Assembly: GCA_030834895.1 (NCBI GenBank) | Contig: JAUQXA010000070.1 | Location: 1-64,000, forward strand | From: Anaerolineales bacterium | GTDB taxonomy: Bacteria > Chloroflexota > Anaerolineae > Anaerolineales > Villigracilaceae | Length of the DNA: 64,000 bases | Direction: 5' to 3' | In this document: piece after piece, positions 1 through 64,000 of the stretch | Numbering within the stretch: the stretch's first letter is position 1 | Layout of the letters: each line of letters opens with the position of its first letter | Translations under genes and position numbers: made by a program | Notes under the pieces: generated by a model | Database searches by the model: none | Seen by the model: only the letters and a program-made list of their open reading frames with translations | Told to the model about the DNA's origin: nothing

Positions 1-146
1 GCAAACCTCGCAGGCGCTCATTCGTTGCTTGGCACTCAACCAAATGACCCATCTCGGCATGCCAGAAAGTTATCCAGTTGTGTAATCCCTGCTTCCAGAC
101 AGGTGAATTGCGCTTATTCTTCGATTTATGCACCAATACCAATCCG
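1..146 (-). other. Open frame of unknown origin at the left edge
   Basis: On the minus strand a frame shifted by one base from the neighbouring hydrolase fragment stays open to the window edge. It reads protein-like (contains HNWITFWHAEMGHLVECQA). I do not recognise a family. It may be the end or middle of another gene that recombined with the hydrolase fragment, but it is too short to be sure it is translated. Confidence 0.25.
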
Positions 147-405
147 CCTTGTCGATAATGGATTCCCGCAGTCCGTAGAATTCATGGATCATGATAACGG
201 TCGGGAACGGCCCTTCCCCCTGCGGACGGGCCACATACGCGCGGACATCTGGTCCGCCGTTCACGCTGGGAACAGTGGTATTGACCAGTTTGTCGAGCCG
301 ATCCGCGCCGAGGAGCGAATCCACGAAAATGCTGGCCGGGATGAAAAGAATCAGAACCGCAAGGACGATCAGGATTCCGAGAATGATGCGTTTGAAGGTC
401 TTCAT
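70..405 (-). pseudogene. Truncated dienelactone hydrolase family protein
   Basis: The reading frame starts well: a Shine-Dalgarno AGGAG lies upstream of ATG, followed by one N-terminal membrane helix (residues 7-28) and the beginning of an alpha/beta hydrolase of the dienelactone hydrolase type, including the oxyanion-hole region PTVIMIHEFYGLRESI. Similarity ends at about residue 90 and the frame stops at 111 residues. The family normally needs about 220-300 residues with a Cys/Ser-Asp-His triad, and none of the triad is present. It is therefore a 5' remnant joined to unrelated sequence, probably non-functional. An assembly junction is the main alternative. Confidence 0.6.
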
Positions 406-488
406 GTCTAAACTCCTAAAGTGAGATTATTCAATAGAAGACAGTAACTGCTCGATTCTTTCCCATCCTGTTTGATGTAGTGTGTGAA

Positions 489-590
489 TCAAAAAGAGAC
501 CTGCTCTTGCGGACAGGTCTCTTTTACAATTTTTGGAATCGGACAGCTTGCTGTCCATTACTGTTCAATTATCGGAAGCAAGCTTCCGGA
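489..590. repeat. Direct repeat copy 1 (with terminator hairpin)
   Basis: About 100 bp nearly identical to 2219-2319. It contains an 11-bp terminator-type stem (491-501 with 512-522) whose minus-strand product ends in a T run, the small hairpin GGACAGCTTGCTGTCC, and a second hairpin at 573-590. The two copies bracket the TIR/PAN gene. Weaker similarity extends to about position 640, into the 3' end of a cytochrome gene. Confidence 0.85.
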
Positions 591-598
591 ATCCAGAG

Positions 599-676
599 CT
601 ACGGCGTTGCCGTCGACGACGGATGTGCAAACGAAACTGTAAACGGAGAACGCATGGTCAGGTTTGCGCGAATCAC
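599..676 (-). pseudogene. 3' relic of a cytochrome c gene
   Basis: The minus strand carries a 25-codon open stretch ending FAHPSSTATP-stop. It aligns with the C-terminus FAGPLPTATP-stop of the cytochrome gene at 2327-3016, at the same offset from the shared terminator repeat. No haem motif is present. It looks like a diverged copy of only the 3' end of that gene, left when the region was duplicated or an element integrated there. Confidence 0.5.
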
Positions 677-719
677 CTATTTTCTTGACGCTGATGAACA
701 ATGAATTCGAGAAGTTTAT

Positions 720-2000
720 TCACCGCTTAAGAAAACATATCCATGCAGGATGACTGCTGTCGCCTTGCGTGATCTGAGTACTGGAGCCGCTGCCATCATA
801 TTGACCATCGGCCCCGAAAAGCTGGCATTTGTTCTTCTCCTTTGCCATGGCAAACCCCTGGCAGTCCGGATTATTCCGGCAGGCATCCTCACATTGCGAA
901 AGCGTCCAATCGTATGCGCTCCAACGAGGATAACCGCCTCCACTATCTCGACAAACCCCTGTTGAGTCTATCATCCAGGCTGACACATCCTGACCATTGG
1001 ATTTTAAATAGCAAGCATAATTGGGATGTGATTGATCCCCTTGCGTGATCCGAATACTGGGACTGCTGCCATCATATTGACCATCGGAGCCGAAAATCTG
1101 GCAGTAATTCTTTTCCTTGGACATGGCAAACCCCTGGCAGTTCGGATTATTCCGGCAGGCATCCTCACATTGTGAAAGCGTCCAGTTGTATTCACTCCAA
1201 CGAGGATAGCCGCCTGTGCTATCCCGACAAACCCCTGTTGAGTCTATCGTCCAGAGCACTAAAGAGGAGCCAACTGGCGGTTCCGTGGGCGGGACAACTG
1301 GCGGTTCCATTGGGATCTCTGTAACCGGCAAATCTGTGAGGGGGGCGGTGGGAAGATCCGTCAGTGTTACATTTATAGGCGGGTTGGTTGGAGACAACGG
1401 GAATATCGCATTCCTAAATACGACGATTCCCACCAGTGCCCCCAGACAAATCAAAGCAAGTATACCTATTCCTATCCCGACACCTATCCATTGGCTTTGG
1501 GTTTTATTTTTATTAGGCAATGGGCGCGTGGGGCGTACTTCCTGCGCAGGGTCTTTTTGTGTTTTACCCCTGGAGATGATTGTTGCCGATGTGGATTGTT
1601 CGTTGAGCAGGGTTTCCAGTAATCTCTGAGTTCCTCGTATGCCTTCACTAAATTCCGTTTTTGTGAAATCAACATACTGGAAGCGTCTTAAGCGGAGTGG
1701 AATGTCGCATTCTTCCAGCAAAACCGGCATTATACGTTTCCCATGATCGATCGCATATCCTATTTCGTCTTTTACGTTTTCAGAGGATGCGGAGGCGGGT
1801 GTCAGGATAATCAGAAAAACCTCACACTCATGTAAAGCTCTTTCCACCTCATCATCCCATCGCGCGCCTGTAGGGATATCCAACTGGTCCAGCCAAACTG
1901 AATAACCTGCTGATTTTAATTCCCCGGCAAACTCCAAGGCAAAATCCTTATCTTTGCGTGAGTAACTGATAAAAGCCCCGCGGCGCCTTGCAGTGTTCAT
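720..2000 (-). CDS. TIR domain / transmembrane / double PAN-like repeat protein
   Basis: Residues 8-135 are a TIR domain (starts GAFISYSRKDKDF; putative catalytic Glu in SSENVKDEIGYA, E79). A single membrane helix spans about 171-194. A Pro/Thr-rich linker follows, then two tandem ~92-residue repeats (about 249-331 and 340-423), each with six cysteines in the same spacing (C258, 278, 282, 288, 300, 330 in the first) and the signature CEDACRNNP.CQGFAM, resembling PAN/apple domains. By known families the TIR would be an NAD-cleaving or adaptor module inside the cell and the PAN repeats a carbohydrate/protein-binding module outside. Start chosen at ATG 2000 because GGGAGG precedes it; the frame stays open 22 codons further upstream without support. 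Flanked by direct repeats. A receptor or conflict-system role is inference. Confidence 0.85.
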   Translation of the reverse strand: MNTARRRGAFISYSRKDKDFALEFAGELKSAGYSVWLDQLDIPTGARWDDEVERALHECEVFLIILTPASASSENVKDEIGYAIDHGKRIMPVLLEECDIPLRLRRFQYVDFTKTEFSEGIRGTQRLLETLLNEQSTSATIISRGKTQKDPAQEVRPTRPLPNKNKTQSQWIGVGIGIGILALICLGALVGIVVFRNAIFPLSPTNPPINVTLTDLPTAPLTDLPVTEIPMEPPVVPPTEPPVGSSLVLWTIDSTGVCRDSTGGYPRWSEYNWTLSQCEDACRNNPNCQGFAMSKEKNYCQIFGSDGQYDGSSPSIRITQGDQSHPNYACYLKSNGQDVSAWMIDSTGVCRDSGGGYPRWSAYDWTLSQCEDACRNNPDCQGFAMAKEKNKCQLFGADGQYDGSGSSTQITQGDSSHPAWICFLKR

Positions 2001-2218
2001 GACCAATCCTCCCGAGAATTGAATTAACATTTGAACTAAGTCGACATTATAAACCCTTCTTGTCAAAGACCGGATTGCATTGTTCCATGAATAAATTTGA
2101 AATTATGTAATCGCGTGTTATTTGCAGCGATCTAGTATTGAGTGGACACTTTCTATAATAACCATCCTCTATGGGTTTGCGTCCATGCTATCCCCAAATT
2201 TTTGATAATAGTTCACAA

Positions 2219-2319
2219 TAAAAAGAGACCTGCTCTCGCGAACAAGTCTCTTCTACAGTTTTTGGAATCGGACAGCTTGCTGTCCATTACTGTTCAATTA
2301 TCGGAAGCGAGCTTCCGGA
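2219..2319. repeat. Direct repeat copy 2 (terminator of the act operon)
   Basis: Partner of 489-590. Its first 34 bases form the minus-strand intrinsic terminator downstream of the act operon (AAGAGAC/GTCTCTT stem, then a T run). This copy adjoins an intact gene, so it is probably the original and the distal copy the duplicate. The remaining sequence between 2001 and 2218 shows no gene. Confidence 0.85.
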
Positions 2320-2326
2320 GCCAGAA

Positions 2327-3016
2327 TTACGGTGTCGCCGTCGGCAATGGACCTGCGAACGGCTTGCCCACTGAAATCATCAAATCGGCGCTCAAGGTTT
2401 GCTCATGCCCCGGGACGTCTGGCTTCGCGACGGTGAGGTGATCATACAGCAGGGAGGCTTTCCAATCGCCGTCACCGAGGATGTCGGTTCCCTTGGGCTT
2501 GTTCCCCTCGCGGCGGGAGCCAGTGATAATGCCTGCATAACTGCTCAAATCCAGTTGGGCGGGAGCGACGGTCAGGTCACCTGAGTGACAGGAGGTGCAG
2601 GCAAGGGAATCCGCGCCGCGCAGTCCCGACTGGTTGAGAAGCGCTAGCACGTCGGTAAAAGTCGCTTCGCAGTTCTTTCCATCTTCATCCACAAAATAGA
2701 AGGGATCGGCTTCGGTGGATTTGGGAGTCTGCGACACGGCCCACGCGCCGATGAAATTCAGCGCCCGGACATGGCAGGTATCGGAGTTCATCATGGGAGC
2801 GGTCGCAGTTGTTTCTGCCTCCAACGATACGCCCATGCCAGGCAACGTGGCGGGAATCAAAGTCGGGATGGGAGTACGGTCCACGCGGGGCGCGCCACGG
2901 TTGCAGGTGAGAGTCACCCCGCAAGCGGAGACGTAGATAATGCTGATCCACGACATCACGCCCACAAGGAATACCGTGATTGTGCCGTAAATGATCTTTC
3001 TTACATCGTTATCCAT
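2327..3016 (-). CDS. Monohaem cytochrome c, last gene of the act operon
   Basis: A 229-residue membrane-anchored protein: N-terminal helix at about 9-30, a Pro/Thr-rich spacer, then a domain with one CxxCH haem site (CTSCH). A further Cys-His pair (DTCHVRALNF) precedes it. The C-terminus is rich in Pro/Thr. It lies 12 bp downstream of actE and just before the operon terminator, so it is presumably co-transcribed and may shuttle electrons from alternative complex III to an oxidase or be an extra subunit. It does not look like ActF or ActG. Its 3' end is duplicated at 599-676. Confidence 0.75.
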   Translation of the reverse strand: MDNDVRKIIYGTITVFLVGVMSWISIIYVSACGVTLTCNRGAPRVDRTPIPTLIPATLPGMGVSLEAETTATAPMMNSDTCHVRALNFIGAWAVSQTPKSTEADPFYFVDEDGKNCEATFTDVLALLNQSGLRGADSLACTSCHSGDLTVAPAQLDLSSYAGIITGSRREGNKPKGTDILGDGDWKASLLYDHLTVAKPDVPGHEQTLSADLMISVGKPFAGPLPTATP

Positions 3017-3028
3017 CGAAAGCCCTCC

Positions 3029-3574
3029 TTATTGCGCCCCAAGCGTGCGGACGAAATTCACCACGTCCCAGCGCTCACGGACGGTCAGGTTCTCGTTCAA
3101 CGGCGGGCACTGACCGGAGAACTCCATATCGGGGAAGAGGGTGTTCTCCTTATTCCAAACGCCGTCGGTGATGGTCATGAAGATTTGCCCATCGCTCAAG
3201 CCTTGCACGGTTTCACCAGTCAGGTCGGCGGGTTTCTTCTTGACCAAAAACGCGGCAATCGTGCCACTCCCCTTCGCGTCGATTCCATGACACTGCGAGC
3301 AGTTAATGCTGAACAACTGCGCCCCGCGCGAGACGGAGACATCATCCGCCGCGACAGGGTTGGTCGGCTCGACGCCTGGCAGGTATGCCGCCCCTTCGAT
3401 AGGAATGGATTGGGCGGGCACCGCGCGCGGTTCTTCCTGTGTGCCATACGACGGCTGGATTTCCATGAACACAATCCAGTCAATTTTGATAATGTCGTAG
3501 CTGAAGATCATCAAGGCAGTGACCAGCACGACCAGCGCGGCAAATACGCCAAGGAGTTGTTTGAAAAGTCTCAT
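3029..3574 (-). CDS. actE: Alternative complex III subunit ActE, monohaem cytochrome c
   Basis: A 181-residue protein with one N-terminal membrane anchor and a class I cytochrome c fold: haem motif CSQCH, a candidate axial Met in FPDMEF, and the C-terminal helix ERWDVVNFVRTLGAQ typical of cytochrome c. Start set at 3574, giving an ATGA overlap with the actD stop codon; the longer upstream frame lies within actD. In characterised Act complexes ActE is the peripheral monohaem subunit at the periplasmic exit of the electron path. Confidence 0.85.
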   Translation of the reverse strand: MRLFKQLLGVFAALVVLVTALMIFSYDIIKIDWIVFMEIQPSYGTQEEPRAVPAQSIPIEGAAYLPGVEPTNPVAADDVSVSRGAQLFSINCSQCHGIDAKGSGTIAAFLVKKKPADLTGETVQGLSDGQIFMTITDGVWNKENTLFPDMEFSGQCPPLNENLTVRERWDVVNFVRTLGAQ

Positions 3575-4113
3575 AGGTGTTGCGCCTCCGCAGGCTGTAT
3601 GGATTCCGCGCCCAGTTTCTTGAGCGCGGCGGTGAGCTTCTTTTCCTCCACGTGAGGGCACTCGACCAGGATGGCGATCTTGCCGTCGCTGATTTCGGGC
3701 ACGTACTTCATCGGGCGGTAGTTCGGGAACAGGCTGTCCAGAAAGACGCCGAGGAAGGTGGAGAGCAGCATCCCAAGCATGGTGATTTCAAAGAGCAAGA
3801 CCACACTGGGCGGACCGGGGACATACGCCTGTGTACTGACCTGGATTGGGTACGGGTAGAGGTGCGGAGCGACGAATGCCAAAAACGCGCCGCCACAAAA
3901 ACCGAGCACAGCGCCGCCAAATGCAATCCGCGGCACATTCGTCCATTGGTGCGGACGTCCCAGCATGGCTTCAGTGACGGGGATGCCAGAGATGACGTTC
4001 ATGCACTCGTCGTGAACGCCCAAAGTGCGCAAGTGCTCAATGGCGTCAGCGGCAGGCTCGAGGTCGGAGAAAACAGCCAGAAGGTCGACAACTTTATTTT
4101 CAGTTTCAGTCAT
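3571..4113 (-). CDS. actD: Alternative complex III subunit ActD (DUF3341)
   Basis: A 180-residue DUF3341 protein with an N-terminal cytoplasmic ferredoxin-like half (DLLAVFSDLEPAADAIEHL), two membrane helices (about 65-88 and 105-130) and a C-terminal cytoplasmic tail. This is the normal size and topology of ActD, which packs against ActC. It sits 9 bp after actC and overlaps actE by 4 bp, consistent with translational coupling. Confidence 0.9.
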   Translation of the reverse strand: MTETENKVVDLLAVFSDLEPAADAIEHLRTLGVHDECMNVISGIPVTEAMLGRPHQWTNVPRIAFGGAVLGFCGGAFLAFVAPHLYPYPIQVSTQAYVPGPPSVVLLFEITMLGMLLSTFLGVFLDSLFPNYRPMKYVPEISDGKIAILVECPHVEEKKLTAALKKLGAESIQPAEAQHL

Positions 4114-4122
4114 CTTATCCTC

Positions 4123-5541
4123 CTATTCCAATTCGCTGACCGCAACCACGGTCTCGCGTCCAAATTTCTTGAGTTCGTGTGCCATCTGACCTTCCTGCAC
4201 TTCCCAGACGGGGATCAGCGGGATGAGCTTGGAAGCCAGCACGTAGAGCAGGATGAACAACGCCAGCGTGCCAATACCGAGATAAATCTCGATGCCAGGC
4301 TGGTACTGCCGCCAGGTGAAGGGCATACGGTTGATGGTGAGGGAGATGGGCACGATGATGTAGCGCTCGAACCACATGCCCACGTTGATCAGAATGCCGA
4401 CGGTGGATACCAACCAGGGAGTGGAGCGCCACTTCGAGTTCCACAAAATCGCCCACGGAATCGCCACGTTGACGATGAGCATTGCAAACCACATCCAGCC
4501 AAGCGGACCCGCCTCGTGATAGTGCAGCAGCATCTTCGTCCACTTGTCGCCGCCGTACCATTGCACCATGTAATCGTTGAAGAAGAAATACGCCCACGCC
4601 ATCGAGATGATGAGCATGAGTTTGCCGATGGCGTCGAAATGTTCCGCGCGGATGAAGTACTTCATGTGCTTCATATTGCTGCGGATGACTGCCAGCACGA
4701 CCACAGCCGCGCCCATGCCTGAGTGCAACGCGCCGACGATGAAGTACGGACCAAAGATGGTCGAGTTCCAGCCTGGGCGGGTTGCGGCGGCAAAGTCCCA
4801 CGAAACGATGGTATGCACCGAGAACATCACGGGGATGATGGCGAAGGCGAAGATGTTCATCGCGTTACGCAGGTGAGTCCACTCGCCTTCGGTGCCGCGA
4901 AAGCCCAGCGCCAAAACTTTGTAAACCGCCTTGCGCCAGCCCGTCGAGCGGTCACGCGCCATTGCCATGTCGGGGATGAGCGGCAGGAAGAGGTACATCG
5001 TCGAGGAAAGCAGGTAGGTGGTGATTGCCAGCAAGTCCCATGAAAGCGGCGAGTGGAAGTTGGGCCACAACATGCGCTGGTTGGGATAGGGCATCAGCCA
5101 GTACGAAAGCCACACGCGACCCATGTGCATGAAAATGCTGAAGCCTGCCTGCACCAGCCCGAAGGTGGTCATCAACTCGGCGGCGCGGGTGAAGGGACGG
5201 CGGAACTCGGCTTTGAACACGCGCAGGATGGCGGAGATGAACGTCCCCGCGTGGCTGATGCCGATCCAGAACACGGTGTTGACGAGGAAGATGCCCCAGT
5301 ACGAAGGGCGGTTGACTCCCGCCACGCCCAAGCCTTCTGTAATCAACACCGCCCAGGAATAGACGAGGCAGTATGCCACGATCCCGCCGAGGACGATAAC
5401 CGCCAGCCAGAACTTCCACGAGGGTTTGCCCGTCATGGATTCCATCACCATGTCGTTCATCTGCCCGCGCGGAAGCGGGTCGAGCATCAAATGCTTTTCA
5501 CGTAAGTGCGCTGCGGCATCGTGATGTTTATTTTCAGCCAT
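4123..5541 (-). CDS. actC: Alternative complex III subunit ActC (NrfD/PsrC family)
   Basis: A 472-residue polytopic protein with about ten hydrophobic helices, an NrfD/PsrC-type quinol-binding membrane subunit. In Act complexes ActC and ActF are homologous and hold quinol and proposed proton paths. Only this copy is present in the operon. It contains GISHAGTFISAILR and HSGMGAAVVVLAVIRS, as expected for the family. The start lies 2 bp after the actB2 stop, so the genes are co-transcribed. Confidence 0.9.
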   Translation of the reverse strand: MAENKHHDAAAHLREKHLMLDPLPRGQMNDMVMESMTGKPSWKFWLAVIVLGGIVAYCLVYSWAVLITEGLGVAGVNRPSYWGIFLVNTVFWIGISHAGTFISAILRVFKAEFRRPFTRAAELMTTFGLVQAGFSIFMHMGRVWLSYWLMPYPNQRMLWPNFHSPLSWDLLAITTYLLSSTMYLFLPLIPDMAMARDRSTGWRKAVYKVLALGFRGTEGEWTHLRNAMNIFAFAIIPVMFSVHTIVSWDFAAATRPGWNSTIFGPYFIVGALHSGMGAAVVVLAVIRSNMKHMKYFIRAEHFDAIGKLMLIISMAWAYFFFNDYMVQWYGGDKWTKMLLHYHEAGPLGWMWFAMLIVNVAIPWAILWNSKWRSTPWLVSTVGILINVGMWFERYIIVPISLTINRMPFTWRQYQPGIEIYLGIGTLALFILLYVLASKLIPLIPVWEVQEGQMAHELKKFGRETVVAVSELE

Positions 5542-5543
5542 TC

Positions 5544-6272
5544 TTACCCTCCCTTCAAATAGGTCACGCTCGGAAGCGTGCCAAGTTCTTCGTGATGCTT
5601 CACGCCGTGACCGTGCTTCTTCGCGAGCTGCGAAATCAACGACTCGGGATCATCAACCCGACCGAAGGTGATGGCGTTGGCGGGACAAGCCTGGGCACAG
5701 GCTGTGGTGAATTCACCGTCGAGGACTTCGCGCCCTTCGGACTTCGCCTTATCCTGTGCCTTGTGGATGCGCTGGATGCAAAAGGTGCATTTCTCCATCA
5801 CGCCACGGCGGCGGACAGTGACATCGGGATTGAATTGGTTGGGCAAAGGTTCGGGGCGTTCGTAGTCACGCCAGTTGAAGGAACGAACCTGGTACGGGCA
5901 GTTATTTGCGCAATAACGCGTGCCGACGCAGCGGTTGTAGACTTGCAAATTCAACTGCTCGGCTTGCGAATGCACAGTCGCAAACGCGGGGCAGACAGGC
6001 TCACAGGGAGCGCTACCGCATTGCTGGCACATCATCGGCTGGTTTTGGGTCATCTTCACTTCGGGATATGCACCCTCCCAAAAACGCTCGATTCGGATCC
6101 AGTGCATCGAACGTCCGTAGCCCGCGTCCTGCTCGCCGACGAAGGTGATGTTATTTTCCATGGCGCAGGCGGCGACACAAGCCTGACAGCCCGTGCACAA
6201 ATCCTGGTCGATGAGCATCCCCCACTTGCCAGTCTCCTCCGCGCTCATTTTGACTTCTTCGAGTTTGATCAT
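5544..6272 (-). CDS. actB2: Alternative complex III iron-sulfur protein, ActB C-terminal half (B2)
   Basis: A 242-residue ferredoxin-type protein with four cysteine clusters: CTGCQACVAAC, CQQCGSAPCEPVCP, CVGTRYCANNCP, and CTFCIQRI plus CAQACPANA. The third lacks one of the four usual cysteines (CVGT instead of CxxC), as expected for the [3Fe-4S] site known in ActB. In most described operons this is the C-terminal half of one large ActB; here it is a separate gene 2 bp after the B1 gene. Two starts are possible, MIKLEE and MSAEET nine codons later. Confidence 0.88.
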   Translation of the reverse strand: MIKLEEVKMSAEETGKWGMLIDQDLCTGCQACVAACAMENNITFVGEQDAGYGRSMHWIRIERFWEGAYPEVKMTQNQPMMCQQCGSAPCEPVCPAFATVHSQAEQLNLQVYNRCVGTRYCANNCPYQVRSFNWRDYERPEPLPNQFNPDVTVRRRGVMEKCTFCIQRIHKAQDKAKSEGREVLDGEFTTACAQACPANAITFGRVDDPESLISQLAKKHGHGVKHHEELGTLPSVTYLKGG

Positions 6273-6274
6273 TT

Positions 6275-8452
6275 CTAATGCTCCTCTCCAAGACCTTTGC
6301 CGTACACGCCCATCACACTTTCAAGGCGCGAAAGCGGTTTCTTTGCCCCAGTCTTTTTGATGTTCACTTTCATGCCCGCGAAGGCGAGGTCGCCTGCTTC
6401 ATTGAAATGCTGACCAAGCAAATCGGCAGGATTGACTCCGCGACCTTCGGCGTAGCGACCGTAAGCGGTATGTCCCTGCCCAAAGGGGATGGCAATCGTA
6501 TCGGGGCGGATGGCTGGATACAAATAAACGGGCGCTTCCAACTCCCCAGCCTCGCTGGTGATTCGAATCACATCGTCATCTTCGAGACCGAGTTCGTGCG
6601 CCGTCTCGGGGTTGATCTCGACCCAGGTGTTCCACATGACTGTGGTGGTCGGGTCGGGCAATTCCTGAAGCCAGGGCTTGTTCGCGCCCGCTTCGGCAAG
6701 GGTCGGCGAGACGAACGGCACGAAGAAGAACTCGCCTTCGCCTGCAAACTCCGCTTCGACGACTTTCAAGTTGCGGTTGAAAAGGTCTGCTGTGTTGGGG
6801 ACGGTGCGATTATCGCCCTTCTTCCACCAGCCGCCATATTGCTGGAAGTAGGCTGCGAAGGTGGGAAGGTCGGCGGCGGAGAAGAATCCGCCCGCTTCGT
6901 TCATCAATGGCGCAATCTTGCTCTGGATAAATTCGACTTCGTCCTTGAAAGGCAATGCACTTGCAAATTTTCCACCCGCGGCTTGGGCAGCGGCGATCAA
7001 CACATCAACCGTCGAGCGGGTGTTGTAGTACGGCGACACCACAGGCTGTGACCCCGAAAGCGCGGACTGGTTCGAGCCAGTGGTCACACGCTGGTAGCCC
7101 CAAGATTCCAACGAATGGTGGTCGGGGAAAACATAATCTGCTGCCTGCGCAGTCTCATCGGGGAAGGTCGCAAACGAGATGACTTGCTCCACCCCATCAA
7201 GCGCCTTCTTGAATTCGAGTGCGGCGGGCAGTTCAAACACAGGGTTCACGCCATGCACGAACAAGACTTTGATCTTGCCATCCGCGAGTTGCTGCGTGAA
7301 CTCTTGCATTTCTTTCACAGAAGCAGAGCGCTGGTAGGTCTGCTGGTTCGGCGCAAGCGGCGAGAAGTACACACCGCCCGCTTTGCCAAAGTTATCGGCG
7401 ACGGCATTCAAAGCCAGCACAGCTTCGGCAACTGCCAGTCCGCTGGTTTGACCCAACGCCGCGCCGCCAGGGATTGCCAGCGCGCCACCCGAGACGAACA
7501 TCTCGGCATAGCGTTCGAGGGTTTCGAGTTCGATGCCAGATTTGGAAGCAGCTTCGTCTGGGTCGATGTCTGCAAAGGCGCGGGGCAAAGGTCCGCCGCG
7601 TTTTTCGAGAGCCAACCGTCCGATGGCAAGCGCGACCAAAGCCTCGGTGCCAGGTCGGAGCGGAATCCACTCGTCCGCCTTTGCCGCTGTCGAAGACATC
7701 CGCGCCTCGAACTGAATCAACTTGCCGCGCATCTTGGTCAATGCCTCGCGCAGACCTGCAAACCCGCGGGTGTAGGAGACAGGCGAGAGCCAGGTCTCGA
7801 GGAAGTTCGCGCCGAAGGAGAAGACTGCCTTTGCGCCACCCACGTCAAAGAAGGGCATGCCCGCTTCGCCAAAGAGGTTCTCTGCGGCTTTGGCAAGCGT
7901 GGCGCGAGACTCAAACATGCTCAACGCGCCAAAACGAACTGGCGGGTTGATTCCAGTCTGGGACGACAGATCAGCTACGAGGTCGAAGAGATGGTCGGAG
8001 GTTGTCCCCAAGAGGAAGGCAATCTCGCCCGGCTGGTTGTTCTTCAAAACGTCTGCAACAACTTGAATGGCTTCGTCCCACTCCATCGGTCCGCGCCGTC
8101 CTTCAAATTGCCGAGCTGGTTCTTGAACGCGGTCGGGATTGTACAGCCCGTGCAGGGTTGCCTGTCCGCGCGCGCAGGTCTTGCCGAGGTTGAGCGGATG
8201 GTTCGCGTTGCCTTCGGTTTTGATGGCGCGTCCCTGCGAGGTGCGGACGACGAGTCCGCAGCCAGCCGCACACTCGCGGCATGTGGTGGCGTAATAGGTG
8301 CTGAGACCGTTGTAGGTGTATTCGGGCATTTCCATGTACGGCTCGCGTTTGACGTAACGCGAAGCGGGTCCGCAGCCCGTGAGGATTGCGGCGCTTGCCG
8401 TTCCCACCCCAGCCAGTTTCAGAAAATCACGCCGGGAAAATTTATCAGTCAT
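6275..8452 (-). CDS. actB1: Alternative complex III ActB N-terminal half (B1), molybdopterin-oxidoreductase-like
   Basis: A 725-residue protein starting with a Tat signal (SRRDFLKLAGVG) and a lipobox-like LTGC at residue 27. It resembles the large subunit of complex iron-sulfur molybdoenzymes. Cysteines C58, C61, C65 and C93 form the classic Cx2Cx3Cx27C N-terminal pattern. The ActB1 domain in known complexes has no molybdenum cofactor, and I cannot decide cofactor content here. Positioned between actA and actB2 in one transcription unit. Confidence 0.88.
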   Translation of the reverse strand: MTDKFSRRDFLKLAGVGTASAAILTGCGPASRYVKREPYMEMPEYTYNGLSTYYATTCRECAAGCGLVVRTSQGRAIKTEGNANHPLNLGKTCARGQATLHGLYNPDRVQEPARQFEGRRGPMEWDEAIQVVADVLKNNQPGEIAFLLGTTSDHLFDLVADLSSQTGINPPVRFGALSMFESRATLAKAAENLFGEAGMPFFDVGGAKAVFSFGANFLETWLSPVSYTRGFAGLREALTKMRGKLIQFEARMSSTAAKADEWIPLRPGTEALVALAIGRLALEKRGGPLPRAFADIDPDEAASKSGIELETLERYAEMFVSGGALAIPGGAALGQTSGLAVAEAVLALNAVADNFGKAGGVYFSPLAPNQQTYQRSASVKEMQEFTQQLADGKIKVLFVHGVNPVFELPAALEFKKALDGVEQVISFATFPDETAQAADYVFPDHHSLESWGYQRVTTGSNQSALSGSQPVVSPYYNTRSTVDVLIAAAQAAGGKFASALPFKDEVEFIQSKIAPLMNEAGGFFSAADLPTFAAYFQQYGGWWKKGDNRTVPNTADLFNRNLKVVEAEFAGEGEFFFVPFVSPTLAEAGANKPWLQELPDPTTTVMWNTWVEINPETAHELGLEDDDVIRITSEAGELEAPVYLYPAIRPDTIAIPFGQGHTAYGRYAEGRGVNPADLLGQHFNEAGDLAFAGMKVNIKKTGAKKPLSRLESVMGVYGKGLGEEH

Positions 8453-8472
8453 TTTGATTTCCTCTCACCCGG

Positions 8473-9027
8473 TTAATAATGACAGGTTCCGCAGTCGGTC
8501 AGTTTGACCAGTTTTGCCTGGTCCTCACCCGCCACCTGCTTATGACAATTCAAACAAAAACCCATGTTGAAAACCTGCGGATTTTCCGCCACCGTCTGCT
8601 TCGACATGTCGCCATGACAGTTCTCGCAGTTCTGTCCCGCCGCAATATGAGGACGATGATTGAACTGGACGAAGTCCGGCACCTGCGCCACAGGAACCCA
8701 TTGAAGCGGCTGTCCGCTGATGACGGCTTCCTTCAAAGGAGCTAACAACAGGCTGGTCTCGGTCTTGGCAATCTGGTTATGACACGCCCAGCATTTCGCT
8801 TGCGCCGGGATTCCAGCGGAAGGTCCCTTCGCCGCACCGGGATGGCAATACAAACATTGGATGCCAAAACCAACGTGTGTATTATGAGGAAATTGAACGG
8901 GTTGTTCGGGAGCCTGCTGGGTGAGCGAAATGCCGTATGCGGCAAAACTAAACACCGCCAGCAAAACAATTCCCACCGCAATCAGACCGAGTGGCTGTTT
9001 CAGCCAGTCAAAGAGTCTTTTGATCAT
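8473..9027 (-). CDS. actA: Alternative complex III subunit ActA, pentahaem cytochrome c
   Basis: A 184-residue protein with one N-terminal membrane anchor (15-33) and exactly five CxxCH motifs (CLYCH, CWACH, CENCH, CLNCH, CGTCH) plus additional His residues for bis-His ligation (FPHNTH, FNHRPH). This matches pentahaem ActA. It is the first gene of the operon, preceded by GGAG and by a promoter at 9129-9158. Electrons from quinol are thought to pass through ActB clusters and these haems to a periplasmic acceptor. Confidence 0.92.
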   Translation of the reverse strand: MIKRLFDWLKQPLGLIAVGIVLLAVFSFAAYGISLTQQAPEQPVQFPHNTHVGFGIQCLYCHPGAAKGPSAGIPAQAKCWACHNQIAKTETSLLLAPLKEAVISGQPLQWVPVAQVPDFVQFNHRPHIAAGQNCENCHGDMSKQTVAENPQVFNMGFCLNCHKQVAGEDQAKLVKLTDCGTCHY

Positions 9028-9128
9028 GGATGCTCCTGAATTGGTTTAAGCACAAAGCCGCCGGGCAAGGGGCGGCCAAGGCTCGATTACACAAAATTGC
9101 TGAGCCCCGCCAGCAAGTAATCTACCGT

Positions 9129-9158
9129 ATTATACAACGAAAGTCCAAAAAAGTACAA
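9129..9158 (-). promoter_or_regulatory. Probable promoter of the act operon
   Basis: Reading on the minus strand: -35 TTGTAC (9153-9158), 18-bp spacer, perfect -10 TATAAT (9129-9134), about 95 bp upstream of the actA start. The long leader between 9028 and 9122 has GC-rich stretches but no motif I recognise. Confidence 0.6.
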
Positions 9159-9236
9159 ATAAGAGAGGAATTATCTGTAATGGGTTTTTACCGCATCATC
9201 AACTGAAAGATACTGTCATGATACAATAATTTAGCC

Positions 9237-9503
9237 ATGAAAACATCACCCATCTTTGGAATCGCACTTATATTCATCACCCTTGTTTTTGTGCTTGCAT
9301 CCACAAACTTTGGTCAACCGAGGGCATCGGCACAGAATCTGGGCGAGGCTTCGCTTTCCATGCAAATCCCCACCCCAACTCAAAGCGGTGAGGACTTGTC
9401 CGAAGTGGGTTCAACGGATGGGATTGTGGTCATGGGTTTCGTTTTGGTTGCCATCGTCACATTGCCCCTCCTGTTTCATATAAAAGGGAAGAAACCCAGA
9501 TAA
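9237..9503 (+). CDS. Small membrane protein, hypothetical
   Basis: An 88-residue protein with a hydrophobic N-terminus (6-24, possible signal peptide ending near ASAQN), an acidic 30-residue loop, and a second helix (65-81) followed by a basic tail KGKKPR. This predicts an outside loop with a cytoplasmic C-terminus. TACAAT at 9222-9227 could be its -10 box. No family recognised. It converges on the regulator gene at 9558, with a GC-rich hairpin at 9519-9539 between them. Confidence 0.55.
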   Translation: MKTSPIFGIALIFITLVFVLASTNFGQPRASAQNLGEASLSMQIPTPTQSGEDLSEVGSTDGIVVMGFVLVAIVTLPLLFHIKGKKPR

Positions 9504-9557
9504 TAGATTTGCGATCCGTCGAGGGCTAAGCCCCCGACAAAGCCAGTTTGTAATTCA

Positions 9558-10166
9558 TTACAACGAAATCAAGCCAAGCTCGATTCCGCGTTTGACAGTT
9601 TCAGTGCGGCTCGATGTCCCCAGTTTTGAATATAAAGAAGATAGATGAAATTTCACCGTGTGCTCGCTGATGCCAAGCCTCAGCGCGATTTGTTTGTTTG
9701 CCAATCCCTGCGCCATAAGTTGAATGACTTCCATTTCACGGGCAGTCAATAGCTCGATGGGGGAATCGTCGCTGGTGGATTCCCGTCGCCCCGACATGCG
9801 AAGCAAATCCCCAACCAGTCCTGGCGCGCCAACCCAAAGTCCCTCTGCCACCGCGCGGACAGCGGTCACCAGTTCATCCTCTGTTGCGTCCGGGGAAAGC
9901 ACACCCCATGCCTGTGAACTTGAATTCAACATCGAGCGGACGGGTTGAAGGTCGTCGGTCAAAAATAAAACCGCAAAAGAAGGTTTGTTTTCCAGCAAGC
10001 GCGCAGACGAGACCGAGGCAAGCACGACTACCTCGGTCTCGTTTTCGTTTACGCTTGCAAGGTCAACGGTCTCGCCCACCACTTGGATGTCAGACTGCCT
10101 GCCAAGCATTTCGCGCAGACCAATCCGCAAGGCTGGGTTGGGCGAGACAATTGTGACTCGAATCAA
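9558..10166 (-). CDS. LuxR/NarL-type regulator with degenerate receiver domain
   Basis: The C-terminal 65 residues are a clear LuxR helix-turn-helix (LLTAREMEVIQLMAQGLANKQIALRLGISEHTVKFHLSSL, given here by its ends LLTAREMEV and EHTVKFHLSSL). The N-terminal ~120 residues have receiver-like spacing, but the acidic pocket reads TIVSPNP instead of IVDDHP and the phospho-acceptor strand reads VVVLASV with no Asp. Phosphorylation control is therefore unlikely. Start chosen as TTG at 10166, six bases after AGAGG; the longer ATG frame runs through a dispersed repeat. No partner kinase adjoins. Confidence 0.8.
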   Translation of the reverse strand: MIRVTIVSPNPALRIGLREMLGRQSDIQVVGETVDLASVNENETEVVVLASVSSARLLENKPSFAVLFLTDDLQPVRSMLNSSSQAWGVLSPDATEDELVTAVRAVAEGLWVGAPGLVGDLLRMSGRRESTSDDSPIELLTAREMEVIQLMAQGLANKQIALRLGISEHTVKFHLSSLYSKLGTSSRTETVKRGIELGLISL

Positions 10167-10186
10167 TAGTCCTCTTGTTTCCCGCT

Positions 10187-10245
10187 GAGCGCAGTCGAAG
10201 CGCAAATGGCAAATGTCTTAATCCTGTCCTTCGACTGCGCTCAGG
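10187..10245. repeat. Inverted pair of a dispersed 16-bp repeat
   Basis: CTGAGCGCAGTCGAAG at 10187-10202 and its reverse complement at 10230-10245 surround the gap between the regulator and the protease gene. A variant (CTTCGACTTTGCTCAG) occurs at about 14938-14953. It is a REP-like unit that can fold into a 16-bp hairpin. The same motif, in frame, would extend the upstream end of the regulator ORF. Confidence 0.7.
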
Positions 10246-10250
10246 ACGAA

Positions 10251-11150
10251 TTACCTTTCTCCAACTTCCACTTTTATGGATTCCAATTTTCCGCCGCGCA
10301 GGATGTCGATCGGGATGGACTTGCCAACCGTGTCCGCACCGAGATTGACGAACAGGTCATCCTGATGGGCAACGGGTTCACCGGCAATCCCTACAAGGAT
10401 ATCACCGACCATCAGTCCGCCTTTGCCGGCGGGACTGTCGACTTCGAGACCAACCAACAAAAGCCCGGTATCCTGCTCGCGTTTCAGCGCCTTCTTTGCA
10501 TCGGCGGGAAGTTCCACCACCTGACTGCGGATGCCGAGATAGCCGCGCTTGACCTTGCCATGTTTGGCGAGAGTCTCCGCGATCTTCCAGGCGACTTCGC
10601 CAGGGATTGTAATCGCGCCGCCATGCCCGAAGCCTGAAGTGTTGATGCCGAGGATCGTGCCGTCGCCGTTGACCAATGGCCCGCCGGAGAAACCGGGATA
10701 GGAGACCACGTCGGTCTTGATGTAGCGCTCCAATACACTGCCACGTCCAGTGCGGACCGGTCCGCCGATGGAGTTGACCGTCCCGAAGCTGGATTGGATT
10801 CCGCTGGTGGATGGTCTGCCGATTGCCAGTACCAATTGTCCCACACGCGCGGCAGACTTCGAGACTTCGGCGGGAGTGGCTAAGGCGTTGTCCAATTTCA
10901 GGACAGCTAGATCAGTTCCAGGGTCGCGCCCGGCAAGTTTGGCCGAGACTTCCGTCCCGTCCGCCAGAATCACTTTGATGTCTTCCTCGCGTTCGACAAC
11001 GTGGTCAGCAGTCAGAATCAAATCTTTAGCAAAGGCAATTCCACTGGCAGGGAATCTTCGGCGCGCGTCCACCAGCACGGTGAATTTCCCGGCGCGCTCG
11101 GCGGCATCTGCCATTGCATCCGAAAGTTCAACGAATAAATTTTTAGTCAT
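10251..11150 (-). CDS. HtrA/Deg-like serine protease with PDZ domain, apparently cytoplasmic
   Basis: A 299-residue trypsin-like protease with the Deg triad: His in LTADHVVE, Asp in GTDLAVLKL and Ser in GFSGGPLV. A PDZ domain follows from about 200 (GYLGIRSQVV...GDILVGIAGEPV). Unlike most HtrA proteins it has neither signal peptide nor membrane helix, so it probably acts in the cytoplasm, unless exported by another route. The only neighbour on the strand is the LuxR-like gene 84 bp downstream. Confidence 0.85.
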   Translation of the reverse strand: MTKNLFVELSDAMADAAERAGKFTVLVDARRRFPASGIAFAKDLILTADHVVEREEDIKVILADGTEVSAKLAGRDPGTDLAVLKLDNALATPAEVSKSAARVGQLVLAIGRPSTSGIQSSFGTVNSIGGPVRTGRGSVLERYIKTDVVSYPGFSGGPLVNGDGTILGINTSGFGHGGAITIPGEVAWKIAETLAKHGKVKRGYLGIRSQVVELPADAKKALKREQDTGLLLVGLEVDSPAGKGGLMVGDILVGIAGEPVAHQDDLFVNLGADTVGKSIPIDILRGGKLESIKVEVGER

Positions 11151-11251
11151 GGTTCATCTCCTTTGCGCCAGTATAGCCAGCGCACATTCGGAGTGTATCG
11201 CCTAAACGAATGGGAGGATACTGGAAAAACGGCTAGGGATAAAAAGATTCA

Positions 11252-11320
11252 ACCACTGAGCACACAGAGAGCACAGAGATTTTAAATGTTTTCCTCTGTG
11301 AGCTTTGTGACCTCTGTGGT
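11252..11320. repeat. Imperfect inverted repeat of CACAGAG-type units
   Basis: Left arm 11252-11278 and right arm 11293-11320 are built of short CACAGAG/CTCTGTG units ending ACCACTGAG and CTCTGTGGT. The right arm is read as the last codons of the MFS gene (TTEVTKLTEENI), so this dispersed repeat supplies that protein's C-terminal tail and stop codon. A related array of CACAAAGGA units is at 26396-26460. Confidence 0.65.
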
Positions 11321-12655
11321 AGATAGTTTTTCAGTAGCATCGTGATCGGGGAGGATGGTTTCGGCGTTGCGAGTGTACGGATTGAGATAGCCAGCCACGC
11401 CGGCGATGACCCCGCCGAAACAACTGAGAAAGATCAGCAGTCCCATACCTGCACCGGGACCGGGAGCAGTCAACCAGCCAAAGATCGAAGGGAGGATTCC
11501 GCTTGAGACGCGCATCGCGGGTTCGAGAAGGTAATCACCCGTCAGGCCGGCAATCAGCGGCGAGATGGGATTCGTGAACCAGGCAATCAACATGCGGGCG
11601 GAGAAAACACGTCCCTGCAAATCGGGCGGGACCTTCGACTGCCAGATGGCCTGGTTCGAGCCGTCAATCAACGGGCCGGGAAGAGAGGATAGGGCGCTCA
11701 TCACCACCCAAAATGGAAGCCATGTGCCAACTCCAACCAGCGAAAAGAAAACACTCGAGATGATCCAGCCAGCCAGCACACCATGCACCCGTCGTTTGAA
11801 TCCACCCCACAGACTCATGACCACGCCACCTACCACACCTCCTACAGCCCCGGCGGATAACACCGCGCCGAGGCTGACGCTGTCATTGCCAGTGCGAAGC
11901 AAGACCATCGGCGAGATTGCGGTGAAGGCAATTCCCATGCAAAGGTTCCCGAAGAAAAAGACCAGTTGCAGTCCCAGCAGGCTGGGGCGCGCAAAGATGT
12001 AAAGAAAGCCAAAGGCGGCTTCCTTCAAAATATGACCCTGTGCCTGTGCGCCTTCCTCGCTGCCCGGTGGCTGTGGGACGTGAACGAATAACAGGACGAG
12101 AATCGCCAGGATAAATGTGATCACATCCAGTGATAGGATTCCGGTCAAGCCGATGAGCGGCAAAAGCGCACCTGCCATCATCGGCGCGACCACGCCTGGT
12201 CCCATCTGCACCAGTGACATCATGCCGTTTGCGCGTCCGTATTGTTCTTTGGGGAGCATGGTACTGATCGTGGCGGAAAACGCGGGCCATTGGAAGGCGT
12301 TGCCGAGTCCCTGAAGGATGGCGGCGGCATATAGATGCCAGACTTCGAGAACGCCAAAAGCCTGCAAAATGAGGATGGCAATTGTGGCAAGTCCCGCCGC
12401 CAAGTCGCTGACCATCATCATCAACTTGCGGTTGTGACGGTCCACCATCACGCCGGCGATGGGTGTGATGAGCAAAAAGGGTGTGATGAAAAAGACCTGC
12501 ACCAATCCAAGCGCGGTCGCGCTGCTGGTCTTTTCAAAGACCCAGATACTCAACGCAAAGGTGCTCATGCTGGTGGCAAGCACCGAAACGATTTGTCCGA
12601 TCCAAACGAGTGTAAATCCGAACATCCCCGAAGGGCGGTTGGTTTTGTTTTGCAT
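11282..12655 (-). CDS. MFS transporter, DHA3/enterobactin-exporter type
   Basis: A 457-residue protein with 12 predicted helices and the MFS motif DRHNRKLMMMVSD between helices 2 and 3. Similar proteins (MFS_3) export macrolides, siderophores or other small molecules; the substrate cannot be told. The last dozen residues (after about 445) come from a dispersed repeat and are unlikely to matter for transport. Transcribed alone: the terminator at 12701-12722 isolates it from the preceding gene. Confidence 0.85.
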   Translation of the reverse strand: MQNKTNRPSGMFGFTLVWIGQIVSVLATSMSTFALSIWVFEKTSSATALGLVQVFFITPFLLITPIAGVMVDRHNRKLMMMVSDLAAGLATIAILILQAFGVLEVWHLYAAAILQGLGNAFQWPAFSATISTMLPKEQYGRANGMMSLVQMGPGVVAPMMAGALLPLIGLTGILSLDVITFILAILVLLFVHVPQPPGSEEGAQAQGHILKEAAFGFLYIFARPSLLGLQLVFFFGNLCMGIAFTAISPMVLLRTGNDSVSLGAVLSAGAVGGVVGGVVMSLWGGFKRRVHGVLAGWIISSVFFSLVGVGTWLPFWVVMSALSSLPGPLIDGSNQAIWQSKVPPDLQGRVFSARMLIAWFTNPISPLIAGLTGDYLLEPAMRVSSGILPSIFGWLTAPGPGAGMGLLIFLSCFGGVIAGVAGYLNPYTRNAETILPDHDATEKLSTTEVTKLTEENI

Positions 12656-12700
12656 GATGTTGTCCTCTGCGCGAAAATAACACGGCTGTCAAAAATAAAC

Positions 12701-12722
12701 AACCCTCCACGGGGAGGGTTGT
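12701..12722 (-). terminator. Intrinsic terminator after the bi-domain dehydrogenase
   Basis: CAACCCTCC and GGAGGGTTG form a 9-bp stem with a 4-base loop; on the minus strand it is followed by TTTATTTTTG. Confidence 0.8.
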
Positions 12723-12739
12723 CAGGTGTTGGAGACTTC

Positions 12740-14923
12740 CTAAATATCCATGGTGCGTTTTTGTCGTATCGACTCCATCACTGCAAAAGTGGACTTGGTC
12801 ACGCCGATCAATTGCTCGTAGGGAATAGGCGGTTCTGTCCCTTCGCGGATGGCTTTGGCGAAAGCAGTCATTTCCGCCTTCCAGCCTTTGTCCTGCGCGC
12901 CGCTCTGGACGGTTTTCTTCCCGTCCTTGACCATGGTCAGCGAGACGTAATCATCCAGCACGGCAATCGTCCCTTCGCAGAAGACTTCGAGCCGTTCCTT
13001 GGGCATGGATTTGTCGCCGTTGGCAAGATAGTCCACCACGCCGATGGAGCCATCGGGGAAGGTGAAGGTCATCGAGACGTTGTCCTCACGGTATTTTCCA
13101 GCGTTGGGCAACGCATGCGCGTTCACGCTAATAGGGGGTGCGCCGACGAGGAAGGTCAGCATGTCAATGAAGTGACACGCCTCGCCGATGATTCGTCCGC
13201 CACCGAGGGCTGGGTCTTGAGTCCAGTGGTTGAAGGGGATGTAACCCGCGTTGATGCGGTAATGCAAATACATTGACGATTGACGATTGACAATTGACGA
13301 TTTGAGTTGTTGGGCAAGCGGGGCGAATCTTCTGTTGAAGCCGACAGTTAGCAGACCATTGACCATAGACGATTGACCTTGCTTTGCGGTTTGTAGTCCA
13401 TGGTCTGTGGTCAATTGCTTGATGACCTTGTTTAAACCAGTCAAGTCAATCGCCAACGGCTTCTCCACAAAGACATGCTTCCCAGCTTTAAGCGCCTTCA
13501 CAGCCAAATCCGCGTGAGAGTCATGACGGGTGAGGATTGCCACCGTGTTGATCTTTGGGTCGTTGAGGATGTCGTCATTGGAGGAGGTGGCGTATTGGAA
13601 ACCGAACTTCTTTCCCGAATGCTGGGCATGAAGTCCGCCAGAGGATGCGATGCCGACCAGTTCAAAGTCTTTGTTGTTTTTAATTATAGGGAGCAAAGTA
13701 GCGTTTGCATACAAGCCAGCACCCAAGACGCCCAATTTGCAAGTTGCAGGTTTGAACGTTGGAACGTTGAACCTGACAACCTTCGAACTTTCCAACTTTC
13801 CAACTTCGTCGCCATAAGTCAGCAACACCCCCAGGAACGGTTCTTTCTTTTTCCCTGTGATGACCTCGTAAGCTTTCACGCCTTCTTCGATAGGGAAGCG
13901 GTGGCTGATGAGCGGCTGGACTTTCAATTTGTCACTCGCCATCATCTCCACCACAGCCTGAAAATTCCGTCCCTCCGTCCAGCGGACATAGCCGATGGGG
14001 TAGTCCTCCCCGTTTTCCTCGTAGTTCGCGTCGTAGCGGCCAGGTCCATAGGAGCGGGAGTTGATGAAGGAGATTTCCTTCTCGTAGTAAATCTTGCGCG
14101 GGAAGTTCAAGCCCACTGCGCCAGTCGCCACCACCTTCGCGCGGTCACGGGCGATGACGCCAGCCAGTTCGACGGGGTCATTGGAGGAAGTGTCGGCGCA
14201 GATGATGACCGAGTCGAAGCCGCGGTTGGCGGTAAAAGCCTGCGACGCTGACTCAGCCTGAGGTCTGGTGACAGCCTTCAACCCAAGTCCTTCGGCGAGT
14301 TTGATCCGCTTCGGGTCGAGGTCAATGCCCAGGACGTTGCATCCAGCCGCGGCGGCGAATTGAATCGTCATCAAGCCGAGAAGTCCCAAGCCGATGACGG
14401 CGACGTTCTCACCCAGTTGCGGCTCGGCGAGTCGAAATCCGTGCAGGGCAATCGCGCCGAGGGTGGTGAAGGCGGCGGACTCAAAGTCCACGTTTTTTGG
14501 GAGCGGGGTGAGCAGGTTGCGCGGCACGACGTTGTACTCGGCGTGCGTGGCGTAGCCTCCGCCCGCGCAAGCCACCCGCTGACCGACCTTGAAGCCCCCC
14601 ATGTTTTTGCCGAGCGCGATGATGGTGCCAGCGGATGAATAGCCCAGCGCCATCGGCTGGTCGAGACGGTTGAATACCGCCTGCACGGTCGGCATCACGC
14701 CTTCGCGTTTGGCTTTGTCCAGCGTCTGCCTGACGAGGTCGGGGCGGGAGCGCGCCTTGCCGACGAGGGATTTCTCGGCGAACTCGACGACCATGCGCTC
14801 AGTCCCCGCTGAGACGAGGCTTGCGGAAACTTTGACCAGCGCCTGTCCTTCGCGCGGCGTGGGGATGGGAATTTCTTCGATGACGGTTTGTCCGTTTTTG
14901 ACGTGTTGGAGAAGTTGTTTCAT
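12740..14923 (-). CDS. Fused zinc-less alcohol dehydrogenase-like / Gfo-Idh-MocA oxidoreductase
   Basis: Residues 1-370 form a medium-chain dehydrogenase/reductase (Rossmann motif VIGLGLLGLMT); residues ~390-727 form a Gfo/Idh/MocA oxidoreductase (LGVLGAGLYANATL, then VFVEKPLAID with the family's EKP). Such two-domain proteins occur in polysaccharide and sugar-modification clusters. The linker (about 375-390) and the Gfo/Idh domain near residues 500-550 contain stretches encoded by short tandem arrays (13750-13805, 13354-13416, 13274-13301), which look like in-frame insertions in loops relative to the expected domain. Both nucleotide-binding motifs remain intact, so activity is plausible. Confidence 0.8.
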   Translation of the reverse strand: MKQLLQHVKNGQTVIEEIPIPTPREGQALVKVSASLVSAGTERMVVEFAEKSLVGKARSRPDLVRQTLDKAKREGVMPTVQAVFNRLDQPMALGYSSAGTIIALGKNMGGFKVGQRVACAGGGYATHAEYNVVPRNLLTPLPKNVDFESAAFTTLGAIALHGFRLAEPQLGENVAVIGLGLLGLMTIQFAAAAGCNVLGIDLDPKRIKLAEGLGLKAVTRPQAESASQAFTANRGFDSVIICADTSSNDPVELAGVIARDRAKVVATGAVGLNFPRKIYYEKEISFINSRSYGPGRYDANYEENGEDYPIGYVRWTEGRNFQAVVEMMASDKLKVQPLISHRFPIEEGVKAYEVITGKKKEPFLGVLLTYGDEVGKLESSKVVRFNVPTFKPATCKLGVLGAGLYANATLLPIIKNNKDFELVGIASSGGLHAQHSGKKFGFQYATSSNDDILNDPKINTVAILTRHDSHADLAVKALKAGKHVFVEKPLAIDLTGLNKVIKQLTTDHGLQTAKQGQSSMVNGLLTVGFNRRFAPLAQQLKSSIVNRQSSMYLHYRINAGYIPFNHWTQDPALGGGRIIGEACHFIDMLTFLVGAPPISVNAHALPNAGKYREDNVSMTFTFPDGSIGVVDYLANGDKSMPKERLEVFCEGTIAVLDDYVSLTMVKDGKKTVQSGAQDKGWKAEMTAFAKAIREGTEPPIPYEQLIGVTKSTFAVMESIRQKRTMDI
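13274..13301. repeat. Heptamer array, TGACGAT family, in coding sequence
   Basis: Four consecutive 7-bp units of TGACRAT type, inside the Gfo/Idh half of the fused dehydrogenase, where they encode SSIVNRQSS-type residues. The frame is preserved. Confidence 0.85.
13354..13416. repeat. Heptamer array with dyad symmetry, in coding sequence
   Basis: Nine 7-bp units, 63 bp in total (exactly 21 codons). The first units are of type GACCATT/GACCATA/GACGATT; the last are the inverted type GTCCATG/GTCTGTG/GTCAATT. Read in frame by the dehydrogenase gene as a low-complexity stretch between DLTGLNKVIKQ and LLTVGFNRRF. Confidence 0.9.
13750..13805. repeat. Octamer array with dyad symmetry, in coding sequence
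   Basis: Seven 8-bp units; left units resemble GTTGGAAC, right units TTCCAACT, giving inverted symmetry. Read in frame in the linker between the two domains of the fused dehydrogenase. Confidence 0.8.
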
Positions 14924-14954
14924 TTGGATACTTCGACTTTGCTCAGTACAAGTT

Positions 14955-15000
14955 TACGATTTGCGATTTCATCCACACGGGATGTTTGGTTATGGCTTTT
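14955..15000 (-). pseudogene. Relic of the 3' end of a tag-like gene
   Basis: Minus strand reads PKAITKHPVWMK, matching the last residues of Tag at 15642 (YKKVAAKHPAWMRK). It begins right after the stop of the lipoprotein gene, which is thus bracketed by the intact Tag 3' end and this diverged copy. Too short for any function. Confidence 0.45.
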
Positions 15001-15021
15001 GGGATCACTTTTGTGTTCAAC

Positions 15022-15594
15022 TTATTTCTCTGTGCTCGTGATTGGACAGTTAAACTGCGCATGATAGGTCTTACCGCTACGCTCGGCTACAGTATTTGCG
15101 ACCTCGTATATTTTGCATACCTCGCTTGGACAATTGGAGTTCTGGCATGAGAATACATCGGTTACTCCATCTGCATAATAACTAATGGTAATAAGGGTCT
15201 TGTCCTCTGGAATGATTATGTTGCTTCCGCGCGAAAGGATATTTAATGCATTCAACATTTTTTCTTTTTCATCAGGCGTTACATTTCCGTGTTCGCTTCC
15301 CACAATATGTGTTGTTGAATAGTCTAAAGCTGCCCACAGTTCATCGGATTGATTTAAGAATATATACTCGAAATGTCCATAATACGGACGTTCATATGCG
15401 GTAAGAACAAAAACCGCGTTCCACTTTTGATGTTCTATGTGAAATTCCATCAATTTGTCAAAATAGATTTCTTCTGTGACATTTGGCTCGGTTAAGCGTG
15501 CGTTTTCTTCGCTTGAGCTACTTTGATGTCCACACGCAGTAGTAAAGAAAAGTACTGTGATGTATACAGAAGAAAGTAGGATTTTGAATTTCAT
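15022..15594 (-). CDS. Lipoprotein, hypothetical
   Basis: Start taken at ATG 15594, giving a 190-residue protein with a lipoprotein signal (hydrophobic core then FFTTACGH, Cys as acylation site). The longer frame overlaps tag. The mature part is polar, with a Cys pair (VFSCQNSNCPSEVCK) that could form disulfides. No family recognised. The AT-rich codon use differs from its neighbours, and duplicate tag 3' ends flank it, suggesting a later insertion. Confidence 0.6.
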   Translation of the reverse strand: MKFKILLSSVYITVLFFTTACGHQSSSSEENARLTEPNVTEEIYFDKLMEFHIEHQKWNAVFVLTAYERPYYGHFEYIFLNQSDELWAALDYSTTHIVGSEHGNVTPDEKEKMLNALNILSRGSNIIIPEDKTLITISYYADGVTDVFSCQNSNCPSEVCKIYEVANTVAERSGKTYHAQFNCPITSTEK

Positions 15595-15641
15595 TGCGTG
15601 TCCAAGCTTCGTGGTAACGGATGGTGAAAAGTTGATGGTAA

Positions 15642-16187
15642 CTATTTTCTCATCCACGCGGGATGTTTGGCAGCGACCTTTTTGTAGATGGGACAATCGG
15701 GCGTGTGCGCGCCGGGCAAATATCCCGTGGACATAAGGAACTCGTTGACGATTTCGCCGCCGGTAAAAACGAAAGTCTTTCTGAAAAGTTTCGTCCACTC
15801 GTCTTTGGTCAGCGGATGGTGGGCGTCAAGCCAGCCTTTGAACGAGCCGAATTCCTTTTGCAGTTCGAGGATTTTCTGCGCGTTGACGATTGCCGCGTTG
15901 ACCTTCAGCCGATTGCGGATGATTCCCACGTCAGCCAGCAGGCGGGCGCGGTCGGCTTCGCTGTATTTCGCCACCTTGCGGACGTTGAATCCGCTGTAGG
16001 CTTTGTGGAAGTTATCCGCTTTTTTGAGGATGGTAATCCACGAAAGCCCGGCCTGGTTGATCTCCAGCACCAGCCGCTCGAAGAGTTCGTCGTCGCTTTC
16101 GATGGGGAACCCATACAGGGTATTGTGATAATTTACATTCAATGTATCTTCCGGGTGGGATTTGCAGTAGTCGCAATAGGTGGTCAT
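15642..16187 (-). CDS. tag: DNA-3-methyladenine glycosylase I
   Basis: A 181-residue Tag homologue of normal length. N-terminal CDYC and the C-terminal HTPDCP region supply the zinc-binding Cys/His residues; YHNTLYGFPIESDDELFERLVLE is the conserved start of the fold (shown by YHNTLYGFP), and the substrate-pocket Trp is in GLSWITIL. It removes 3-methyladenine from alkylated DNA. Two alkyltransferase-like genes at 24.0-24.8 kb belong to the same repair theme but are not linked. Confidence 0.92.
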   Translation of the reverse strand: MTTYCDYCKSHPEDTLNVNYHNTLYGFPIESDDELFERLVLEINQAGLSWITILKKADNFHKAYSGFNVRKVAKYSEADRARLLADVGIIRNRLKVNAAIVNAQKILELQKEFGSFKGWLDAHHPLTKDEWTKLFRKTFVFTGGEIVNEFLMSTGYLPGAHTPDCPIYKKVAAKHPAWMRK

Positions 16188-16301
16188 GCGGGTATTGTAA
16201 TCTGAATTTGGACGGCAAAACTATCACCTTCTGCTCATAATATTTCTCTGTTTCAGCGCGTCCTATTATTAGCAATGTTGGAAAAAAAAGGAGAACTTAT
16301 C

Positions 16302-16841
16302 ATGAGCAATCAAGAGACAGCCACACTTGCCGGAGGATGCTTCTGGTGTCTGGAAGCGGTGTACGATGAGATTAAAGGTGTTTTGTCCGTGGAATCAGGC
16401 TACTCGAATGGGCATGTCCCCAACCCAACATATAAACAGGCTTGCGGCGGGGATACCGGTCATGCCGAAGCGGTGCGGATTCAATTCGACCCGTCTGTAG
16501 TTTCATACCGCGATTTATTGAATGTGTTCTTTGCCATCCATGATCCCACCACGTTGAACCGTCAGGGCGCGGATATTGGCACACAGTATCGTTCTGCCAT
16601 TTTTTATCATTCGCCCGAGCAAAAGGAAACAGCGGAGAATCTTATCCGCGAGTTGAACGCCCAGAAAATTTGGGGCAGTCCCATTGTCACCGAGGTGACT
16701 GCGGTTAATCAGTTTTACGTCGCCGAAGATTATCACCAGGAATATTTTGTCAACAATCAGTTCCAGCCGTATTGTCAGGCAGTGGTCGCGCCGAAAGTCG
16801 CCAAGTTCCGCAAGCACTTTTTGGAGATGTTGAAGAAATAG
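16302..16841 (+). CDS. msrA: Peptide methionine sulfoxide reductase MsrA
   Basis: A 179-residue MsrA with catalytic motif GCFWC near the N-terminus, the conserved GY.NG....PTY..VC/ACGG.TGHAE pattern and a DIGTQYRS segment. It reduces methionine-S-sulfoxide. ATG 16302 follows AAGGAG with a 9-base gap; the upstream in-frame ATG at 16275 lacks a site. A b561 cytochrome follows in the same direction after 96 bp. Confidence 0.95.
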   Translation: MSNQETATLAGGCFWCLEAVYDEIKGVLSVESGYSNGHVPNPTYKQACGGDTGHAEAVRIQFDPSVVSYRDLLNVFFAIHDPTTLNRQGADIGTQYRSAIFYHSPEQKETAENLIRELNAQKIWGSPIVTEVTAVNQFYVAEDYHQEYFVNNQFQPYCQAVVAPKVAKFRKHFLEMLKK

Positions 16842-16937
16842 CCTGTGCAGAAAATTAACTTTGGAAAGGTAAATAAGGTACATGTAGTCTAGTTAGCTAT
16901 ATCGACCTTGTTTATTAAAATCCATAAGGAGAAAATC

Positions 16938-17453
16938 ATGTCCACTCAAGCTCCCAAACGTTATTCCCCTCTCTGGGTGACCCTGCACTGGGTTATTGCC
17001 TTGCTTGTCTTCGTCACTTTCTACCTTGGCTTATCCACTATAGATATTTCTTTGACAGAGAAAGTCGGTATCCTGCGGTGGCACATGCCGCTTGGCATTA
17101 CTGTGTTGGTGTTGATGCTTGTCCGCTTCATTGTCCGCTGGCGTACCCCACACCCGGAGCCGGTCACTGTGGGCAACGCTTTCCTCGACAAAATCGGCGA
17201 ATGGACGCATTACCTGCTCTACATCTTCGCCATTCTCATGCCGCTGACTGGACTGATGCTTTCCGTGACATATAACCTCCCACCCGTAGTCTTTGGCGGG
17301 GAAGGCAGCCTTCCCAGGGATTTGAGTCCCATGCTGCATGGACTGGTCTATCCGATATTTGCAGCACTCATTCTTTTGCACATCCTCGCGGCGCTCTATC
17401 ATCAATTCATCCGCAAGGACAATTTGCTGGCGCGCATGTGGTACGGGAAATAA
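16938..17453 (+). CDS. Cytochrome b561 family protein
   Basis: A 171-residue protein with four helices and the family's haem-ligand histidines (LHWVIALL, RWHMPLG, TLYIFA-preceding EWTHYLLY, and LHILAALYHQF). Prokaryotic b561 proteins transfer electrons from quinol, some acting as superoxide-quinone oxidoreductase. ATG 16938 follows AAGGAG. Placed between msrA and a dioxygenase, it may belong to an oxidative-stress or redox unit. Confidence 0.88.
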   Translation: MSTQAPKRYSPLWVTLHWVIALLVFVTFYLGLSTIDISLTEKVGILRWHMPLGITVLVLMLVRFIVRWRTPHPEPVTVGNAFLDKIGEWTHYLLYIFAILMPLTGLMLSVTYNLPPVVFGGEGSLPRDLSPMLHGLVYPIFAALILLHILAALYHQFIRKDNLLARMWYGK

Positions 17454-17482
17454 CCACAGATGTGTCCGCTGGATTTACAGGT

Positions 17483-18397
17483 ATGTCTACAAAAACAAAC
17501 ACACTAACTCAAACAGAATTTTCGATCCACCCTGCTACTCTAATTGGTCACGTCTCATTGACTGTCGCCAACCTGGAGAATCAAATCCTCTTTTATCAGC
17601 AGGTGCTCGGATTCAAACTCCACTGGCGAGAGGGAAACAAGGCTGGGCTTGGGGCTGGCGGTGTGGATTTGCTCCGCCTGACCGAAGAACCGAATCTCAA
17701 AAAATATCGCGGTGTGACAGGGTTGTATCACTTTGCGGTGCTGTTCCCCAATCGCCGTGAACTGGCTAGGGTGCTGGCACGTTTATTTGCGTTGAAAGTC
17801 CGCAACTATCCCACCGACCACATCATGACCAAGACCACCTACCTCGACGATCTCGAAGGCAACGGTATAGAGTTGTATTGCGAGTCGCCTGAAGATGGCT
17901 CGTGGACGTTAAAGGATGGCAAATATGAGACTCGCTGCGCTGACGGTTCGTGGAGCGATGGACGCGAGCCGCTGGATGTGAACGCTCTGTTCAGCCACCT
18001 GACGGCGGATGACCGTCTCGACGAGCCTGCTCCACCCGAAATCCGCGTGGGACACATCCACTTGCATGTGCGGAACGTGCAGGAGGCTGTGGACTTTTAT
18101 CACGGCATCCTTGGCTTTGACCCGATGGGAGTCGCACCCGAATTCCAGATGGGATTCGTCTCCGCGGGCGGATACCACCACCACATCGGATTGAACACCT
18201 GGCAGGGCGAAGGCGCTCCGCCTCCTCCCGCTGACGCGGTGGGACTGCGTCACTTCACGGTTGACCTGCCGAATCAGCAGGCATTGGACGAAGTTGTGAT
18301 GCGCATCACCGAAGCAGGCATCCCATTCAACCAGACCGACGACGGGCTGCTGTTGTATGACCCATCCCAAAACGGAATGGTGCTAAGAACGGTGTAG
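17483..18397 (+). CDS. VOC-family extradiol dioxygenase, CatE-like
   Basis: About 304 residues, two VOC modules in tandem. Metal residues are present in the first half: His in IGHVSLTV, His in GLYHFAVLFPN and Glu in GNGIELYCE. The second half repeats the fold (VGHIHLHVRN, LRHFTVDLPN). This resembles catechol-2,3-dioxygenase CatE. The substrate is unknown. Start placed at the ATG just before the conserved N-terminus; an earlier ATG at 17438 overlaps the b561 gene. A strong terminator follows. Confidence 0.8.
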   Translation: MSTKTNTLTQTEFSIHPATLIGHVSLTVANLENQILFYQQVLGFKLHWREGNKAGLGAGGVDLLRLTEEPNLKKYRGVTGLYHFAVLFPNRRELARVLARLFALKVRNYPTDHIMTKTTYLDDLEGNGIELYCESPEDGSWTLKDGKYETRCADGSWSDGREPLDVNALFSHLTADDRLDEPAPPEIRVGHIHLHVRNVQEAVDFYHGILGFDPMGVAPEFQMGFVSAGGYHHHIGLNTWQGEGAPPPPADAVGLRHFTVDLPNQQALDEVVMRITEAGIPFNQTDDGLLLYDPSQNGMVLRTV

Positions 18398-18401
18398 ACC
18401 G

Positions 18402-18431
18402 AAAACGTCTCGCGACGAGCGAGGCGTTTTT
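18402..18431 (+). terminator. Intrinsic terminator
   Basis: AAAACGTCTCGC and GCGAGGCGTTTT pair around a 5-base loop, ending in a T run, directly after the dioxygenase stop. Confidence 0.85.
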
Positions 18432-18454
18432 ATTTGTGGGGATGGCGTTATAAT
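18427..18454 (+). promoter_or_regulatory. Candidate promoter for the surE gene group
   Basis: TATAAT at 18449-18454, with TTTTTA 16 bases upstream as a weak -35 box. It lies between the terminator and the surE start. Confidence 0.4.
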
Positions 18455-18511
18455 CCAATTGAAAATCGTGGTCTCGGTACGTCCTCGAAAAGCACTCGGA
18501 CTACTCGACCA

Positions 18512-18546
18512 CCAATCAAAAATCGTAAATCCAAAATCGGAAATCT
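18512..18546. repeat. Heptamer array, AAAATCG family, abutting the surE start
   Basis: Five 7-bp units (CCAATCA, AAAATCG, TAAATCC, AAAATCG, GAAATCT), ending one base before ATG 18548. The array occupies the position where a ribosome-binding site is expected; only a weak GGA remains. Confidence 0.85.
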
Positions 18547-18547
18547 G

Positions 18548-19321
18548 ATGAAACCTATTCATATCCTAGTCACCAACGATGACGGCGTGCAAGCGCCCGG
18601 ACTTCTCGCTCTCGCGCAGGAAATGCGCAAACTCGGCAAAGTGACCGTCTTTGCGCCAGACAAAAACTGGTCCGCTTCGGGACATGTCAAGACGATGGAT
18701 CGTCCGCTGCGCGTGCGCGAAACCCTGCTCGCGGACGGCACACCCGCGTTCATGTCTGATGGCGCGCCGTCAGACTGTGTAGCCCTGCCCCTGCTTGGCC
18801 TGATCGAGGGGAAAATTGACCTGGTTGTTTCAGGCATCAATCCCAATGCGAACGTCGGGCATGATGTCACCTACTCTGGCACGGTCACCGCCGCAATGGA
18901 AGCCGTCATCGCGGGCGTGAAGGGAATCGCCGTCTCGCTCGATTCTCCCGAAGGCCACAAAGGCGTCCTGGATTATTCCACCGCCGCGATTGTGGCGCGC
19001 AAAGTCGCAAAGAGAATCATCAAGGATGGACTGCCCGAAGGCGTGGTCATCAATCTCAATGTCCCGTATCTCAAGGAAAGACAAATCAAAGGTTATATGA
19101 TTACCCGTCAGGGACTCCGCGTCTACCGCGACGCCCTCGACGAGCGGGTCGATCCGCGCGGCAAACCCTACTACTGGATCGGCGGCGAAGCCCCCACCGG
19201 CGTGGACGAGCCTGGCACCGACTTCGGCGCCCTCCGCGCGGGCTACGTCTCCATCACCCCGCTGGAATTGGACCTGACCCACTACAAGGCGATGGATGTT
19301 TTGAAGAAGTGGAAGTTTTAG
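18548..19321 (+). CDS. surE: 5'/3'-nucleotidase SurE
   Basis: A 257-residue SurE of normal length with the metal motif VTNDDGVQAPG, SASGH near residue 40, GAPSDCV, SGINPNANVGHD and YSGTVTAAMEA. It hydrolyses nucleoside monophosphates in stress and survival metabolism. The start is set by the NDDG motif position; translation begins right behind a heptamer array without a strong ribosome-binding site. Confidence 0.93.
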   Translation: MKPIHILVTNDDGVQAPGLLALAQEMRKLGKVTVFAPDKNWSASGHVKTMDRPLRVRETLLADGTPAFMSDGAPSDCVALPLLGLIEGKIDLVVSGINPNANVGHDVTYSGTVTAAMEAVIAGVKGIAVSLDSPEGHKGVLDYSTAAIVARKVAKRIIKDGLPEGVVINLNVPYLKERQIKGYMITRQGLRVYRDALDERVDPRGKPYYWIGGEAPTGVDEPGTDFGALRAGYVSITPLELDLTHYKAMDVLKKWKF

Positions 19322-19326
19322 TTTCA

Positions 19327-19382
19327 GACAATGGACGATAGACAACAGACCATGGTCAGTGGTCCATGGTCCATCGTCAAGG
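19327..19382. repeat. Heptamer array with dyad symmetry between surE and the next gene
   Basis: Eight 7-bp units (56 bp): four of GACNATN type, then four of GTCNNTN type, the inversion point at 19354/19355. The last unit (GTCAAGG) overlaps the GGAG ribosome-binding site of the gene at 19390. Confidence 0.92.
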
Positions 19383-19389
19383 AGAATTC

Positions 19390-19674
19390 ATGAACCTCCT
19401 CAAAAAACTCTTTGGCGGATCCTCCGCCCAATCGGGGCAGCGTTATTACATATTCTCCGTCAAATGCAACCGTTGTGGAGAAGTCATCAAAGGGCGGGTG
19501 GACTTGAGCAACGACCTCAGCGTTGAATATGAAAAAGGCGGCGACATCTTTTACGCCCGCAAGATTCTCATTGGCGAAAACCGCTGCTTCCAGCGCATCG
19601 AAGTCGAGTTGAAATTCAACACGGATCGCAAATTGCTCGAACAACACGTCACAGGCGGACAATTCGTTTCGTAA
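19390..19674 (+). CDS. Small CxxC protein, hypothetical
   Basis: A 94-residue protein starting MNLLKKLFGG with GGAG upstream. It carries a zinc-knuckle-like CNRCGE and a downstream single Cys. The fold appears all-beta. I know of no function; similar short proteins seem common in Anaerolineae, which is recollection rather than evidence. Confidence 0.6.
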   Translation: MNLLKKLFGGSSAQSGQRYYIFSVKCNRCGEVIKGRVDLSNDLSVEYEKGGDIFYARKILIGENRCFQRIEVELKFNTDRKLLEQHVTGGQFVS

Positions 19675-19709
19675 AAAATTCGCACCCTTTGTAAAAAAGG
19701 AAATACCCC

Positions 19710-20396
19710 ATGAAACGCCTCGCCTTCCTTTTCATCTCCCTCGCCTTGATTCTCTCCGCCTGCATTCCTGATATCGTCGAAAGAAGCCCATTGCAGGAAT
19801 CGGAGCCTGCTCCCACCCTTCAGCCTGTACAAAAAATCCTTTCCTCGTTCAATCCCATCAAAGGGACAGATTACCTCATGGCGGGGATTGTCGCCATCCC
19901 TGGCGACCGCGAGAGCAGCTTCAACCCGCTGGATTGGATTAACAGCAGCGGCTATTCCTCCTATTCGTCCAACACCTACAACTACGTTTTCTTCAACCTG
20001 GCAACGGAACAATATCATCGACTGCTTCCCTCAAACGAATACGTCATCTACCAGACTTCTGGATTTCCCACCCTGCAATATGACCCCGCCAATCCTGACC
20101 AGCCCGCCCCGACGGTGGAATGGTGGGTGTACAGCGTCATCAAAAAAGACACCGATGGCAGCGGGTATCTCGATTACAAGGATGACCTGACCATTGGCCT
20201 CTCAGATGTTGGCGGCAACGGCTATACTGAACTCATCGAAAATGTGGACACAGTCCTCAGCCAGGTTTACAAGGATAGCTCGGCGCTCTTTATCATTTAT
20301 AGCGCCGACGAGAAGAATTACATCGCCAAGATAAACCCAACCACACGCGAAGTCGTCTCCACCACCGAGATGGACCTCGGCGAAGACGTGAAGTAG
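19710..20396 (+). CDS. Lipoprotein with one EF-hand-like loop
   Basis: A 228-residue protein. The signal peptide ends ILSAC (lipobox, Cys18); a short Pro-rich spacer precedes a polar domain. DTDGSGYLDYKDD at about 150 fits a calcium-binding EF-hand/dockerin-type loop (D-x-D-x-S-G-x-L-D). AAGGAAA precedes the ATG. Expected on the outer face of the membrane. Function unknown. Confidence 0.65.
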   Translation: MKRLAFLFISLALILSACIPDIVERSPLQESEPAPTLQPVQKILSSFNPIKGTDYLMAGIVAIPGDRESSFNPLDWINSSGYSSYSSNTYNYVFFNLATEQYHRLLPSNEYVIYQTSGFPTLQYDPANPDQPAPTVEWWVYSVIKKDTDGSGYLDYKDDLTIGLSDVGGNGYTELIENVDTVLSQVYKDSSALFIIYSADEKNYIAKINPTTREVVSTTEMDLGEDVK

Positions 20397-20402
20397 TTCC
20401 TC

Positions 20403-20858
20403 ATGAATCCAATCGAAGAATACTGGTCAGCCTTTCTTGCCACCCAACCCGCCGACTCACCCTATCATCAAAAGATCTACGTCGCCGAAGGCTTCGGTGA
20501 CGGCGCCGCGCTTGCCGATGAACTCGGTGGATTAATTGCCGGTGGAATCAAAACGGGAACCTGCTCCTCGCTTTGGGAGTGGCAAGCCGAAGGGAATCCC
20601 ATCCCCGAAGTCGGGCTGGTCACCATCGTCTTGGATGGCAAAGGTCAGCCGATTTGCATCATTGAGACCACCGAGGTCACTGTCCATAACGAAGTAGACG
20701 CAGACTTTGCCCGCGCCGAAGGTGAAGGCGACCTCTCGCTTGCATATTGGCAGAAAGCCCACAAGACCTTCTTCTCGCGCACCCTTCCCAAGATCGGCAA
20801 AGAGTTCAGTGAACACATGCCGCTGGTCTGCGAACGCTTCAAACTGATTTACAAATAA
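20403..20858 (+). CDS. ASCH domain protein
   Basis: A 151-residue ASCH-domain protein: GGIKTGTCSSLWEW is the family's G-x-K-T-x-T/S motif, and EVDADFARAEGEGD plus WQKAHKTFF follow as in COG4405 members. ASCH folds resemble PUA domains and bind RNA; some members deaminate or hydrolyse modified nucleosides. The stop shares one base with the next start (TAATG). Confidence 0.82.
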   Translation: MNPIEEYWSAFLATQPADSPYHQKIYVAEGFGDGAALADELGGLIAGGIKTGTCSSLWEWQAEGNPIPEVGLVTIVLDGKGQPICIIETTEVTVHNEVDADFARAEGEGDLSLAYWQKAHKTFFSRTLPKIGKEFSEHMPLVCERFKLIYK

Positions 20859-22351
20859 TGCGCCGTCTCACCAACATCCTGCTCGTTCTTCTCACCGCAT
20901 ACCTTATCACACAGGCGGTTTTCTCAACGCGCTGGCAGATCGCCCACGACGAAGCGCCGCTTCTCTACGAAGCCTTCCTCATGCGCGCCGACGGTCTCGT
21001 CCCCTACCGTGACCTCTTCGACTTTCAAATGCCAGGCAGTTTCATCGCCTACTTCGCGCTGGGCTCCCTGAGTGGCTTCAACGCCTTTCGCCTGCGCTTC
21101 CTTGACTTGCTCATCCTCACCGCGATTCTCACAGTCACCTACTTTGCGCTCAAACGCTTCGGCAAAGCTCCCGCCCTCGCCGCCGCGCTTCTCTTTGGTC
21201 TGGAATATCTGCAAGGCGGACCGTCCATGTCGCTTCAACGCGAGTACCTTCTGCTGGTCTTCCTTGCGCCCGCCCTTTACATTTCTTTTTTGGATGAAAT
21301 GACTCCCAGGCTTCGGCTGACGCTAGGAGTTTTATTTGGTCTATCAGCCTTGATCAAACCCCATGCCGCCATCGGACTCGTCCCGATCCTGCTCTTTGAC
21401 ATCTCAGACCTGTTCCAACGCCTCAAGCGGGCCTTGCCTAACGCCGCCCTGACCAGCGTTTTCCCTGTTGCCGTAGGTTTTCTCGTTCCCATTCTCGCCG
21501 TTCTTGCCTGGCTTGGACTCACAGGCGCATTGACTCCCTTCCTGAACATTGCCCTCAATTATTGGCCACTGTACTCGCAAATCAATGGTCAAATGGAAAT
21601 CATCTCAGGCGCAGAGAGAACGTCGCTCCTGCTGACTCAAACCCTCCGCCTCGGCGGTCACGTACTCTGGCTCATCCCCGCCGCCATCGGTGTTTATTTC
21701 AACCAAAACAAAAAGGCTTGGCTTCTTGTGACACTGGCATTTTGTTATGCTCTCTACCCCGCCCTCTCAGGGCAATTCTTCCCCTACCACTACGTCCCCT
21801 TCACCTACTTCATCATCCTTCTGGCTTCACTGACCTTCGACTTTCGACCTTCGACTTTTCCTTCTTTCATCCTTCATCTTTCATCCTTTATCCTTATTAT
21901 TTCCCTCCTTCTTCCATCTCAAACTTTTATTCGCCAGCTCCAAAACAAACCCATCTCCGCCTCCACCGATCGCGCCGTGGAAATTGCAAACTTCCTCGAA
22001 AGGAAATTAAAAGACGGAGATACCGTCCAACCGCTCGACTGGACGGGCGGCTCCCTGCTTGCCATGCTCGAAACCCGCGCCCGCATCGCCACCCCCTACG
22101 TTTTTGACTTCTATTTCTATCACCACGTTTCGAATCCCTACATCCAATCTCTACGTGCTGACTTCATGACTGACCTGCAAGCCGCCACCCCGCGCTTCAT
22201 CATCGAAGTCATAGACATTGACAAACCCTGGGTCTCAGGTCTCGACACCTCTCGCGAATTTCCCGAACTCCGTAACTTTGTCGACGAAAATTATTCCATC
22301 GCAATTCAAAAAGACGATTACACTATTTACGAAATCGACGACAGACCATAG
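20858..22351 (+). CDS. GT-C type membrane glycosyltransferase
   Basis: A 497-residue protein with about 10-11 membrane helices. HDEAPLLYEA after the first helix matches the acidic residue pair (DE) expected of GT-C/PMT-family enzymes that use polyprenyl-phosphate sugars. Residues around 325-346 (FDFRPSTFPSFILHLSSF) are encoded by a heptamer array that has become part of a late helix. The final codons and the stop lie in another array. Overlaps the ASCH gene by one base and is followed by a second multi-pass protein. Confidence 0.75.
   Translation: MRRLTNILLVLLTAYLITQAVFSTRWQIAHDEAPLLYEAFLMRADGLVPYRDLFDFQMPGSFIAYFALGSLSGFNAFRLRFLDLLILTAILTVTYFALKRFGKAPALAAALLFGLEYLQGGPSMSLQREYLLLVFLAPALYISFLDEMTPRLRLTLGVLFGLSALIKPHAAIGLVPILLFDISDLFQRLKRALPNAALTSVFPVAVGFLVPILAVLAWLGLTGALTPFLNIALNYWPLYSQINGQMEIISGAERTSLLLTQTLRLGGHVLWLIPAAIGVYFNQNKKAWLLVTLAFCYALYPALSGQFFPYHYVPFTYFIILLASLTFDFRPSTFPSFILHLSSFILIISLLLPSQTFIRQLQNKPISASTDRAVEIANFLERKLKDGDTVQPLDWTGGSLLAMLETRARIATPYVFDFYFYHHVSNPYIQSLRADFMTDLQAATPRFIIEVIDIDKPWVSGLDTSREFPELRNFVDENYSIAIQKDDYTIYEIDDRP
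21835..21897. repeat. Heptamer array, TTCATCC family, in coding sequence
   Basis: Nine 7-bp units, 63 bp: CTTCGAC/TTTCGAC types, then TCCTTCA/TCTTTCA/TCCTTTA types. In frame in the GT-C gene (21 codons, mostly hydrophobic). Confidence 0.9.
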
Positions 22352-22418
22352 ACCATTGACCACACCGTACTTGCGCTCGGTGCAAGTGTGGTCAATCGTC
22401 CGTCGTCCATGGTCAAAT
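22344..22418. repeat. Heptamer array with dyad symmetry and central hairpin between two membrane-protein genes
   Basis: Three GACCAYN units, a 26-bp centre with an ACTTGC/GCAAGT hairpin, then four GTCNNTN units. The stop codon of the upstream gene (22349-22351) lies in the first unit, and the ATG of the next gene starts at 22420, one base after the array. Confidence 0.9.
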
Positions 22419-22419
22419 C

Positions 22420-23991
22420 ATGAAATTTCTCAATCGCATTTCCCTAGCCTATCTTACCTTCCCATTCATCCTCTTCGCCCTCGGCTGGCTGAGACTATCC
22501 ATTGCTATTCCAGTTACCCTCCTCACCGTCTGGGCAATCTGGAAACTCTTCGCCCACCCCCCTATCCACTATTCCCTATTCCCTACTCCAAAGACCACTT
22601 TTTACTTATTACTCATTACCTTCCTCTGGCTCTTCTTTTCAGGCATCGGAGGCTACACCTTCCAAAACTGGGACCATCACTGGCGCAACGCTGTTTTCCA
22701 CGACCTCATTGCTTATGACTTTCCTGTGGTTTATTCCGCTCCTGAAAAGGGACCCATCCAAATGCTCGTCTATTATGTCGGCTATTTCCTCCCCGCAGCG
22801 TGGGTAGGGAAATTCCTCGGCTGGGGTGCGGCAAACTTCGCCCTTTTCCTGTGGACATGGCTTGGCGTCTTGCTCGTTGTTTTTCATCTTGCACACAAGG
22901 GCGAGGGGACCTCGCCCCTACGCGTGCTCAAATGGGCTTTCCTCCTCATCTTTTTCAGCGGACTGGACTCCCTCGGCCTGCTTTTCTTTGCCAAGGATTA
23001 CCCGACTCTCTTCCCGTCCATCCAGCATCTCGAAATCTGGAGCGGAAACCTTCAATACTCGTCGTTCACCACTCAACTGTTTTGGGTCTTCAACCAAGCT
23101 GTCCCTGCCTGGCTTTGTGTTGTAATGTGTGTCACCCTGACCCTGAACGAAGTGAAGGGGAAGGGTCTCGAACACAAATTAGGAGATTCTTCGCTCACCG
23201 CAAAGCGGTTCGCTCAGAATGACACAATTGGGCAATTGATATTTATCTGGTCTCTCTGTCTCTTCTTCGCCCCCCTCGCCGCCCTGGGACTTCTTCCCTA
23301 CCTCGTCATCGAATTCCTCAAGCACACCGACTTCAAATCCCCCTTCAAGAATCTCAGCTTTGACGTCCTCCTTGCCAGCGGAGTCATCGTCCTTGTCTCG
23401 TTTCTTTACTTCTCGTCCAATACTGCCGCCCAGGAGCGCGGACTTCAACCCATTGCGCTGAAAGACTACCTTGCTTTCTTCCTGTTCGAGGGCGGAATCC
23501 TCTGGCTGGCGCTGGCTCCGCTCAAGTGGCGTGACCCGCGCTGGGCGATGACGGGTCTGCTTCTCGCCGTCATCCCTTTCATCCAACTTGGCAGCGGACG
23601 TGACTTCGTCATGCGCGCCTCCATCGCCCCGTTGTTCTATTTGATGATGATGACAGGCGAAGCCATTTTCCAAAAGACCACTCCGCGCTTATTACTTATT
23701 ACTTGTTACTTGTTGCTCGCCCCCGGCTCCTTCACCCCACTCTACGAGATCAACCGCTCCATCTACCGCACCTACGAATATTACTTTGTCCTCGATCCCA
23801 GCCAGCGTGCACAATCAAGCGGCGAAGTGATCACGCATCTCGAACAGCCTGGCGCTCCAGAGTACGACCATCCTGGCTCCCTCGTCGCGGACAAAATCCA
23901 GACAATGAAATTCATGGATGACAAACTCTCGAAGAATTTCATTGCCAACGTTCGCCAGTCTTTGTTTTATAAATACCTTGCATCGCATTAG
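22420..23991 (+). CDS. Multi-pass membrane protein with several repeat-encoded segments
   Basis: A 523-residue protein with about 11 helices; the overall layout resembles GT-C glycosyltransferase-like proteins. At least four portions come from dispersed repeats read in frame: 22562-22617 (heptamers), 22899-22922 (GC-rich inverted repeat), 23131-23224 (a ~94-bp repeat encoding about 30 loop residues, NEVKGKGLEHKLGDSS...FAQND) and 23688-23715 (heptamers). They fall in loops or extend helices, so the protein may still fold. No catalytic motif was recognised beyond WDHHW near residue 85. Confidence 0.65.
   Translation: MKFLNRISLAYLTFPFILFALGWLRLSIAIPVTLLTVWAIWKLFAHPPIHYSLFPTPKTTFYLLLITFLWLFFSGIGGYTFQNWDHHWRNAVFHDLIAYDFPVVYSAPEKGPIQMLVYYVGYFLPAAWVGKFLGWGAANFALFLWTWLGVLLVVFHLAHKGEGTSPLRVLKWAFLLIFFSGLDSLGLLFFAKDYPTLFPSIQHLEIWSGNLQYSSFTTQLFWVFNQAVPAWLCVVMCVTLTLNEVKGKGLEHKLGDSSLTAKRFAQNDTIGQLIFIWSLCLFFAPLAALGLLPYLVIEFLKHTDFKSPFKNLSFDVLLASGVIVLVSFLYFSSNTAAQERGLQPIALKDYLAFFLFEGGILWLALAPLKWRDPRWAMTGLLLAVIPFIQLGSGRDFVMRASIAPLFYLMMMTGEAIFQKTTPRLLLITCYLLLAPGSFTPLYEINRSIYRTYEYYFVLDPSQRAQSSGEVITHLEQPGAPEYDHPGSLVADKIQTMKFMDDKLSKNFIANVRQSLFYKYLASH
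22562..22617. repeat. Heptamer array, CTATTCC / ACTTATT family, in coding sequence
   Basis: Eight 7-bp units: CTATCCA, CTATTCC (twice), CTACTCC, then AAAGACC, ACTTTTT, ACTTATT, ACTCATT. Read in frame. Confidence 0.88.
22899..22922. repeat. GC-rich dispersed inverted repeat, in coding sequence
   Basis: GGGCGAGG and CCTCGCCC form a near-perfect hairpin followed by CTACG. The same unit occurs at 25819-25845 outside genes. Here it encodes GEGTSPLR in frame. Confidence 0.75.
23131..23224. repeat. Dispersed ~94-bp repeat read in frame
   Basis: It starts GTCACCCTGACCCTGAACGA and ends with GAATGACA after TTCGCTCAG-type words, with terminal GTCA/TGAC symmetry. This is the layout of a very common intergenic bacterial repeat (GTCATTCTGAGCG class; identification from memory). 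Here it lies in frame within a membrane-protein gene. Confidence 0.65.
23688..23715. repeat. Heptamer array, CTTATTA family, in coding sequence
   Basis: Four 7-bp units: CTTATTA twice, CTTGTTA, CTTGTTG. Encodes a Leu/Ile-rich helix segment (LLLITCYLLL). Confidence 0.85.
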
Positions 23992-24005
23992 AAAAGGAAA
24001 ACCCC

Positions 24006-24383
24006 ATGTCTCAAATTCAATTCCCTCCCAACCCGCAAGCTTTTAACACCCTGGTCTGGGAAATCATCCGCAAGATTCCGCGTGGCAAAGTTGCCTCCTA
24101 TGGACAGATCGCCAAAATGCTCCCGCCGCCCGCTGGCGTGTACAGCGACACCTATCTGGAGTTTGGCGCGCTTTGGGTAAGCGGTGCGGTGGCAAACAGC
24201 CCCGAGGATATTGCATGGCATAGGGTTGTCAACTCAAAGGGCGAGATCAGCGAACGGGATGGACTGGAAGCGAAACGGCATCAACTCTTGCTTGAAGAGG
24301 AAGGCGTCGTGTTTGGCGTCAGAGGGCGTATTGACATGAAGAAGTATGGCTGGAACGGCAAGATCAAATCGAAAACTTCATAA
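24006..24383 (+). CDS. Alkyltransferase-like protein (ATL), copy 1
   Basis: A 125-residue MGMT C-terminal-domain protein: IPRGKVASYGQIAKM is the DNA-binding helix-turn-helix. The active-site PCHR motif is replaced by AWHRVV, so the acceptor Cys is absent. ATL proteins bind O6-alkylguanine and recruit nucleotide-excision repair. GGAAAA precedes the start. Followed 24 bp later by a paralogue, about 55-60% identical by eye. Confidence 0.85.
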   Translation: MSQIQFPPNPQAFNTLVWEIIRKIPRGKVASYGQIAKMLPPPAGVYSDTYLEFGALWVSGAVANSPEDIAWHRVVNSKGEISERDGLEAKRHQLLLEEEGVVFGVRGRIDMKKYGWNGKIKSKTS

Positions 24384-24407
24384 CAGCTGTAAATCAAGGA
24401 GACTCCC

Positions 24408-24794
24408 ATGCCCGGCTTTTCCTCCCCTCCAAACCCGCAGGCATTCAACCAGCAAGTCTGGGAAATTGCCCGCCGTATTCCGCGTGGAAAAGTCGCCACC
24501 TACGGACAGATCGCAAAGATGATTCCGCCTCCCAATGGCGTGGAGATCGAAACTTACGCCGCATTCGCCCCACGTTGGGTGGGTGGCGCAATGGCAGCCT
24601 GTCCCGACGATGTCCCCTGGCAGCGGGTCATCAACTCACAGGGAAAGATCAGCGAACGCGCAGGAGCCGAGAAACAACGTCAACTGCTCGAAGCTGAAGG
24701 GATCATCTTCGATGCCAAAGACCGCATTGACTTGAAAAAATATGGATGGAGTGGAAGAGATGAAGACATCCCGCAACAGCCAATGTTGTTCTGA
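24408..24794 (+). CDS. Alkyltransferase-like protein (ATL), copy 2
   Basis: A 128-residue paralogue of the preceding gene. It has the same IPRGKVATYGQIAKM helix-turn-helix and VPWQRVINS in place of PCHRV, so again no acceptor Cys; the His is also replaced by Gln. The C-terminus is longer (DEDIPQQPMLF). AAGGAG precedes the ATG. The stop codon overlaps the first unit of the heptamer array at 24793. Confidence 0.85.
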   Translation: MPGFSSPPNPQAFNQQVWEIARRIPRGKVATYGQIAKMIPPPNGVEIETYAAFAPRWVGGAMAACPDDVPWQRVINSQGKISERAGAEKQRQLLEAEGIIFDAKDRIDLKKYGWSGRDEDIPQQPMLF

Positions 24795-24848
24795 CCATAG
24801 ACCACTGACGATAGACCATGGTCAGTGGTCCATCGTCTATCGTCAGTG
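24793..24848. repeat. Heptamer array with long palindrome between convergent genes
   Basis: Eight 7-bp units (56 bp): four GACNAYN, then four GTCNRTN. A 14-bp perfect stem (24803-24816 with 24835-24848) encloses a partly self-complementary loop. It holds the stop codon of the ATL gene on the plus strand and that of holA on the minus strand, so it sits exactly where a bidirectional terminator would. Confidence 0.92.
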
Positions 24849-25811
24849 AGTCAGTTCAACTACCAGCGTATCGAGAGCCAGGTCCAGCGTGACTTGGCTC
24901 GTTTTGACTCTCTCGTCGATGGTCAGCAGGTGGCGATAGATGTTTTCCAAAGATTCCATCGTGAAACGGTTTGCCTGTCCTGTGGTCTTTTCCGCTACGA
25001 AGGGATGCACGCCCAGCGCACGTGCCACATCGTCTTTGTTGCCGCGCCCGTCGAGGATTTCACGCGCCTGAATCAACAGACGGAATTGCCGCACGACCAT
25101 GCCCCACAGCGAGAATGGGTCTTCATTTTCCAACAGGCGATGCAAAAGTTTTTGAGCCGTTTTGCTGTTGCCCTGTGACAGCGCATCGACGAATTCAAAC
25201 ACACTTTGCTGGGAGGTGACGATGCAGACCGCTTCCACATCCGAGGTTTGGACGGGTCGCGCCCAATTGACGTACGCCAGCAGCTTGCTGATCTCCATCC
25301 CAGCCTGACGCGTGTCCACGCCGACCATTTCGCCAAGCTTCGCCGCCGCAGCGGGATCGATCTTCCCGTTTTGATTCTTCGCTTCGTTGACAATCCAGCC
25401 TGCCATGTCCCGTTGCTTGGGGAGCATGAATGCCTGCGTTTTCACCAGCTCGGAATTTTTCTCCGCCCATTTGATGAGCCAATGTTTTTGCGCTTCCTTG
25501 GCGTCGATGATTTCATGAATCACCAGCTTGACCGTGTCTGGCGCTTTGCTGATGTACTCCTCGAATTTCTTGCGGACGGCGGGGTTGTTGTATTTCGACG
25601 ACGGGTTGGCAAGAGTCACCAGCCGCTTGGGCGCGAGGAAGGGCATGGCGTTGAGCGCGTTGTTGAATTCCTCATCGCTCATGCTGCGGGCTTCGAAATG
25701 CGCGGTGTTCATCCCCGCCGTGGTTGGGTCACTGAAACCTGCCTCGAAGTCCTTGAGTTTTCGGGTGATGGCAAATTCGTCGTTGCCGAAAAGAATGAAG
25801 ATATTTGGCAT
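24843..25811 (-). CDS. holA: DNA polymerase III delta subunit
   Basis: A 322-residue HolA homologue of normal length: N-terminal FILFGNDEFAITRKL (start of the degenerate AAA+ module), no Walker-type catalytic motif as usual for delta, and C-terminal LSQGNSKTAQKLLHRLLENEDPFSLWGMV (collar domain; its core is QKLLHRLLENEDPFSL). Delta opens the sliding clamp in the clamp-loader complex. Transcribed after the DUF6391-type gene's opposite neighbour; it stands alone here. Confidence 0.88.
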   Translation of the reverse strand: MPNIFILFGNDEFAITRKLKDFEAGFSDPTTAGMNTAHFEARSMSDEEFNNALNAMPFLAPKRLVTLANPSSKYNNPAVRKKFEEYISKAPDTVKLVIHEIIDAKEAQKHWLIKWAEKNSELVKTQAFMLPKQRDMAGWIVNEAKNQNGKIDPAAAAKLGEMVGVDTRQAGMEISKLLAYVNWARPVQTSDVEAVCIVTSQQSVFEFVDALSQGNSKTAQKLLHRLLENEDPFSLWGMVVRQFRLLIQAREILDGRGNKDDVARALGVHPFVAEKTTGQANRFTMESLENIYRHLLTIDERVKTSQVTLDLALDTLVVELTH

Positions 25812-25818
25812 GATTATC

Positions 25819-25885
25819 CGTAGAGGCGAGGTCTCCTCGCCCTGTTCTTTTGAATCATTCGGGGCGGGATAACCCCGCCCCTACG
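25819..25885. repeat. Compound GC-rich dispersed repeat
   Basis: Two hairpin units, GAGGCGAGG...CCTCGCCC and GGGGCGGG...CCCGCCCC, framed by GTAG and CTACG. Fills the gap between holA and the next minus-strand gene. The first unit recurs in coding sequence at 22899. Confidence 0.75.
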
Positions 25886-25887
25886 CA

Positions 25888-26373
25888 TCATTGCGTGATG
25901 ACCCGATGCACGCCCTTGCGGATGGGGATGATGTCCACGATTTGCATGTGACCTATGAACGCTTCGGTGGTGACATTTTCCTGGAGCCAGGTCCCAAGCG
26001 GACGGGAGAGGATGACGCCGACAATGGCAAACGCAACTGCGAATGGCACGAGCAGAATCTTCGTCAGCGTAGACTTGCTCCCACGAAGCGGGAACCAGGC
26101 TAAGGTCGCGGAAAGCATAAGCGTGGTCGCCAGGTTGGTTCCACATCCTTCATGGATGGCGAGTCCGCTTTCGCCCTCGCGCAGTCGCTCCAGCGCTTCG
26201 GTGGATGCAGACCAAACCTCCTGCGTGGAAAAATCACCAAGCAGGAAAAATCCACTCGGGTTGGAATGTCCCGCCATGCGCCCTTTGTGCGCGCGTGACA
26301 ACATGTGCAGGGTGGCGTGTTCGAGCGCGTGGTTGCGCCGTGTTTCGAGAATGAAGGGAAGGTCGAGAATCAT
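25888..26373 (-). CDS. DUF6391-like membrane protein
   Basis: A 161-residue protein: conserved N-terminal RRNHALEHATLHML, a small Gly/Ser-rich domain, IHEGCGTN, and two membrane helices (about 90-107, 118-138). RRNHALEHAT is a hallmark of DUF6391-type proteins of Cyanobacteria and Chloroflexota (from memory); no function known. ATG 26373 has no ribosome-binding site, but a TATAAT box lies 6 bases upstream, pointing to a leaderless mRNA. Confidence 0.65.
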   Translation of the reverse strand: MILDLPFILETRRNHALEHATLHMLSRAHKGRMAGHSNPSGFFLLGDFSTQEVWSASTEALERLREGESGLAIHEGCGTNLATTLMLSATLAWFPLRGSKSTLTKILLVPFAVAFAIVGVILSRPLGTWLQENVTTEAFIGHMQIVDIIPIRKGVHRVITQ

Positions 26374-26379
26374 GGGCTG

Positions 26380-26409
26380 ATTATACGCGTTTAAACACGA
26401 AGGACACAA
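26380..26409 (-). promoter_or_regulatory. Candidate leaderless promoter for the DUF6391-like gene
   Basis: Minus strand: TTGTGT (26404-26409), 18-bp spacer, TATAAT (26380-26385). Transcription would begin at about the A of ATG 26373. The -35 box lies in a dispersed CACAAAGG repeat. Confidence 0.5.
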
Positions 26410-26460
26410 AGGAGCACAAAGGAAAAACCTTGAAACCCTTGGCGCCCTTCGCGCGCTTTG
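26396..26460. repeat. CACAAAGG-type array and inverted counterpart
   Basis: Left part repeats CACGAAGGA/CACAAAGGA; right part repeats CTTGG/CCTTCG/CTTTGCGG words in inverse sense. It separates dus from the DUF6391-like gene. Confidence 0.6.
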
Positions 26461-26467
26461 CGGTGAG

Positions 26468-27427
26468 TTAACTCGCGGTGACGGCGTAGACCTGGTTGAG
26501 CATTTCGAGGAACTCCGCCGACGGCATGGGCTTGAGGATTTGCTTGCGCGTTTCGCGGGTGAGCGTTTTCATAAGCAGGTATTGAACGGCGTACTTGCGG
26601 AACAACCTTTGCCCGTCCTCCTCACCGTAGAACTCGACGCTCTTCGCCAAATGCCTGCGGACGGTCTCCCGCACCTGTTCGGACGTGACCTGCTCGCGAT
26701 CCAGCTTTGAGAATATCCACGGGTTGGCAAGCGCACCACGCCCGATCATGACTGCGTCGCAGCCCGTGTGACGTTTCATCCGCTCGATATCTTCGACTCG
26801 TTTAACATCGCCGTTGCCAATGACTGGGATTTTGACCGCCGCCTTGACCTCGGCGATGGCGTCCCAGTTGGCATTGCCGCCGTAGCTTTGCTCCTTCGTC
26901 CGCCCGTGGATGGCGATCAGCGACCCGCCGCATTCCTCGACGATGCGCGCGATGAGTTTGTAGTTTTGGTTCCGCTCCCAGCCAAGGCGGATTTTGCCTG
27001 TCACTGGGACTTTGAGTTTAGCGCTGAGCTTTTTGAAGGTCCGCGCAATTTTCAACGGGGACTTCATCATGCCAACGCCTGCGCCGCGATGTGAGATGGT
27101 CTTGGCGGGGCAACCCATGTTCACGTCGATGAAGTCTGGTTTCCACTCCTGCACGATCAACGCGGCTTCCAGAATTTTATCGGGATCGTCGCCGTAGAGT
27201 TGAAAGGTGACGGGACGCTCGACTTCCTGAAAGTAGAGTTTCTTCGCGGGCTGTTTCGACTTGCTGAGGATTTTCTCCACCTGCACGAATTCGGTGTAGC
27301 TCATGGCGGAGCCAAACTCGCGGCACATCGAGCGGAAGGGCCAGTCGGAATAGCCGTCCATCGGCGCGAGGATCGCGTCGCCGTAAATGGGGATGTCGTG
27401 GATGTAAAAAACGGGGGTGTCAGTCAT
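26468..27427 (-). CDS. dus: tRNA-dihydrouridine synthase
   Basis: A 319-residue Dus: ILAPMDGYSDWPFR is the FMN-binding start, NMGCP holds the catalytic Cys, followed by RGAGVGMM, KIRLGW and IAIHGRTKEQSYGG, and VIGNGDV. It reduces uridines in tRNA D-loops. Start at ATG 27427, where the conserved N-terminus begins; the longer frame is unsupported. Confidence 0.93.
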   Translation of the reverse strand: MTDTPVFYIHDIPIYGDAILAPMDGYSDWPFRSMCREFGSAMSYTEFVQVEKILSKSKQPAKKLYFQEVERPVTFQLYGDDPDKILEAALIVQEWKPDFIDVNMGCPAKTISHRGAGVGMMKSPLKIARTFKKLSAKLKVPVTGKIRLGWERNQNYKLIARIVEECGGSLIAIHGRTKEQSYGGNANWDAIAEVKAAVKIPVIGNGDVKRVEDIERMKRHTGCDAVMIGRGALANPWIFSKLDREQVTSEQVRETVRRHLAKSVEFYGEEDGQRLFRKYAVQYLLMKTLTRETRKQILKPMPSAEFLEMLNQVYAVTAS

Positions 27428-27495
27428 CGGAAACTCATTCGGTACAGATAAAGTTGAGACAAGTATAACTGGTTTACCAATACCGTCCACAGCCT

Positions 27496-27530
27496 GAATC
27501 GCTGACTCGTTGACTCGCTGATTCGCCGAA
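27496..27530. repeat. Octamer array, GACTCGCT family
   Basis: Four 8-bp units (GAATCGCT, GACTCGTT, GACTCGCT, GATTCGCC) and a partial fifth in the intergenic region between two divergent genes. Confidence 0.75.
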
Positions 27531-27544
27531 TCCCAGAATTCCTC

Positions 27545-27573
27545 TCGTCAACTCCGCCCGCCCGTCATATAAT
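27545..27573 (+). promoter_or_regulatory. Probable promoter of the TIR/SUMF1-like gene
   Basis: TCGTCA (27545-27550), 17-bp spacer, TATAAT (27568-27573), 27 bp before the ATG. Confidence 0.5.
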
Positions 27574-27600
27574 CAAAGCAATTGGGATATTTTTCACTTT

Positions 27601-29364
27601 ATGAGACCTCTCCGCGTTTTCCTCTGCCATTCCGCCAAAGACAAAGCCGCTGTGCGCGAGTTGTATCAAAAACTGCGCGCCGAGACATGGATCGACCCCT
27701 GGCTCGACGAAGAAAAGTTGTTGCCGGGACAGGATTGGCACGAGGAAATCGAAAAAGCCGTTGAAATCACGGATGTGGTGATTGTCCTTTTATCGAAGCA
27801 GTCCGTTTCGCAGGAGGGATATGTTCAGCGCGAATTGAAACTTGCACTGGATGTTGCAGACGAGAAACCAGAAAACACAATTTTTATCATCCCCCTGCGT
27901 TTGGATGATTGTCCCGCTCCCCGTCGTTTGCGAGGCTGGCATTATGTGGACTATTTCCCTGAAAACCGAAAGCCTTGGGTAATGGAGCGCTTGATTGCCA
28001 GCTTGAAAGTGCGTGCCGAGACGCTTGGCATAGAAACTTCTACAAAGGAAGAGCCGAAAAGGGAAGTCTCCGTTCCTCCATCAAGAAAGAAAGAACCCGA
28101 AGTTAAATTCACCCAGCAAAAGCCTTTCACGAAGCTGCTTGGACCCTCTTCACTCAATTCTAAAGAAACATCACGCCCACACGAAAAAGCTACGCATAAA
28201 GGAGGGGAGGAAAGAACAAGTGTGCAGGAAGCAGAAGAAAGAATTGCCCGTGAAGAAGAAGAAATTTACAGGCAATATCGTGATGAAAAATCGGCAAGAA
28301 TTAGAAGGAGGTTAGTAGAGCAAGCCGTTAAGGCAAAAAGGTCAGAAGAATTTGTGGAGCGAGTTTTTAACTTTCTCTCCTCACATTCTCGACAATTTAG
28401 CCTTGGCGGAATTGTCATGCTTGTTTTGATTTTTGGCGGATTTGGCTTAAATTACTTTATCAATAATTCACCTGTGCCGATTACTACTTCTCCAACATAC
28501 ACGTTCACGCCCAAACCGCCCACTTTTACCAGTGTGCCTTTCACGAAAACTCCCGCCCCAACCAAAACTGCCGTCCCAACGCCAACCTTGGGAATTGGCT
28601 CAACCATGACAGGCGACCACGGCGAGACTTTGGTCTATGTGCCAGCGAGTGAATTTAGGATGGGAAGTGAGAACGGTGAAGATGATGAAAAACCTGTCCA
28701 TACTGTTTACCTTGACGCCTTCTGGATCGACCAGTACGAAGTGACCAACAAGCAATACCAAGCTTGTGTCGATGCGGGCACATGCGAACCGCCATCTTCT
28801 TTCAATTCATCTACTCATCCGAGTTATTACGAGAATTCTGAGTTCGATAATTACCCTGTCCTTTATGTAAATTGGAATAAAGCCAACCGCTATTGTGAAG
28901 TGTGGGCAGGCGGAGATTTGCCCACCGAAGCCCAATGGGAAAAAGCCGCGCGTGGCACGGATGCGCGCATCTATCCTTGGGGCAATGACTTTAATTGCAA
29001 CAAAGGGAACTTTGATGATGAAACCAAAGCGGACAGTTATGTGGTGCCTGGTGGCGAGAACTGTGACGGCTTTCCTGACACGGCTCCCGTTGGCAGTTTT
29101 CCTGATGGCAGAAGCCCGCATGAAGTTTACGATATGGCGGGCAATGTTTGGGAATGGGTCAATGATTACTATCAAATCGATTACTACGCCTTGCTTGGTG
29201 GTAGCGCCTCCAACCCAGTGGGACCAGTATCTGGCGAGTATCGAGTGTTGCGGGGCGGCTCGTGGTACGGCTACGATGTCGTCGTGCGCTCTGCCTACCG
29301 CAACAGGAACGACCCTACGCTCTCGGTCAACATCCTTGGTTTTCGTTGCGCCCGCTCACAATAG
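27601..29364 (+). CDS. TIR domain / transmembrane / SUMF1 (FGE-sulfatase-like) protein
   Basis: A 587-residue protein. TIR domain 4-140 (LRVFLCHSAKDKAAVREL; putative catalytic Glu78 in YVQREL). A charged helical region at 200-255, a membrane helix at about 267-286, and a Pro/Thr linker follow. Residues 338-587 form a formylglycine-generating-enzyme-type domain (YVPASEFRMGSENGE, IDQYEVTNKQYQACV, LPTEAQWEKAARG, AGNVWEWV, LRGGSW, GFRCARS). The paired active-site cysteines of true FGE after GGSW are missing, so it is likely a binding module outside the cell. Same plan as the gene at 720-2000: TIR inside, sensor outside. A signalling or immune role is inference. Confidence 0.87.
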   Translation: MRPLRVFLCHSAKDKAAVRELYQKLRAETWIDPWLDEEKLLPGQDWHEEIEKAVEITDVVIVLLSKQSVSQEGYVQRELKLALDVADEKPENTIFIIPLRLDDCPAPRRLRGWHYVDYFPENRKPWVMERLIASLKVRAETLGIETSTKEEPKREVSVPPSRKKEPEVKFTQQKPFTKLLGPSSLNSKETSRPHEKATHKGGEERTSVQEAEERIAREEEEIYRQYRDEKSARIRRRLVEQAVKAKRSEEFVERVFNFLSSHSRQFSLGGIVMLVLIFGGFGLNYFINNSPVPITTSPTYTFTPKPPTFTSVPFTKTPAPTKTAVPTPTLGIGSTMTGDHGETLVYVPASEFRMGSENGEDDEKPVHTVYLDAFWIDQYEVTNKQYQACVDAGTCEPPSSFNSSTHPSYYENSEFDNYPVLYVNWNKANRYCEVWAGGDLPTEAQWEKAARGTDARIYPWGNDFNCNKGNFDDETKADSYVVPGGENCDGFPDTAPVGSFPDGRSPHEVYDMAGNVWEWVNDYYQIDYYALLGGSASNPVGPVSGEYRVLRGGSWYGYDVVVRSAYRNRNDPTLSVNILGFRCARSQ

Positions 29365-29418
29365 TAGTGCTGAAAAACTGGTTTCTGGTATTCTGAAAAA
29401 CTGAAGCGGGGATGGGGT

Positions 29419-29455
29419 CTGTGGAAGGGGCTATGCCCCTTCCACAGCGCTTTTT
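29419..29455 (+). terminator. Strong intrinsic terminator
   Basis: A 12-bp perfect stem, CTGTGGAAGGGG with CCCCTTCCACAG, then CGCTTTTTATTTTTT. Confidence 0.9.
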
Positions 29456-30392
29456 ATTTTTTCTGCCCCGCCTGCCACTCTTTCACGCGGACGAACAACT
29501 CAGGCAGGGGATGCAAGTCCGCGATGGGCAGGGACAGGCTTTTGGCGGACCTTGTCCGCTGGCGGAGTTCTCCGCGTGTCAGGTAACCGGCCAAAATGAT
29601 TTCCATGCCGTAGACCCAGATGTTTTTCCACTCCAGTTGCGGGATGACGTAGGCTTCCTTGATGGTGGAACTGTGGATTCCCGCCCGCGCCGATGGAATA
29701 CTTTTGGCGTGCAGGGAGGTGATGGAATAAAACGGCTCATCCAGCGTGACGCGGGTTTTCGGGGGGAGAGTCACCAGCCGGGATAATTTTCCGTGCGTCT
29801 GGTCTTGTCCGCTGATTTCGATTTGCAACGCCGCGCTTGACTCGGATTTCAAGGTCAACCTCCCCAACGGATTCCAGTGCTGTGGGTTGCTCCACTTTTT
29901 GGGCATGAGGTGGATGAGATGGTTGGGTTGGTTGGCGGCGACAGATTTTTTGAGGTCGCTCGATGAGACGGCAGTCAACCCCAAAAGGAACGAAAAGAGC
30001 AGCAAGTCGTGGTCTAAAAATCCGTCACCGATGTATGGCTCGGACGAAACCAGCGCGGACGTTTTCAGCAGGGAAGCGGGGTCACGCCGCAGTTCGGAGA
30101 TTTTTCTGCGGTTTGAAATCAGTTGCGATTTCACGTCACAGCGATGTCCGCCAAGCGAGACGTCAAACCGCTCAGGGTCAGTGAACGGCGTGGCGGCGGT
30201 GATTTCAAAGGGAATTTCCTGCTGGGAGAGGTAACGTCGAAAGGCAAGTTCCACGATGCCTTGTGACACTGTCCGTCGCAACCCATCGTAGGATAAATTT
30301 TTGTAGGGTAGGGAAAGCAGGGCATACGCAATTCCGCCTTCGGTGAGGTCGGGGGTGTAGGGGAGGCGGAGGAGGTCGGTGGGGGAAAGCAT
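29454..30392 (-). CDS. Hypothetical protein with PD-(D/E)XK-like motif
   Basis: A 312-residue soluble protein, not recognised by family. ERFDVSLGGHRCDVKSQL (about residues 73-90) fits the nuclease pattern of an acidic residue, a short turn and D-x-K on the next strand, as in restriction-like enzymes. The N-terminus (TPDLTEGGIAYALLSL) and C-terminus (FVRVKEWQAGQK) show no other motif. Its ATG directly follows a heptamer array (minus-strand sense), with no ribosome-binding site visible. A nuclease role is a guess from one motif. Confidence 0.55.
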   Translation of the reverse strand: MLSPTDLLRLPYTPDLTEGGIAYALLSLPYKNLSYDGLRRTVSQGIVELAFRRYLSQQEIPFEITAATPFTDPERFDVSLGGHRCDVKSQLISNRRKISELRRDPASLLKTSALVSSEPYIGDGFLDHDLLLFSFLLGLTAVSSSDLKKSVAANQPNHLIHLMPKKWSNPQHWNPLGRLTLKSESSAALQIEISGQDQTHGKLSRLVTLPPKTRVTLDEPFYSITSLHAKSIPSARAGIHSSTIKEAYVIPQLEWKNIWVYGMEIILAGYLTRGELRQRTRSAKSLSLPIADLHPLPELFVRVKEWQAGQKK

Positions 30393-30400
30393 AGGGGAAA

Positions 30401-30491
30401 GGATAAATGATGAAGGAGGAAGGATGAATGCGATAAGCGTAATTCGTGATGCGTAAATCGTAAATCAAAAATCCGAAATCGTAAATTGCAA
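30401..30491. repeat. Longest heptamer array (13 units) between two minus-strand genes
   Basis: Thirteen 7-bp units, 91 bp: GGATGAA-type at one end passing through TGCGTAA into ATCGTAA/ATCAAAA types. It fills the whole gap between the metalloenzyme gene and the putative nuclease gene. Two families (GGATGAA and ATCGTAA) are fused in one register. Confidence 0.92.
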
Positions 30492-30492
30492 A

Positions 30493-31413
30493 TCAATCGA
30501 GTTCCAATATTCTCCCAATGGCTGGGGCAATTCCTGTCAGGTCGTGGATGTCTTTTTGGAATTCACGACGAAGGGATTTGTCGCCGAAGAATAGCAGGGG
30601 TACGTCAGCGGCGGTGTGACGGCGGGTGGAGAGGTCTTCCATGTTGCCATGGTCGGAGGTAAGCAGGACGATGCCTTCCCCATGTTGCCAGTTTTCCAGC
30701 AGACCTTTCAGCACGCTGTCGAAATTTTCCAGTTGTTGAATGGCTGAATCCATATCTTGCTTGTGACCCGCGTAATCGCTTGCCCAATATTCAAAAAGGG
30801 AGAAATCATATTGACTGGCAATCTCTGCCAGTCTTTGCCCCGCTTCTTCTGGCTCATAAACTGGCGCATCGCGCAGGTGCAGGAAGTCATGCCAACCCTG
30901 GCCCGTGAAATCGGCGGCGAGAGCGTTGCCAGAATAGTAATCATCTTTGGTGAAAAGGGGCAACCCTGCATTGGTGAATGCCAGTGGAATGGACGAGTAA
31001 ATGTGCTTGCCCGAGTTGATTCCCGCGAAATAGCGCGGCGGATAGGCGCTTAGCAGGGCGGTTTTTTTACCAGCCCCGACCGTCTTTGAGAAGACCGTCT
31101 TCCCATTGAGATATTTCGCCACATCGGGATTTGGCTTGGGACCGTAATGATAGCCCAATTCAGCGGGAACGTTGATTCCAGTCAGTAGGACAGCCTGACC
31201 CGTTGCGGATTGCGGCAAACCGTCCACGCCGAGATTGGGGTCGATGGAGAGCAGTGTAGCAAGGTCACCTTCAAAAGGCGCGTTCTCGCGAACGAGAGTC
31301 CGCCCGACGAGGAGGGATCGCAGGTACGGCATGTCGGCGCGCGCGAAGGGATTGATCTCAGGGTTGTTGTCGCCGAGTCCGATGCCGTCGAGGAAGAGGA
31401 AGAGGATTTTCAA
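30493..31413 (-). CDS. Alkaline-phosphatase-superfamily metalloenzyme (iPGM-like)
   Basis: A 306-residue protein with metal ligands of the phosphoglycerate-mutase/phosphatase superfamily: FLFLDGIGLGD, the Thr/Ser nucleophile in QSATGQ, EYWASDYAGHKQD, and TSDHGNMEDLSTRRHT. It is shorter than cofactor-independent PGM (about 510) and lacks its second domain, so the substrate is uncertain; phosphonate or phosphodiester hydrolysis are options. Confidence 0.82.
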   Translation of the reverse strand: MKILFLFLDGIGLGDNNPEINPFARADMPYLRSLLVGRTLVRENAPFEGDLATLLSIDPNLGVDGLPQSATGQAVLLTGINVPAELGYHYGPKPNPDVAKYLNGKTVFSKTVGAGKKTALLSAYPPRYFAGINSGKHIYSSIPLAFTNAGLPLFTKDDYYSGNALAADFTGQGWHDFLHLRDAPVYEPEEAGQRLAEIASQYDFSLFEYWASDYAGHKQDMDSAIQQLENFDSVLKGLLENWQHGEGIVLLTSDHGNMEDLSTRRHTAADVPLLFFGDKSLRREFQKDIHDLTGIAPAIGRILELD

Positions 31414-31419
31414 GGGAAA

Positions 31420-31454
31420 GGATGAAAGTTACGCATGAAGGATGAAGGATGAAA
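31420..31454. repeat. Heptamer array, GGATGAA family
   Basis: Five 7-bp units (GGATGAA, AGTTACG, CATGAAG, GATGAAG, GATGAAA) upstream of the metalloenzyme start (minus strand). Confidence 0.8.
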
Positions 31455-31478
31455 AAGGGACGCGTTGTATGGACGGTT

Positions 31479-31510
31479 GTTTACCTGTCTACTTGTTTAC
31501 CTGTGTACCT
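31479..31510. repeat. Octamer array, GTTTACCT family
   Basis: Four 8-bp units: GTTTACCT, GTCTACTT, GTTTACCT, GTGTACCT. It overlaps the 3' end of the methyltransferase gene and supplies its last residues and stop. A related word is at 36478-36490. Confidence 0.8.
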
Positions 31511-32097
31511 TTCTGATACAAAAACCACGCGGAGGGACGTTCGCGTTTGTCGAAGCCTTTGCGTTGGGAGAGGAGGGTCAAGCCGTGGGCCGAGATTCGA
31601 CTCAGGTCAGCGGGACCAATTCGAGGCGCGGATGAATCAACAGCTTGGGGGAGGAATCCGTACATTAACCAGAATCCGCCTGGGGCGAGGATTCGATCCA
31701 GTTGAGTCAAATAATCCACCTTGTTTGGGATGCCATGGAAACAACCGATGTCGAGGACGAGGTCGAATTTCCTGCTGATATTTTTCATGCGCGTGGCGTC
31801 GTCGGTGAAGAGTTCTGCCCGGATGCCCGCTTGTTTGATTTTGCGCTTGGCGATTTGGATGGCGCGGGAAGCGAAGTCAAACCCCGTGACCTGCCAGCCC
31901 GCTTTGGCGAGGGTGATGACGTTTGTACCTGTGCCGCAGCCAATGTCGAGGGCGCGACCTGCGGGGTGGGCTTGGATGAATTCGACGACTTCGGGCGGGG
32001 TGATGCCGCTGTCCCAGGGCGGGGAGCCAAAATAGAGCAGGTCGAATTGCAGGCGGCGCAAAACGTCCCGAAGGTTGAATTGCCACAAGTATGTCAT
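31489..32097 (-). CDS. SAM-dependent methyltransferase
   Basis: A 202-residue class I methyltransferase: motif I LDIGCGTGTNVITLA, acidic residue in VTGFDFASRA, motif IV-like LVLDIGCFHGIP and LAPGGFWLMY. Substrate unknown; the family includes thiopurine/tellurite-type enzymes. The last residues come from a repeat. The start codon lies in the loop of a 17-bp inverted repeat shared with the end of the upstream gene. Confidence 0.82.
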   Translation of the reverse strand: MTYLWQFNLRDVLRRLQFDLLYFGSPPWDSGITPPEVVEFIQAHPAGRALDIGCGTGTNVITLAKAGWQVTGFDFASRAIQIAKRKIKQAGIRAELFTDDATRMKNISRKFDLVLDIGCFHGIPNKVDYLTQLDRILAPGGFWLMYGFLPQAVDSSAPRIGPADLSRISAHGLTLLSQRKGFDKRERPSAWFLYQKGTQVNK

Positions 32098-32121
32098 ATT
32101 TCGAAACCTTCGGGACGTTTT
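32060..32121 (-). promoter_or_regulatory. 17-bp inverted repeat enclosing the methyltransferase start codon
   Basis: AAAACGTCCCGAAGGTT (32060-32076) and its exact complement (32105-32121) are separated by 28 bases holding ATG 32097. On the minus strand it begins one base inside the stop codon of the Sec-thioredoxin gene. It could be that gene's terminator, or a hairpin controlling translation of the methyltransferase; a T-rich end follows the second arm only weakly. Confidence 0.6.
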
Positions 32122-32620
32122 ATTTCAACGAGTCGCGGACCAGTTGCGGATCGAACACACCAACGGTGCGCCAGAGTTCATTGCCCTGCGCGTCGAAGAA
32201 GACGAAGGTCGGCGTGAATTCGAAGCCATAGGCGGCGGCGAGCTCCCTGCCGACAGTTTCCTGGATATTCAGGCGGATGATGTGAATCGGCTTGCCGATT
32301 GTGGTGCTGCTATTCAGTTCCTGTTCGAGCCTGTCAACGGCAGGCTTCAATTGGGTGCAGGTAATTCAGTAGGGGGATTGGAATTCGAGCAGGACGGGCG
32401 TACCAGCGCCGATGAGGGATTGCACCTTTTTGGCGTCGTCCATCAGCGGGGTCTGGACAGGATGCAGGATGACCCAGGAGACGATCAGCGCGGCGACGAC
32501 GACCCCGAAGGCAAGGAAGTCGTTCCATTTTGGCTTGTTGGAGAGCAGGAAAAATCCCGCCGCCACCCCCAGCCCGATTGCCACAAGAAGGAAGGAGTAT
32601 TCACGGATAAATAAAATCAC
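32120..32620 (-). CDS. Thioredoxin-fold membrane protein with in-frame TGA: probable selenoprotein (UxxC)
   Basis: Two open frames on the minus strand (32620-32369 and 32365-32120) are in the same phase and separated by a single TGA at 32366-32368. Joined, they give one 166-residue protein: two membrane helices (about 9-27, 35-54), then a thioredoxin domain with FQSPY-U-ITC-TQLKPAVD at the redox site and cis-Pro in FTPTFVFF. The TGA is exactly at the first Cys of CxxC, the usual place of selenocysteine. 25 bases after it an AGCCUG/CAGGCU stem with loop CCGUUGA fits a bacterial SECIS. GTG 32620 follows AGAGG; GTG 32626 is an alternative. TGA serves as stop elsewhere (actD, DUF4395). A nonsense mutation is the alternative. 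Confidence 0.75.
32327..32347 (-). promoter_or_regulatory. Candidate bacterial SECIS hairpin
   Basis: Minus-strand stem AGCCTG (32341-32346) with CAGGCT (32328-32333), 7-base loop CCGTTGA, beginning about 19 bases and looping 25 bases 3' of the TGA. Pairing of the first loop C with the sixth-position G would give a smaller loop with G at its second position. Confidence 0.5.
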
Positions 32621-32817
32621 AGACACCTCTATTTGTTTGCTCTCGGCGGCGGGGCCGCCGCCGGGGACGGCGGCTTGAGCGTTTTATTGAATGTCATGTC
32701 ATATTGTGACGGTTCACACTTTGACAATTCAAATGAGTTCTTTTACAATCGAACGACTTGCCCCCATGGGGCGGTTGGAATTATTTAAATACATCCCATG
32801 TAAGGAAGGTTGTTTCC

Positions 32818-34899
32818 ATGAAAGAGTATACCACCGAGTTTCTTCGCAACATTGCGCTGGTTTCGCACGGGGGCGCAGGCAAGACGATGATGGCTGAGTC
32901 GTTTTTGCATGCAACAAAGGCGACCACCCGCCTCGGCAAGATCGAGGATGGGACGACGGCATCGGACTACGACGACGAGGAACAGCGCCGCAAAATTTCG
33001 ATTTACACGAGTGTTCTCCCCATCGAGTATCGCGATCACAAAATAAACGTTCTGGACGCGCCAGGCTACACTGATTTTGTGGGTGAAATTGTCTCCGCCC
33101 TGAGTGCCGCCGATGGCGCGGTTGTTTTGGTGGATGCCGTTTCGGGCATCGAAGTCGGCACCGAAATTGCATGGCGCTATGTGGAGCAGTTCAAACTGCC
33201 GCGCTTTTTCGTCATCAACAAGATGGACCGCGACAACGCCAACTTCGAGCAGACCTATGCCGCCATCGAGGAGTTTGTGAAGGCATACGGCAAGCGCGCA
33301 GTCAAAGTCCAGCTGCCGATTGGTGAGAAGGCGGGCTTTAAGGGTGTGGTGGATGTCATCGGCATGAAAGCCTATATGGGTGACGGCAGCGCAGCTTCGG
33401 AAATTCCTGCTGACTTGAAGGATGCGGTCGAAGAGGCACGCTTCCAGTTGGTGGAAGCCGCGGCGGAAGGCGACGATGAGTTGATGGAAAAATACCTCGA
33501 AAACGGTTCCCTAACCGACGAGGAAATGGTGCGCGGACTCAAGGCTGTTGTCCACTCTGCGAACTTCATCCCCGTATTCTGCGCCGCTGGTGGGCATGAG
33601 ATCGGCACCCTGCCTTTGCTCAACGCCATTATTGACCTGATACCCTCCCCGTTGAACGCAGTCAAGCGCGTAGCACAGGGCAAGAATGGCGAAGAAGTCT
33701 TGAAACCCGCCGACACCGAGCCTTTGGCTGCCTACGTCTGGAAGACCACCGCCGACCCATTCGTCGGCAGAATGACCTACTTCCGCGTGTTCTCTGGCTC
33801 CATCCAGGCGGACGCTCACATGTGGAACCAGAACAAGGGCGCGGATGAACGCGTCTCAGGTTTGCACTTCCAGCGCGGCAAGGAAGCGATTGCGGCGAAG
33901 GTTGTCCACGCGGGCGACATTGCCTCCGTCTCCAAATTGAACGTCACCGCGACTGGCGACACTTTCTGTGACAAGGCTCACCCGCTTACAATCGAGAAAC
34001 CGAAATTTCCCGCCGCTCTGTATCGTGTGGCAGTCACCCCCAAAAGTCAGGCAGACGCGGCGAAGATCACCCCGACCCTCACCCGTCTGTGCGAAGAGGA
34101 TATGACCCTGATCTGGCAGAACGACCCCATCACACATGAAACGGTTTTGCAGGGTATGGGCGACCAGCACATCGACGTGGCGCTGCATCGCGCACAGGTC
34201 AAATTCCAGGTTGGATTCACCACTCACGAACCGCGCGTTCCATATCGCGAAGGCATCACGCGCAAAGCCAGCGCCCAGTATCGTCACAAGAAGCAAAGCG
34301 GCGGCGCGGGTCAATTCGGCGAAGTGCATCTCCGCATCGAACCGTTGCCCACAGCAGACTTTGAATTTACCGATGAACTCGTAGGCATGAACCTGTCGAA
34401 ATCCTATCTGCCCCCCATTGAAAAAGGCATTAAGGCAACGATGGAACGCGGCGCGTTTGCAGGTTACCCGATGAGCAACGTAAAAGTCATCGTCTATGAC
34501 GGCAAGGAACACGAAGTGGATTCCAAGCCTGTGGCGTTCGAAATTGCAGGACGCGAGGCGTTCAAACTCGCCGTGCAGGATGCGGGTCCCGTTTTATTCG
34601 AGCCGATCATGACCATTCGAGTCACCGTCCCCGATGCGAACATGGGCGACGTGATGAGCGACCTCAACACTCGCCGCGGACGCGTGCAGGGAACCGACTC
34701 CGAACATGGCAACACGGTCATCGTGGCTCACGTGCCGATGGCTGAACTCCTGCGCTACACCACCCAACTCCGCTCCATCACGGGCGGACGCGGATACTTT
34801 ACCATGGAATTCGACCACTACGACACAGTCCCTGCCCACATCATGGGTCCGATCATCGAAGCCCACAAGAAGGAAATGGAAGCGAAGAAGGACGAATAA
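32818..34899 (+). CDS. EF-G-like translational GTPase (FusA paralogue)
   Basis: A 693-residue protein with all EF-G domains. The P-loop is SHGGAGKT (16-23) rather than AHIDAGKT of canonical EF-G, switch II DAPGYTDF, and NKMDRDN. GGxG-type P-loops mark the EF-G-like group (EF-G2-type) found beside the main EF-G in many bacteria; a role in recycling or stress translation is only inferred. ATG 32818 follows AAGGAAGG; the longer frame upstream has no site. A GC-rich inverted repeat (32643-32680) lies in the divergent upstream region. Confidence 0.88.
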   Translation: MKEYTTEFLRNIALVSHGGAGKTMMAESFLHATKATTRLGKIEDGTTASDYDDEEQRRKISIYTSVLPIEYRDHKINVLDAPGYTDFVGEIVSALSAADGAVVLVDAVSGIEVGTEIAWRYVEQFKLPRFFVINKMDRDNANFEQTYAAIEEFVKAYGKRAVKVQLPIGEKAGFKGVVDVIGMKAYMGDGSAASEIPADLKDAVEEARFQLVEAAAEGDDELMEKYLENGSLTDEEMVRGLKAVVHSANFIPVFCAAGGHEIGTLPLLNAIIDLIPSPLNAVKRVAQGKNGEEVLKPADTEPLAAYVWKTTADPFVGRMTYFRVFSGSIQADAHMWNQNKGADERVSGLHFQRGKEAIAAKVVHAGDIASVSKLNVTATGDTFCDKAHPLTIEKPKFPAALYRVAVTPKSQADAAKITPTLTRLCEEDMTLIWQNDPITHETVLQGMGDQHIDVALHRAQVKFQVGFTTHEPRVPYREGITRKASAQYRHKKQSGGAGQFGEVHLRIEPLPTADFEFTDELVGMNLSKSYLPPIEKGIKATMERGAFAGYPMSNVKVIVYDGKEHEVDSKPVAFEIAGREAFKLAVQDAGPVLFEPIMTIRVTVPDANMGDVMSDLNTRRGRVQGTDSEHGNTVIVAHVPMAELLRYTTQLRSITGGRGYFTMEFDHYDTVPAHIMGPIIEAHKKEMEAKKDE

Positions 34900-34910
34900 C
34901 AAGTAATGAG

Positions 34911-34949
34911 AAACGTCCCAAGTCGAAAGACTTGGGACGTTTCTTTTTT
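34911..34949 (+). terminator. Strong intrinsic terminator
   Basis: A 14-bp perfect stem AAACGTCCCAAGTC / GACTTGGGACGTTT with GAAA tetraloop and a T run. It can act for both converging genes. Confidence 0.92.
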
Positions 34950-34976
34950 CTTCTCACTCGTTTCTCGTTACCCGGT

Positions 34977-35816
34977 TTATTTCGGCGAGAACAGAATATC
35001 CTCCACACGGGTTTTCATTCTCAGTCGCCTGCCCTCGAAGGTCATCAGGTCGGCAAGGGACTTCTTCTTCGTGCCATCCCAAAGTACGAGATTGTCCCTC
35101 TGCTTCTTCATGTATTCTTCCAGTTTGCCGAAATCCGAATAATTATCATAGAATCCCACCAGGCGGCGGAAGAGTTTGGGCATGATCAAATTGTCCTCTT
35201 GCAGGGTGCGGATGTCGAGCAGTGTGAAATCGGATGTGCGGTCGATGGACCAGATTCCGCGTTTGGTTGCCCGTGCCCGGGTCACAACTGCGCGGATTTT
35301 TTCCGCAAAGACTCGGTCCGTGGTGGTGTAAAACGTCGGATAGACCAAGCCTTCGCGCGCCAGTTGGAAGTTGATTGAATCTTCGACGGGGAGTTGGCTT
35401 GAATCCATCACCGCGCCATCCGTCAGTTTGACATCCTTCGGGAAGACATAACTGACTGGACGCCCGAAGCGGTCCACTGAACCCGAGGCGATGAATCCCG
35501 CCTTGCCGTCGTTGGCATCCACCACCTGGGTCAGTCCCAGGCTGTAGATGACGGTGTCGATCCGCAGCATTTCAAGCATGGCTTCAAGCGCCGCCAACGC
35601 AAAGGCGCGCGGCTGGTGATAGCCTTCGTAATGGGTCTCCATTGCATCAATTGCTTCGACGCGCAGTTGCTTCTTCTTTGTGGCTTTGACCACTACAGTT
35701 TCCCAGGTGAAAAAATCCCAATTTGCCTGGTTCGTTGCCTGAAAGCGGATCGAATCCCCGTCGGGCTGAAAGCCTTTGATATGAAACGTACCTGCGATCA
35801 CTTTATATTGCGCCAT
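34977..35816 (-). CDS. Staphylococcal-nuclease-like (SNase fold) protein
   Basis: A 279-residue cytoplasmic protein. IRFQATN, then QLRVEAIDAMETHYEG...HQPRAFALAALEAM matches the SNase core (R-I-x-G-I-D-A-P-E-T), with Asp and Glu kept, but the canonical Pro is Met. A second part (170-279) has RVFAEKIRAVVTRARATKRGIWS, similar to SNase C-terminal Arg-containing strands. Start at ATG 35816 with AAAGGAGG upstream. A nuclease or nucleic-acid-binding role is likely but not certain. Confidence 0.7.
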   Translation of the reverse strand: MAQYKVIAGTFHIKGFQPDGDSIRFQATNQANWDFFTWETVVVKATKKKQLRVEAIDAMETHYEGYHQPRAFALAALEAMLEMLRIDTVIYSLGLTQVVDANDGKAGFIASGSVDRFGRPVSYVFPKDVKLTDGAVMDSSQLPVEDSINFQLAREGLVYPTFYTTTDRVFAEKIRAVVTRARATKRGIWSIDRTSDFTLLDIRTLQEDNLIMPKLFRRLVGFYDNYSDFGKLEEYMKKQRDNLVLWDGTKKKSLADLMTFEGRRLRMKTRVEDILFSPK

Positions 35817-35877
35817 GGCTGCCTCCTTTGGTAAGTCTATTATAGGAGTTTTTGACGTAAAAGCAAACATTTGCTCA

Positions 35878-35990
35878 CTTCATTGCGGGTAGCGTTCTTG
35901 ACGACGAAGCAATCTCCACTCGGCAGGAGACTGCTTCGCCCGCTCACCGTTTGAGACTCGGGACTCGCAGCGACATCATTCTCGAAGTAA
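35878..35990. repeat. Dispersed repeat of the GAAGCAATCTC type
   Basis: CATTGCGGG...GACGAAGCAATCTC, then GGAGACTGCTTCGCC...CTCGCAGCGACAT: imperfect inverted arms of a repeat common in many bacterial intergenic regions (by recollection). Confidence 0.55.
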
Positions 35991-35999
35991 AATATCTAC

Positions 36000-36272
36000 A
36001 TGCCAATCGTCCGTTTTCCCGCTTTGATGAAGTTTTATGTCGACAACCAGACGGAGTTTCCTGTTGCGGGTGGCACCGTCATTGAACTGTTGGATAACCT
36101 GGTTGCGCGTTATCCTGCGCTCAAGCCACATTTATACGAGCCGGGTGGAAACTTGCGCCGCCATTTCAATATCTTTGTAAACGGTGAACACATCCGTGAT
36201 CTCAGTGGGTTGGATACTGAATTAAAAGATGATGACAGGGTGATCCTGATGGTTTCGGCGGCTGGGGGATAA
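36000..36272 (+). CDS. Ubiquitin-like sulfur-carrier protein (CysO/MoaD type), copy 1
   Basis: A 90-residue beta-grasp protein ending SAAGG. The C-terminal diglycine is the site of adenylation and thiocarboxylate formation. PALKPHLYEPGG and FVNGEHIRDL are typical of the CysO/MoaD group. It lies upstream of the cysM transcript's own promoter. The paralogue at 38863 is close in sequence; together with MoeB at 39137 the thiocarboxylated carrier would feed sulfur to CysM. Confidence 0.87.
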   Translation: MPIVRFPALMKFYVDNQTEFPVAGGTVIELLDNLVARYPALKPHLYEPGGNLRRHFNIFVNGEHIRDLSGLDTELKDDDRVILMVSAAGG

Positions 36273-36280
36273 TTTTTATA

Positions 36281-36308
36281 TTGACAAATCAGGTAAGAAA
36301 AGTAAAAT
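36281..36308 (+). promoter_or_regulatory. Strong sigma-70-type promoter
   Basis: Perfect TTGACA (36281-36286), 16-bp spacer, TAAAAT (36303-36308). It drives the structured leader upstream of cysM. Confidence 0.75.
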
Positions 36309-36310
36309 AA

Positions 36311-36470
36311 CAAGCGTCATTTTATCAGAATATGAAAACATTTAACGATTGCTTGTGTATACGGCGGGGCGCGTAGCCACCGCCTGAAATAGCCCTTCCG
36401 CAGTCAACGGATTCAGGACGGTTGGACGACCCCGCTTGCAAAGTTTGCAATGTGTGGCGATTGTTCGCCG
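36311..36470 (+). ncRNA. Structured RNA leader or small RNA upstream of cysM
   Basis: Between the promoter and the terminator the ~160-nt transcript has nested helices: GCGGGG (36364-36369) with CCCCGC (36430-36435); inside it ACCG-CCTGAA (36379-36388) with TTCAGG-A-CGGT (36412-36422); inside that CCG/CGG (36398-36400/36408-36410). CAAGCG at the 5' end (36311-36316) can pair with CGCTTG (36433-36438). A TTGCAAA-G-TTTGCAA palindrome precedes the terminator. It does not match the conserved cores of riboswitches I can recall. Either a riboswitch/attenuator for the cysteine genes or a free small RNA. Confidence 0.55.
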
Positions 36471-36478
36471 TCTTTTTG
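36456..36478 (+). terminator. Intrinsic terminator in the cysM leader
   Basis: GGCGA/TCGCC stem with 4-base loop, followed by GTCTTTTTG. Located 37 bp before the cysM start, so it either ends a small RNA or acts as an attenuator. Confidence 0.7.
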
Positions 36479-36514
36479 TTTACCTGTTGACTGCTTTTCT
36501 TTTATAAAGGCAAT

Positions 36515-37465
36515 ATGACTTTACTCGACTTTAGATTGATCAACTCAAATACGATCCCTCTGGATGGGCTTCCAGCACATGTTGGGAACACGCCGTTACT
36601 TCCCCTCCGCAAGCTGGCCCTGGGCTTGTCTCCGCGTGTCAAGGTCTTTATCAAGGCTGAATGGTTTAATCCGGGCGGTTCAGTAAAGGATCGCCCCGCG
36701 CTGAACATCATTCAAAACGCGATCATTAATGGCGACCTCGGCAACGGCAAGCGATTGCTGGATTCCACTTCAGGCAACATGGGAATCTCATATGCCACCT
36801 TTGGCGCTGCGTTGGGAATCCCCGTCACGTTGGCGATTCCCGCCAGTGCCAGTCCCGAGCGGTTGACCCTTCTTCGGGCGCTTGGCGCGGAGGTAATTCT
36901 CACCGACCCGTCTGAAGGTTCGGATGGCGCAATTGTGTTGGCACGTCAACTTGCGGCTGAAAAGCCCGATTTGTATTGGTATGCAAATCAATACAGCAAC
37001 TCTGCAAACTGGCAGGCGCATTATCTCTCCACTGGGCCTGAGATTCTTGCACAAACCAACGGGCAGGCGACTCATTTCATCGCCGGGCTTGGCACCTCGG
37101 GCACGTTGACGGGGACAGGCAGGTATCTGCGCGATCATTTGCCGAACGTGAAGATTATTTCCATACAGCCCGACGCGGCTTTCCACGGTCTTGAAGGACT
37201 CAAGCACATGCCCACTGCGATCAAGCCGGGAATCTATGACGAATCACTGGCAGACGCCAATCTCGAAGTCCGCACCGAAGCGGCTCATGCGATGACCCTG
37301 CGCCTTGCCCGAGAGGAAGGATTGTTCGTGGGGATATCCTCCGGCGCGGCGGCTGTTGCGGCCCTGCAGGTTGCAAATCAACTGGATGAGGGAGTGGTTG
37401 TCACCGTCTTCCCTGATGCAGGCTACAAATATTTGAGCGACAAATCCTTGTGGGAGGGGAAATAA
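36515..37465 (+). CDS. cysM: Cysteine synthase, CysM (O-phosphoserine/CysO-type) family
   Basis: A 316-residue PLP enzyme: GNTPLLPL, PLP lysine in NPGGSVKDRPA, STSGNMG substrate loop, GLGTSGTLTG phosphate loop and SSGAAA near the end. The neighbours (CysO-like carriers, JAMM protease, MoeB) indicate the thiocarboxylate route of cysteine synthesis described in mycobacteria, rather than the sulfide route. Substrate choice (O-phosphoserine versus O-acetylserine) is inferred from context. AAAGG precedes ATG. Confidence 0.9.
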   Translation: MTLLDFRLINSNTIPLDGLPAHVGNTPLLPLRKLALGLSPRVKVFIKAEWFNPGGSVKDRPALNIIQNAIINGDLGNGKRLLDSTSGNMGISYATFGAALGIPVTLAIPASASPERLTLLRALGAEVILTDPSEGSDGAIVLARQLAAEKPDLYWYANQYSNSANWQAHYLSTGPEILAQTNGQATHFIAGLGTSGTLTGTGRYLRDHLPNVKIISIQPDAAFHGLEGLKHMPTAIKPGIYDESLADANLEVRTEAAHAMTLRLAREEGLFVGISSGAAAVAALQVANQLDEGVVVTVFPDAGYKYLSDKSLWEGK

Positions 37466-37875
37466 TGTTGACTGTTTCAAAGGATTTGATCGAAACGATA
37501 AACAAGCATGTCGAGGAAGCATATCCTGAAGAGGGGGCAGGTTTTTTGATCGGTGTTGCGGGCGAAGTAAAGAAGGTTTTGGCTTTGCCAAATGCGCGCG
37601 AGAACGAAGCCCGCCACAATCGGTTTTTGATCACGCCCGAGGATTATCTCGAAGCGGAACTAACAGCGGACAAACACGGCCTGAGCCTGATCGGTGTTTT
37701 TCATTCGCACCCCGATTGTCCCAACGTCCCATCTGAATATGACCGCGAGTGGGCCCAGCCGTTTTTCTCGTACATCATCACCCGCGTGGACAAGGGTAAT
37801 GCGGTCAACAGCCGTTCGTGGCGATTGGTTGAAGATCGTTCCAGCTACGAAGAAGAAGAAATAAAAATTATGTAG
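37465..37875 (+). CDS. JAMM/MPN+ metalloprotease (Mec-like)
   Basis: A 136-residue JAMM protein: Glu in PEEGAGFLIG and the zinc motif HSHPDCPNVPSEYDRE (H-x-H...S..D). In the CysO pathway Mec releases cysteine from the CysO-cysteine adduct, which suits its place after cysM; the start codon shares one base with the cysM stop (TAATG), implying translational coupling. Confidence 0.88.
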   Translation: MLTVSKDLIETINKHVEEAYPEEGAGFLIGVAGEVKKVLALPNARENEARHNRFLITPEDYLEAELTADKHGLSLIGVFHSHPDCPNVPSEYDREWAQPFFSYIITRVDKGNAVNSRSWRLVEDRSSYEEEEIKIM

Positions 37876-37906
37876 TAACGACATCAGTCGGTAAAAGGAC
37901 TTTAAT

Positions 37907-38401
37907 ATGACATCGCAAATATTACAAAAAGTGGATCACTCTGCCATAAAGACAAACCAAATCATCATCATCTCGTTGAATGTGCTGGCGTTTATTTTAA
38001 ACCAGCCCATCCTTGCGGCGTTTGTCGCATTGATAATGGGGATCGGTTCCGCGATGAAAGTACCTGGTTTTGGATTTGTGTACAAATCCGTGCTCAAGCC
38101 GCGCGGGTGGATGAAGCCCGATGTGCTCGACGATAACCCGGAACCTCACCGCTTTGCGCAGTTTCTTGGTTTCCTATTTATGACTACTGGCTCAATTGCC
38201 TTGTTCATTGGATTAAGTGTGTTAGGCTGGTCACTGGTGTGGCTGGTGGTGGCGCTTGCTGCGCTGAATGCCTTTGGTGGATTTTGTGTCGGTTGCGCAG
38301 TGTATTACTGGCTGGCGCAGATCAACGTCCCTGGGTTCAGCAAACAACCGCCTACAGGGACGTTTCCCGGGATGAAGCCTAGGGTGGGGCAGGGCATATG
38401 A
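37907..38401 (+). CDS. DUF4395 membrane protein
   Basis: A 164-residue protein with about four helices and the DUF4395 signature GFCVGCAVYYW, whose cysteines face the membrane. These proteins are often beside thioredoxins and rhodaneses and are thought to handle sulfur or disulfide transfer; that is context, not proof. It overlaps the thioredoxin gene by ATGA. Confidence 0.82.
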   Translation: MTSQILQKVDHSAIKTNQIIIISLNVLAFILNQPILAAFVALIMGIGSAMKVPGFGFVYKSVLKPRGWMKPDVLDDNPEPHRFAQFLGFLFMTTGSIALFIGLSVLGWSLVWLVVALAALNAFGGFCVGCAVYYWLAQINVPGFSKQPPTGTFPGMKPRVGQGI

Positions 38402-38805
38402 GTTCGGACATCCTCTTGCGTTCATTGCTCGCAATCAGTATTATTGTAGTGAGCGTGGGCCTGTACTGGCTGATAAACCAGCGCTTGTTGACACGTGCGC
38501 GGAATAACGTGTTTTCATTGTTCAGCAAGTTTCCGAACAAGCCCGTGCTCGTTTATTTCACGACGCCAACCTGCGTGCCGTGCAAGACCGTCCAACGCCC
38601 CGCCATCGAGCAGATTGCAGGAATGCTTGGCGAAAAACTGCACGTGGTCGAGATCGATGCCACAGAACGCCCCGACCTTGCAAAGACCTGGGGTGTGATG
38701 AGCGTCCCCACCACGTTTCTACTTGACTCACGCGGACAGGCTCGTTATGTCAACAACGGCGTGGCACGCGCCGAGAAATTGATGCAGCAGATACAGACTT
38801 TGTAA
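38398..38805 (+). CDS. Membrane-anchored thioredoxin-like protein
   Basis: A 135-residue protein: N-terminal helix (8-25), then a thioredoxin fold with active site TPTCVPCKTV and cis-Pro in SVPTTFLL. Anchored with the thioredoxin domain most likely outside or facing the DUF4395 partner. Possibly reduces the DUF4395 cysteines. Confidence 0.87.
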   Translation: MSSDILLRSLLAISIIVVSVGLYWLINQRLLTRARNNVFSLFSKFPNKPVLVYFTTPTCVPCKTVQRPAIEQIAGMLGEKLHVVEIDATERPDLAKTWGVMSVPTTFLLDSRGQARYVNNGVARAEKLMQQIQTL

Positions 38806-38862
38806 ATTGTGGAATCCAGAAGCTTGCTCCTGGATTCAAAAGATAAAATTAGGAGACTTTAC

Positions 38863-39135
38863 ATGCCCGTTCTAAGAATTCCAACCCCATTACGCGCCTA
38901 TACCAACGGACAATCGGATGTGACTGTCAGCGGCTCAAATATTTCCGAAGCGCTCGCAGACCTGACAAATCAATACCCCGCCCTCAAGCCGCACTTGTTC
39001 AGCGAGGGCGGCGATTTGCGCCCATTCGTCAATTTGTTCGTGGGCGAGAACAATATCAAGGATTTGCAGGGTGTGGACACGCCGATTCAGGGCGATCAAA
39101 AGATCATGTTGATTCCGTCCATTGCAGGAGGATAA
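38863..39135 (+). CDS. Ubiquitin-like sulfur-carrier protein (CysO/MoaD type), copy 2
   Basis: A 90-residue beta-grasp protein ending SIAGG; paralogue of the gene at 36000 (shared NQYPALKPHLF...GG and IKDLQGVDT). It sits right before the activating enzyme MoeB. A hairpin repeat (GAATCCAG/CTGGATTC, 38811-38836) lies between it and the thioredoxin gene. Start at ATG 38863, with AGGAG upstream. Confidence 0.87.
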   Translation: MPVLRIPTPLRAYTNGQSDVTVSGSNISEALADLTNQYPALKPHLFSEGGDLRPFVNLFVGENNIKDLQGVDTPIQGDQKIMLIPSIAGG

Positions 39136-39136
39136 G

Positions 39137-40291
39137 GTGTTGCCAGAACTTTCACGCGATGAGATTTTACGTTACTCGCGTCATTTGCTGATTCCCGAAG
39201 TGGGGTTGGAAGGTCAGCGCAGACTCAAGGCTTCGTCCGCGCTGATAATTGGCACAGGCGGACTCGGTTCTCCTGTATCCCTGTATCTTGCCGCGGCGGG
39301 CGTCGGTCATATCGGGCTGGTGGATTTCGACGTGGTGGATACGTCCAACCTCCAACGGCAGGTCATCCACGGCAGATCAACTGTCGGCAAATTGAAGGTG
39401 GAAAGCGCCCGCGCCAAACTGCTGGATTTGAATCCCGACATCCAGATCGACATCTACAACGAGCCGTTCACCTCCGAGAATGCCATGCGCATCGCGAAGG
39501 ATTACGATGTGCTGATCGATGGCACGGACAACTTTCCGACCCGTTATCTAAGCAATGACGTTTGTGTCCTGCTTGGCAAGCCAAATGTTTATGGTTCCAT
39601 TTTCCGCTTTGACGGGCAGTTGAGCGTGTTCGATGCCAGGCGGGGACCGTGCTATCGCTGTCTCTTTCCCGAACCGCCGCCGCCCGGGCTCGTCCCTTCA
39701 TGTGCGGAAGGTGGAGTGTTGGGCGTTTTGCCCGGAACCATTGGCACGTTGCAGGCCACCGAAGCCTTGAAGGTTTTGCTGGAGGTCGGCGAACCGATGA
39801 TCGGCAAACTCCTGCTCTACAACGCGCTGGACATGTCCTTCGATTTTGTGAAGTTGAAGAAGAACCCCAAATGCCGTATCTGCGGACCGAATGCCGACAT
39901 CAAGGGGTTGATCGACTACGAGGAGTTTTGCGGTGTCCCCGGTCACGACCACGGCGACGAAGGTTCGGCAGGCGTGGGCTGGGACATCACGGCCATGGAG
40001 CTTTCAGAGCGTGTGAAAATAAATCACCTGAAGTTGTTGGATGTACGCGAACCACATGAACTTGAAATCTCCGCCCTGCCGAATGCGATCAACATTCCGC
40101 TGGGTCAACTGGCGGGACGATTATCTGAACTCGACAGCGCCGAGGAAATGGTTGTCTTTTGCAAAGGCGGCACCCGCTCCACCCGCGCGCTGGAATTGCT
40201 CGTTAGCGCGGGCTTCAAGAAGGTGAAGAATTTAAAGGGTGGCATCAACGCGTGGGCCAAGGAAGTGGATACGAATTTGCCGATTTACTGA
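39137..40291 (+). CDS. MoeB/MoeZ-type adenylyltransferase-sulfurtransferase with rhodanese domain
   Basis: About 384 residues. An E1-like domain (GTGGLGSPVSLYLAAAGVG nucleotide loop; zinc cysteines in CYRC and CRIC) is followed by a rhodanese domain (from ~280) with active-site loop CKGGTRS. It adenylates the diglycine end of the CysO-like carriers and transfers sulfur. Start taken as GTG 39137, 7 bases after AGGAGG; the track-like upstream TTG overlaps the carrier gene. Ends the cluster; the terminator follows. Confidence 0.9.
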   Translation: MLPELSRDEILRYSRHLLIPEVGLEGQRRLKASSALIIGTGGLGSPVSLYLAAAGVGHIGLVDFDVVDTSNLQRQVIHGRSTVGKLKVESARAKLLDLNPDIQIDIYNEPFTSENAMRIAKDYDVLIDGTDNFPTRYLSNDVCVLLGKPNVYGSIFRFDGQLSVFDARRGPCYRCLFPEPPPPGLVPSCAEGGVLGVLPGTIGTLQATEALKVLLEVGEPMIGKLLLYNALDMSFDFVKLKKNPKCRICGPNADIKGLIDYEEFCGVPGHDHGDEGSAGVGWDITAMELSERVKINHLKLLDVREPHELEISALPNAINIPLGQLAGRLSELDSAEEMVVFCKGGTRSTRALELLVSAGFKKVKNLKGGINAWAKEVDTNLPIY

Positions 40292-40307
40292 TGAAAAAAG
40301 CAAAGAT

Positions 40308-40340
40308 AAAAGGGCTGCCCAAAAAGAGGACAGCCCTTTT
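40308..40340 (+). terminator. Terminator of the cysteine cluster
   Basis: AAAAGGGCTG / CAGCCCTTTT, 10-bp stem with 13-base loop, usable from both sides between converging genes. Confidence 0.85.
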
Positions 40341-40362
40341 ATCTAGATGAGGAAATGCAGGT

Positions 40363-43300
40363 CTAGTTCCCTTTATCGTGCGGAACGGTAACTGTTGCGG
40401 TTGCGGTTACGGTATTACCACATGTATTGGCTGCCTGATATGTGATGGTGTAGATGCGACCTTCGCCTCCGCCTGCGCGTTCTGCGCGCAGGTCAAAAGT
40501 ATCGTTGTCAATGATCACAATATCGTTGGGTTTGTCGCCATTACCTTGTCTGCTGTCGGGTTCGTTCGACGTGATCGAAAGCAGGGTAACAGATGCAACG
40601 TCAAGAGACGAGGCGAACGAGGCTTCGACGGTCACGTATTTGTGGTTTGGCGGCCACAGGCTGTCAGGTGAGACGGTGACATTCAGAGTTGGCGGCAGGC
40701 ATAACCCCACCATCACCGGGTCATGATCCGAGATGCGGAACTGATCGGGCGCGTAGAGCATATTCTGCAAATTGTCCGTCTTGAAGTCGGTGTTGTAGTC
40801 CAACACGCTTGGTTCGTCTGAGTTGATATGATAGTCGCCGACACCCGTGATCTCTGGAACAATGGATGCTGAACCAAGCGCGTGATCGAGGTATCCCCAT
40901 TGGCCGTCGAACACGTAGGAATAGGCATCCGGTCCGATGAAGGAGGAGATCAGGTTGGTAAAGCCCGAGTTTTTGATGACCGTGATGGGGTCTTCCATCG
41001 CATAGGAGTTGTAGTCGCCAAGCAGCAGGATGTCAGTATCACCCGTCCCGGTTGGGTCTGTGGCGAGCCAGTTCATCAGTTCAGTCGCCGCATTAACACG
41101 TACCTGATTGCAGTTGCCCTGTCCATCGCCCTGGTCAGGTAGATCACAGGCGCTTCCTTTGCTCTTGAGGTGATTCACATCCACAATGAAGACCTGTCCA
41201 TTGGCATTCTGTTGGAAAGCCTGCGCCAGTGACGGACGACTGCGCGGCGCGCTATCACCGCCGTTGACGAATGCCACACTGTTCAATGGAGCTGTCTGCC
41301 CGACGGGGGTCACGACCGCCGGCTTATAGAGAAGCCCCACCTTGATGGCATCCGTTCCCATTACATTGACCTGGCCTGTGTTTGCGTCCACATCGATGAA
41401 GGCATACGTGCCGGGTGCGGTGGCCGCATTGAGCTGGTCGACCAAATGCGCGATGGCGCTGTCCGGGCCATACCCATCATTCTCAATTTCGTTGACACCA
41501 ATCACATCTGGATTCATGGAGAGAATCGCGGCAACGGTCTTTGACCACTGGCGATCAAACTCGGGCTGGGTGTCTGCTCCGCGACAATCGGTCGCTGCGC
41601 CACCCACACCGAGCGCGCAGTTATCCACAGTGTCGGGGAGTCCGTCGAAGGTGTTGAAGTAGTTGAGCAGGTTCATGCCCACGACCTTCACGTCACCACC
41701 CACATCTGGAGCGGAGGTTGGGCGTGGGTTGGCCGGCTCGAAGTTGACATACCCGTTTAACGCATTGATCGGGCGGATGCGATAAGCATTGCCGCTTGCC
41801 GAGTTGCCAGCCCATGTGTAATTCAATACACCGACGATATTTGTGGCAATATCGCCGCCGCGCAGGGTGTTGCTGGCTGAAAGCGGCAGCCCGCCGCGTG
41901 CGAACAAAATCGGGTCGGGGTTTTGGACCTGGGAGGCGTCATCCAGGATGATCTTGTTCAGGTTATTCGCAATCTGCATTGCAATGGAGGGCGGACCGGG
42001 GTTAACCACATTTGTCGGTTGTTGCAAACGCCCACCAGATGAAAGAACCACCTGACCAAAACGTCCAAGTTGGAAGTGTTCGGTCACGTACATGTTCTGC
42101 GGCAAGCGGACGAGCATGCCTTCATATTGCTCAAGGAAATCCGGTGATGCGACCGGGAAGGTGACATCGGTCGGGGTCACTGTTCCAGTTCCGCATTTGA
42201 CGATCGTTCCGACGGAAATCTGGGACTGTCCCTGATTTTCACCCACGGTTCCAGTGACGCGGACAACATCGCCCAGACTCACGGTGTTGGCATTGCTGCC
42301 TTCAAAGACGAAGATGCCGTCGGAGGTTGCGGGGTTGCCATCACCAGCCACATCCTGAATGAAGAAACCGCGCAATGCCGGGGACGCTCCCTCGTAATCG
42401 CCAACGACTACGCCTTGTGTAGTTTGTGTACCTGTTAACGCTACCGTCGCACCGCTACCTTGAATAATGGGAATGGACGTATAGGGCTGTGCACACACAT
42501 CATATGGGTTGAAGCCGACTGTGAAATCAAAGACCATGTTGTTGGGTGGATCATTGGCGTCCTGGTCGGTTACACCAGAGGCATAAACGGTCAGCGTGCA
42601 AATTTCGCCGCCGACGAGATTTACAGCGGGGTCAAGTGTAAAGCTGACAGGACCACCACTCACCGATGCGGATACGGCCCCGCTGGTGGAGCAGGATAAA
42701 TCGAACCATGAGCCGGTCAAATCAACAGCTTCACTGAAAGTTACATTCAGGTTTGCGCCAATCGGGAAATTAGTCGAACCGTCAACGGGGTAGGTGCTGG
42801 TTACTTCAGGAGCCGCATCATCTGGGGAGCAATTGGCTGTATGTGAGCCAAGTCCGCCAAAAGTATCCTGTGCATAGCCCTCCCATTCAACTGAAGGATC
42901 GAACGCATCGGCACCGTTCGGGTCGCCCGCACAGATCGTAGCTGCGCGGCGCAGGGTATTATCGGCGGTGCTGATGAGACCTGTGCCCCATTCAGTACCG
43001 GGATCAAAACCAACCTGACCAAGGACATCGATGACAACTGTGCCCTTGCGAAGGACAACTGCATCATCACCGTTGAACCAGCCAGAACCATTTGTCTGAT
43101 CTGCCTGCGCAAGGATGGTCGCATTTGCGGACGACTGCGCAAGAACATAAACATCCCCATTCGCAACACTGCCTGTTAAATTGATTGTAAGTGTTGATAC
43201 CGGGTTGCCATTGAAAAACATTTGAACGTTATATCCACCCGTCGCGAGATTTATTGCCGCACCGGTTCCGTTGTAAATTTCAAGCGCCTTGTTATTGCTG

Positions 43301-43431
43301 CTGCCTTCAATATATTCCGAAAAGAATAGCTCTGTTGGCATTGCTGCTTGGGCACTCTGCATCGGTACAGTCGCGAACATCAACGCCAGTATCGTCATCA
43401 CTGAAAATATTTTGAAGAATTGTTTATTCAT
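40363..43431 (-). CDS. Secreted nuclease/EEP-family multidomain protein (ExeM-like)
   Basis: A 1022-residue exported protein. Signal peptide 1-30 (AQAA); lamin-tail domain ~33-200 (FFSEYIEGSSNNKALEIYN); Ig-like Big_5 domain ~207-306; an OB-like domain ~315-410; endonuclease/exonuclease/phosphatase domain ~580-912 with MNLLNYF, GVNEIEND, DVNHLKSKG, LLLGDYNSY and SDHDPV; a C-terminal beta domain (SPDSLWPPNHKYV). This is the order of extracellular DNases such as ExeM/NucH. All main metal and catalytic residues are present. Role: degradation of extracellular DNA, for nutrients or biofilm turnover. GGAG lies before the ATG. Confidence 0.9.
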   Translation of the reverse strand: MNKQFFKIFSVMTILALMFATVPMQSAQAAMPTELFFSEYIEGSSNNKALEIYNGTGAAINLATGGYNVQMFFNGNPVSTLTINLTGSVANGDVYVLAQSSANATILAQADQTNGSGWFNGDDAVVLRKGTVVIDVLGQVGFDPGTEWGTGLISTADNTLRRAATICAGDPNGADAFDPSVEWEGYAQDTFGGLGSHTANCSPDDAAPEVTSTYPVDGSTNFPIGANLNVTFSEAVDLTGSWFDLSCSTSGAVSASVSGGPVSFTLDPAVNLVGGEICTLTVYASGVTDQDANDPPNNMVFDFTVGFNPYDVCAQPYTSIPIIQGSGATVALTGTQTTQGVVVGDYEGASPALRGFFIQDVAGDGNPATSDGIFVFEGSNANTVSLGDVVRVTGTVGENQGQSQISVGTIVKCGTGTVTPTDVTFPVASPDFLEQYEGMLVRLPQNMYVTEHFQLGRFGQVVLSSGGRLQQPTNVVNPGPPSIAMQIANNLNKIILDDASQVQNPDPILFARGGLPLSASNTLRGGDIATNIVGVLNYTWAGNSASGNAYRIRPINALNGYVNFEPANPRPTSAPDVGGDVKVVGMNLLNYFNTFDGLPDTVDNCALGVGGAATDCRGADTQPEFDRQWSKTVAAILSMNPDVIGVNEIENDGYGPDSAIAHLVDQLNAATAPGTYAFIDVDANTGQVNVMGTDAIKVGLLYKPAVVTPVGQTAPLNSVAFVNGGDSAPRSRPSLAQAFQQNANGQVFIVDVNHLKSKGSACDLPDQGDGQGNCNQVRVNAATELMNWLATDPTGTGDTDILLLGDYNSYAMEDPITVIKNSGFTNLISSFIGPDAYSYVFDGQWGYLDHALGSASIVPEITGVGDYHINSDEPSVLDYNTDFKTDNLQNMLYAPDQFRISDHDPVMVGLCLPPTLNVTVSPDSLWPPNHKYVTVEASFASSLDVASVTLLSITSNEPDSRQGNGDKPNDIVIIDNDTFDLRAERAGGGEGRIYTITYQAANTCGNTVTATATVTVPHDKGN

Positions 43432-43756
43432 GCGATTCTCCTATTGGAAATGGTCCGACAACGAAAATGTCCCATGATTTGGGCTTGCATTGGGTGAGTT
43501 TAGTTTTTTGCGATGGCAACACCTCCAGAAACTCAACTTTTATGAAAAGCACCAACACCATCCAAATATTTTCCCCGCCCATACTCATTGTATGTTAGAC
43601 CTTTCAAAAATGCAAGAAATAAGGGTTTGCAAGTCTGCTTGGCTGGTAGTCTCAACACCGCGGTTGTATGTACAAGTCGTAAATTAGAACAAATTTTCTG
43701 TTATAATCCTCCCCAGATTGGCGCGGGCCAATCAACTTTATTGATTGGAGGCTGAA
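43432..43756. other. Divergent intergenic region
   Basis: 324 bp without a gene. It holds the nuclease promoter at 43587-43615, a TATAAT box at 43702-43707 for the plus-strand gene, and a small ATTGG/CCAAT hairpin at 43717-43731. Small ORFs here lack support. Confidence 0.6.
43587..43615 (-). promoter_or_regulatory. Probable promoter of the secreted nuclease
   Basis: Minus strand: TTGCAT (43610-43615), 17-bp spacer, TACAAT (43587-43592), leaving a leader of about 150 nt. Confidence 0.55.
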
Positions 43757-44155
43757 ATGGATTTTGGTTCTATTAACTGGTTGGCTGTGGTTGCTTGTGT
43801 CGTGGTCAGTATGATTAGCGGTTCGCTCTGGTACAACCCAAAGACTTTCTTCCCTGCCTGGTGGAAGGTCGTTGGGGCGGGACGTGAACAGCCAGGCATG
43901 GAAAACATGGGTATGACTTGGGGATTGACCGTGCTCTCGTCATTTGTTCAAGCAGTCGCTATGGCTTTTATGATCAATGCCATGGGCACGCCCGGCGCGT
44001 TGACCGGTTTCATGCTCTGGCTTGGATTTATCGCGCCCACGTACTTGGTCAACAAACTGTTTGCTGGCCACGGACTCAAAGTTTGGGCAATTGAGATTGG
44101 AAATCACTTGGTTAATTTCGTGCTGTTTGGCGCAATTCTTGCCGCGTGGCGATAG
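43757..44155 (+). CDS. DUF1761 membrane protein
   Basis: A 132-residue protein with four helices and the DUF1761 start INWLAVVACVVVSMISGSLWY, then WW and a conserved GALTGFMLWLGF. No function known for the family. ATG 43757 follows GGAGG; the earlier in-frame ATG at 43745 overlaps that site. Confidence 0.82.
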   Translation: MDFGSINWLAVVACVVVSMISGSLWYNPKTFFPAWWKVVGAGREQPGMENMGMTWGLTVLSSFVQAVAMAFMINAMGTPGALTGFMLWLGFIAPTYLVNKLFAGHGLKVWAIEIGNHLVNFVLFGAILAAWR

Positions 44156-44220
44156 ATCGAGTCGGGACGGCAGCGTTTGCTGCCTTCTAATGTGAAAACT
44201 TGACGGCTAGTTAAATAATG

Positions 44221-44255
44221 AAAACCTCCGAAGTCACAAAGCTTCGGAGGTTTTT
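44221..44255 (+). terminator. Bidirectional terminator
   Basis: AACCTCCGAAG / CTTCGGAGGTT stem with an 8-base loop and flanking A and T runs between converging genes. Confidence 0.88.
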
Positions 44256-44280
44256 GTTACAACTGTCCGTTGGTAATCCA

Positions 44281-45546
44281 TCACACCGAGAATGGCTGCG
44301 CTGCGACAGGCTTATTGTTTTTCGTTTCAACCGGCAGGAGGAAGATGAACCTGCTGCCCGCGCCTTCCTTGCTTTCAGCCCAGATGCGCCCACCGTGCAT
44401 TTCGATCATAACCTTCGCAACCGAAAGCCCAAGTCCCATGCCACCATGTTTCCGCGTGAGATGGGATTCGACCTGATAGAAGCGTTCAAAGACTCGCGGC
44501 AGGTCCTTGGCGGGTATCCCCACCCCGTTGTCCTCCACAGATACTTTCACAAAACCAGATTCCAGCCCGCCGCGAATTCTCACATGTCCGCCGTGGTTGG
44601 TGAAGGTGATCGCATTCTTCACAAGATTGCTCAACACGATCGAGATCTTGCTTCCGTCGGCATCCACGAGCAATTCCTCTCCGCGTTGAATCTCCGCCTT
44701 GAGCGCGACACCCTTTTGCACGGCTATATTGCGGAAGGATGCGGAAACATCCTCGATAATGCGTGCCATGGAGACCTTGCGTGAGCGCAGGCTTGCTCCA
44801 CCCGTCTGATAATTGTCCACCCTCGTAAGGCTTTCGATGATATCCTTCAGCTTGGTTGCATTGCGGATGATCGCATCCACCTGTTCCTGATACTCGTTAC
44901 CAACCAGTTCGCGCAGAAATGTGGAATGACCGAGGATCAGCCCGAGTGGCGTGCGAAGTTCATGCGAGGTGATGGCGATAAATTCGTTTTTCAAACGGTC
45001 AAGTTCGCGCGCCTCATCCTGCGACGCAAGCACGGTGCCTTCCAAAACGTTGTTTTGCATGGCGAGTGTGGCGAGTGCAGACAGGGTTTCGAGGATATGG
45101 ATGTCTTCCTCGGTATAATGTTCCCCATCCGCCTTATTAAAGACCTCGAAGACCCCTACGGGCCTGCCGTGAAATGTAAGAGGCACTCCCAGAAGGGAAC
45201 GAGTGGTGAGATTGGCCAATTCGTCAATCTTCCGGTAATGGCGCGGATCGTTCCTCACATCATCGATCACCAGCGGCTTGACATGCAGAAAAACCCAGCC
45301 AGCTGCACTTTCATCCAACGGGATCCTGGCAGAGCCAATGGCTTCGCGATGGAACCAGGCGGCATACTTAAAACGAAGTTCCTGGGTTGCCTCATCGTAC
45401 TCCATCACTGACGCTGTTTCACTGTCGGTCATTTCGGTGGCGGCTGAAAGAACGGACTGCATGTAGGTCTCGAGATCGACCATCGTGCTGAGGTCGCGTG
45501 TCAGCCCCATGAGACGTTCGAGGAGTTTGTTCTGGTCAATTGCCAT
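44281..45546 (-). CDS. GAF-domain sensor histidine kinase
   Basis: A 421-residue soluble kinase: GAF domain ~20-165, short coiled coil, dimerisation helix with H-box ITSHELRTPLGLI (His194 region), N-box LSNLVKNAIT, G1 VEDNGVGIP, F box VFERFYQ, G2 GGMGLGLSVAK. No transmembrane helix and no receiver domain, so it senses an internal signal; no response regulator adjoins. TATAAT on the minus strand at 45564-45569 may be its -10 box. Confidence 0.9.
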   Translation of the reverse strand: MAIDQNKLLERLMGLTRDLSTMVDLETYMQSVLSAATEMTDSETASVMEYDEATQELRFKYAAWFHREAIGSARIPLDESAAGWVFLHVKPLVIDDVRNDPRHYRKIDELANLTTRSLLGVPLTFHGRPVGVFEVFNKADGEHYTEEDIHILETLSALATLAMQNNVLEGTVLASQDEARELDRLKNEFIAITSHELRTPLGLILGHSTFLRELVGNEYQEQVDAIIRNATKLKDIIESLTRVDNYQTGGASLRSRKVSMARIIEDVSASFRNIAVQKGVALKAEIQRGEELLVDADGSKISIVLSNLVKNAITFTNHGGHVRIRGGLESGFVKVSVEDNGVGIPAKDLPRVFERFYQVESHLTRKHGGMGLGLSVAKVMIEMHGGRIWAESKEGAGSRFIFLLPVETKNNKPVAAQPFSV

Positions 45547-45646
45547 GCTTCACCTATAGTAAGATTATACTTCACTGGTCTATCTGAGGTGAATGAGAAA
45601 CAAGTCACAAGGAAATTGAAATTAATACCATAAGGAGAAAATCTTC

Positions 45647-46732
45647 ATGACAAGTAAAAAAGTACGCGTCGCAATCATCGGTGTGGGAAATTGCGCCTCC
45701 GCCCTGGTACAGGGTGTCCAGTTTTATAAGAATGCCAAAGTGGATGAGATCATCCCCGGCATTATGCACACAAAACTCGGCGACTACCACGTTCGCGACA
45801 TCGAATTCACCATCGGCATCGACATCAATGCCGAGAAGGTGGGCAAGGACCTTTCCGAAGCCATTTTCGCCGAGCCGAACAACACCTACAAGTTTGCAGA
45901 AGTCCCCCATCTGAATGTTCCTGTAGTGCGTGGCATGACACATGACGGGCTTGGAAAGTACTTGAGTCAGGTCATCGAAAAAGCGCCCGGCCCCACAGCC
46001 GACATCGTCAAGCTGTTGAAAGATACTCACACCGATGTGGTGATCAACTTCCTGCCTGTCGGATCAGAGATGGCAACCAAATGGTACGTGGAGCAGATCA
46101 TCGAGGCCGGCTGCGCCTTTGTCAACGGCATTCCTGTTTTCATCGCCTCTTCCGAATACTGGGGCAAACGGTTTGCAGATGCCGGGCTGCCGATCCTCGG
46201 CGACGATGTCAAGAGCCAGGTCGGGGCGACGATTGTCCATCGGGTTCTAACCAGCCTGTTCGTGGACCGCGGGGTGAAGCTCGAACGCACCTATCAATTG
46301 AATTTCGGTGGCAACACCGACTTCCTGAACATGCTGGAGCGCGAACGACTCGAAAGCAAGAAGATCTCCAAGACAAACGCCGTGACCAGCATGCTCCCAT
46401 ACGAAATGGACAAGAAGAATGTCCACGTCGGACCCAGCGACCACATCCCGTGGCTGACCGACCGCAAGTGGTGCTACATCCGCATGGAAGGGACGACCTT
46501 CGGCAATGTGCCGTTGAATGCCGAAGTCAAGCTTGAGGTGTGGGACAGCCCCAACTCGGCGGGCGTGATGATCGACGCCTTGCGCTGCGCCAAGATTGCC
46601 CTCGACCGCGAACTTGCGGGACCCATCATTGGCCCGTCCTCGTATTTCTTCAAGACGCCGCCCAAACAATTCCGCGATGACATCTGCCGAGAAAAGGTGG
46701 AGGATTTCATTGCGGGCAGAAGCGACGAGTAA
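45647..46732 (+). CDS. ino1: Inositol-3-phosphate synthase
   Basis: A 361-residue synthase of the actinobacterial/archaeal size class: Rossmann start [43 protein letters not shown] and [12 protein letters not shown]. It makes myo-inositol-3-phosphate from glucose-6-phosphate with NAD. This suggests inositol lipids or inositol solutes in the organism. AAGGAG upstream of ATG; a strong terminator follows. Confidence 0.92.
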
Positions 46733-46734
46733 GT

Positions 46735-46755
46735 AAGATTGGAGATTGGTAATTG
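46735..46755. repeat. Heptamer half-array, GAGATTG family (left arm)
   Basis: Three 7-bp units AAGATTG, GAGATTG, GTAATTG after the ino1 stop. Inverted partner at 46822-46849, with a terminator between. Confidence 0.8.
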
Positions 46756-46761
46756 GAATGA

Positions 46762-46797
46762 GTGAGACACCGGCCTCGGCAGGTGTCTCACTTTTTT
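46762..46797 (+). terminator. Terminator after ino1
   Basis: GTGAGACACC / GGTGTCTCAC, 10-bp stem with 10-base loop, then TTTTTT. Confidence 0.92.
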
Positions 46798-46815
46798 CGA
46801 GTAGAATTCGGTCTC

Positions 46816-48003
46816 ATGAAACTCAATCGCCAATTACCAGTTACCAATTACGGGGCAATACACCTCCTTTTGACCTTTGGTTTGCTTGCTGTTCTACTGG
46901 CTTCCTGCCAGTCTGCGGCTGCGCCCACCACCGACCCAAACATTGCCCTGACTGCGGCATTTGAAACCGCCGTCGCCCAGATCAGCCAGCCGACTGCAAC
47001 TCCTGCGCTGACCGAAACCCCTGTCCCAACTGCAACCGTTCCACGCACCCCTCCCGCGTTGCCGGGTGTTTTCCAAACCTCCATCCTCAAGCCTGAAGAT
47101 CAACCCCGCACTTACGTGGCCGATACCTGTCAGTATCTGCAAAACAAATGGAACCCGAAAAACTCTGCGCCTGGCACACTGGTAATGGTGGTTATGTTCC
47201 ATGGAATTGTAAAAGACACAACAGCCGGGCCGAATCAAATCACCGTGCGGGATTTCAACAAGTTAATGAACGATCTTCACGAGCTGGGATTTCAGGCCAT
47301 CTACATGCAGCAGATGGTGGATTTCATGTACAACAACGCGAAGATACCCCCGCGTTCCGTCCTGCTTATAGTGGATGACCGGCATTTTGCCGAATCGTTC
47401 AATACGCACTTCCGTCCATATTACGAAGAGTGGGGCTGGCCGGTAATCAACGCCTATATCGGTATCGATGAACGCCCCGACCTGTGGGCTGAAAATGCGG
47501 CCCTTTCCGCTGAAGGCTGGGTGGATTACCAGTCGCATGGCTATATTCATAATATCCCCATCGGCGATAGCTCCACTGACGATTTCATCATGGGAGAAAT
47601 GAATGGCGCTATTACCTCCATCCAAAAGTATATGAACAAGACTCCCATTGCCTACATCTGGCCCGGTGGTGGATTCTCCCGCCGCGCCGTGGAATTGGGG
47701 CCTCAACTTGGCTACAAACTCGGTTTCACCGTTAACCCGCGTGGACCCGTGATGTACAACTGGGTGCCGCAGGCAGATACCGTCAACCCATCCAACCCGG
47801 TTGCAATTCCTGAAACCCCGGCTGGCAACCCACTCATGACCATCCCCCGCTATTGGGATATCGATGCCCGCAACCAACTCGATAATATCCGTGTCATCAG
47901 TGATCAGGCCGCCCAATATGCCGAGCAGAACAAAGTCGTTGAACTCGAATACTATGACATTGTCTGTGCGCCTGCCTACGGTCCAATCCCTGCCGCGCAG
48001 TAA
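46816..48003 (+). CDS. Polysaccharide-deacetylase-like lipoprotein
   Basis: A 395-residue lipoprotein: signal peptide ending LLASC, a long Thr/Pro-rich spacer, then a NodB-like domain with MFHGI, LIVDDRHF (Asp-Asp), SHGYIHN (His-x3-His) and WPGGGFS. Such enzymes remove acetyl groups from cell-surface polysaccharides; outside the membrane. The first residues (NRQLPVTNY) are encoded by a heptamer array, so the signal peptide's n-region is repeat-derived. Start at ATG 46816; the longer frame runs through the terminator. Confidence 0.78.
   Translation: MKLNRQLPVTNYGAIHLLLTFGLLAVLLASCQSAAAPTTDPNIALTAAFETAVAQISQPTATPALTETPVPTATVPRTPPALPGVFQTSILKPEDQPRTYVADTCQYLQNKWNPKNSAPGTLVMVVMFHGIVKDTTAGPNQITVRDFNKLMNDLHELGFQAIYMQQMVDFMYNNAKIPPRSVLLIVDDRHFAESFNTHFRPYYEEWGWPVINAYIGIDERPDLWAENAALSAEGWVDYQSHGYIHNIPIGDSSTDDFIMGEMNGAITSIQKYMNKTPIAYIWPGGGFSRRAVELGPQLGYKLGFTVNPRGPVMYNWVPQADTVNPSNPVAIPETPAGNPLMTIPRYWDIDARNQLDNIRVISDQAAQYAEQNKVVELEYYDIVCAPAYGPIPAAQ
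46822..46849. repeat. Heptamer half-array, ACCAATT family (right arm), in coding sequence
   Basis: Four 7-bp units CTCAATC, GCCAATT, ACCAGTT, ACCAATT, the inverse of 46735-46755. Encodes the N-terminal residues of the deacetylase-like lipoprotein. Confidence 0.82.
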
Positions 48004-48079
48004 ACCTTTGGAGTTCAACAGCAAGCTGTCGGATTCCAGATTTATTCGGACTCAAAAAATACTGGTATCATTCCCTGCT

Positions 48080-50215
48080 ATGGAATTTAAAACAAAACCC
48101 TCACAAAAATTTGACCTGCCAAAGCGTATCGCGCGCCTTGGCGAACTGGCGTCTAACCTGTGGTGGACCTGGCAGCCTGAGTCCGCTCACATTTTTGGCA
48201 AGCTCGATTATGACCTCTGGGAACGGCTGGGGCATAATCCGATCCGCTTTTTGCAGGAAGTCAACCGCAAACGTCTGACTCGCTTTGCAAAGGATAAGGA
48301 TTACCTTGATGTATACGATGCTTTTTTTAAGAAATTTGATTCTTATTTCACCAAAAAGTCCTGGGCGCAAAAGGCATATCCTGAATTCAATGGCAAACCT
48401 GTTGCCTACTTCTCGATGGAGTTTGGTCTGCATGAAACATTGCCCATCTATTCGGGCGGACTTGGCGTGTTGGCTGGCGATCACCTGAAAGAATCTTCCG
48501 ACCTCGGCCTGCCGCTTGTTGCTGTCGGCTTCATGTATGCGCAGGGATATTTCTCCCAGCGCATCAGCGAAGACGGCTGGCAGGAATCGCTCAACAATCC
48601 GTTGACTTTTGAATACCTTCCCATTTCACTGGTCACCAAAAACAAAAAGCCCCTCACGGTTCAGGTTGAATTCCCCGACCGCAATGTTTCCCTGCAAATT
48701 TGGGAAGTGCGGGTGGGACAAGTTCCGCTCTATCTGCTTGATTCGAACGTGGAAGGCAACAATGACTTTGATCGCCTGCTTACCGCGCGCCTGTATTGGT
48801 CTGACCTTGACCGTCGCGTGATGCAGGAGGTCTTGCTCGGGGTGGGCGGTGTGCGCGCCCTGCGTGCTTTGGGACTCAAACCCGCCGTCTGGCACATGAA
48901 CGAAGGTCATGCCGCCTTCCTGACGCTGGAGCGGGCGCGTGAACTTGTAGCCTCAGGTTCCACATTTGTTGACGCCGCGAAAAAGACCCTCGGTCAAAAC
49001 GTGTTCACCACCCATACCCCTGTGCCTGCCGGCAATGATGAATTTCCCCTCTGGTTGATCGACAAATACCTTGCCAAACTTTGGCCCGAACTCGGACTCA
49101 CCCGTGAAGAATTCATGGACATTGCCAAAAACCAAAAGTCCCACACCGAAACCTTTTCCATGCCGATTCTCGCTCTCAAACTCTCCGGTGGCAGCAACGG
49201 TGTTTCAGAATTGCATGGCGAGGTCTCCCGCGAGATGTGGAATTTCCTCTGGCCCCAAAAAGCGGAAAAGGATGTGCCGATTCAACACATCACCAACGGT
49301 GTCCATACCGCCAACTGGATGGCGCGCCGCTTGAATAATTTGTTCGAAAAGTATCTGGGCACAAAATGGTATGACCATCTGGATGACCCCGCAACGTGGT
49401 CGAAAATCGACACCATCCCCGACGCCGAGTTATGGGCGGTGCGCCAGCATCTCAAACGCAAGATGACCTTCTACATGCGAGAGCGTGTCCGTGACCGTTG
49501 GACTCGTGGCGGATTCCACCCCGTGCAAGTTGTTTCTTCGGGTGTGCTGATCAATCCCTACGCGCTGACCATCGGCTTTGCGCGCCGTTTTGCCACCTAC
49601 AAACGCGCCAATCTGATTCTATCTGACGTAGACCGTCTGCTTAATCTCATCAACCGTCCGAACATGCCCGTACAGATCATCTTTGCGGGGAAGGCGCATC
49701 CCGCCGACGAACCTGGCAAGCAGTTGATTCAAAAAGTCTATCGTACCGTCAAGCGGGCCGAAACGGGCGGACGTTTGATCTTCCTTGAAGACTACGACAT
49801 GAACCTGGCGCGCTACCTCGTCCAGGGCGTGGATGTGTGGATGAACACCCCGCGCCGCCCCATGGAAGCCAGCGGCACGTCGGGTATGAAAGCGGCCATA
49901 AATGGCGCGTTGAATTTTTCCGTGCTCGACGGCTGGTGGCGCGAGGCCTACAACGGCAGGAATGGCTGGTCAATCGGGCAGGAAAGGGAATATGCTTCGC
50001 AGGAACTACAGGACATAGATGACGCCGAAGACCTATACCAGACCCTCGAGCAAAAGATCATCCCCTTGTATTACAACCGCGACGCAAAGGAAATCTCCCA
50101 CGAGTGGATCGCAATGGTAAAGAACTCGATGCAGACCATCATCCCGCAATTCTCCACCCGCCGCATGGTCAAGGAATACGTGGAAAAATTCTACGCCCCT
50201 GCTTTGAAGAAATAA
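48080..50215 (+). CDS. glgP: Alpha-glucan phosphorylase (GT35)
   Basis: A 711-residue phosphorylase of the shorter AglP/MalP-like type: FSMEFGLHETLPIYSGGLGVLAGDHLK (start FSMEFGLHE), MNEGHAAF, HTPVPAGNDEF, ITNGVHTANW, and PLP lysine in EASGTSGMKAA. It releases glucose-1-phosphate from glycogen or maltodextrin. Start at ATG 48080, where the conserved N-terminus begins; the long upstream extension overlaps the deacetylase gene in another frame and is discounted. Confidence 0.9.
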   Translation: MEFKTKPSQKFDLPKRIARLGELASNLWWTWQPESAHIFGKLDYDLWERLGHNPIRFLQEVNRKRLTRFAKDKDYLDVYDAFFKKFDSYFTKKSWAQKAYPEFNGKPVAYFSMEFGLHETLPIYSGGLGVLAGDHLKESSDLGLPLVAVGFMYAQGYFSQRISEDGWQESLNNPLTFEYLPISLVTKNKKPLTVQVEFPDRNVSLQIWEVRVGQVPLYLLDSNVEGNNDFDRLLTARLYWSDLDRRVMQEVLLGVGGVRALRALGLKPAVWHMNEGHAAFLTLERARELVASGSTFVDAAKKTLGQNVFTTHTPVPAGNDEFPLWLIDKYLAKLWPELGLTREEFMDIAKNQKSHTETFSMPILALKLSGGSNGVSELHGEVSREMWNFLWPQKAEKDVPIQHITNGVHTANWMARRLNNLFEKYLGTKWYDHLDDPATWSKIDTIPDAELWAVRQHLKRKMTFYMRERVRDRWTRGGFHPVQVVSSGVLINPYALTIGFARRFATYKRANLILSDVDRLLNLINRPNMPVQIIFAGKAHPADEPGKQLIQKVYRTVKRAETGGRLIFLEDYDMNLARYLVQGVDVWMNTPRRPMEASGTSGMKAAINGALNFSVLDGWWREAYNGRNGWSIGQEREYASQELQDIDDAEDLYQTLEQKIIPLYYNRDAKEISHEWIAMVKNSMQTIIPQFSTRRMVKEYVEKFYAPALKK

Positions 50216-50300
50216 AACAAATCACCACTGAATCCACCGGGATTATCTAAAGGATTTCCCGTATACTCTGTGACCTTGGTTGTGAACATGTAAGGAAACC

Positions 50301-50645
50301 ATGTATCCTCAAATTGCTGTCACTGAACTTGGCGAAAAGCTTAAGTCAGAAGAGAAATTCATTCTTTTGGATGTGCGCGAGCTGTCAGAGTTGAACCAGG
50401 CCAAGATAACGGATCCCAGGCTCGAGGTTGTGCCCATGAGCCTCCTCGCACGGAAGGGAATCAAGGCATTGTCCGAGGCGGCCCGTTCCCAGCAAATCCC
50501 TGTCTACGTTTTATGTCATCATGGCAACCGTAGTTCACAGGCGACCATGTGGCTCATCAAGCAGGGACATAAAAACATCTTCAATGTCAGCGGGGGAATT
50601 GATGCATACGCCCAAAAGGTCGATCCTTCGGTCGGAATTTATTAA
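50301..50645 (+). CDS. Single-domain rhodanese
   Basis: A 114-residue rhodanese: FILLDVRE and active-site loop CHHGNRSS with the catalytic Cys, then GHKNIFNVSGGIDAY. A thiosulfate or persulfide sulfur transferase. AAGGAAAC precedes ATG. Stands alone. Confidence 0.88.
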   Translation: MYPQIAVTELGEKLKSEEKFILLDVRELSELNQAKITDPRLEVVPMSLLARKGIKALSEAARSQQIPVYVLCHHGNRSSQATMWLIKQGHKNIFNVSGGIDAYAQKVDPSVGIY

Positions 50646-50962
50646 ACCAGACTGCCACCCTTGCGGATGGCAGTCTTGGGGCGCTGTGGCAACTTTCGTT
50701 ATACAACGGGGAGGGTTGCCACAGCGCCGGGTTTACTGCTACTATTCATTGGCAACACCTCCTCCTTTCATAAAGATGGCGGAGATACTGTTTGCCCCTG
50801 TATGATGACGAAAGTATGTCACAAAACAAATCGGATGTCAATGGGGCGACTTGGACTCTCACAAAATTGTAATCTTCCGTTTCTGACAAATTGTGATACC
50901 TTTTGAGAGCCTCCGCCAGTACGCTTGGGCTATCCTTTGCGCAGCCTAATTAGGAGAAACAT
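50646..50962. other. Intergenic region with two inverted repeats
   Basis: 317 bp without a supported gene. AGACTGCCA/TGGCAGTCT (50649-50657 / 50668-50676) is hairpin-like but lacks a T run. GGCGCTGTGGCAA and its exact complement (50680-50692 / 50716-50728) enclose 23 bases. GGCAACACCTCC at 50751 also occurs at 43511. No clear promoter found for the next gene. Confidence 0.5.
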
Positions 50963-52555
50963 ATGAAAAACAATCCGTACAAACTCTGGATTCCCGTATT
51001 TGCCCTCGGCTGGCTCTTTGATTTCCTGTTTTGGAAAATGAAACCCGGCGTCAATTTTGCGATTTTTGCGACAACCTGTTTGGTCGTTGCCTTCTATCTT
51101 TTATTGAGCGGCGGGCTTCGCCCAAACCGACTCAGCCTCATCCTGATTCCGCTCTTCGGCTTTTTCGCGGCTGTGACTTTCCTCCGTGCCGAGCCAATGA
51201 CGACATTCCTCGCCTACACTTTCACCCTGCTGACCATGACCCTGCTTGCGGTGACCTACCTCGGCGGACGTTGGATTCAGTACACCCTTGCCGACTACCT
51301 GGGCAAGTCCCTGCAATTGGTGGGGAGCATGCTCGCGCGCCCGATCGGTTTTATGACCGAGGTCCGCAAGGAACAGACAGAGGCTGGCATTCAACTTCCG
51401 AAGCGAAATATCTGGCCTGTGGTGCGCGGCATCGTAATTGCCCTGCCGATCATTGCGATCTTTGCCTCCCTGCTTGCCTCGGCGGATGTGGTTTTCGGTC
51501 AGCGGCTCGAAGACTTGATCAACTGGTTCAACATCGAAAACCTGCCTGAGTTGATCTTCCGCTTTATTTATATTCTGGTCATCGGGTACGCGCTCGCGGG
51601 AGTTGTCCTGCACGCGGCAACCCAGTCGAAGGATGAGAAACTTGCCAATGAAGACAAACCGCTTATCCCGCCGTTTCTTGGCAATGTGGAAGCCACAATC
51701 GTTTTGGGAAGCGTGGTCGCGCTCTTCGCCGCTTTCGTGGTGGTCCAGTTCCAATATTTCTTTGGCGGTGCGACCAACATCAACGTGGAAGGTTACACCT
51801 ACGCCGAGTATGCCCGCCGCGGATTTGGCGAACTGGTGGCTGTGGCGTTCTTTGCCTTGCTTATGCTGCTCACTTTGAGCGCCGTCACCAAACGTGAGAC
51901 CGAGGCACAGCGTCGTCTCTTCTCGGGGCTGGGCGTGGCGCTTGTGGTTCTTCTGCTGGTGATGTTGTTCTCGGCTTTCAAACGTCTTGGCTTGTATGAG
52001 GAAGCCTACGGTTTCTCGCGCTTGCGGACCTATACTCATGTCTTCCTGATCTGGATCGGACTGTTGTTGGTCGCCACGATTGCGCTTGAAATTCTGCGCA
52101 AAGAGCGGGTGTTCACTTTCGCCATGTTGATTGCCTCGTTCGGCTTCGCTGCTTCCCTCCCAATTTTGAATGTTGACGCTTTCATTGTGCGCCAAAACAT
52201 CCAACGCGAGATTCATCCACAGGTGGATACCGTGGGGTTGGATGCCCAATATTTCCTCGACCTCTCGGATGATGCTGTGCCGGCACTGGTATCGGCTTAT
52301 CGAAATCCAACTCTGCCCGATTCAGTCCACGAGAAAATCGGTGCTTCCTTGGTGTGTATCCGCTACCAACGTGGATTGGACGAACGCAAACTGGGCTGGC
52401 AGTCTTTCCACTTTGCGACATTCAACGCGGATAAGGCATTTATTTCCGTCAAGAAGGACCTCATTGGATTCACAGTTGACGATACCAAATATCCTGTCAT
52501 GGTGACAACGCCATCAGGTGAAGAGTTCAACTGCTCGCCATATTACTACGATTAG
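50963..52555 (+). CDS. DUF4173 (DUF4153-like) membrane protein
   Basis: A 530-residue protein with about 11 helices and the DUF4173 core: LASADVVFGQRLEDL, FQYFFGG, and GYTYAEYARRGFGELVAV. C-terminal ~150 residues are a soluble domain with FDADKAFISVKKD-type motif. Function unknown. AGGAG precedes the ATG. Confidence 0.85.
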   Translation: MKNNPYKLWIPVFALGWLFDFLFWKMKPGVNFAIFATTCLVVAFYLLLSGGLRPNRLSLILIPLFGFFAAVTFLRAEPMTTFLAYTFTLLTMTLLAVTYLGGRWIQYTLADYLGKSLQLVGSMLARPIGFMTEVRKEQTEAGIQLPKRNIWPVVRGIVIALPIIAIFASLLASADVVFGQRLEDLINWFNIENLPELIFRFIYILVIGYALAGVVLHAATQSKDEKLANEDKPLIPPFLGNVEATIVLGSVVALFAAFVVVQFQYFFGGATNINVEGYTYAEYARRGFGELVAVAFFALLMLLTLSAVTKRETEAQRRLFSGLGVALVVLLLVMLFSAFKRLGLYEEAYGFSRLRTYTHVFLIWIGLLLVATIALEILRKERVFTFAMLIASFGFAASLPILNVDAFIVRQNIQREIHPQVDTVGLDAQYFLDLSDDAVPALVSAYRNPTLPDSVHEKIGASLVCIRYQRGLDERKLGWQSFHFATFNADKAFISVKKDLIGFTVDDTKYPVMVTTPSGEEFNCSPYYYD

Positions 52556-52582
52556 TCCCCGCAAAAGCTGAAGAGATATACA

Positions 52583-52612
52583 AAAAAGAGCCGAGATATC
52601 TCGGCTCTTTTT
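52583..52612. terminator. Perfect palindromic bidirectional terminator
   Basis: AAAAAGAGCCGAGAT and its exact complement, 15 bp each, between converging genes. Confidence 0.93.
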
Positions 52613-52615
52613 GCC

Positions 52616-52939
52616 TTAAAAATGCGGGGTGACTTTTGCGGCAAGTTTCTCTTTCGGCTGGAAACCCGTCAGGCGTTCCTTGATCGCGCCACCCTTGAAA
52701 AGCATCAGGGTGGGAATGCCCATTACGCCGTACTGCATCATGATATTGGGGTTCTGGTCCGCATCGAGCTTCACCACCTTGACCTTGCCTTCCCATTCAC
52801 CCGCCAGTTGCTTCACGATCGGCTCGATCATTTTGCATGGCTGGCACCAGGTCGCGGTGAAATCCACCAGCACGGGTAGGTCCGCGCCGATCACTTCCTG
52901 TTGAAAGTCTGTTTCGGTTACATATTTAACATCTGTCAT
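52616..52939 (-). CDS. trxA: Thioredoxin
   Basis: A 107-residue thioredoxin with FTATWCQPCKMI (Gln in place of the usual Gly in WCGPC) and cis-Pro in GIPTLMLF. General disulfide reductase of the cytoplasm. GGAGGC-type site before ATG. Confidence 0.94.
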   Translation of the reverse strand: MTDVKYVTETDFQQEVIGADLPVLVDFTATWCQPCKMIEPIVKQLAGEWEGKVKVVKLDADQNPNIMMQYGVMGIPTLMLFKGGAIKERLTGFQPKEKLAAKVTPHF

Positions 52940-53059
52940 ATTGGCCTCCAGCTAGATAGACGTTGTGTTGACCGCCGTTATTACATCGACATCCAAAATG
53001 AGAAATTCGAGTTTGAATTAAATCAATTTTGAGCAATAATAGGAGTGGAGGAAGATGCC

Positions 53060-54349
53060 ATGATTCAAGAATCCCCGCTCATCATTCCAGTTTTTGACCT
53101 TGTCATATGCCTCTCGCAGGCGGTCGACCTTGTCAGCCCGCTGGTGGCGGACCATCACAAACGGACGGCGCAGATCGCCTATGGGTTGGGGATGCAGATG
53201 AAACTCCCCGAAGCCGAACTGCACGACCTGATCATCGCCGCTGCCCTGCACGATGTGGGCGGACTCACCTGCAAGGACCGCCTGCTTACCCTCGACTTTG
53301 AATATCAGGACCCCTATGGACATTCGATAATGGGGTACCTGCTTCTGAAGACTTTTTCCCCGTTCCGTGTCCCTGCCGATATTGTCCGCTTTCATCACGT
53401 GCCATGGATGAACGGAGAAGGCGCAGTTTTTGATGGACTGCCTGTGCCGCGTACCAGTCACATCCTGCAATTGGCAGACCGGGTGGCGGTGTTGCTCGAT
53501 GTCAACAGGGATGTACTGGAGCAAGTGGATGGCGTCTTGGAGAAGATCCGCTCGCAGGCGGGGGAGCGTTTTGTCCCCGAGCAGGTGCAGGCGTTGGAAG
53601 CACTGGCGGAGAAGGAAGCCTTCTGGCTGGATGCTGTCTATTTGCAGCATCTCAACGTCCTGAGTCGACGTCTGAGGTGGGAGGAGATGCACATCACCGA
53701 AGATGAGTTCTTCGGGCTGACCAATCTCTTCCGCCGCATCATCGACTTTCGCAGTCAGTTCACCGCCTCGCATTCGGCGGGGGTGGCGGCTGCAGCTGAA
53801 CTCCTCGCCAACCGTTGCGGATTCTCGATCACAGACTGCCGCATGATCCATCTCGCCGGGTTGATGCATGACCTCGGCAAACTGGCTGTCCCAGCCGAGA
53901 TTTTGGAGAAGCCGGATAAACTGACGAGGGAGGAATTTGCAGTGATGCGCCGTCATACCTACTACACGTTCCACCTGCTTGAGCCGCTCAAAGTGCTGGA
54001 TGTGATCCGTATCTGGGCATCCTTCCACCACGAGCGGATGGACGGTCATGGGTATCCATTCCATCTCGTCGAGAATGAATTACCCCTTGGCTCGCGCATC
54101 GTCTCTGTAGCGGATATTTTTACCGCGCTGACGGAGGATCGCCCGTATCGCAAAGGGATGAGTGGCGAAAAGGCGTACCGTGTCCTGTCGGATGCCGCCT
54201 CCCAGCATCGGCTGGACAGAGAGGTGGTGGATGTCCTGTCCGAGCATCTTGACGAGGTTGACGAAGCGCGGCGCATTGCACAGGCTTCAGCATTGGATGA
54301 GTATCACAAGTTCATCGCCACTGCTGAGGAGTTGACGGTCAAGGTGTGA
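53060..54349 (+). CDS. Double HD-domain protein, HD-GYP-like
   Basis: A 429-residue protein with two HD modules. First half: AQIAYGLGMQM, ALHDVGG and FHHVPWMNGEG. Second half: LAGLMHDLGKLAVPAEILEKP, HTYYTFHLL, FHHERMDGHGYPF, and VADIFTALTEDRPYR, which is the HD-GYP pattern (HHERxDGxGYP), suggesting cyclic-di-GMP phosphodiesterase activity. The first module lacks the GYP. ATG 53060 follows GGAGG; an upstream GTG is less likely. Confidence 0.85.
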   Translation: MIQESPLIIPVFDLVICLSQAVDLVSPLVADHHKRTAQIAYGLGMQMKLPEAELHDLIIAAALHDVGGLTCKDRLLTLDFEYQDPYGHSIMGYLLLKTFSPFRVPADIVRFHHVPWMNGEGAVFDGLPVPRTSHILQLADRVAVLLDVNRDVLEQVDGVLEKIRSQAGERFVPEQVQALEALAEKEAFWLDAVYLQHLNVLSRRLRWEEMHITEDEFFGLTNLFRRIIDFRSQFTASHSAGVAAAAELLANRCGFSITDCRMIHLAGLMHDLGKLAVPAEILEKPDKLTREEFAVMRRHTYYTFHLLEPLKVLDVIRIWASFHHERMDGHGYPFHLVENELPLGSRIVSVADIFTALTEDRPYRKGMSGEKAYRVLSDAASQHRLDREVVDVLSEHLDEVDEARRIAQASALDEYHKFIATAEELTVKV

Positions 54350-54641
54350 GGGAGTTCAGGAGAAATAGATTAAAAAAAGCTCATAAAAACCGTTGCGTAA
54401 CCGTTTGAGTGGCGTAGGGGATGCGTCAAGCATAATTTTTAGGCAGGTGATAAAGTTAACTTCGTAAGGTGACTTCTCTTCTCCTCCTAAGCAAAAATTG
54501 AAAGAGCCGGCCTGGAGACCCGGCTCTTTCAATTTAATAATGTTTTGATTTTTTCTGCCACCGTGGAACGCGCAGTGTCCCTCGCGACCACCGCTATTTG
54601 GAGATGTTTTGAGGTGATAAATTGGATGATGGAGTGGGAGA
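54350..54641. other. Intergenic region
   Basis: 292 bp between converging genes. It contains a 16-bp stem hairpin (next entry) and a pair of AACCGTTGCGTAACCGTTT words at 54388-54406. Nothing else recognised. Confidence 0.5.
54495..54535. terminator. Bidirectional terminator-like hairpin
   Basis: AAATTGAAAGAGCCGG and its exact complement form a 16-bp stem with a 9-base loop. Confidence 0.85.
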
Positions 54642-56159
54642 TCAGGGTATGTAATATCTCAACATTAGAGTTGGCTTATTTGCATCATCCGCATCCCCGC
54701 TGTAGAACTTGATATGGTCTGCCTGTTTATCATTGCCATCATCCCTGTCGTATCTCAGACGGAATTGTGTCCTTCCTGAAAGGTTAATATTTGGAAGCGC
54801 GGACGAATCAAGGACTGCAATATACCAGCCGTGAACCGGCTTGTTATCAAATACACCTGCCTCAATACAATTCTCCCCTCCCTGAAAGTCGGTTGGTTGC
54901 AGTTTTACGGAAGAGCCAAAGTGTGAACAAACATCCACCTTTAATTGTAGGCGCTTGGAGAATGGGTTGCCCATATAACTTTCCAGCTTGACCTTTAATT
55001 TAATGGATGTGATTAATGCATTATCCGGCAAACCGGAGGTGTTGAAGGAAAGAAATCCACGATATTGATGATTCGATGAGTCGTCCCCAACGGTAAAGGT
55101 TGTAGAGGAAGTGTCAACTTCGCATCCTGTGTCGCTCCTTTCCAAACATTCCCGTATCATGCCGTCGTTGATGCCATTCGAAGTAAACAACCGGTAGCCC
55201 ATGAGATTCCAACCCAACAGTTTTGGCTTTCGCGTGGCGCTGAAAACTCCCCAATAGGGTTCGACTGACGAACCGGTTTTTGATAGCTGGTCGAACCCTT
55301 CAAAGTAGATAAAGCGAACATCTGTTTTTGCAAGTTCGCGGTAATACAGATCGTGGTTTTTCTCGGACAATCCATACGCGCCCGAAGTGGGCAGACCAAC
55401 CTCCTTGAAAAGCACGAAGTGGCCCGTACTTTCGACCATGTCGTCATAGCGCGTCGTTTGCCATTCAACAGCATTCAGCGGGTACTTTGTGCTGTGCCAG
55501 TAGGGATGCGCATTTGGGAAAAGCCAGTCGCCTACGAATAAAAGTTCCGGATGGAGGGAATAATCATCGATTTCCTCCGATGTGGCAACCGGTTTACCGG
55601 TACTGATCCGGAGGTCTGATATGGCAGAACACAGATCCGGGATTGTGTACCTGTCCCGCTTTGTGTAAAGTCCCTCGTTCCCGATCCCATACCCCACCAG
55701 AATGGGGAGGCTGGACGCATTCCTGGCATTATTAAGTTCGTTTTGACTTGAGGGATTCCAAATGCCCATGATCAACCCCTGATACCCCAGGGATTGTGCC
55801 ATGGTTGGCAATGCTTTTCCCATAATGCCGGCGGAGCCATAAGTGACGAGACCACTGAATCCGGCTTTTTTTAGGACCATCAAGTCCTTGTAAATGGACT
55901 CAATGGTTAGCGCATAAGAATCCTGACTTGAAATTGCGTTGGGAGAACTATAAGCGACCCACCTTATGGCGCTGGCTTTCGCAATCCATTCCTCGTCCAC
56001 AGGGACACTGCAATTTGACGGGAAGCCTTCAGGGGTTACCGCCCCCCGCATTTTTTCGGGAGAGTAGTATATGAACATGGGCGCACGAGAGGTGGGTATG
56101 GCATCCAAGTAGATGAATACCACGATCAGCCAGAGGACTTTGAACAGCCTGTGTTTTAT
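54642..56159 (-). CDS. GH17-like secreted protein with DNRLRE/CBM96-type C-terminal domain; possible ATA start
   Basis: About 505 residues. A GH17-like barrel (about 40-330) has WVAYSSPN, VGYGIGNEGL (putative acid Glu) and HFVLFKEVGLPTSG (putative nucleophile Glu), YFEGFDQ. The C-terminal ~150 residues (YRGFLSFNTSGLPDNALI) form a beta domain of the DNRLRE/CBM96 kind. No ATG precedes the membrane anchor; AGGAGG sits 5 bases before an in-frame ATA (56159), giving KHRLFKVLWLIVVFIYL as an anchor. GTG 56123 is the fallback and would lose it. Probable outer-face glucan hydrolase. Confidence 0.6.
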   Translation of the reverse strand: MKHRLFKVLWLIVVFIYLDAIPTSRAPMFIYYSPEKMRGAVTPEGFPSNCSVPVDEEWIAKASAIRWVAYSSPNAISSQDSYALTIESIYKDLMVLKKAGFSGLVTYGSAGIMGKALPTMAQSLGYQGLIMGIWNPSSQNELNNARNASSLPILVGYGIGNEGLYTKRDRYTIPDLCSAISDLRISTGKPVATSEEIDDYSLHPELLFVGDWLFPNAHPYWHSTKYPLNAVEWQTTRYDDMVESTGHFVLFKEVGLPTSGAYGLSEKNHDLYYRELAKTDVRFIYFEGFDQLSKTGSSVEPYWGVFSATRKPKLLGWNLMGYRLFTSNGINDGMIRECLERSDTGCEVDTSSTTFTVGDDSSNHQYRGFLSFNTSGLPDNALITSIKLKVKLESYMGNPFSKRLQLKVDVCSHFGSSVKLQPTDFQGGENCIEAGVFDNKPVHGWYIAVLDSSALPNINLSGRTQFRLRYDRDDGNDKQADHIKFYSGDADDANKPTLMLRYYIP

Positions 56160-56403
56160 ATGGACCTCCTGAATGTTGCCGGACTTCCTTCTCCGATGGG
56201 CTGGAAGATGTCCACCTTATCTTATCATGGTCAGTTTTCAGGCTCAATCAATTTTGGTAAACAAACAGCCTACGAATAAGCTACGATGCCCCCACCGCAG
56301 GCAGGGATGGAGGGACGAAAATGGTTTGCCCGCCTGGATTTCACATATAATTAGAAGGTGCAAGATTAGCGAATTATCTTTAGCAGTACCAAAGGAGAGC
56401 CAA

Positions 56404-56619
56404 ATGGAAACATACCCCTGTCCCAAGTGCAATACAGTGATGGATGAAGGTTATATGAGTTGGTCCGGGAGCGGATCATCCGGTTATGTATCCAAAAAGC
56501 AGACGGGGATGCTCAGAACGGTGACAAAAATCACTCTGGCGCATGCCTGCCCGAACTGCGGTTACGTTGAGATGTATCTCGACCCGCAGGAATTGAAGCC
56601 AAAAATATCGGGTAAGTAA
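56404..56619 (+). CDS. Small zinc-ribbon protein
   Basis: A 71-residue protein with two zinc-knuckle CxxC motifs (YPCPKCNTVMDEGY and HACPNCGYVEMY), a Gly/Ser turn and a basic middle. AAAGGAG lies 7 bases before ATG. Similar small proteins are widespread; function unknown. A longer upstream frame is unsupported. Confidence 0.75.
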   Translation: METYPCPKCNTVMDEGYMSWSGSGSSGYVSKKQTGMLRTVTKITLAHACPNCGYVEMYLDPQELKPKISGK

Positions 56620-56639
56620 ACCGGTGCCCTGTTAATTTG

Positions 56640-56888
56640 AAACCGCCTCTTTAATTTTCCCCACCACTGCGAGCGGACTCCTCATCACCTCATCATTCCG
56701 ACCCCCACCCGTCCTCCCCCAAATCCGACATTGAGACTTTCAATAATTATCTAGAACTTTTATTGTCGTATTTGGGGAGGTGCTCCGCGAAGCGGGCGGA
56801 GGGGGCAAGTCGTGGACATCGCCATCCACTTCAATGACCAACCCCGCCCGATGACAGTAAAAATCGACGATGAATCCCGCAATGACCT
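56640..56888 (-). pseudogene. Decayed DUF559 endonuclease gene, split by a stem-loop element
   Basis: Minus strand reads GFIVDFYCHRAGLVIEVDGD (core of DUF559/Vsr-like nucleases, with D-x-C and E-V-D) up to VHD, then an inserted GC-rich element (56701-56806), then RNDEVMRSPLAVVGKIKEAV, the family's C-terminus. The 5' part is missing. Confidence 0.65.
56701..56806. repeat. Stem-loop element A inserted in a DUF559 relic
   Basis: CCCCCACCCGTCCTCCCCCAAAT ends (shown by CCCGTCCTCCCCCAAAT) and ATTTGGGGAGGTG...GGCGGAGGGGG form inverted arms with an A/T-rich middle. The same arms recur at 59704-59775, also inside a DUF559 gene. Confidence 0.75.
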
Positions 56889-56917
56889 GCTGTTATGAAT
56901 TGAAGTAAAATGTGACC

Positions 56918-57211
56918 ATGAGATTCGAATGGGATCCCGCCAAAGCAGCGAGTAATATCCGCAAGCATGGTGTCAGTTTCGATGAAGCAGTCACCGTTTT
57001 CAAAGACCCACTCGCGTTTATCTTCGACGATGAGACCCATTCGGAGCAGGAACATCGCGAAATCATCATTGGCGCGTCCGCTTTGCGGCGAATGATTTTG
57101 GTTTGCTTTGTGGAAAGACTGGAAAATATTATTCGAATTATCAGTGCCCGTCCAGTGACGCGGCAGGAAATCAAAGACTATGAAGAAAACGCCCACACCC
57201 AAACCCCGTAA
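56918..57211 (+). CDS. brnT: BrnT-family toxin
   Basis: A 97-residue BrnT: MRFEWDPAKAASNIRKHGVSF is the family start (shown by FEWDPAKAASNIRKHG), then FDEAVTVF and a C-terminal ISARPVTRQEIKDYEE. BrnT is a ribonuclease toxin of type II systems. No clear ribosome-binding site; TAAAAT at 56906-56911 lies 6 bases before ATG, hinting at a leaderless transcript. The antitoxin overlaps by 32 bp. Confidence 0.88.
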   Translation: MRFEWDPAKAASNIRKHGVSFDEAVTVFKDPLAFIFDDETHSEQEHREIIIGASALRRMILVCFVERLENIIRIISARPVTRQEIKDYEENAHTQTP

Positions 57212-57416
57212 AGTCCAGGAAATGGCTCCCGAATATCGCTTTGACTATAAAAAGGCGAAGCCCAACCGTTTTGCCGAACGGATGAAAAAGGAACCGCTGG
57301 TCGTTATGATTGAGCCAGATGTTGCGAAAGTTTTCACCTCGGCAGAACAGGTAAACAAAGCATTACGCGCTTTGATCTCAGCCATGCCAGAAGAACTTCT
57401 AGAAACCACAAAGTAA
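57180..57416 (+). CDS. brnA: BrnA-like antitoxin
   Basis: A 78-residue protein: FDYKKAKPNRFAERMKKEPLVVMIEPDVAKVF-type (motif YKKAKPNRFAER) then SAEQVNKALRALI, a ribbon-helix-helix DNA-binding arrangement as in BrnA/COG5304. Overlaps brnT by 32 bp, so the pair is co-translated. A terminator follows at 57419-57449. Confidence 0.82.
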   Translation: MKKTPTPKPRKVQEMAPEYRFDYKKAKPNRFAERMKKEPLVVMIEPDVAKVFTSAEQVNKALRALISAMPEELLETTK

Positions 57417-57418
57417 TC

Positions 57419-57449
57419 AAAAAGAGCGCCCATACTGGACGCTCTTTTT
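57419..57449 (+). terminator. Terminator after brnTA
   Basis: AAAAAGAGCG / CGCTCTTTTT, 10-bp stem with 11-base loop. Confidence 0.88.
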
Positions 57450-57454
57450 ATTTC

Positions 57455-57500
57455 TCGATCAACTCCCTAATTCTCCCCACCACTGCGGACCGCTCCGCAG
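57455..57500 (-). pseudogene. 3' relic of a DUF559 gene
   Basis: Minus strand reads RSAVVGRIRELIEK-stop, the typical C-terminus of DUF559 proteins, directly after the stop of the hypothetical gene at 57502. Nothing else of the gene is left. Confidence 0.5.
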
Positions 57501-57501
57501 C

Positions 57502-57891
57502 CTAATCCCACGGATAATCATACCAGCCCGAAAACTCATTGTAGATTTCATCGGCAATGCTGTAACGCTCGCCTCGCTTGCTGACTCTTTCGTATTCGAC
57601 GCCTGCATCCTTGAATAGCCTGTCTACAACATCATGGATTAATTCCTTGATGGAATCAGGGTCGCTTGTGTCTGTCGCATCAATCAACGACATGGCAACA
57701 GAATGTTCTTCTTCATTTCTGTGCTTTATCTGCGCGGACTTTCCCACTGCATACTCCAACATACCTGCCACAAGGACCGAGAGCCGATGTGTCCGCCCGT
57801 CAGGGACAAGTTCACGGAGCATATCCACCCATACAGCATAGGTTTCTTTTCCAACAACATCTTGAAGGCTTCTTTTGGATTTCTTTGGCAT
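57502..57891 (-). CDS. Hypothetical protein
   Basis: A 129-residue acidic protein with no recognised domain. It is Arg/Asp/Glu rich with a C-terminus EFSGWYDYPWD. Lies between two DUF559 relics and among toxin-antitoxin genes, so it may be part of the mobile island or an orphan partner. The start lies at ATG 57891, immediately upstream MPKKSKRS. Confidence 0.55.
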   Translation of the reverse strand: MPKKSKRSLQDVVGKETYAVWVDMLRELVPDGRTHRLSVLVAGMLEYAVGKSAQIKHRNEEEHSVAMSLIDATDTSDPDSIKELIHDVVDRLFKDAGVEYERVSKRGERYSIADEIYNEFSGWYDYPWD

Positions 57892-57892
57892 G

Positions 57893-58034
57893 GCTGTCTT
57901 CCTTACACAATTATGGCTTTGATTTTTTTGACCACAGATGGCAATTTTCCTGTCACCTCATCATTCCGAAACCTGACCACCCTCAACCCCACCGCGGACA
58001 ATCCCTTCTCCCACCGTTCATCTTCTGCCCACTC
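57893..58034 (-). pseudogene. 3' part of a DUF559 endonuclease gene
   Basis: Minus strand reads NDEWAEDERWEKGLSAVGLRV (core WAEDERWEKGLSAVGLRV) then RFRNDEV and KKIKAIIV-stop, matching the C-terminal third of DUF559 proteins. It overlaps the last codons of the AbiEii-like gene in another frame. No N-terminal or catalytic part remains. Confidence 0.6.
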
Positions 58035-58035
58035 A

Positions 58036-58953
58036 TCATTTCCATCCGTTTCCACGCGTCCATCGTTTTGGCGGCGATTCTTTCCCTTCCAGAACTTCGT
58101 AAAGCGGGTAATCCAGAAATTGCCAAATCCTCTTAACCACCGCTTTCAGGTCTTTAATGGCATCGTTTGTGAGTTTTCCTTTTTTCAAAAACAAATCCCA
58201 TTCGCCCTGCTTTGAAATCGCAAACGATTCCCGCAGTCCATATGGAATTTGATCTTCCAACTCTGTGGGACGATTGGCGAACGTGGCTCGAATGGCATTT
58301 GCCACAGAACGGCTTTCAAACTCGAATGTTTCTGTGAGTAGGTAGATGTCGTAGTAATCCTTCCATCGGCTGTTAGCGTCTGCAAAGCGAACCATTGCAT
58401 GGAATTTCTCGGAAATGATTGACTCTGGCGGATAGCCTTGGAGATGCGGCTTTTCCATGTCCGCAAGAATCACAGGATAATCCATTCTCAAAGTTTCAGA
58501 AACAAGTTCATCCGAAAAACCGATGTCCACCTGGATGGGCAATCTCATTTTTCCCAAATTGCCTGAAAATGTAATTCTGATTCCGCCGTGATTTGCTTCC
58601 ACTTGAGTTGGTGAGAGCCGCAATGATTCCATGTCGAAGAGAACGCCATCCTCAAGAAATGGAACAGACAATGCTTCACGAAATATTGACAGGATATCCT
58701 GTTGCATGTTTTCAGAGACGCCCAGAAAATCAATATCGCGCGTGGTTCTTCGCATGGGAATCCCCAACCCGTAAAACATCAAGCCGCCTTTGAGAATGAG
58801 GTTATTGACGTGACGAGTCTTGGATAGACGGTATAGGAAACGCTCCATCCCGTAGTATTGCAGAATTTCATTGAACGGCTGTCCGCTTTCATCTGCCTTG
58901 TTTTTCAGCCTTGCTTGAATAGACGCAGGGATGTTCTCGACTGTATGTTTCAT
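58036..58953 (-). CDS. abiEii: AbiEii-type nucleotidyltransferase toxin
   Basis: A 305-residue protein of the AbiEii/AbiGii family: LILKGGLMFYGLGI and RRTTRDIDFLG give the nucleotidyltransferase signature (GG...D-x-D), followed by SEKFHAMVRF and WKDYYDIYLL. These toxins act on tRNA ends or other RNA in type IV systems that defend against phage. It overlaps the antitoxin by 4 bp. The last residues are encoded by sequence shared with a DUF559 relic, so the C-terminus may be altered. Confidence 0.88.
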   Translation of the reverse strand: MKHTVENIPASIQARLKNKADESGQPFNEILQYYGMERFLYRLSKTRHVNNLILKGGLMFYGLGIPMRRTTRDIDFLGVSENMQQDILSIFREALSVPFLEDGVLFDMESLRLSPTQVEANHGGIRITFSGNLGKMRLPIQVDIGFSDELVSETLRMDYPVILADMEKPHLQGYPPESIISEKFHAMVRFADANSRWKDYYDIYLLTETFEFESRSVANAIRATFANRPTELEDQIPYGLRESFAISKQGEWDLFLKKGKLTNDAIKDLKAVVKRIWQFLDYPLYEVLEGKESPPKRWTRGNGWK

Positions 58954-59552
58954 AGCAGACTCTTCAGGTAAGGCGTCATCAGCTTCTCGACGCGGTTGAC
59001 CTTTGCGTATTCCAGCAGTTTGTGCACATCCACCTTCGGCTGGCGGACGTAATCCTTCAGGGCTTCCAATGCCACATCTTCCCCGACGCGGTTTCTGAAT
59101 TTGAAACAGTCCGCCACGGTCTTCTCACGGTTGTAGATTTTCACCTTGAGCCCATCCAGCACATGGACATCCACCCCGACAGAATGCAGGGAGTTTTTCA
59201 CCCAAAACACTTCGAGCGGCGGATATTTCAGGCGCGGTCGCGGCGTGTTCTGCGGCAGGGCAACGTAAACGCTGTGCGGGATTTGCGTGGTGAGTTCATA
59301 AAAATACAGCGCCGAGATCAGGCAAATGACCGCCTTTGGCACGAGCAGACTGACTTGGACCAGATCGGGGTCGCTGGGCATTTCACTTTCCGCCAGCCGA
59401 TAAACTCCCCGCGCTTCCCTGACCAGTTCCCCTTCTTTGACCATCTCATAGATGACATGCTCAGGCACACCCAGCCGTATTGCCTCGGCGGCGCGCAGGA
59501 TTCCTTCGCTTTTCTCGAATATGGTTTTGTAAGGGGCGTATTTTTCTGTCAT
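58950..59552 (-). CDS. abiEi: AbiEi-type antitoxin / transcription regulator
   Basis: A 200-residue AbiEi homologue: N-terminal winged helix (AEAIRLGVPEHVIYEMVKEGEL, motif LGVPEHVIYEM), VYRLAESEM, then ISALYFYELTTQIPHSVYVAL and the C-terminal VKIYNREKTVADCFKFR. It binds its promoter and neutralises the toxin. ATG 59552 has no ribosome-binding site; the TATAAT box ends 7 bases upstream (leaderless). ATGA overlap with the toxin gene. Confidence 0.87.
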   Translation of the reverse strand: MTEKYAPYKTIFEKSEGILRAAEAIRLGVPEHVIYEMVKEGELVREARGVYRLAESEMPSDPDLVQVSLLVPKAVICLISALYFYELTTQIPHSVYVALPQNTPRPRLKYPPLEVFWVKNSLHSVGVDVHVLDGLKVKIYNREKTVADCFKFRNRVGEDVALEALKDYVRQPKVDVHKLLEYAKVNRVEKLMTPYLKSLL

Positions 59553-59559
59553 CAAAGAT

Positions 59560-59588
59560 ATTATACAAGAAAATCTAGGTATTTACAA
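59560..59588 (-). promoter_or_regulatory. Promoter of the abiE pair, leaderless
   Basis: Minus strand TTGTAA (59583-59588), 17-bp spacer, TATAAT (59560-59565). Transcription would start at or within 2 bases of ATG 59552. Confidence 0.65.
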
Positions 59589-59614
59589 GAATATGCATAA
59601 ATTTCCTTTTACAA

Positions 59615-59987
59615 CTAAATCAACTCTCTGATCTTCCCCACCACCGCGGACAGCCCTCTCATCACCTCATCATTCCTGAATCGGACGATCTTCAACCCCA
59701 ACGCGCCCCCACCCGTCCTCCCCCAAATTCCAAGTTCGTAGAATTTGGGGGAGGTGCCGAAGGCGGAGGGGGTGGCAGTAAAAGTCGACAATGAATCCCT
59801 GAATGACCTGCCCCTGGCACCGCCCGCCAGGGCAGGTGTGCCTCCGAAAGCGGACTCCCAACTTACTCCCCCGCAATTCTTCCCACAAGATTTTTTCGGC
59901 GGGAGTCATCTCGCGGCGGAGTTCTTTTGCGCGTTGAAGTTTCTGCGCGGTGACCTTTTGATTCGTGATGATGTTTTTGACTGGCAT
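59615..59987 (-). pseudogene. DUF559 endonuclease gene with inserted stem-loop element
   Basis: The N-terminal half is intact: MPVKNIITNQKVT...LQRAKELRREMTPAEKILWEELRGSKLGVRFRRH and GFIVDFYC (shown by REMTPAEKILWEEL). Then a frame break and the element at 59704-59775, then GLKIVRFRNDEVMRGLSAVVGKIRELI-stop. The middle strands with the catalytic EVDG and HD are gone, so no nuclease activity is expected. Confidence 0.75.
59704..59775. repeat. Stem-loop element B inserted in a DUF559 gene
   Basis: Same inverted arms as 56701-56806 (CCCACCCGTCCTCCCCCAAAT and ATTTGGGGGAGGTGCCG), with a shorter loop. It replaces the catalytic centre of the host gene. Confidence 0.78.
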
Positions 59988-60002
59988 GGGATGATTCTAC
60001 CG

Positions 60003-60195
60003 AAAAACCCCTCTCCCGTCTCCCCTGAAGGGGAGAAGCTAAAACCACCCAAGCAGAGAACTCTTGCTTTGACCAAGTCCGCGCCAGCGGACAAGATAAA
60101 AGTCACGCCCATACCCTCTCCTTCAGGAGAGGGGCAAGCGGACATGCCGATCAGCCCCGCCAATCAGGGTGAGGTCCTCCCCTCCCTCCCCCCTT
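60003..60195. repeat. Pyrimidine-rich dispersed repeat region
   Basis: Hairpin words CCCCTCTCCC, CCCCTGAAGGGGAG, CCTCTCCTTCAGGAGAGG and AGTCCGCGCCAGCGGAC between the DUF559 relic and the STAND gene. No gene here. Confidence 0.55.
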
Positions 60196-60227
60196 TGCTT
60201 TTGACCTTTCATGCCTTGGCGTAGAAT

Positions 60228-62738
60228 TTACTTGTTTTTGTATTTTTTCAGGCGATTAAGTGCTTGCTCAATATTCTTTCGATCTTTACTCTTAGGATGA
60301 AGCGTAAGAGCTCGTTCATAATGCTGGATTGCATCAATATATTTGCCTTGTCGTTCTAATGATTGGTAAGCAAAATAGTAATGTGTAAGAGAGTTGTTGT
60401 TATCCAATTCGAGCGATTTGGTGAATGAAGAATCGGCTTCATAATATCTGCGAAGTTTGGAAAAAATACTTCCACGCTGACAAAAGAGCCAGGCACGATC
60501 GTTTGAATTAGATATCCTTGATAAGGCTTTTTCAATTATTTCAAGAGCTTTTTCTGGTGTGTTTTTCACTTCCATTTGTGCCCATGCCCTATAAGATGGA
60601 GCGTGAGTTGAATCAGCCTTTATGCCCCGTTCAAAGAGATTTCGTGCTTTACCAATATTGCCAAGTTTTTGCTCCATCAAAGCCCATGCCTGATATGCAG
60701 GAGCATCGGCTGGGTTGGCAAGTGTTGCTTTCTCGAACAAACTACGGGCTTCCTCTATGTGCCCTAGCTTTTGTTCCATGAGTGCCCAAGCTTGATAAGT
60801 AGGAGCATTTGTTGGGTCAGCTTTTATACCCATATCAAAAAGCTGGCGGGCTCGTTCAAAATTTCTTAATTGGTCTTCCATGAGAGCCCATGCTTGGTAG
60901 GTAGGAGCATTCGATGGATCTATTTTTATTCCCTTTTCGAAAAGTTTGCGAGCAATTTCTGTCCTACCAAGTTTTTGCTCCATAAGAGCCCACGCCTGAT
61001 AAGTAGACACGTGAGATGGATCTGCCTTGATTCCCTGCTCGAATAATTCGCGGGCTTTCTCAATATTTCCAAGTTTCTGTTCCATGCGTGCCCATGCCTG
61101 ATAGTTTATCGCATCCCCTTTATCAGCCTTTGTACCTTGTGCAAAAAGTTGCCTAGCCCGTTCTATGTTTCCATTTTCTTGTTCCATGATTGCCCATGCA
61201 TGGTAAGTGGGAGCATTTTTAGGGTCAACACGTAATCCTTGTTCAAAGAGTTGACGAGCGCGTTCTACATTTCCCTTTTTATGTTCCAAAATAGCCCATG
61301 CTTGATAAGTTGGACCATTATTGGAGTCAGCTTGCAATCCTTTTTCAAAAAGTTGGCGGGCACGTTCAATGTTTCCGCTTTCTTGCTCCATTAATGCCCA
61401 AGCTTGCCATACTGGAGCATTTGTAGGATCAGCAAGTGTGCCTTGCTCAAATAACTGACGCGCTTCTTTGAATTTTCCTTGTTGAGCAAAAATAAGCGGC
61501 AAAATTGTCAGGAGTTTCTTTTGAGAATCGTAGGGGTTTTCACGAAGATTCTCTCCAAGCACATTAAATATTTTCTGATATAAGAATATTATTTCAGGCG
61601 ACCAGTTTTGCTCTATTAAAATACTTATCGCATGTTCGGCTATAACAGCGTGGCGGGTGGTCAGGCGATCTTTTCCATTTTCTTGTACTTCTAACAACTC
61701 TCCCGTTAGCGGACCAATAACTCGCGTGCTAACATCTTCATCAGAAATTCCCAAGGCTTCTGCAAACAGCCAACGTGTTATCCAAAGGTTGTGACTGTGT
61801 ACACTTGCTATCAACGCATACGCTTGGATTAAAAAATTCCCATCGGGTTGATTTCGGATTTTGGTCAGCAAATCTAGAAGAATACTTTCGAATCTATCAA
61901 CTCCATATCGGGCAGTCAGAAGAGCTGGTAACAGTTGCCCATCTGCGCTTAGACGACTCAAAAAGTGATCTACCTGTTGTTGTCGTGAAAGCTTTTTCAA
62001 GGAATCAAGCTTATTTGCTTTAGCCAACTTATCGAGTAGTGCTTCAACCTCTGGTCTACTTAGGCGATCAAGCCGAAACGATCTAAGAATTCCTACTCTC
62101 TTAAGTTTTCCTTCTAACCCTGAATAGCGCCATTCATGTATTCGAGCAGCCATCAGAATAGTAAATTGCACTCCGTTGTCTGAAAGCTCAGCGGCAAGAC
62201 GCGGGATTCTATCCTCCTGATCTGCTTCATCAAACACCAAAACAAGGGGTTTGTCAGCTGAAAGGGGAATTCGTGTCGTAGTTACAAGATCTTCCTGATG
62301 ACGAAAAAGTACAGGATAGCCATCCTCGGCTAACGCCCAAGCAATCCTGCGTAACAATGTAGTTTTACCTTCGCCTGCCAAACCAAGAATTAGCGCCAGC
62401 TTATAAGGTTCATGGGTTGAGTCCCGAATGAATTTTCGAATTGTAAAAAATAGCGTCCGCTCAGAATCGTCGTCATGTGCGATGTTTGCCCAATTAGGGT
62501 TTGCGCCATCATAAAACGCTCTTCCTTGTAAACCTTTTTGCTTTTGACGGAAATCATCGCTGAGAATTTGAAAGGCAAAAGTTCCACCTTTGGTAAGGGA
62601 GATTACATTGTTATTTCCAACAACAATCACGCTATCATTTGCGTCTCCACCTAATGCAATTGACTCAGCGCCACTAGCCAAAACATACGGCACCGACTTG
62701 TCTGGGCTCATTTGATGGTTGCCAAGGCTATCGCTCAT
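60228..62738 (-). CDS. STAND-type NTPase with nine 34-residue TPR/HAT-like repeats
   Basis: An 836-residue protein. N-terminus (25-50) has GGDANDSVIVVGNNNVI, shared with the right-edge gene. NTPase: Walker A GLAGEGKTT (119-127), Walker B LVLVFDEAD (165-173), then a winged-helix region. From about 430, nine near-identical 34-residue units (GNIERARQLFEQG..ADP..AP.YQAWALMEQ) and then looser TPRs to the end. STAND ATPases with repeat sensors act in signalling and antiphage immunity. No effector domain is obvious; the N-terminal motif may mediate partner contact. Separated from the next operon gene by 168 bp. Confidence 0.85.
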   Translation of the reverse strand: MSDSLGNHQMSPDKSVPYVLASGAESIALGGDANDSVIVVGNNNVISLTKGGTFAFQILSDDFRQKQKGLQGRAFYDGANPNWANIAHDDDSERTLFFTIRKFIRDSTHEPYKLALILGLAGEGKTTLLRRIAWALAEDGYPVLFRHQEDLVTTTRIPLSADKPLVLVFDEADQEDRIPRLAAELSDNGVQFTILMAARIHEWRYSGLEGKLKRVGILRSFRLDRLSRPEVEALLDKLAKANKLDSLKKLSRQQQVDHFLSRLSADGQLLPALLTARYGVDRFESILLDLLTKIRNQPDGNFLIQAYALIASVHSHNLWITRWLFAEALGISDEDVSTRVIGPLTGELLEVQENGKDRLTTRHAVIAEHAISILIEQNWSPEIIFLYQKIFNVLGENLRENPYDSQKKLLTILPLIFAQQGKFKEARQLFEQGTLADPTNAPVWQAWALMEQESGNIERARQLFEKGLQADSNNGPTYQAWAILEHKKGNVERARQLFEQGLRVDPKNAPTYHAWAIMEQENGNIERARQLFAQGTKADKGDAINYQAWARMEQKLGNIEKARELFEQGIKADPSHVSTYQAWALMEQKLGRTEIARKLFEKGIKIDPSNAPTYQAWALMEDQLRNFERARQLFDMGIKADPTNAPTYQAWALMEQKLGHIEEARSLFEKATLANPADAPAYQAWALMEQKLGNIGKARNLFERGIKADSTHAPSYRAWAQMEVKNTPEKALEIIEKALSRISNSNDRAWLFCQRGSIFSKLRRYYEADSSFTKSLELDNNNSLTHYYFAYQSLERQGKYIDAIQHYERALTLHPKSKDRKNIEQALNRLKKYKNK
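60555..61490. repeat. Tandem ~102-bp coding repeats
   Basis: Nine in-frame units of 34 codons in the STAND gene (AAGTTTTTGCTCCAT/GCCCATGCTTGATAAG words recur every 102 bp). High similarity of neighbouring units suggests recent duplication or recombination. Confidence 0.85.
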
Positions 62739-62906
62739 ATTGCTGCTTCCTGTTTGGGCTTAAGATACGTGCCTTATGGATTAATACAAAACATCGGTTG
62801 AGCCCTATACTTTTCTGCTCGCTTTCAAATGATGGCTCAGCCAATTCCCTTGTAATTTTCGCCAATACGTTACGTTTTACGAGTATTGTTTGTGTGGTGA
62901 ATTATA

Positions 62907-63488
62907 TTAAATTCTTCCACCAAGAATCTTGTTGCTAAATACTTGATATGATGGTGCTTCAGGGTTATTCCATTGATTTGCAATATCAGGATTTATTTCA
63001 ATATCCATATTGTGTGCAATCTGTTGCCAATTTTCATTGTTTCGCCATTTAACTTCTAATCCAACTTTATAAGTGCCTGTAAGCGCGTTAAAGTGGTCAT
63101 TTAGAGGTTTGAAGAGAATGTATTTACTCAATTTGTCTTTAGCGAGTAAATAAAACCCACTAAATGGATACCAGTCTTTGGTGGTGTAATTTTCAAATAT
63201 GCTGTAATCATTTCGAGTTAGCAGAGGATAGAAAAAATAGCTTGTGCCACTCTGAACATGCTTAACTGAAAGCCGCATATCTTCCAAATAACCAGGCTTT
63301 GCGCCTTGATTTTCGACAAAACAACCAAGCCCAAAAGACGGCACTCCATCTAGTCTTGTCAAGACTATTGCTTGAGATGCCCATATTTTGCCTATGAATC
63401 TCTGAATCAAAGTTAAATAAGCAACCAAAACACTAACGACCAGAGAAATTAAAGAGATAACAATAGTTGCTATGTCGGAAGCAGTCAT
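62907..63488 (-). CDS. Single-span membrane protein, hypothetical
   Basis: A 193-residue protein with one N-terminal helix (about 5-27) and a polar beta-rich domain (SGTSYFFYPLL, YKVGLEVKWRNNENW). No family known to me. ATG 63488 follows GGAG; the longer frame overlaps the preceding gene. It starts 17 bp after the upstream gene's stop, so both are one operon. May be the membrane partner of the STAND/coiled-coil pair. Confidence 0.6.
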   Translation of the reverse strand: MTASDIATIVISLISLVVSVLVAYLTLIQRFIGKIWASQAIVLTRLDGVPSFGLGCFVENQGAKPGYLEDMRLSVKHVQSGTSYFFYPLLTRNDYSIFENYTTKDWYPFSGFYLLAKDKLSKYILFKPLNDHFNALTGTYKVGLEVKWRNNENWQQIAHNMDIEINPDIANQWNNPEAPSYQVFSNKILGGRI

Positions 63489-63504
63489 TTTTACTTCTCC
63501 ACAA

Positions 63505-64000
63505 TTACACAAAATACCTGTTTGCAACGGTTACTGCTTTTTGGATTAAATCAATAATTGTTGGCGCTATCCCGCTAATAGATTTGATAAATTCTGACGC
63601 GCTTTTCAATCGTTCCAGTATGATTGTCTTGTTAGGCTTGGGTTTTTCTAGCTGTCTCTCGATTTTTGTTATATCATCTTTTAACTCTTGTAACTCATCG
63701 CTTGAGATATTCACAGCATCAAGTTTATTTCTTATTTCTTTAATCAAATTGATTAATTCTTCATTTCTTAATTGAATTAAATTGTCGTTACCAATAACAT
63801 TCCCGTTCCCAGCAATGATGATGGAGCTGTTTACATCTCCACCTATTTGTATATTGGAGCTGTTGTATGTTCCACTTGTGACTACGTTGCCCCCGATATA
63901 AGCCCCTCCGCCGCTATTCTTTTTTCTAAATTTATTTTGCCATTCTTCCCATTTTTTTACTAACTCTAGATCGTTTGTAACAGAGTATATTTCCCTGACT
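63505..64000 (-). CDS. Partial protein with GGDVNSSIIIAGNGNVI motif and coiled coil (5' end outside window)
   Basis: The frame is open from the right edge: VREIYSVTNDLELVKKWEEWQ, then GGAYIGGNVVTSGTYNSSN and GGDVNSSIIIAGNGNVI, two turns of a short beta-solenoid-like repeat, then a coiled coil (IKEIRNKLDAVNISSDEL...IERQLEKP) and a C-terminal hydrophobic helix (SGIAPTIIDLIQKAVTVANRYF). The GGD...S-I-I-x-G-x-x-N-V-I motif matches the STAND protein's N-terminus. Function unknown; the start is not in view. Confidence 0.65.
   Translation of the reverse strand, partial: VREIYSVTNDLELVKKWEEWQNKFRKKNSGGGAYIGGNVVTSGTYNSSNIQIGGDVNSSIIIAGNGNVIGNDNLIQLRNEELINLIKEIRNKLDAVNISSDELQELKDDITKIERQLEKPKPNKTIILERLKSASEFIKSISGIAPTIIDLIQKAVTVANRYFV

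Follow-up and report, generated by a model that had tools for sequence, protein, structure and literature searches.

Thioredoxin-like proteins with selenocysteine (Sec) in the active site are already known: passages of a recent review list both a Sec-containing thioredoxin (PF00085) and a Sec-containing thiol:disulfide interchange protein (PF13098), each with a UxxC motif, the latter represented by WP_011366075.1 in its Table 1 (PMC13188914). The string 'Chloroflex' is absent from those passages of the review that were searched. For the Chloroflexi, three selenoproteins of three families are counted in the part of an earlier survey that we consulted (PMC1794560), and the Sec proteins named in the passages seen of another paper are formate dehydrogenases (PMC5736913).

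The window, by which we mean the whole stretch of 64,000 nucleotides analysed here, contains on its minus strand a gene that runs from a GTG at 32626 to a TAA at 32120-32122, with an in-frame TGA as codon 87 (32366-32368). The ORF listing gives two ORFs in one phase, 32366-32626 and 32120-32350, with this TGA as sole interruption, and a standard-code call cuts the gene there, leaving a stub of 86 residues and a downstream fragment without its head. Translation across the TGA gives a product of 168 residues containing the stretch LLEFQSPYUITCTQLKPAVD. From comparison of sequences, we consider it very probable (about 0.95) that 32120-32626 is a genuine selenoprotein gene in which TGA would encode Sec at the active site. 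The features of the locus are as follows; neighbours were taken as the longest non-overlapping ORFs on stretches that differed in length and were in part short, so that their counts are lower bounds.

30493-31413, minus strand: metalloenzyme-superfamily protein (PF01676), phosphoglycerate-mutase-like; neighbour in 39 of 42 loci
31489-32097, minus strand: SAM-dependent methyltransferase (PF13649), 22 nt downstream; neighbour in 33 of 42 loci
32120-32626, minus strand: probable selenoprotein gene, Sec as residue 87 of 168 (read-through translation, orthologues among 201 genomes, Pfam)
32210-32212, minus strand: codon 139, cis-Pro position (TPTF) of the thioredoxin fold, invariant in 50 of 50 aligned members
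32328-32346, minus strand: SECIS-like hairpin, nucleotides 20-38 after the TGA (pair conservation, compensatory changes)
32357-32359, minus strand: codon 90, second Cys of UxxC, Cys in 106 of 106 distinct loci
32366-32368, minus strand: codon 87, TGA, probably read as Sec at the first position of UxxC (106 distinct orthologous loci)
32465-32527, minus strand: helix 2, residues 34-54, taken as a membrane helix (AlphaFold2)
32540-32620, minus strand: helix 1, residues 3-29, taken as a membrane helix (AlphaFold2; hydrophobic by eye)
32818-34899, plus strand: elongation factor G (EF-G) paralogue, divergent (NF009381, 875.8 bits, above cut-off); neighbour in 41 of 42 loci

The methyltransferase gene is possibly co-transcribed with the selenoprotein gene. 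It is a neighbour at 29 of the 33 loci with the Sec form and at 4 of the 9 with the Cys form, a difference that may be chance, as the five Cys loci without it fall in only two clades. A 297-residue protein encoded at 34977-35870, which matches nothing in Pfam or NCBIfam at E 1e-5, is found near the locus in 9 of the 42 loci.

Several of these features had been proposed in an earlier note on this DNA, and the analysis bears them out: the two same-phase ORFs split only by the TGA, with SPY-U-ITC-TQLKP read across it, lie on the minus strand; the two membrane helices placed before the domain correspond to the predicted helices 3-29 and 34-54; and the later cis-Pro is P139 in TPTF. TGA is also an ordinary stop elsewhere, as the note held: among four nearby genes whose stops were checked, 30493-31413 ends in TGA and the other three in TAA or TAG.

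In Pfam, the window protein matches PF13098 at 37.6 bits (gathering cut-off 27 bits), with the UxxC present, and PF00085 at 33.9 bits, also above cut-off; PF13098 is matched by 48 of 50 members at E up to 0.01. Compared at the level of the domain alone, it shares with the Sec-containing thiol:disulfide interchange protein both PF13098 and a UxxC with Sec first, but the Chloroflexota lineage carries a pair of helices at the N terminus and occupies a conserved locus next to an EF-G gene. With the Sec-containing thioredoxin it has in common PF00085, the thioredoxin fold and Sec at the first active-site position. However, the usual thioredoxin active-site motif is WCGPC, whereas the present lineage has SPYUxxC and the two additional N-terminal helices, and against the thioredoxin equivalog TIGR01068 the window protein reaches only 35 of the 96.8 bits of the cut-off. 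Its match to TsoB (NF045694), a rhodanese/DsbD fusion-like selenoprotein, covers the C-terminal stretch only and scores 19.4 bits against a cut-off of 805; with E limited to 1, 45 of 50 members show this weak C-terminal match, the best of them at E 1.4e-8. The window protein exceeds no NCBIfam cut-off, and TsoA, SaoT, HUIPC-motif and other curated thioredoxin-like selenoprotein models are absent from the 17 families that it matches at E up to 1; for the remaining 49, the families listed are 25 of the 74 matched, without cut-offs.

Full-text literature searches returned no title or abstract start that reports this lineage, and within the literature searched a membrane-anchored Chloroflexota lineage of this kind appears unreported. 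The 'probable new selenoprotein' of the earlier note can accordingly be kept as a probable selenoprotein, while its newness is limited to the lineage, the UxxC thioredoxin-like kind being already listed in the passages seen of the review (PMC13188914).

Predicted fold and membrane topology

The AlphaFold2 model (mean pLDDT 76.2, pTM 0.58) consists of two helices followed by a thioredoxin fold, and a Foldseek comparison with the PDB gives thioredoxins as its best matches (E down to 1.7e-6, TM-score about 0.7 by target). Positive charge is concentrated between the helices: mean K+R is 2.5 in the inter-helix loop, compared with 1.12 after helix 2 and 0.24 before helix 1, this last value being possibly too low, as the rows are trimmed at the N terminus. 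Because the loop carries most of the positive charge, it would lie inside and the thioredoxin domain outside, and we lean slightly towards an outward-facing reductase. The protein could instead be a selenoprotein with a cytoplasmic thioredoxin domain, in essence an ordinary tethered thioredoxin. This would agree with the best structural matches listed, which are mostly ordinary thioredoxins, and the charge bias is judged from K+R counts alone on trimmed rows; yet the basic loop points the other way, and we regard a cytoplasmic domain as unlikely, if well short of negligible.

As an outward-facing reductase, the product of 168 residues would combine two membrane helices with a thioredoxin domain whose active site is predicted to be Sec87-Ile-Thr-Cys90. 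Sec87 would attack a disulfide on the outer face of the membrane and Cys90 would resolve the intermediate. The active site might then be re-reduced by a CcdA/DsbD-type protein, for which the genome offers six DsbD_TM matches as possible electron donors.

Codon 87 across orthologues

The gene is widespread in the 201 genomes searched (its own and those of relatives), where most of the full-length matches listed have exactly one internal TGA, and a second search added named Chloroflexota MAGs that carry it. The orthologue set consists of the full-length, orthologue-grade matches among those listed; codon 87 was mapped in 132 rows, and 106 distinct loci remained after 26 same-locus copies were dropped. 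Partial rows (G044:C355, G030:C114, G075:C115, G054:C46 and G198:C316) were left out, as were weaker matches, beyond about E 1e-11; among those listed, almost every one is limited to the thioredoxin domain. Fifty-one weak matches of the second search (L068-L118) are distant thioredoxin domains, and the 50 that were mapped all have TGC or TGT.

Codon 87 is TGA at 80 of the 106 loci, TGC at 18 and TGT at 8, and no other codon occurs; the second residue of the motif is always Cys. This restriction of the aligned codon to TGA, TGC and TGT excludes chance, and sequencing error is untenable because the same TGA is present in dozens of other genomes. Homologues with Cys at this position, which the earlier note had suggested looking for, are thus the only alternative to the TGA form, and where the note had asked whether homologues end at the TGA, they continue past it. 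The protein also proved well preserved on both sides of the TGA, unlike a decayed gene, as had been claimed: median dN/dS is 0.183 before the TGA and 0.148 after it, with a largest value after it of 0.378 (262 close, non-independent pairs), and purifying selection acts after the TGA as it does before.

Conservation on both sides would equally be expected if the TGA were read by a near-cognate tRNA or had been reassigned, with Trp, Gly or Cys inserted and no selenium involved. However, 50 of the same 80 TGA-bearing genes also terminate at TGA, so that TGA is not reassigned; the alternative residue at the other 26 loci is always Cys; and the genome holds the Sec set, while the hairpin described below co-evolves with the codon. 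We therefore consider reading without selenium very improbable. Still less credible is a decaying gene whose TGA is simply a nonsense mutation or an artefact of sequencing, a reading that the appearance of the two halves as separate standard-code ORFs might suggest, but that is at odds with a TGA at 80 of 106 distinct loci, exclusively Cys codons at the rest, and purifying selection downstream. Scarcely worth entertaining, too, is a functional 86-residue two-helix protein followed by a separately started small thioredoxin: a TTG 16 nt past the TGA does open the ORF 32120-32350, but this ORF begins beyond the UxxC and the first strand (residues 78-83) and so has no active site, and at this locus the Cys-form orthologues have one continuous open frame across the TGA point.

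A selenoprotein gene with an exchangeable Sec codon is thus the reading that we retain. When the 106 proteins are placed on a tree built with residue 87 masked, 11 changes of state are needed, at least nine of them on supported branches, which indicates that the family has swapped selenium and sulphur repeatedly. The Cys-form orthologues have the same domain with CxxC for UxxC, and all nine Cys-form loci in the neighbour table keep the same EF-G neighbour, which marks the locus as conserved and argues that Sec and Cys were exchanged in place. In the main tree, bootstrap support is unsettled, several end branches are long, and root and direction are unsure. Parsimony with a doubtful, non-monophyletic outgroup gives 15 changes at equal cost, mostly from Sec to Cys (4 gains, 11 losses), and 1 gain and 14 losses when gains are slightly dearer, but reverses to 15 gains and 5 losses when losses are twice as dear; since the outcome flips with the cost of loss, we make no claim on direction.

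The hairpin after the TGA

The earlier note had placed a hairpin at 32327-32347, at a SECIS-like distance from the TGA; we find it within that span, at 32328-32346 on the minus strand, as an eight-pair stem (32339-32346 with 32328-32335) closed by a GUU triloop (32336-32338). Seven of its eight pairs are standard and the eighth is C.A. Across the TGA loci, nucleotides 20-27 after the TGA pair with nucleotides 31-38, and the triloop begins with GU in all 80 (GTG in 42, GTT in 31, GTC in 7). Standard pairs fill 87.7% of the alignment cells in the TGA set; shuffles give 82.1%, and sliding the partner strand never more than 39.2%. The same positions of the Cys set are paired in 45.7% of cells, no more than in shuffles (45.1%). 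Compensatory changes among the TGA loci are concentrated mainly at two pairs, and are seen at alignment columns 27/37 (CG 58, UA 15, UG 3, GC 2) and 28/36 (GC 64, AU 13, GU 2). Third codon positions are constrained as well: nucleotide 27 is C in 80 of 80 TGA loci but in 8 of 26 Cys loci, and nucleotide 36 is G in 76 of 80 against 6 of 26.

Nine independent Sec/Cys contrasts on supported branches allow the hairpin to be followed along the tree. With at least seven of eight pairs taken as presence, on average 8.3 contrasts are concordant with codon 87 and 0.0 discordant (median p 0.008, range 0.004-0.031); with the mark lowered to at least six pairs, the averages are 7.7 and 0.0, and p ranges up to 0.07. 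Taken together, these patterns clearly indicate a conserved, co-varying hairpin that co-evolves with codon 87.

The 80 TGA loci contain 78 non-standard cells, 60 of which are C with A. At the inner pairs of nucleotides 23/35, 26/32 and 27/31 (columns 26/38, 29/35 and 30/34), all 46 non-standard cells are C.A, as if this were the sole mismatch tolerated in the inner stem.

Folding energy adds little. Mean z relative to synonymous shuffles is -0.83 for TGA and -0.50 for Cys genes over the 45 nt after the codon (p 0.09), -0.74 and -0.43 over 54 nt (p 0.18), and -0.51 and -0.41 over 63 nt (p 0.40), that is, slightly below the shuffles after the TGA and not clearly below the Cys genes. Because this signal is weak, the case for the hairpin rests on the pair counts and the third-position constraint. 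RNAalifold with default scoring gives no consensus pairs, including in a repeat on four stretches, whereas with ribosum scoring it recovers exactly the hairpin of nucleotides 20-38.

According to the review, bacterial SECIS elements have a loop of 3-9 nt whose first or second position is a G, lie 16-37 nt from the UGA and fold at -7.5 kcal/mol or below (PMC13188914). In our own coding of these rules, with one mismatch allowed, 45 of 80 TGA loci pass, as do 3 of 26 Cys loci. For the stretch in the window itself, the minimum-energy fold has six pairs and a 7-nt loop at -7.6 kcal/mol, just inside the limit of -7.5, with its spacing in range; the G of this loop, CCGUUGA, is third, outside the first two positions, and the stretch agrees with the loop-G rule only when the stem is extended past the C.A mismatch to include the C-G pair there.

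Selenium machinery and members outside the order

The selA, selB, selC and selD genes, whose absence the earlier note would have counted against a selenoprotein, are all present in the genome: SelA scores 441.8 bits, SelB 353.2, SelD 355.7 and tRNA-Sec 67.1, the last also called by ARAGORN as tRNA-SeC with anticodon TCA (UCA). We propose that SelB with Sec-tRNA(UCA) would bind the hairpin at nucleotides 20-38 downstream, so that the UGA would be read as selenocysteine rather than as stop, while without selenium termination would leave the 86-residue two-helix stub.

SelD of this genome (L199, G000:C34:16693-17625) itself has one internal TGA, in ACAGUASK, a UxxK site; UxxK is the SelD motif as given in the review, in the passages seen (PMC13188914). 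Among relatives, nearly all SelD genes in the matches listed also have one TGA. So do one of the two formate dehydrogenase matches of the genome and many of those listed in relatives. The idea that the present protein is the sole reason to keep the Sec machinery was dropped, since SelD and formate dehydrogenase also carry TGA.

Within the order, codon 87 and the machinery are not significantly associated: SelA is found in 71 of the 76 genomes with TGA and in 21 of the 25 with Cys (Fisher p 0.22). The five TGA-bearing genomes without SelA, assembled in 140 to 700 contigs, each have other Sec parts: G034 and G050 have SelB, tRNA-Sec and SelD; G067 has SelB and tRNA-Sec; G094, 60% complete, has a SelB match at E 3.2e-88; and G122 has SelD and a tRNA-Sec match of 48.8 bits, just above cut-off, its best SelB match (E 5.8e-49) falling below the cut-off as judged by the scale of the SelB listing.

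Further members came from a profile search that covered 400 genomes of the phylum. Those read outside the order comprise 12 loci (L219-L230) and 20 further regions, which cover the matches listed down to E 1.6e-21. They give 38 rows, 28 with TGA and 10 with Cys; two of the Cys rows are ordinary CGPC thioredoxins on the same stretches. The 28 TGA rows divide into 21 UxxC and 7 UxxS. Four genomes have tandem pairs of Sec type, UxxC then UxxS (L236, L238, L239 and L241, in G230, G270, G484 and G306), with UAGC in the first copy and UAKS, UASS, UASS or UARS in the second, and three further copies have UGAS (L234, L240, L243). In the same hairpin register, the second tandem copies pair at 5 of 8 positions and the UGAS copies at 8 of 8. 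One might imagine that in this one Chloroflexota branch the adjacent UxxC and UxxS products form a selenium-to-selenium relay on the outer side of the membrane, in which the UxxS partner would be without a resolving Cys in its own motif, but we hold this to be a long shot. Within the f15 family, three genomes (G189, G181 and G159) have two TGA paralogues each (L181/L188, L186/L194 and L198/L189, respectively). No Sec member was found outside Chloroflexota among the regions read, in a search with few peptide patterns, suited to close relatives only.

With these results, the thioredoxin-like selenoproteins would gain a lineage that is widespread, apparently anchored in the membrane and common to many Chloroflexota. 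Where the Sec machinery is retained within the order, this protein may be a further client of it; in Anaerolinea thermophila UNI-1, for instance, a Sec elongation factor is encoded and no dehydrogenase is annotated with Sec, according to the passages seen of PMC4959059. Finally, as Sec and Cys forms occupy the same locus, with at least nine supported exchanges and the hairpin following in 8.3 of nine contrasts on average, they offer natural matched pairs for the long-standing question of what Sec gives over Cys.
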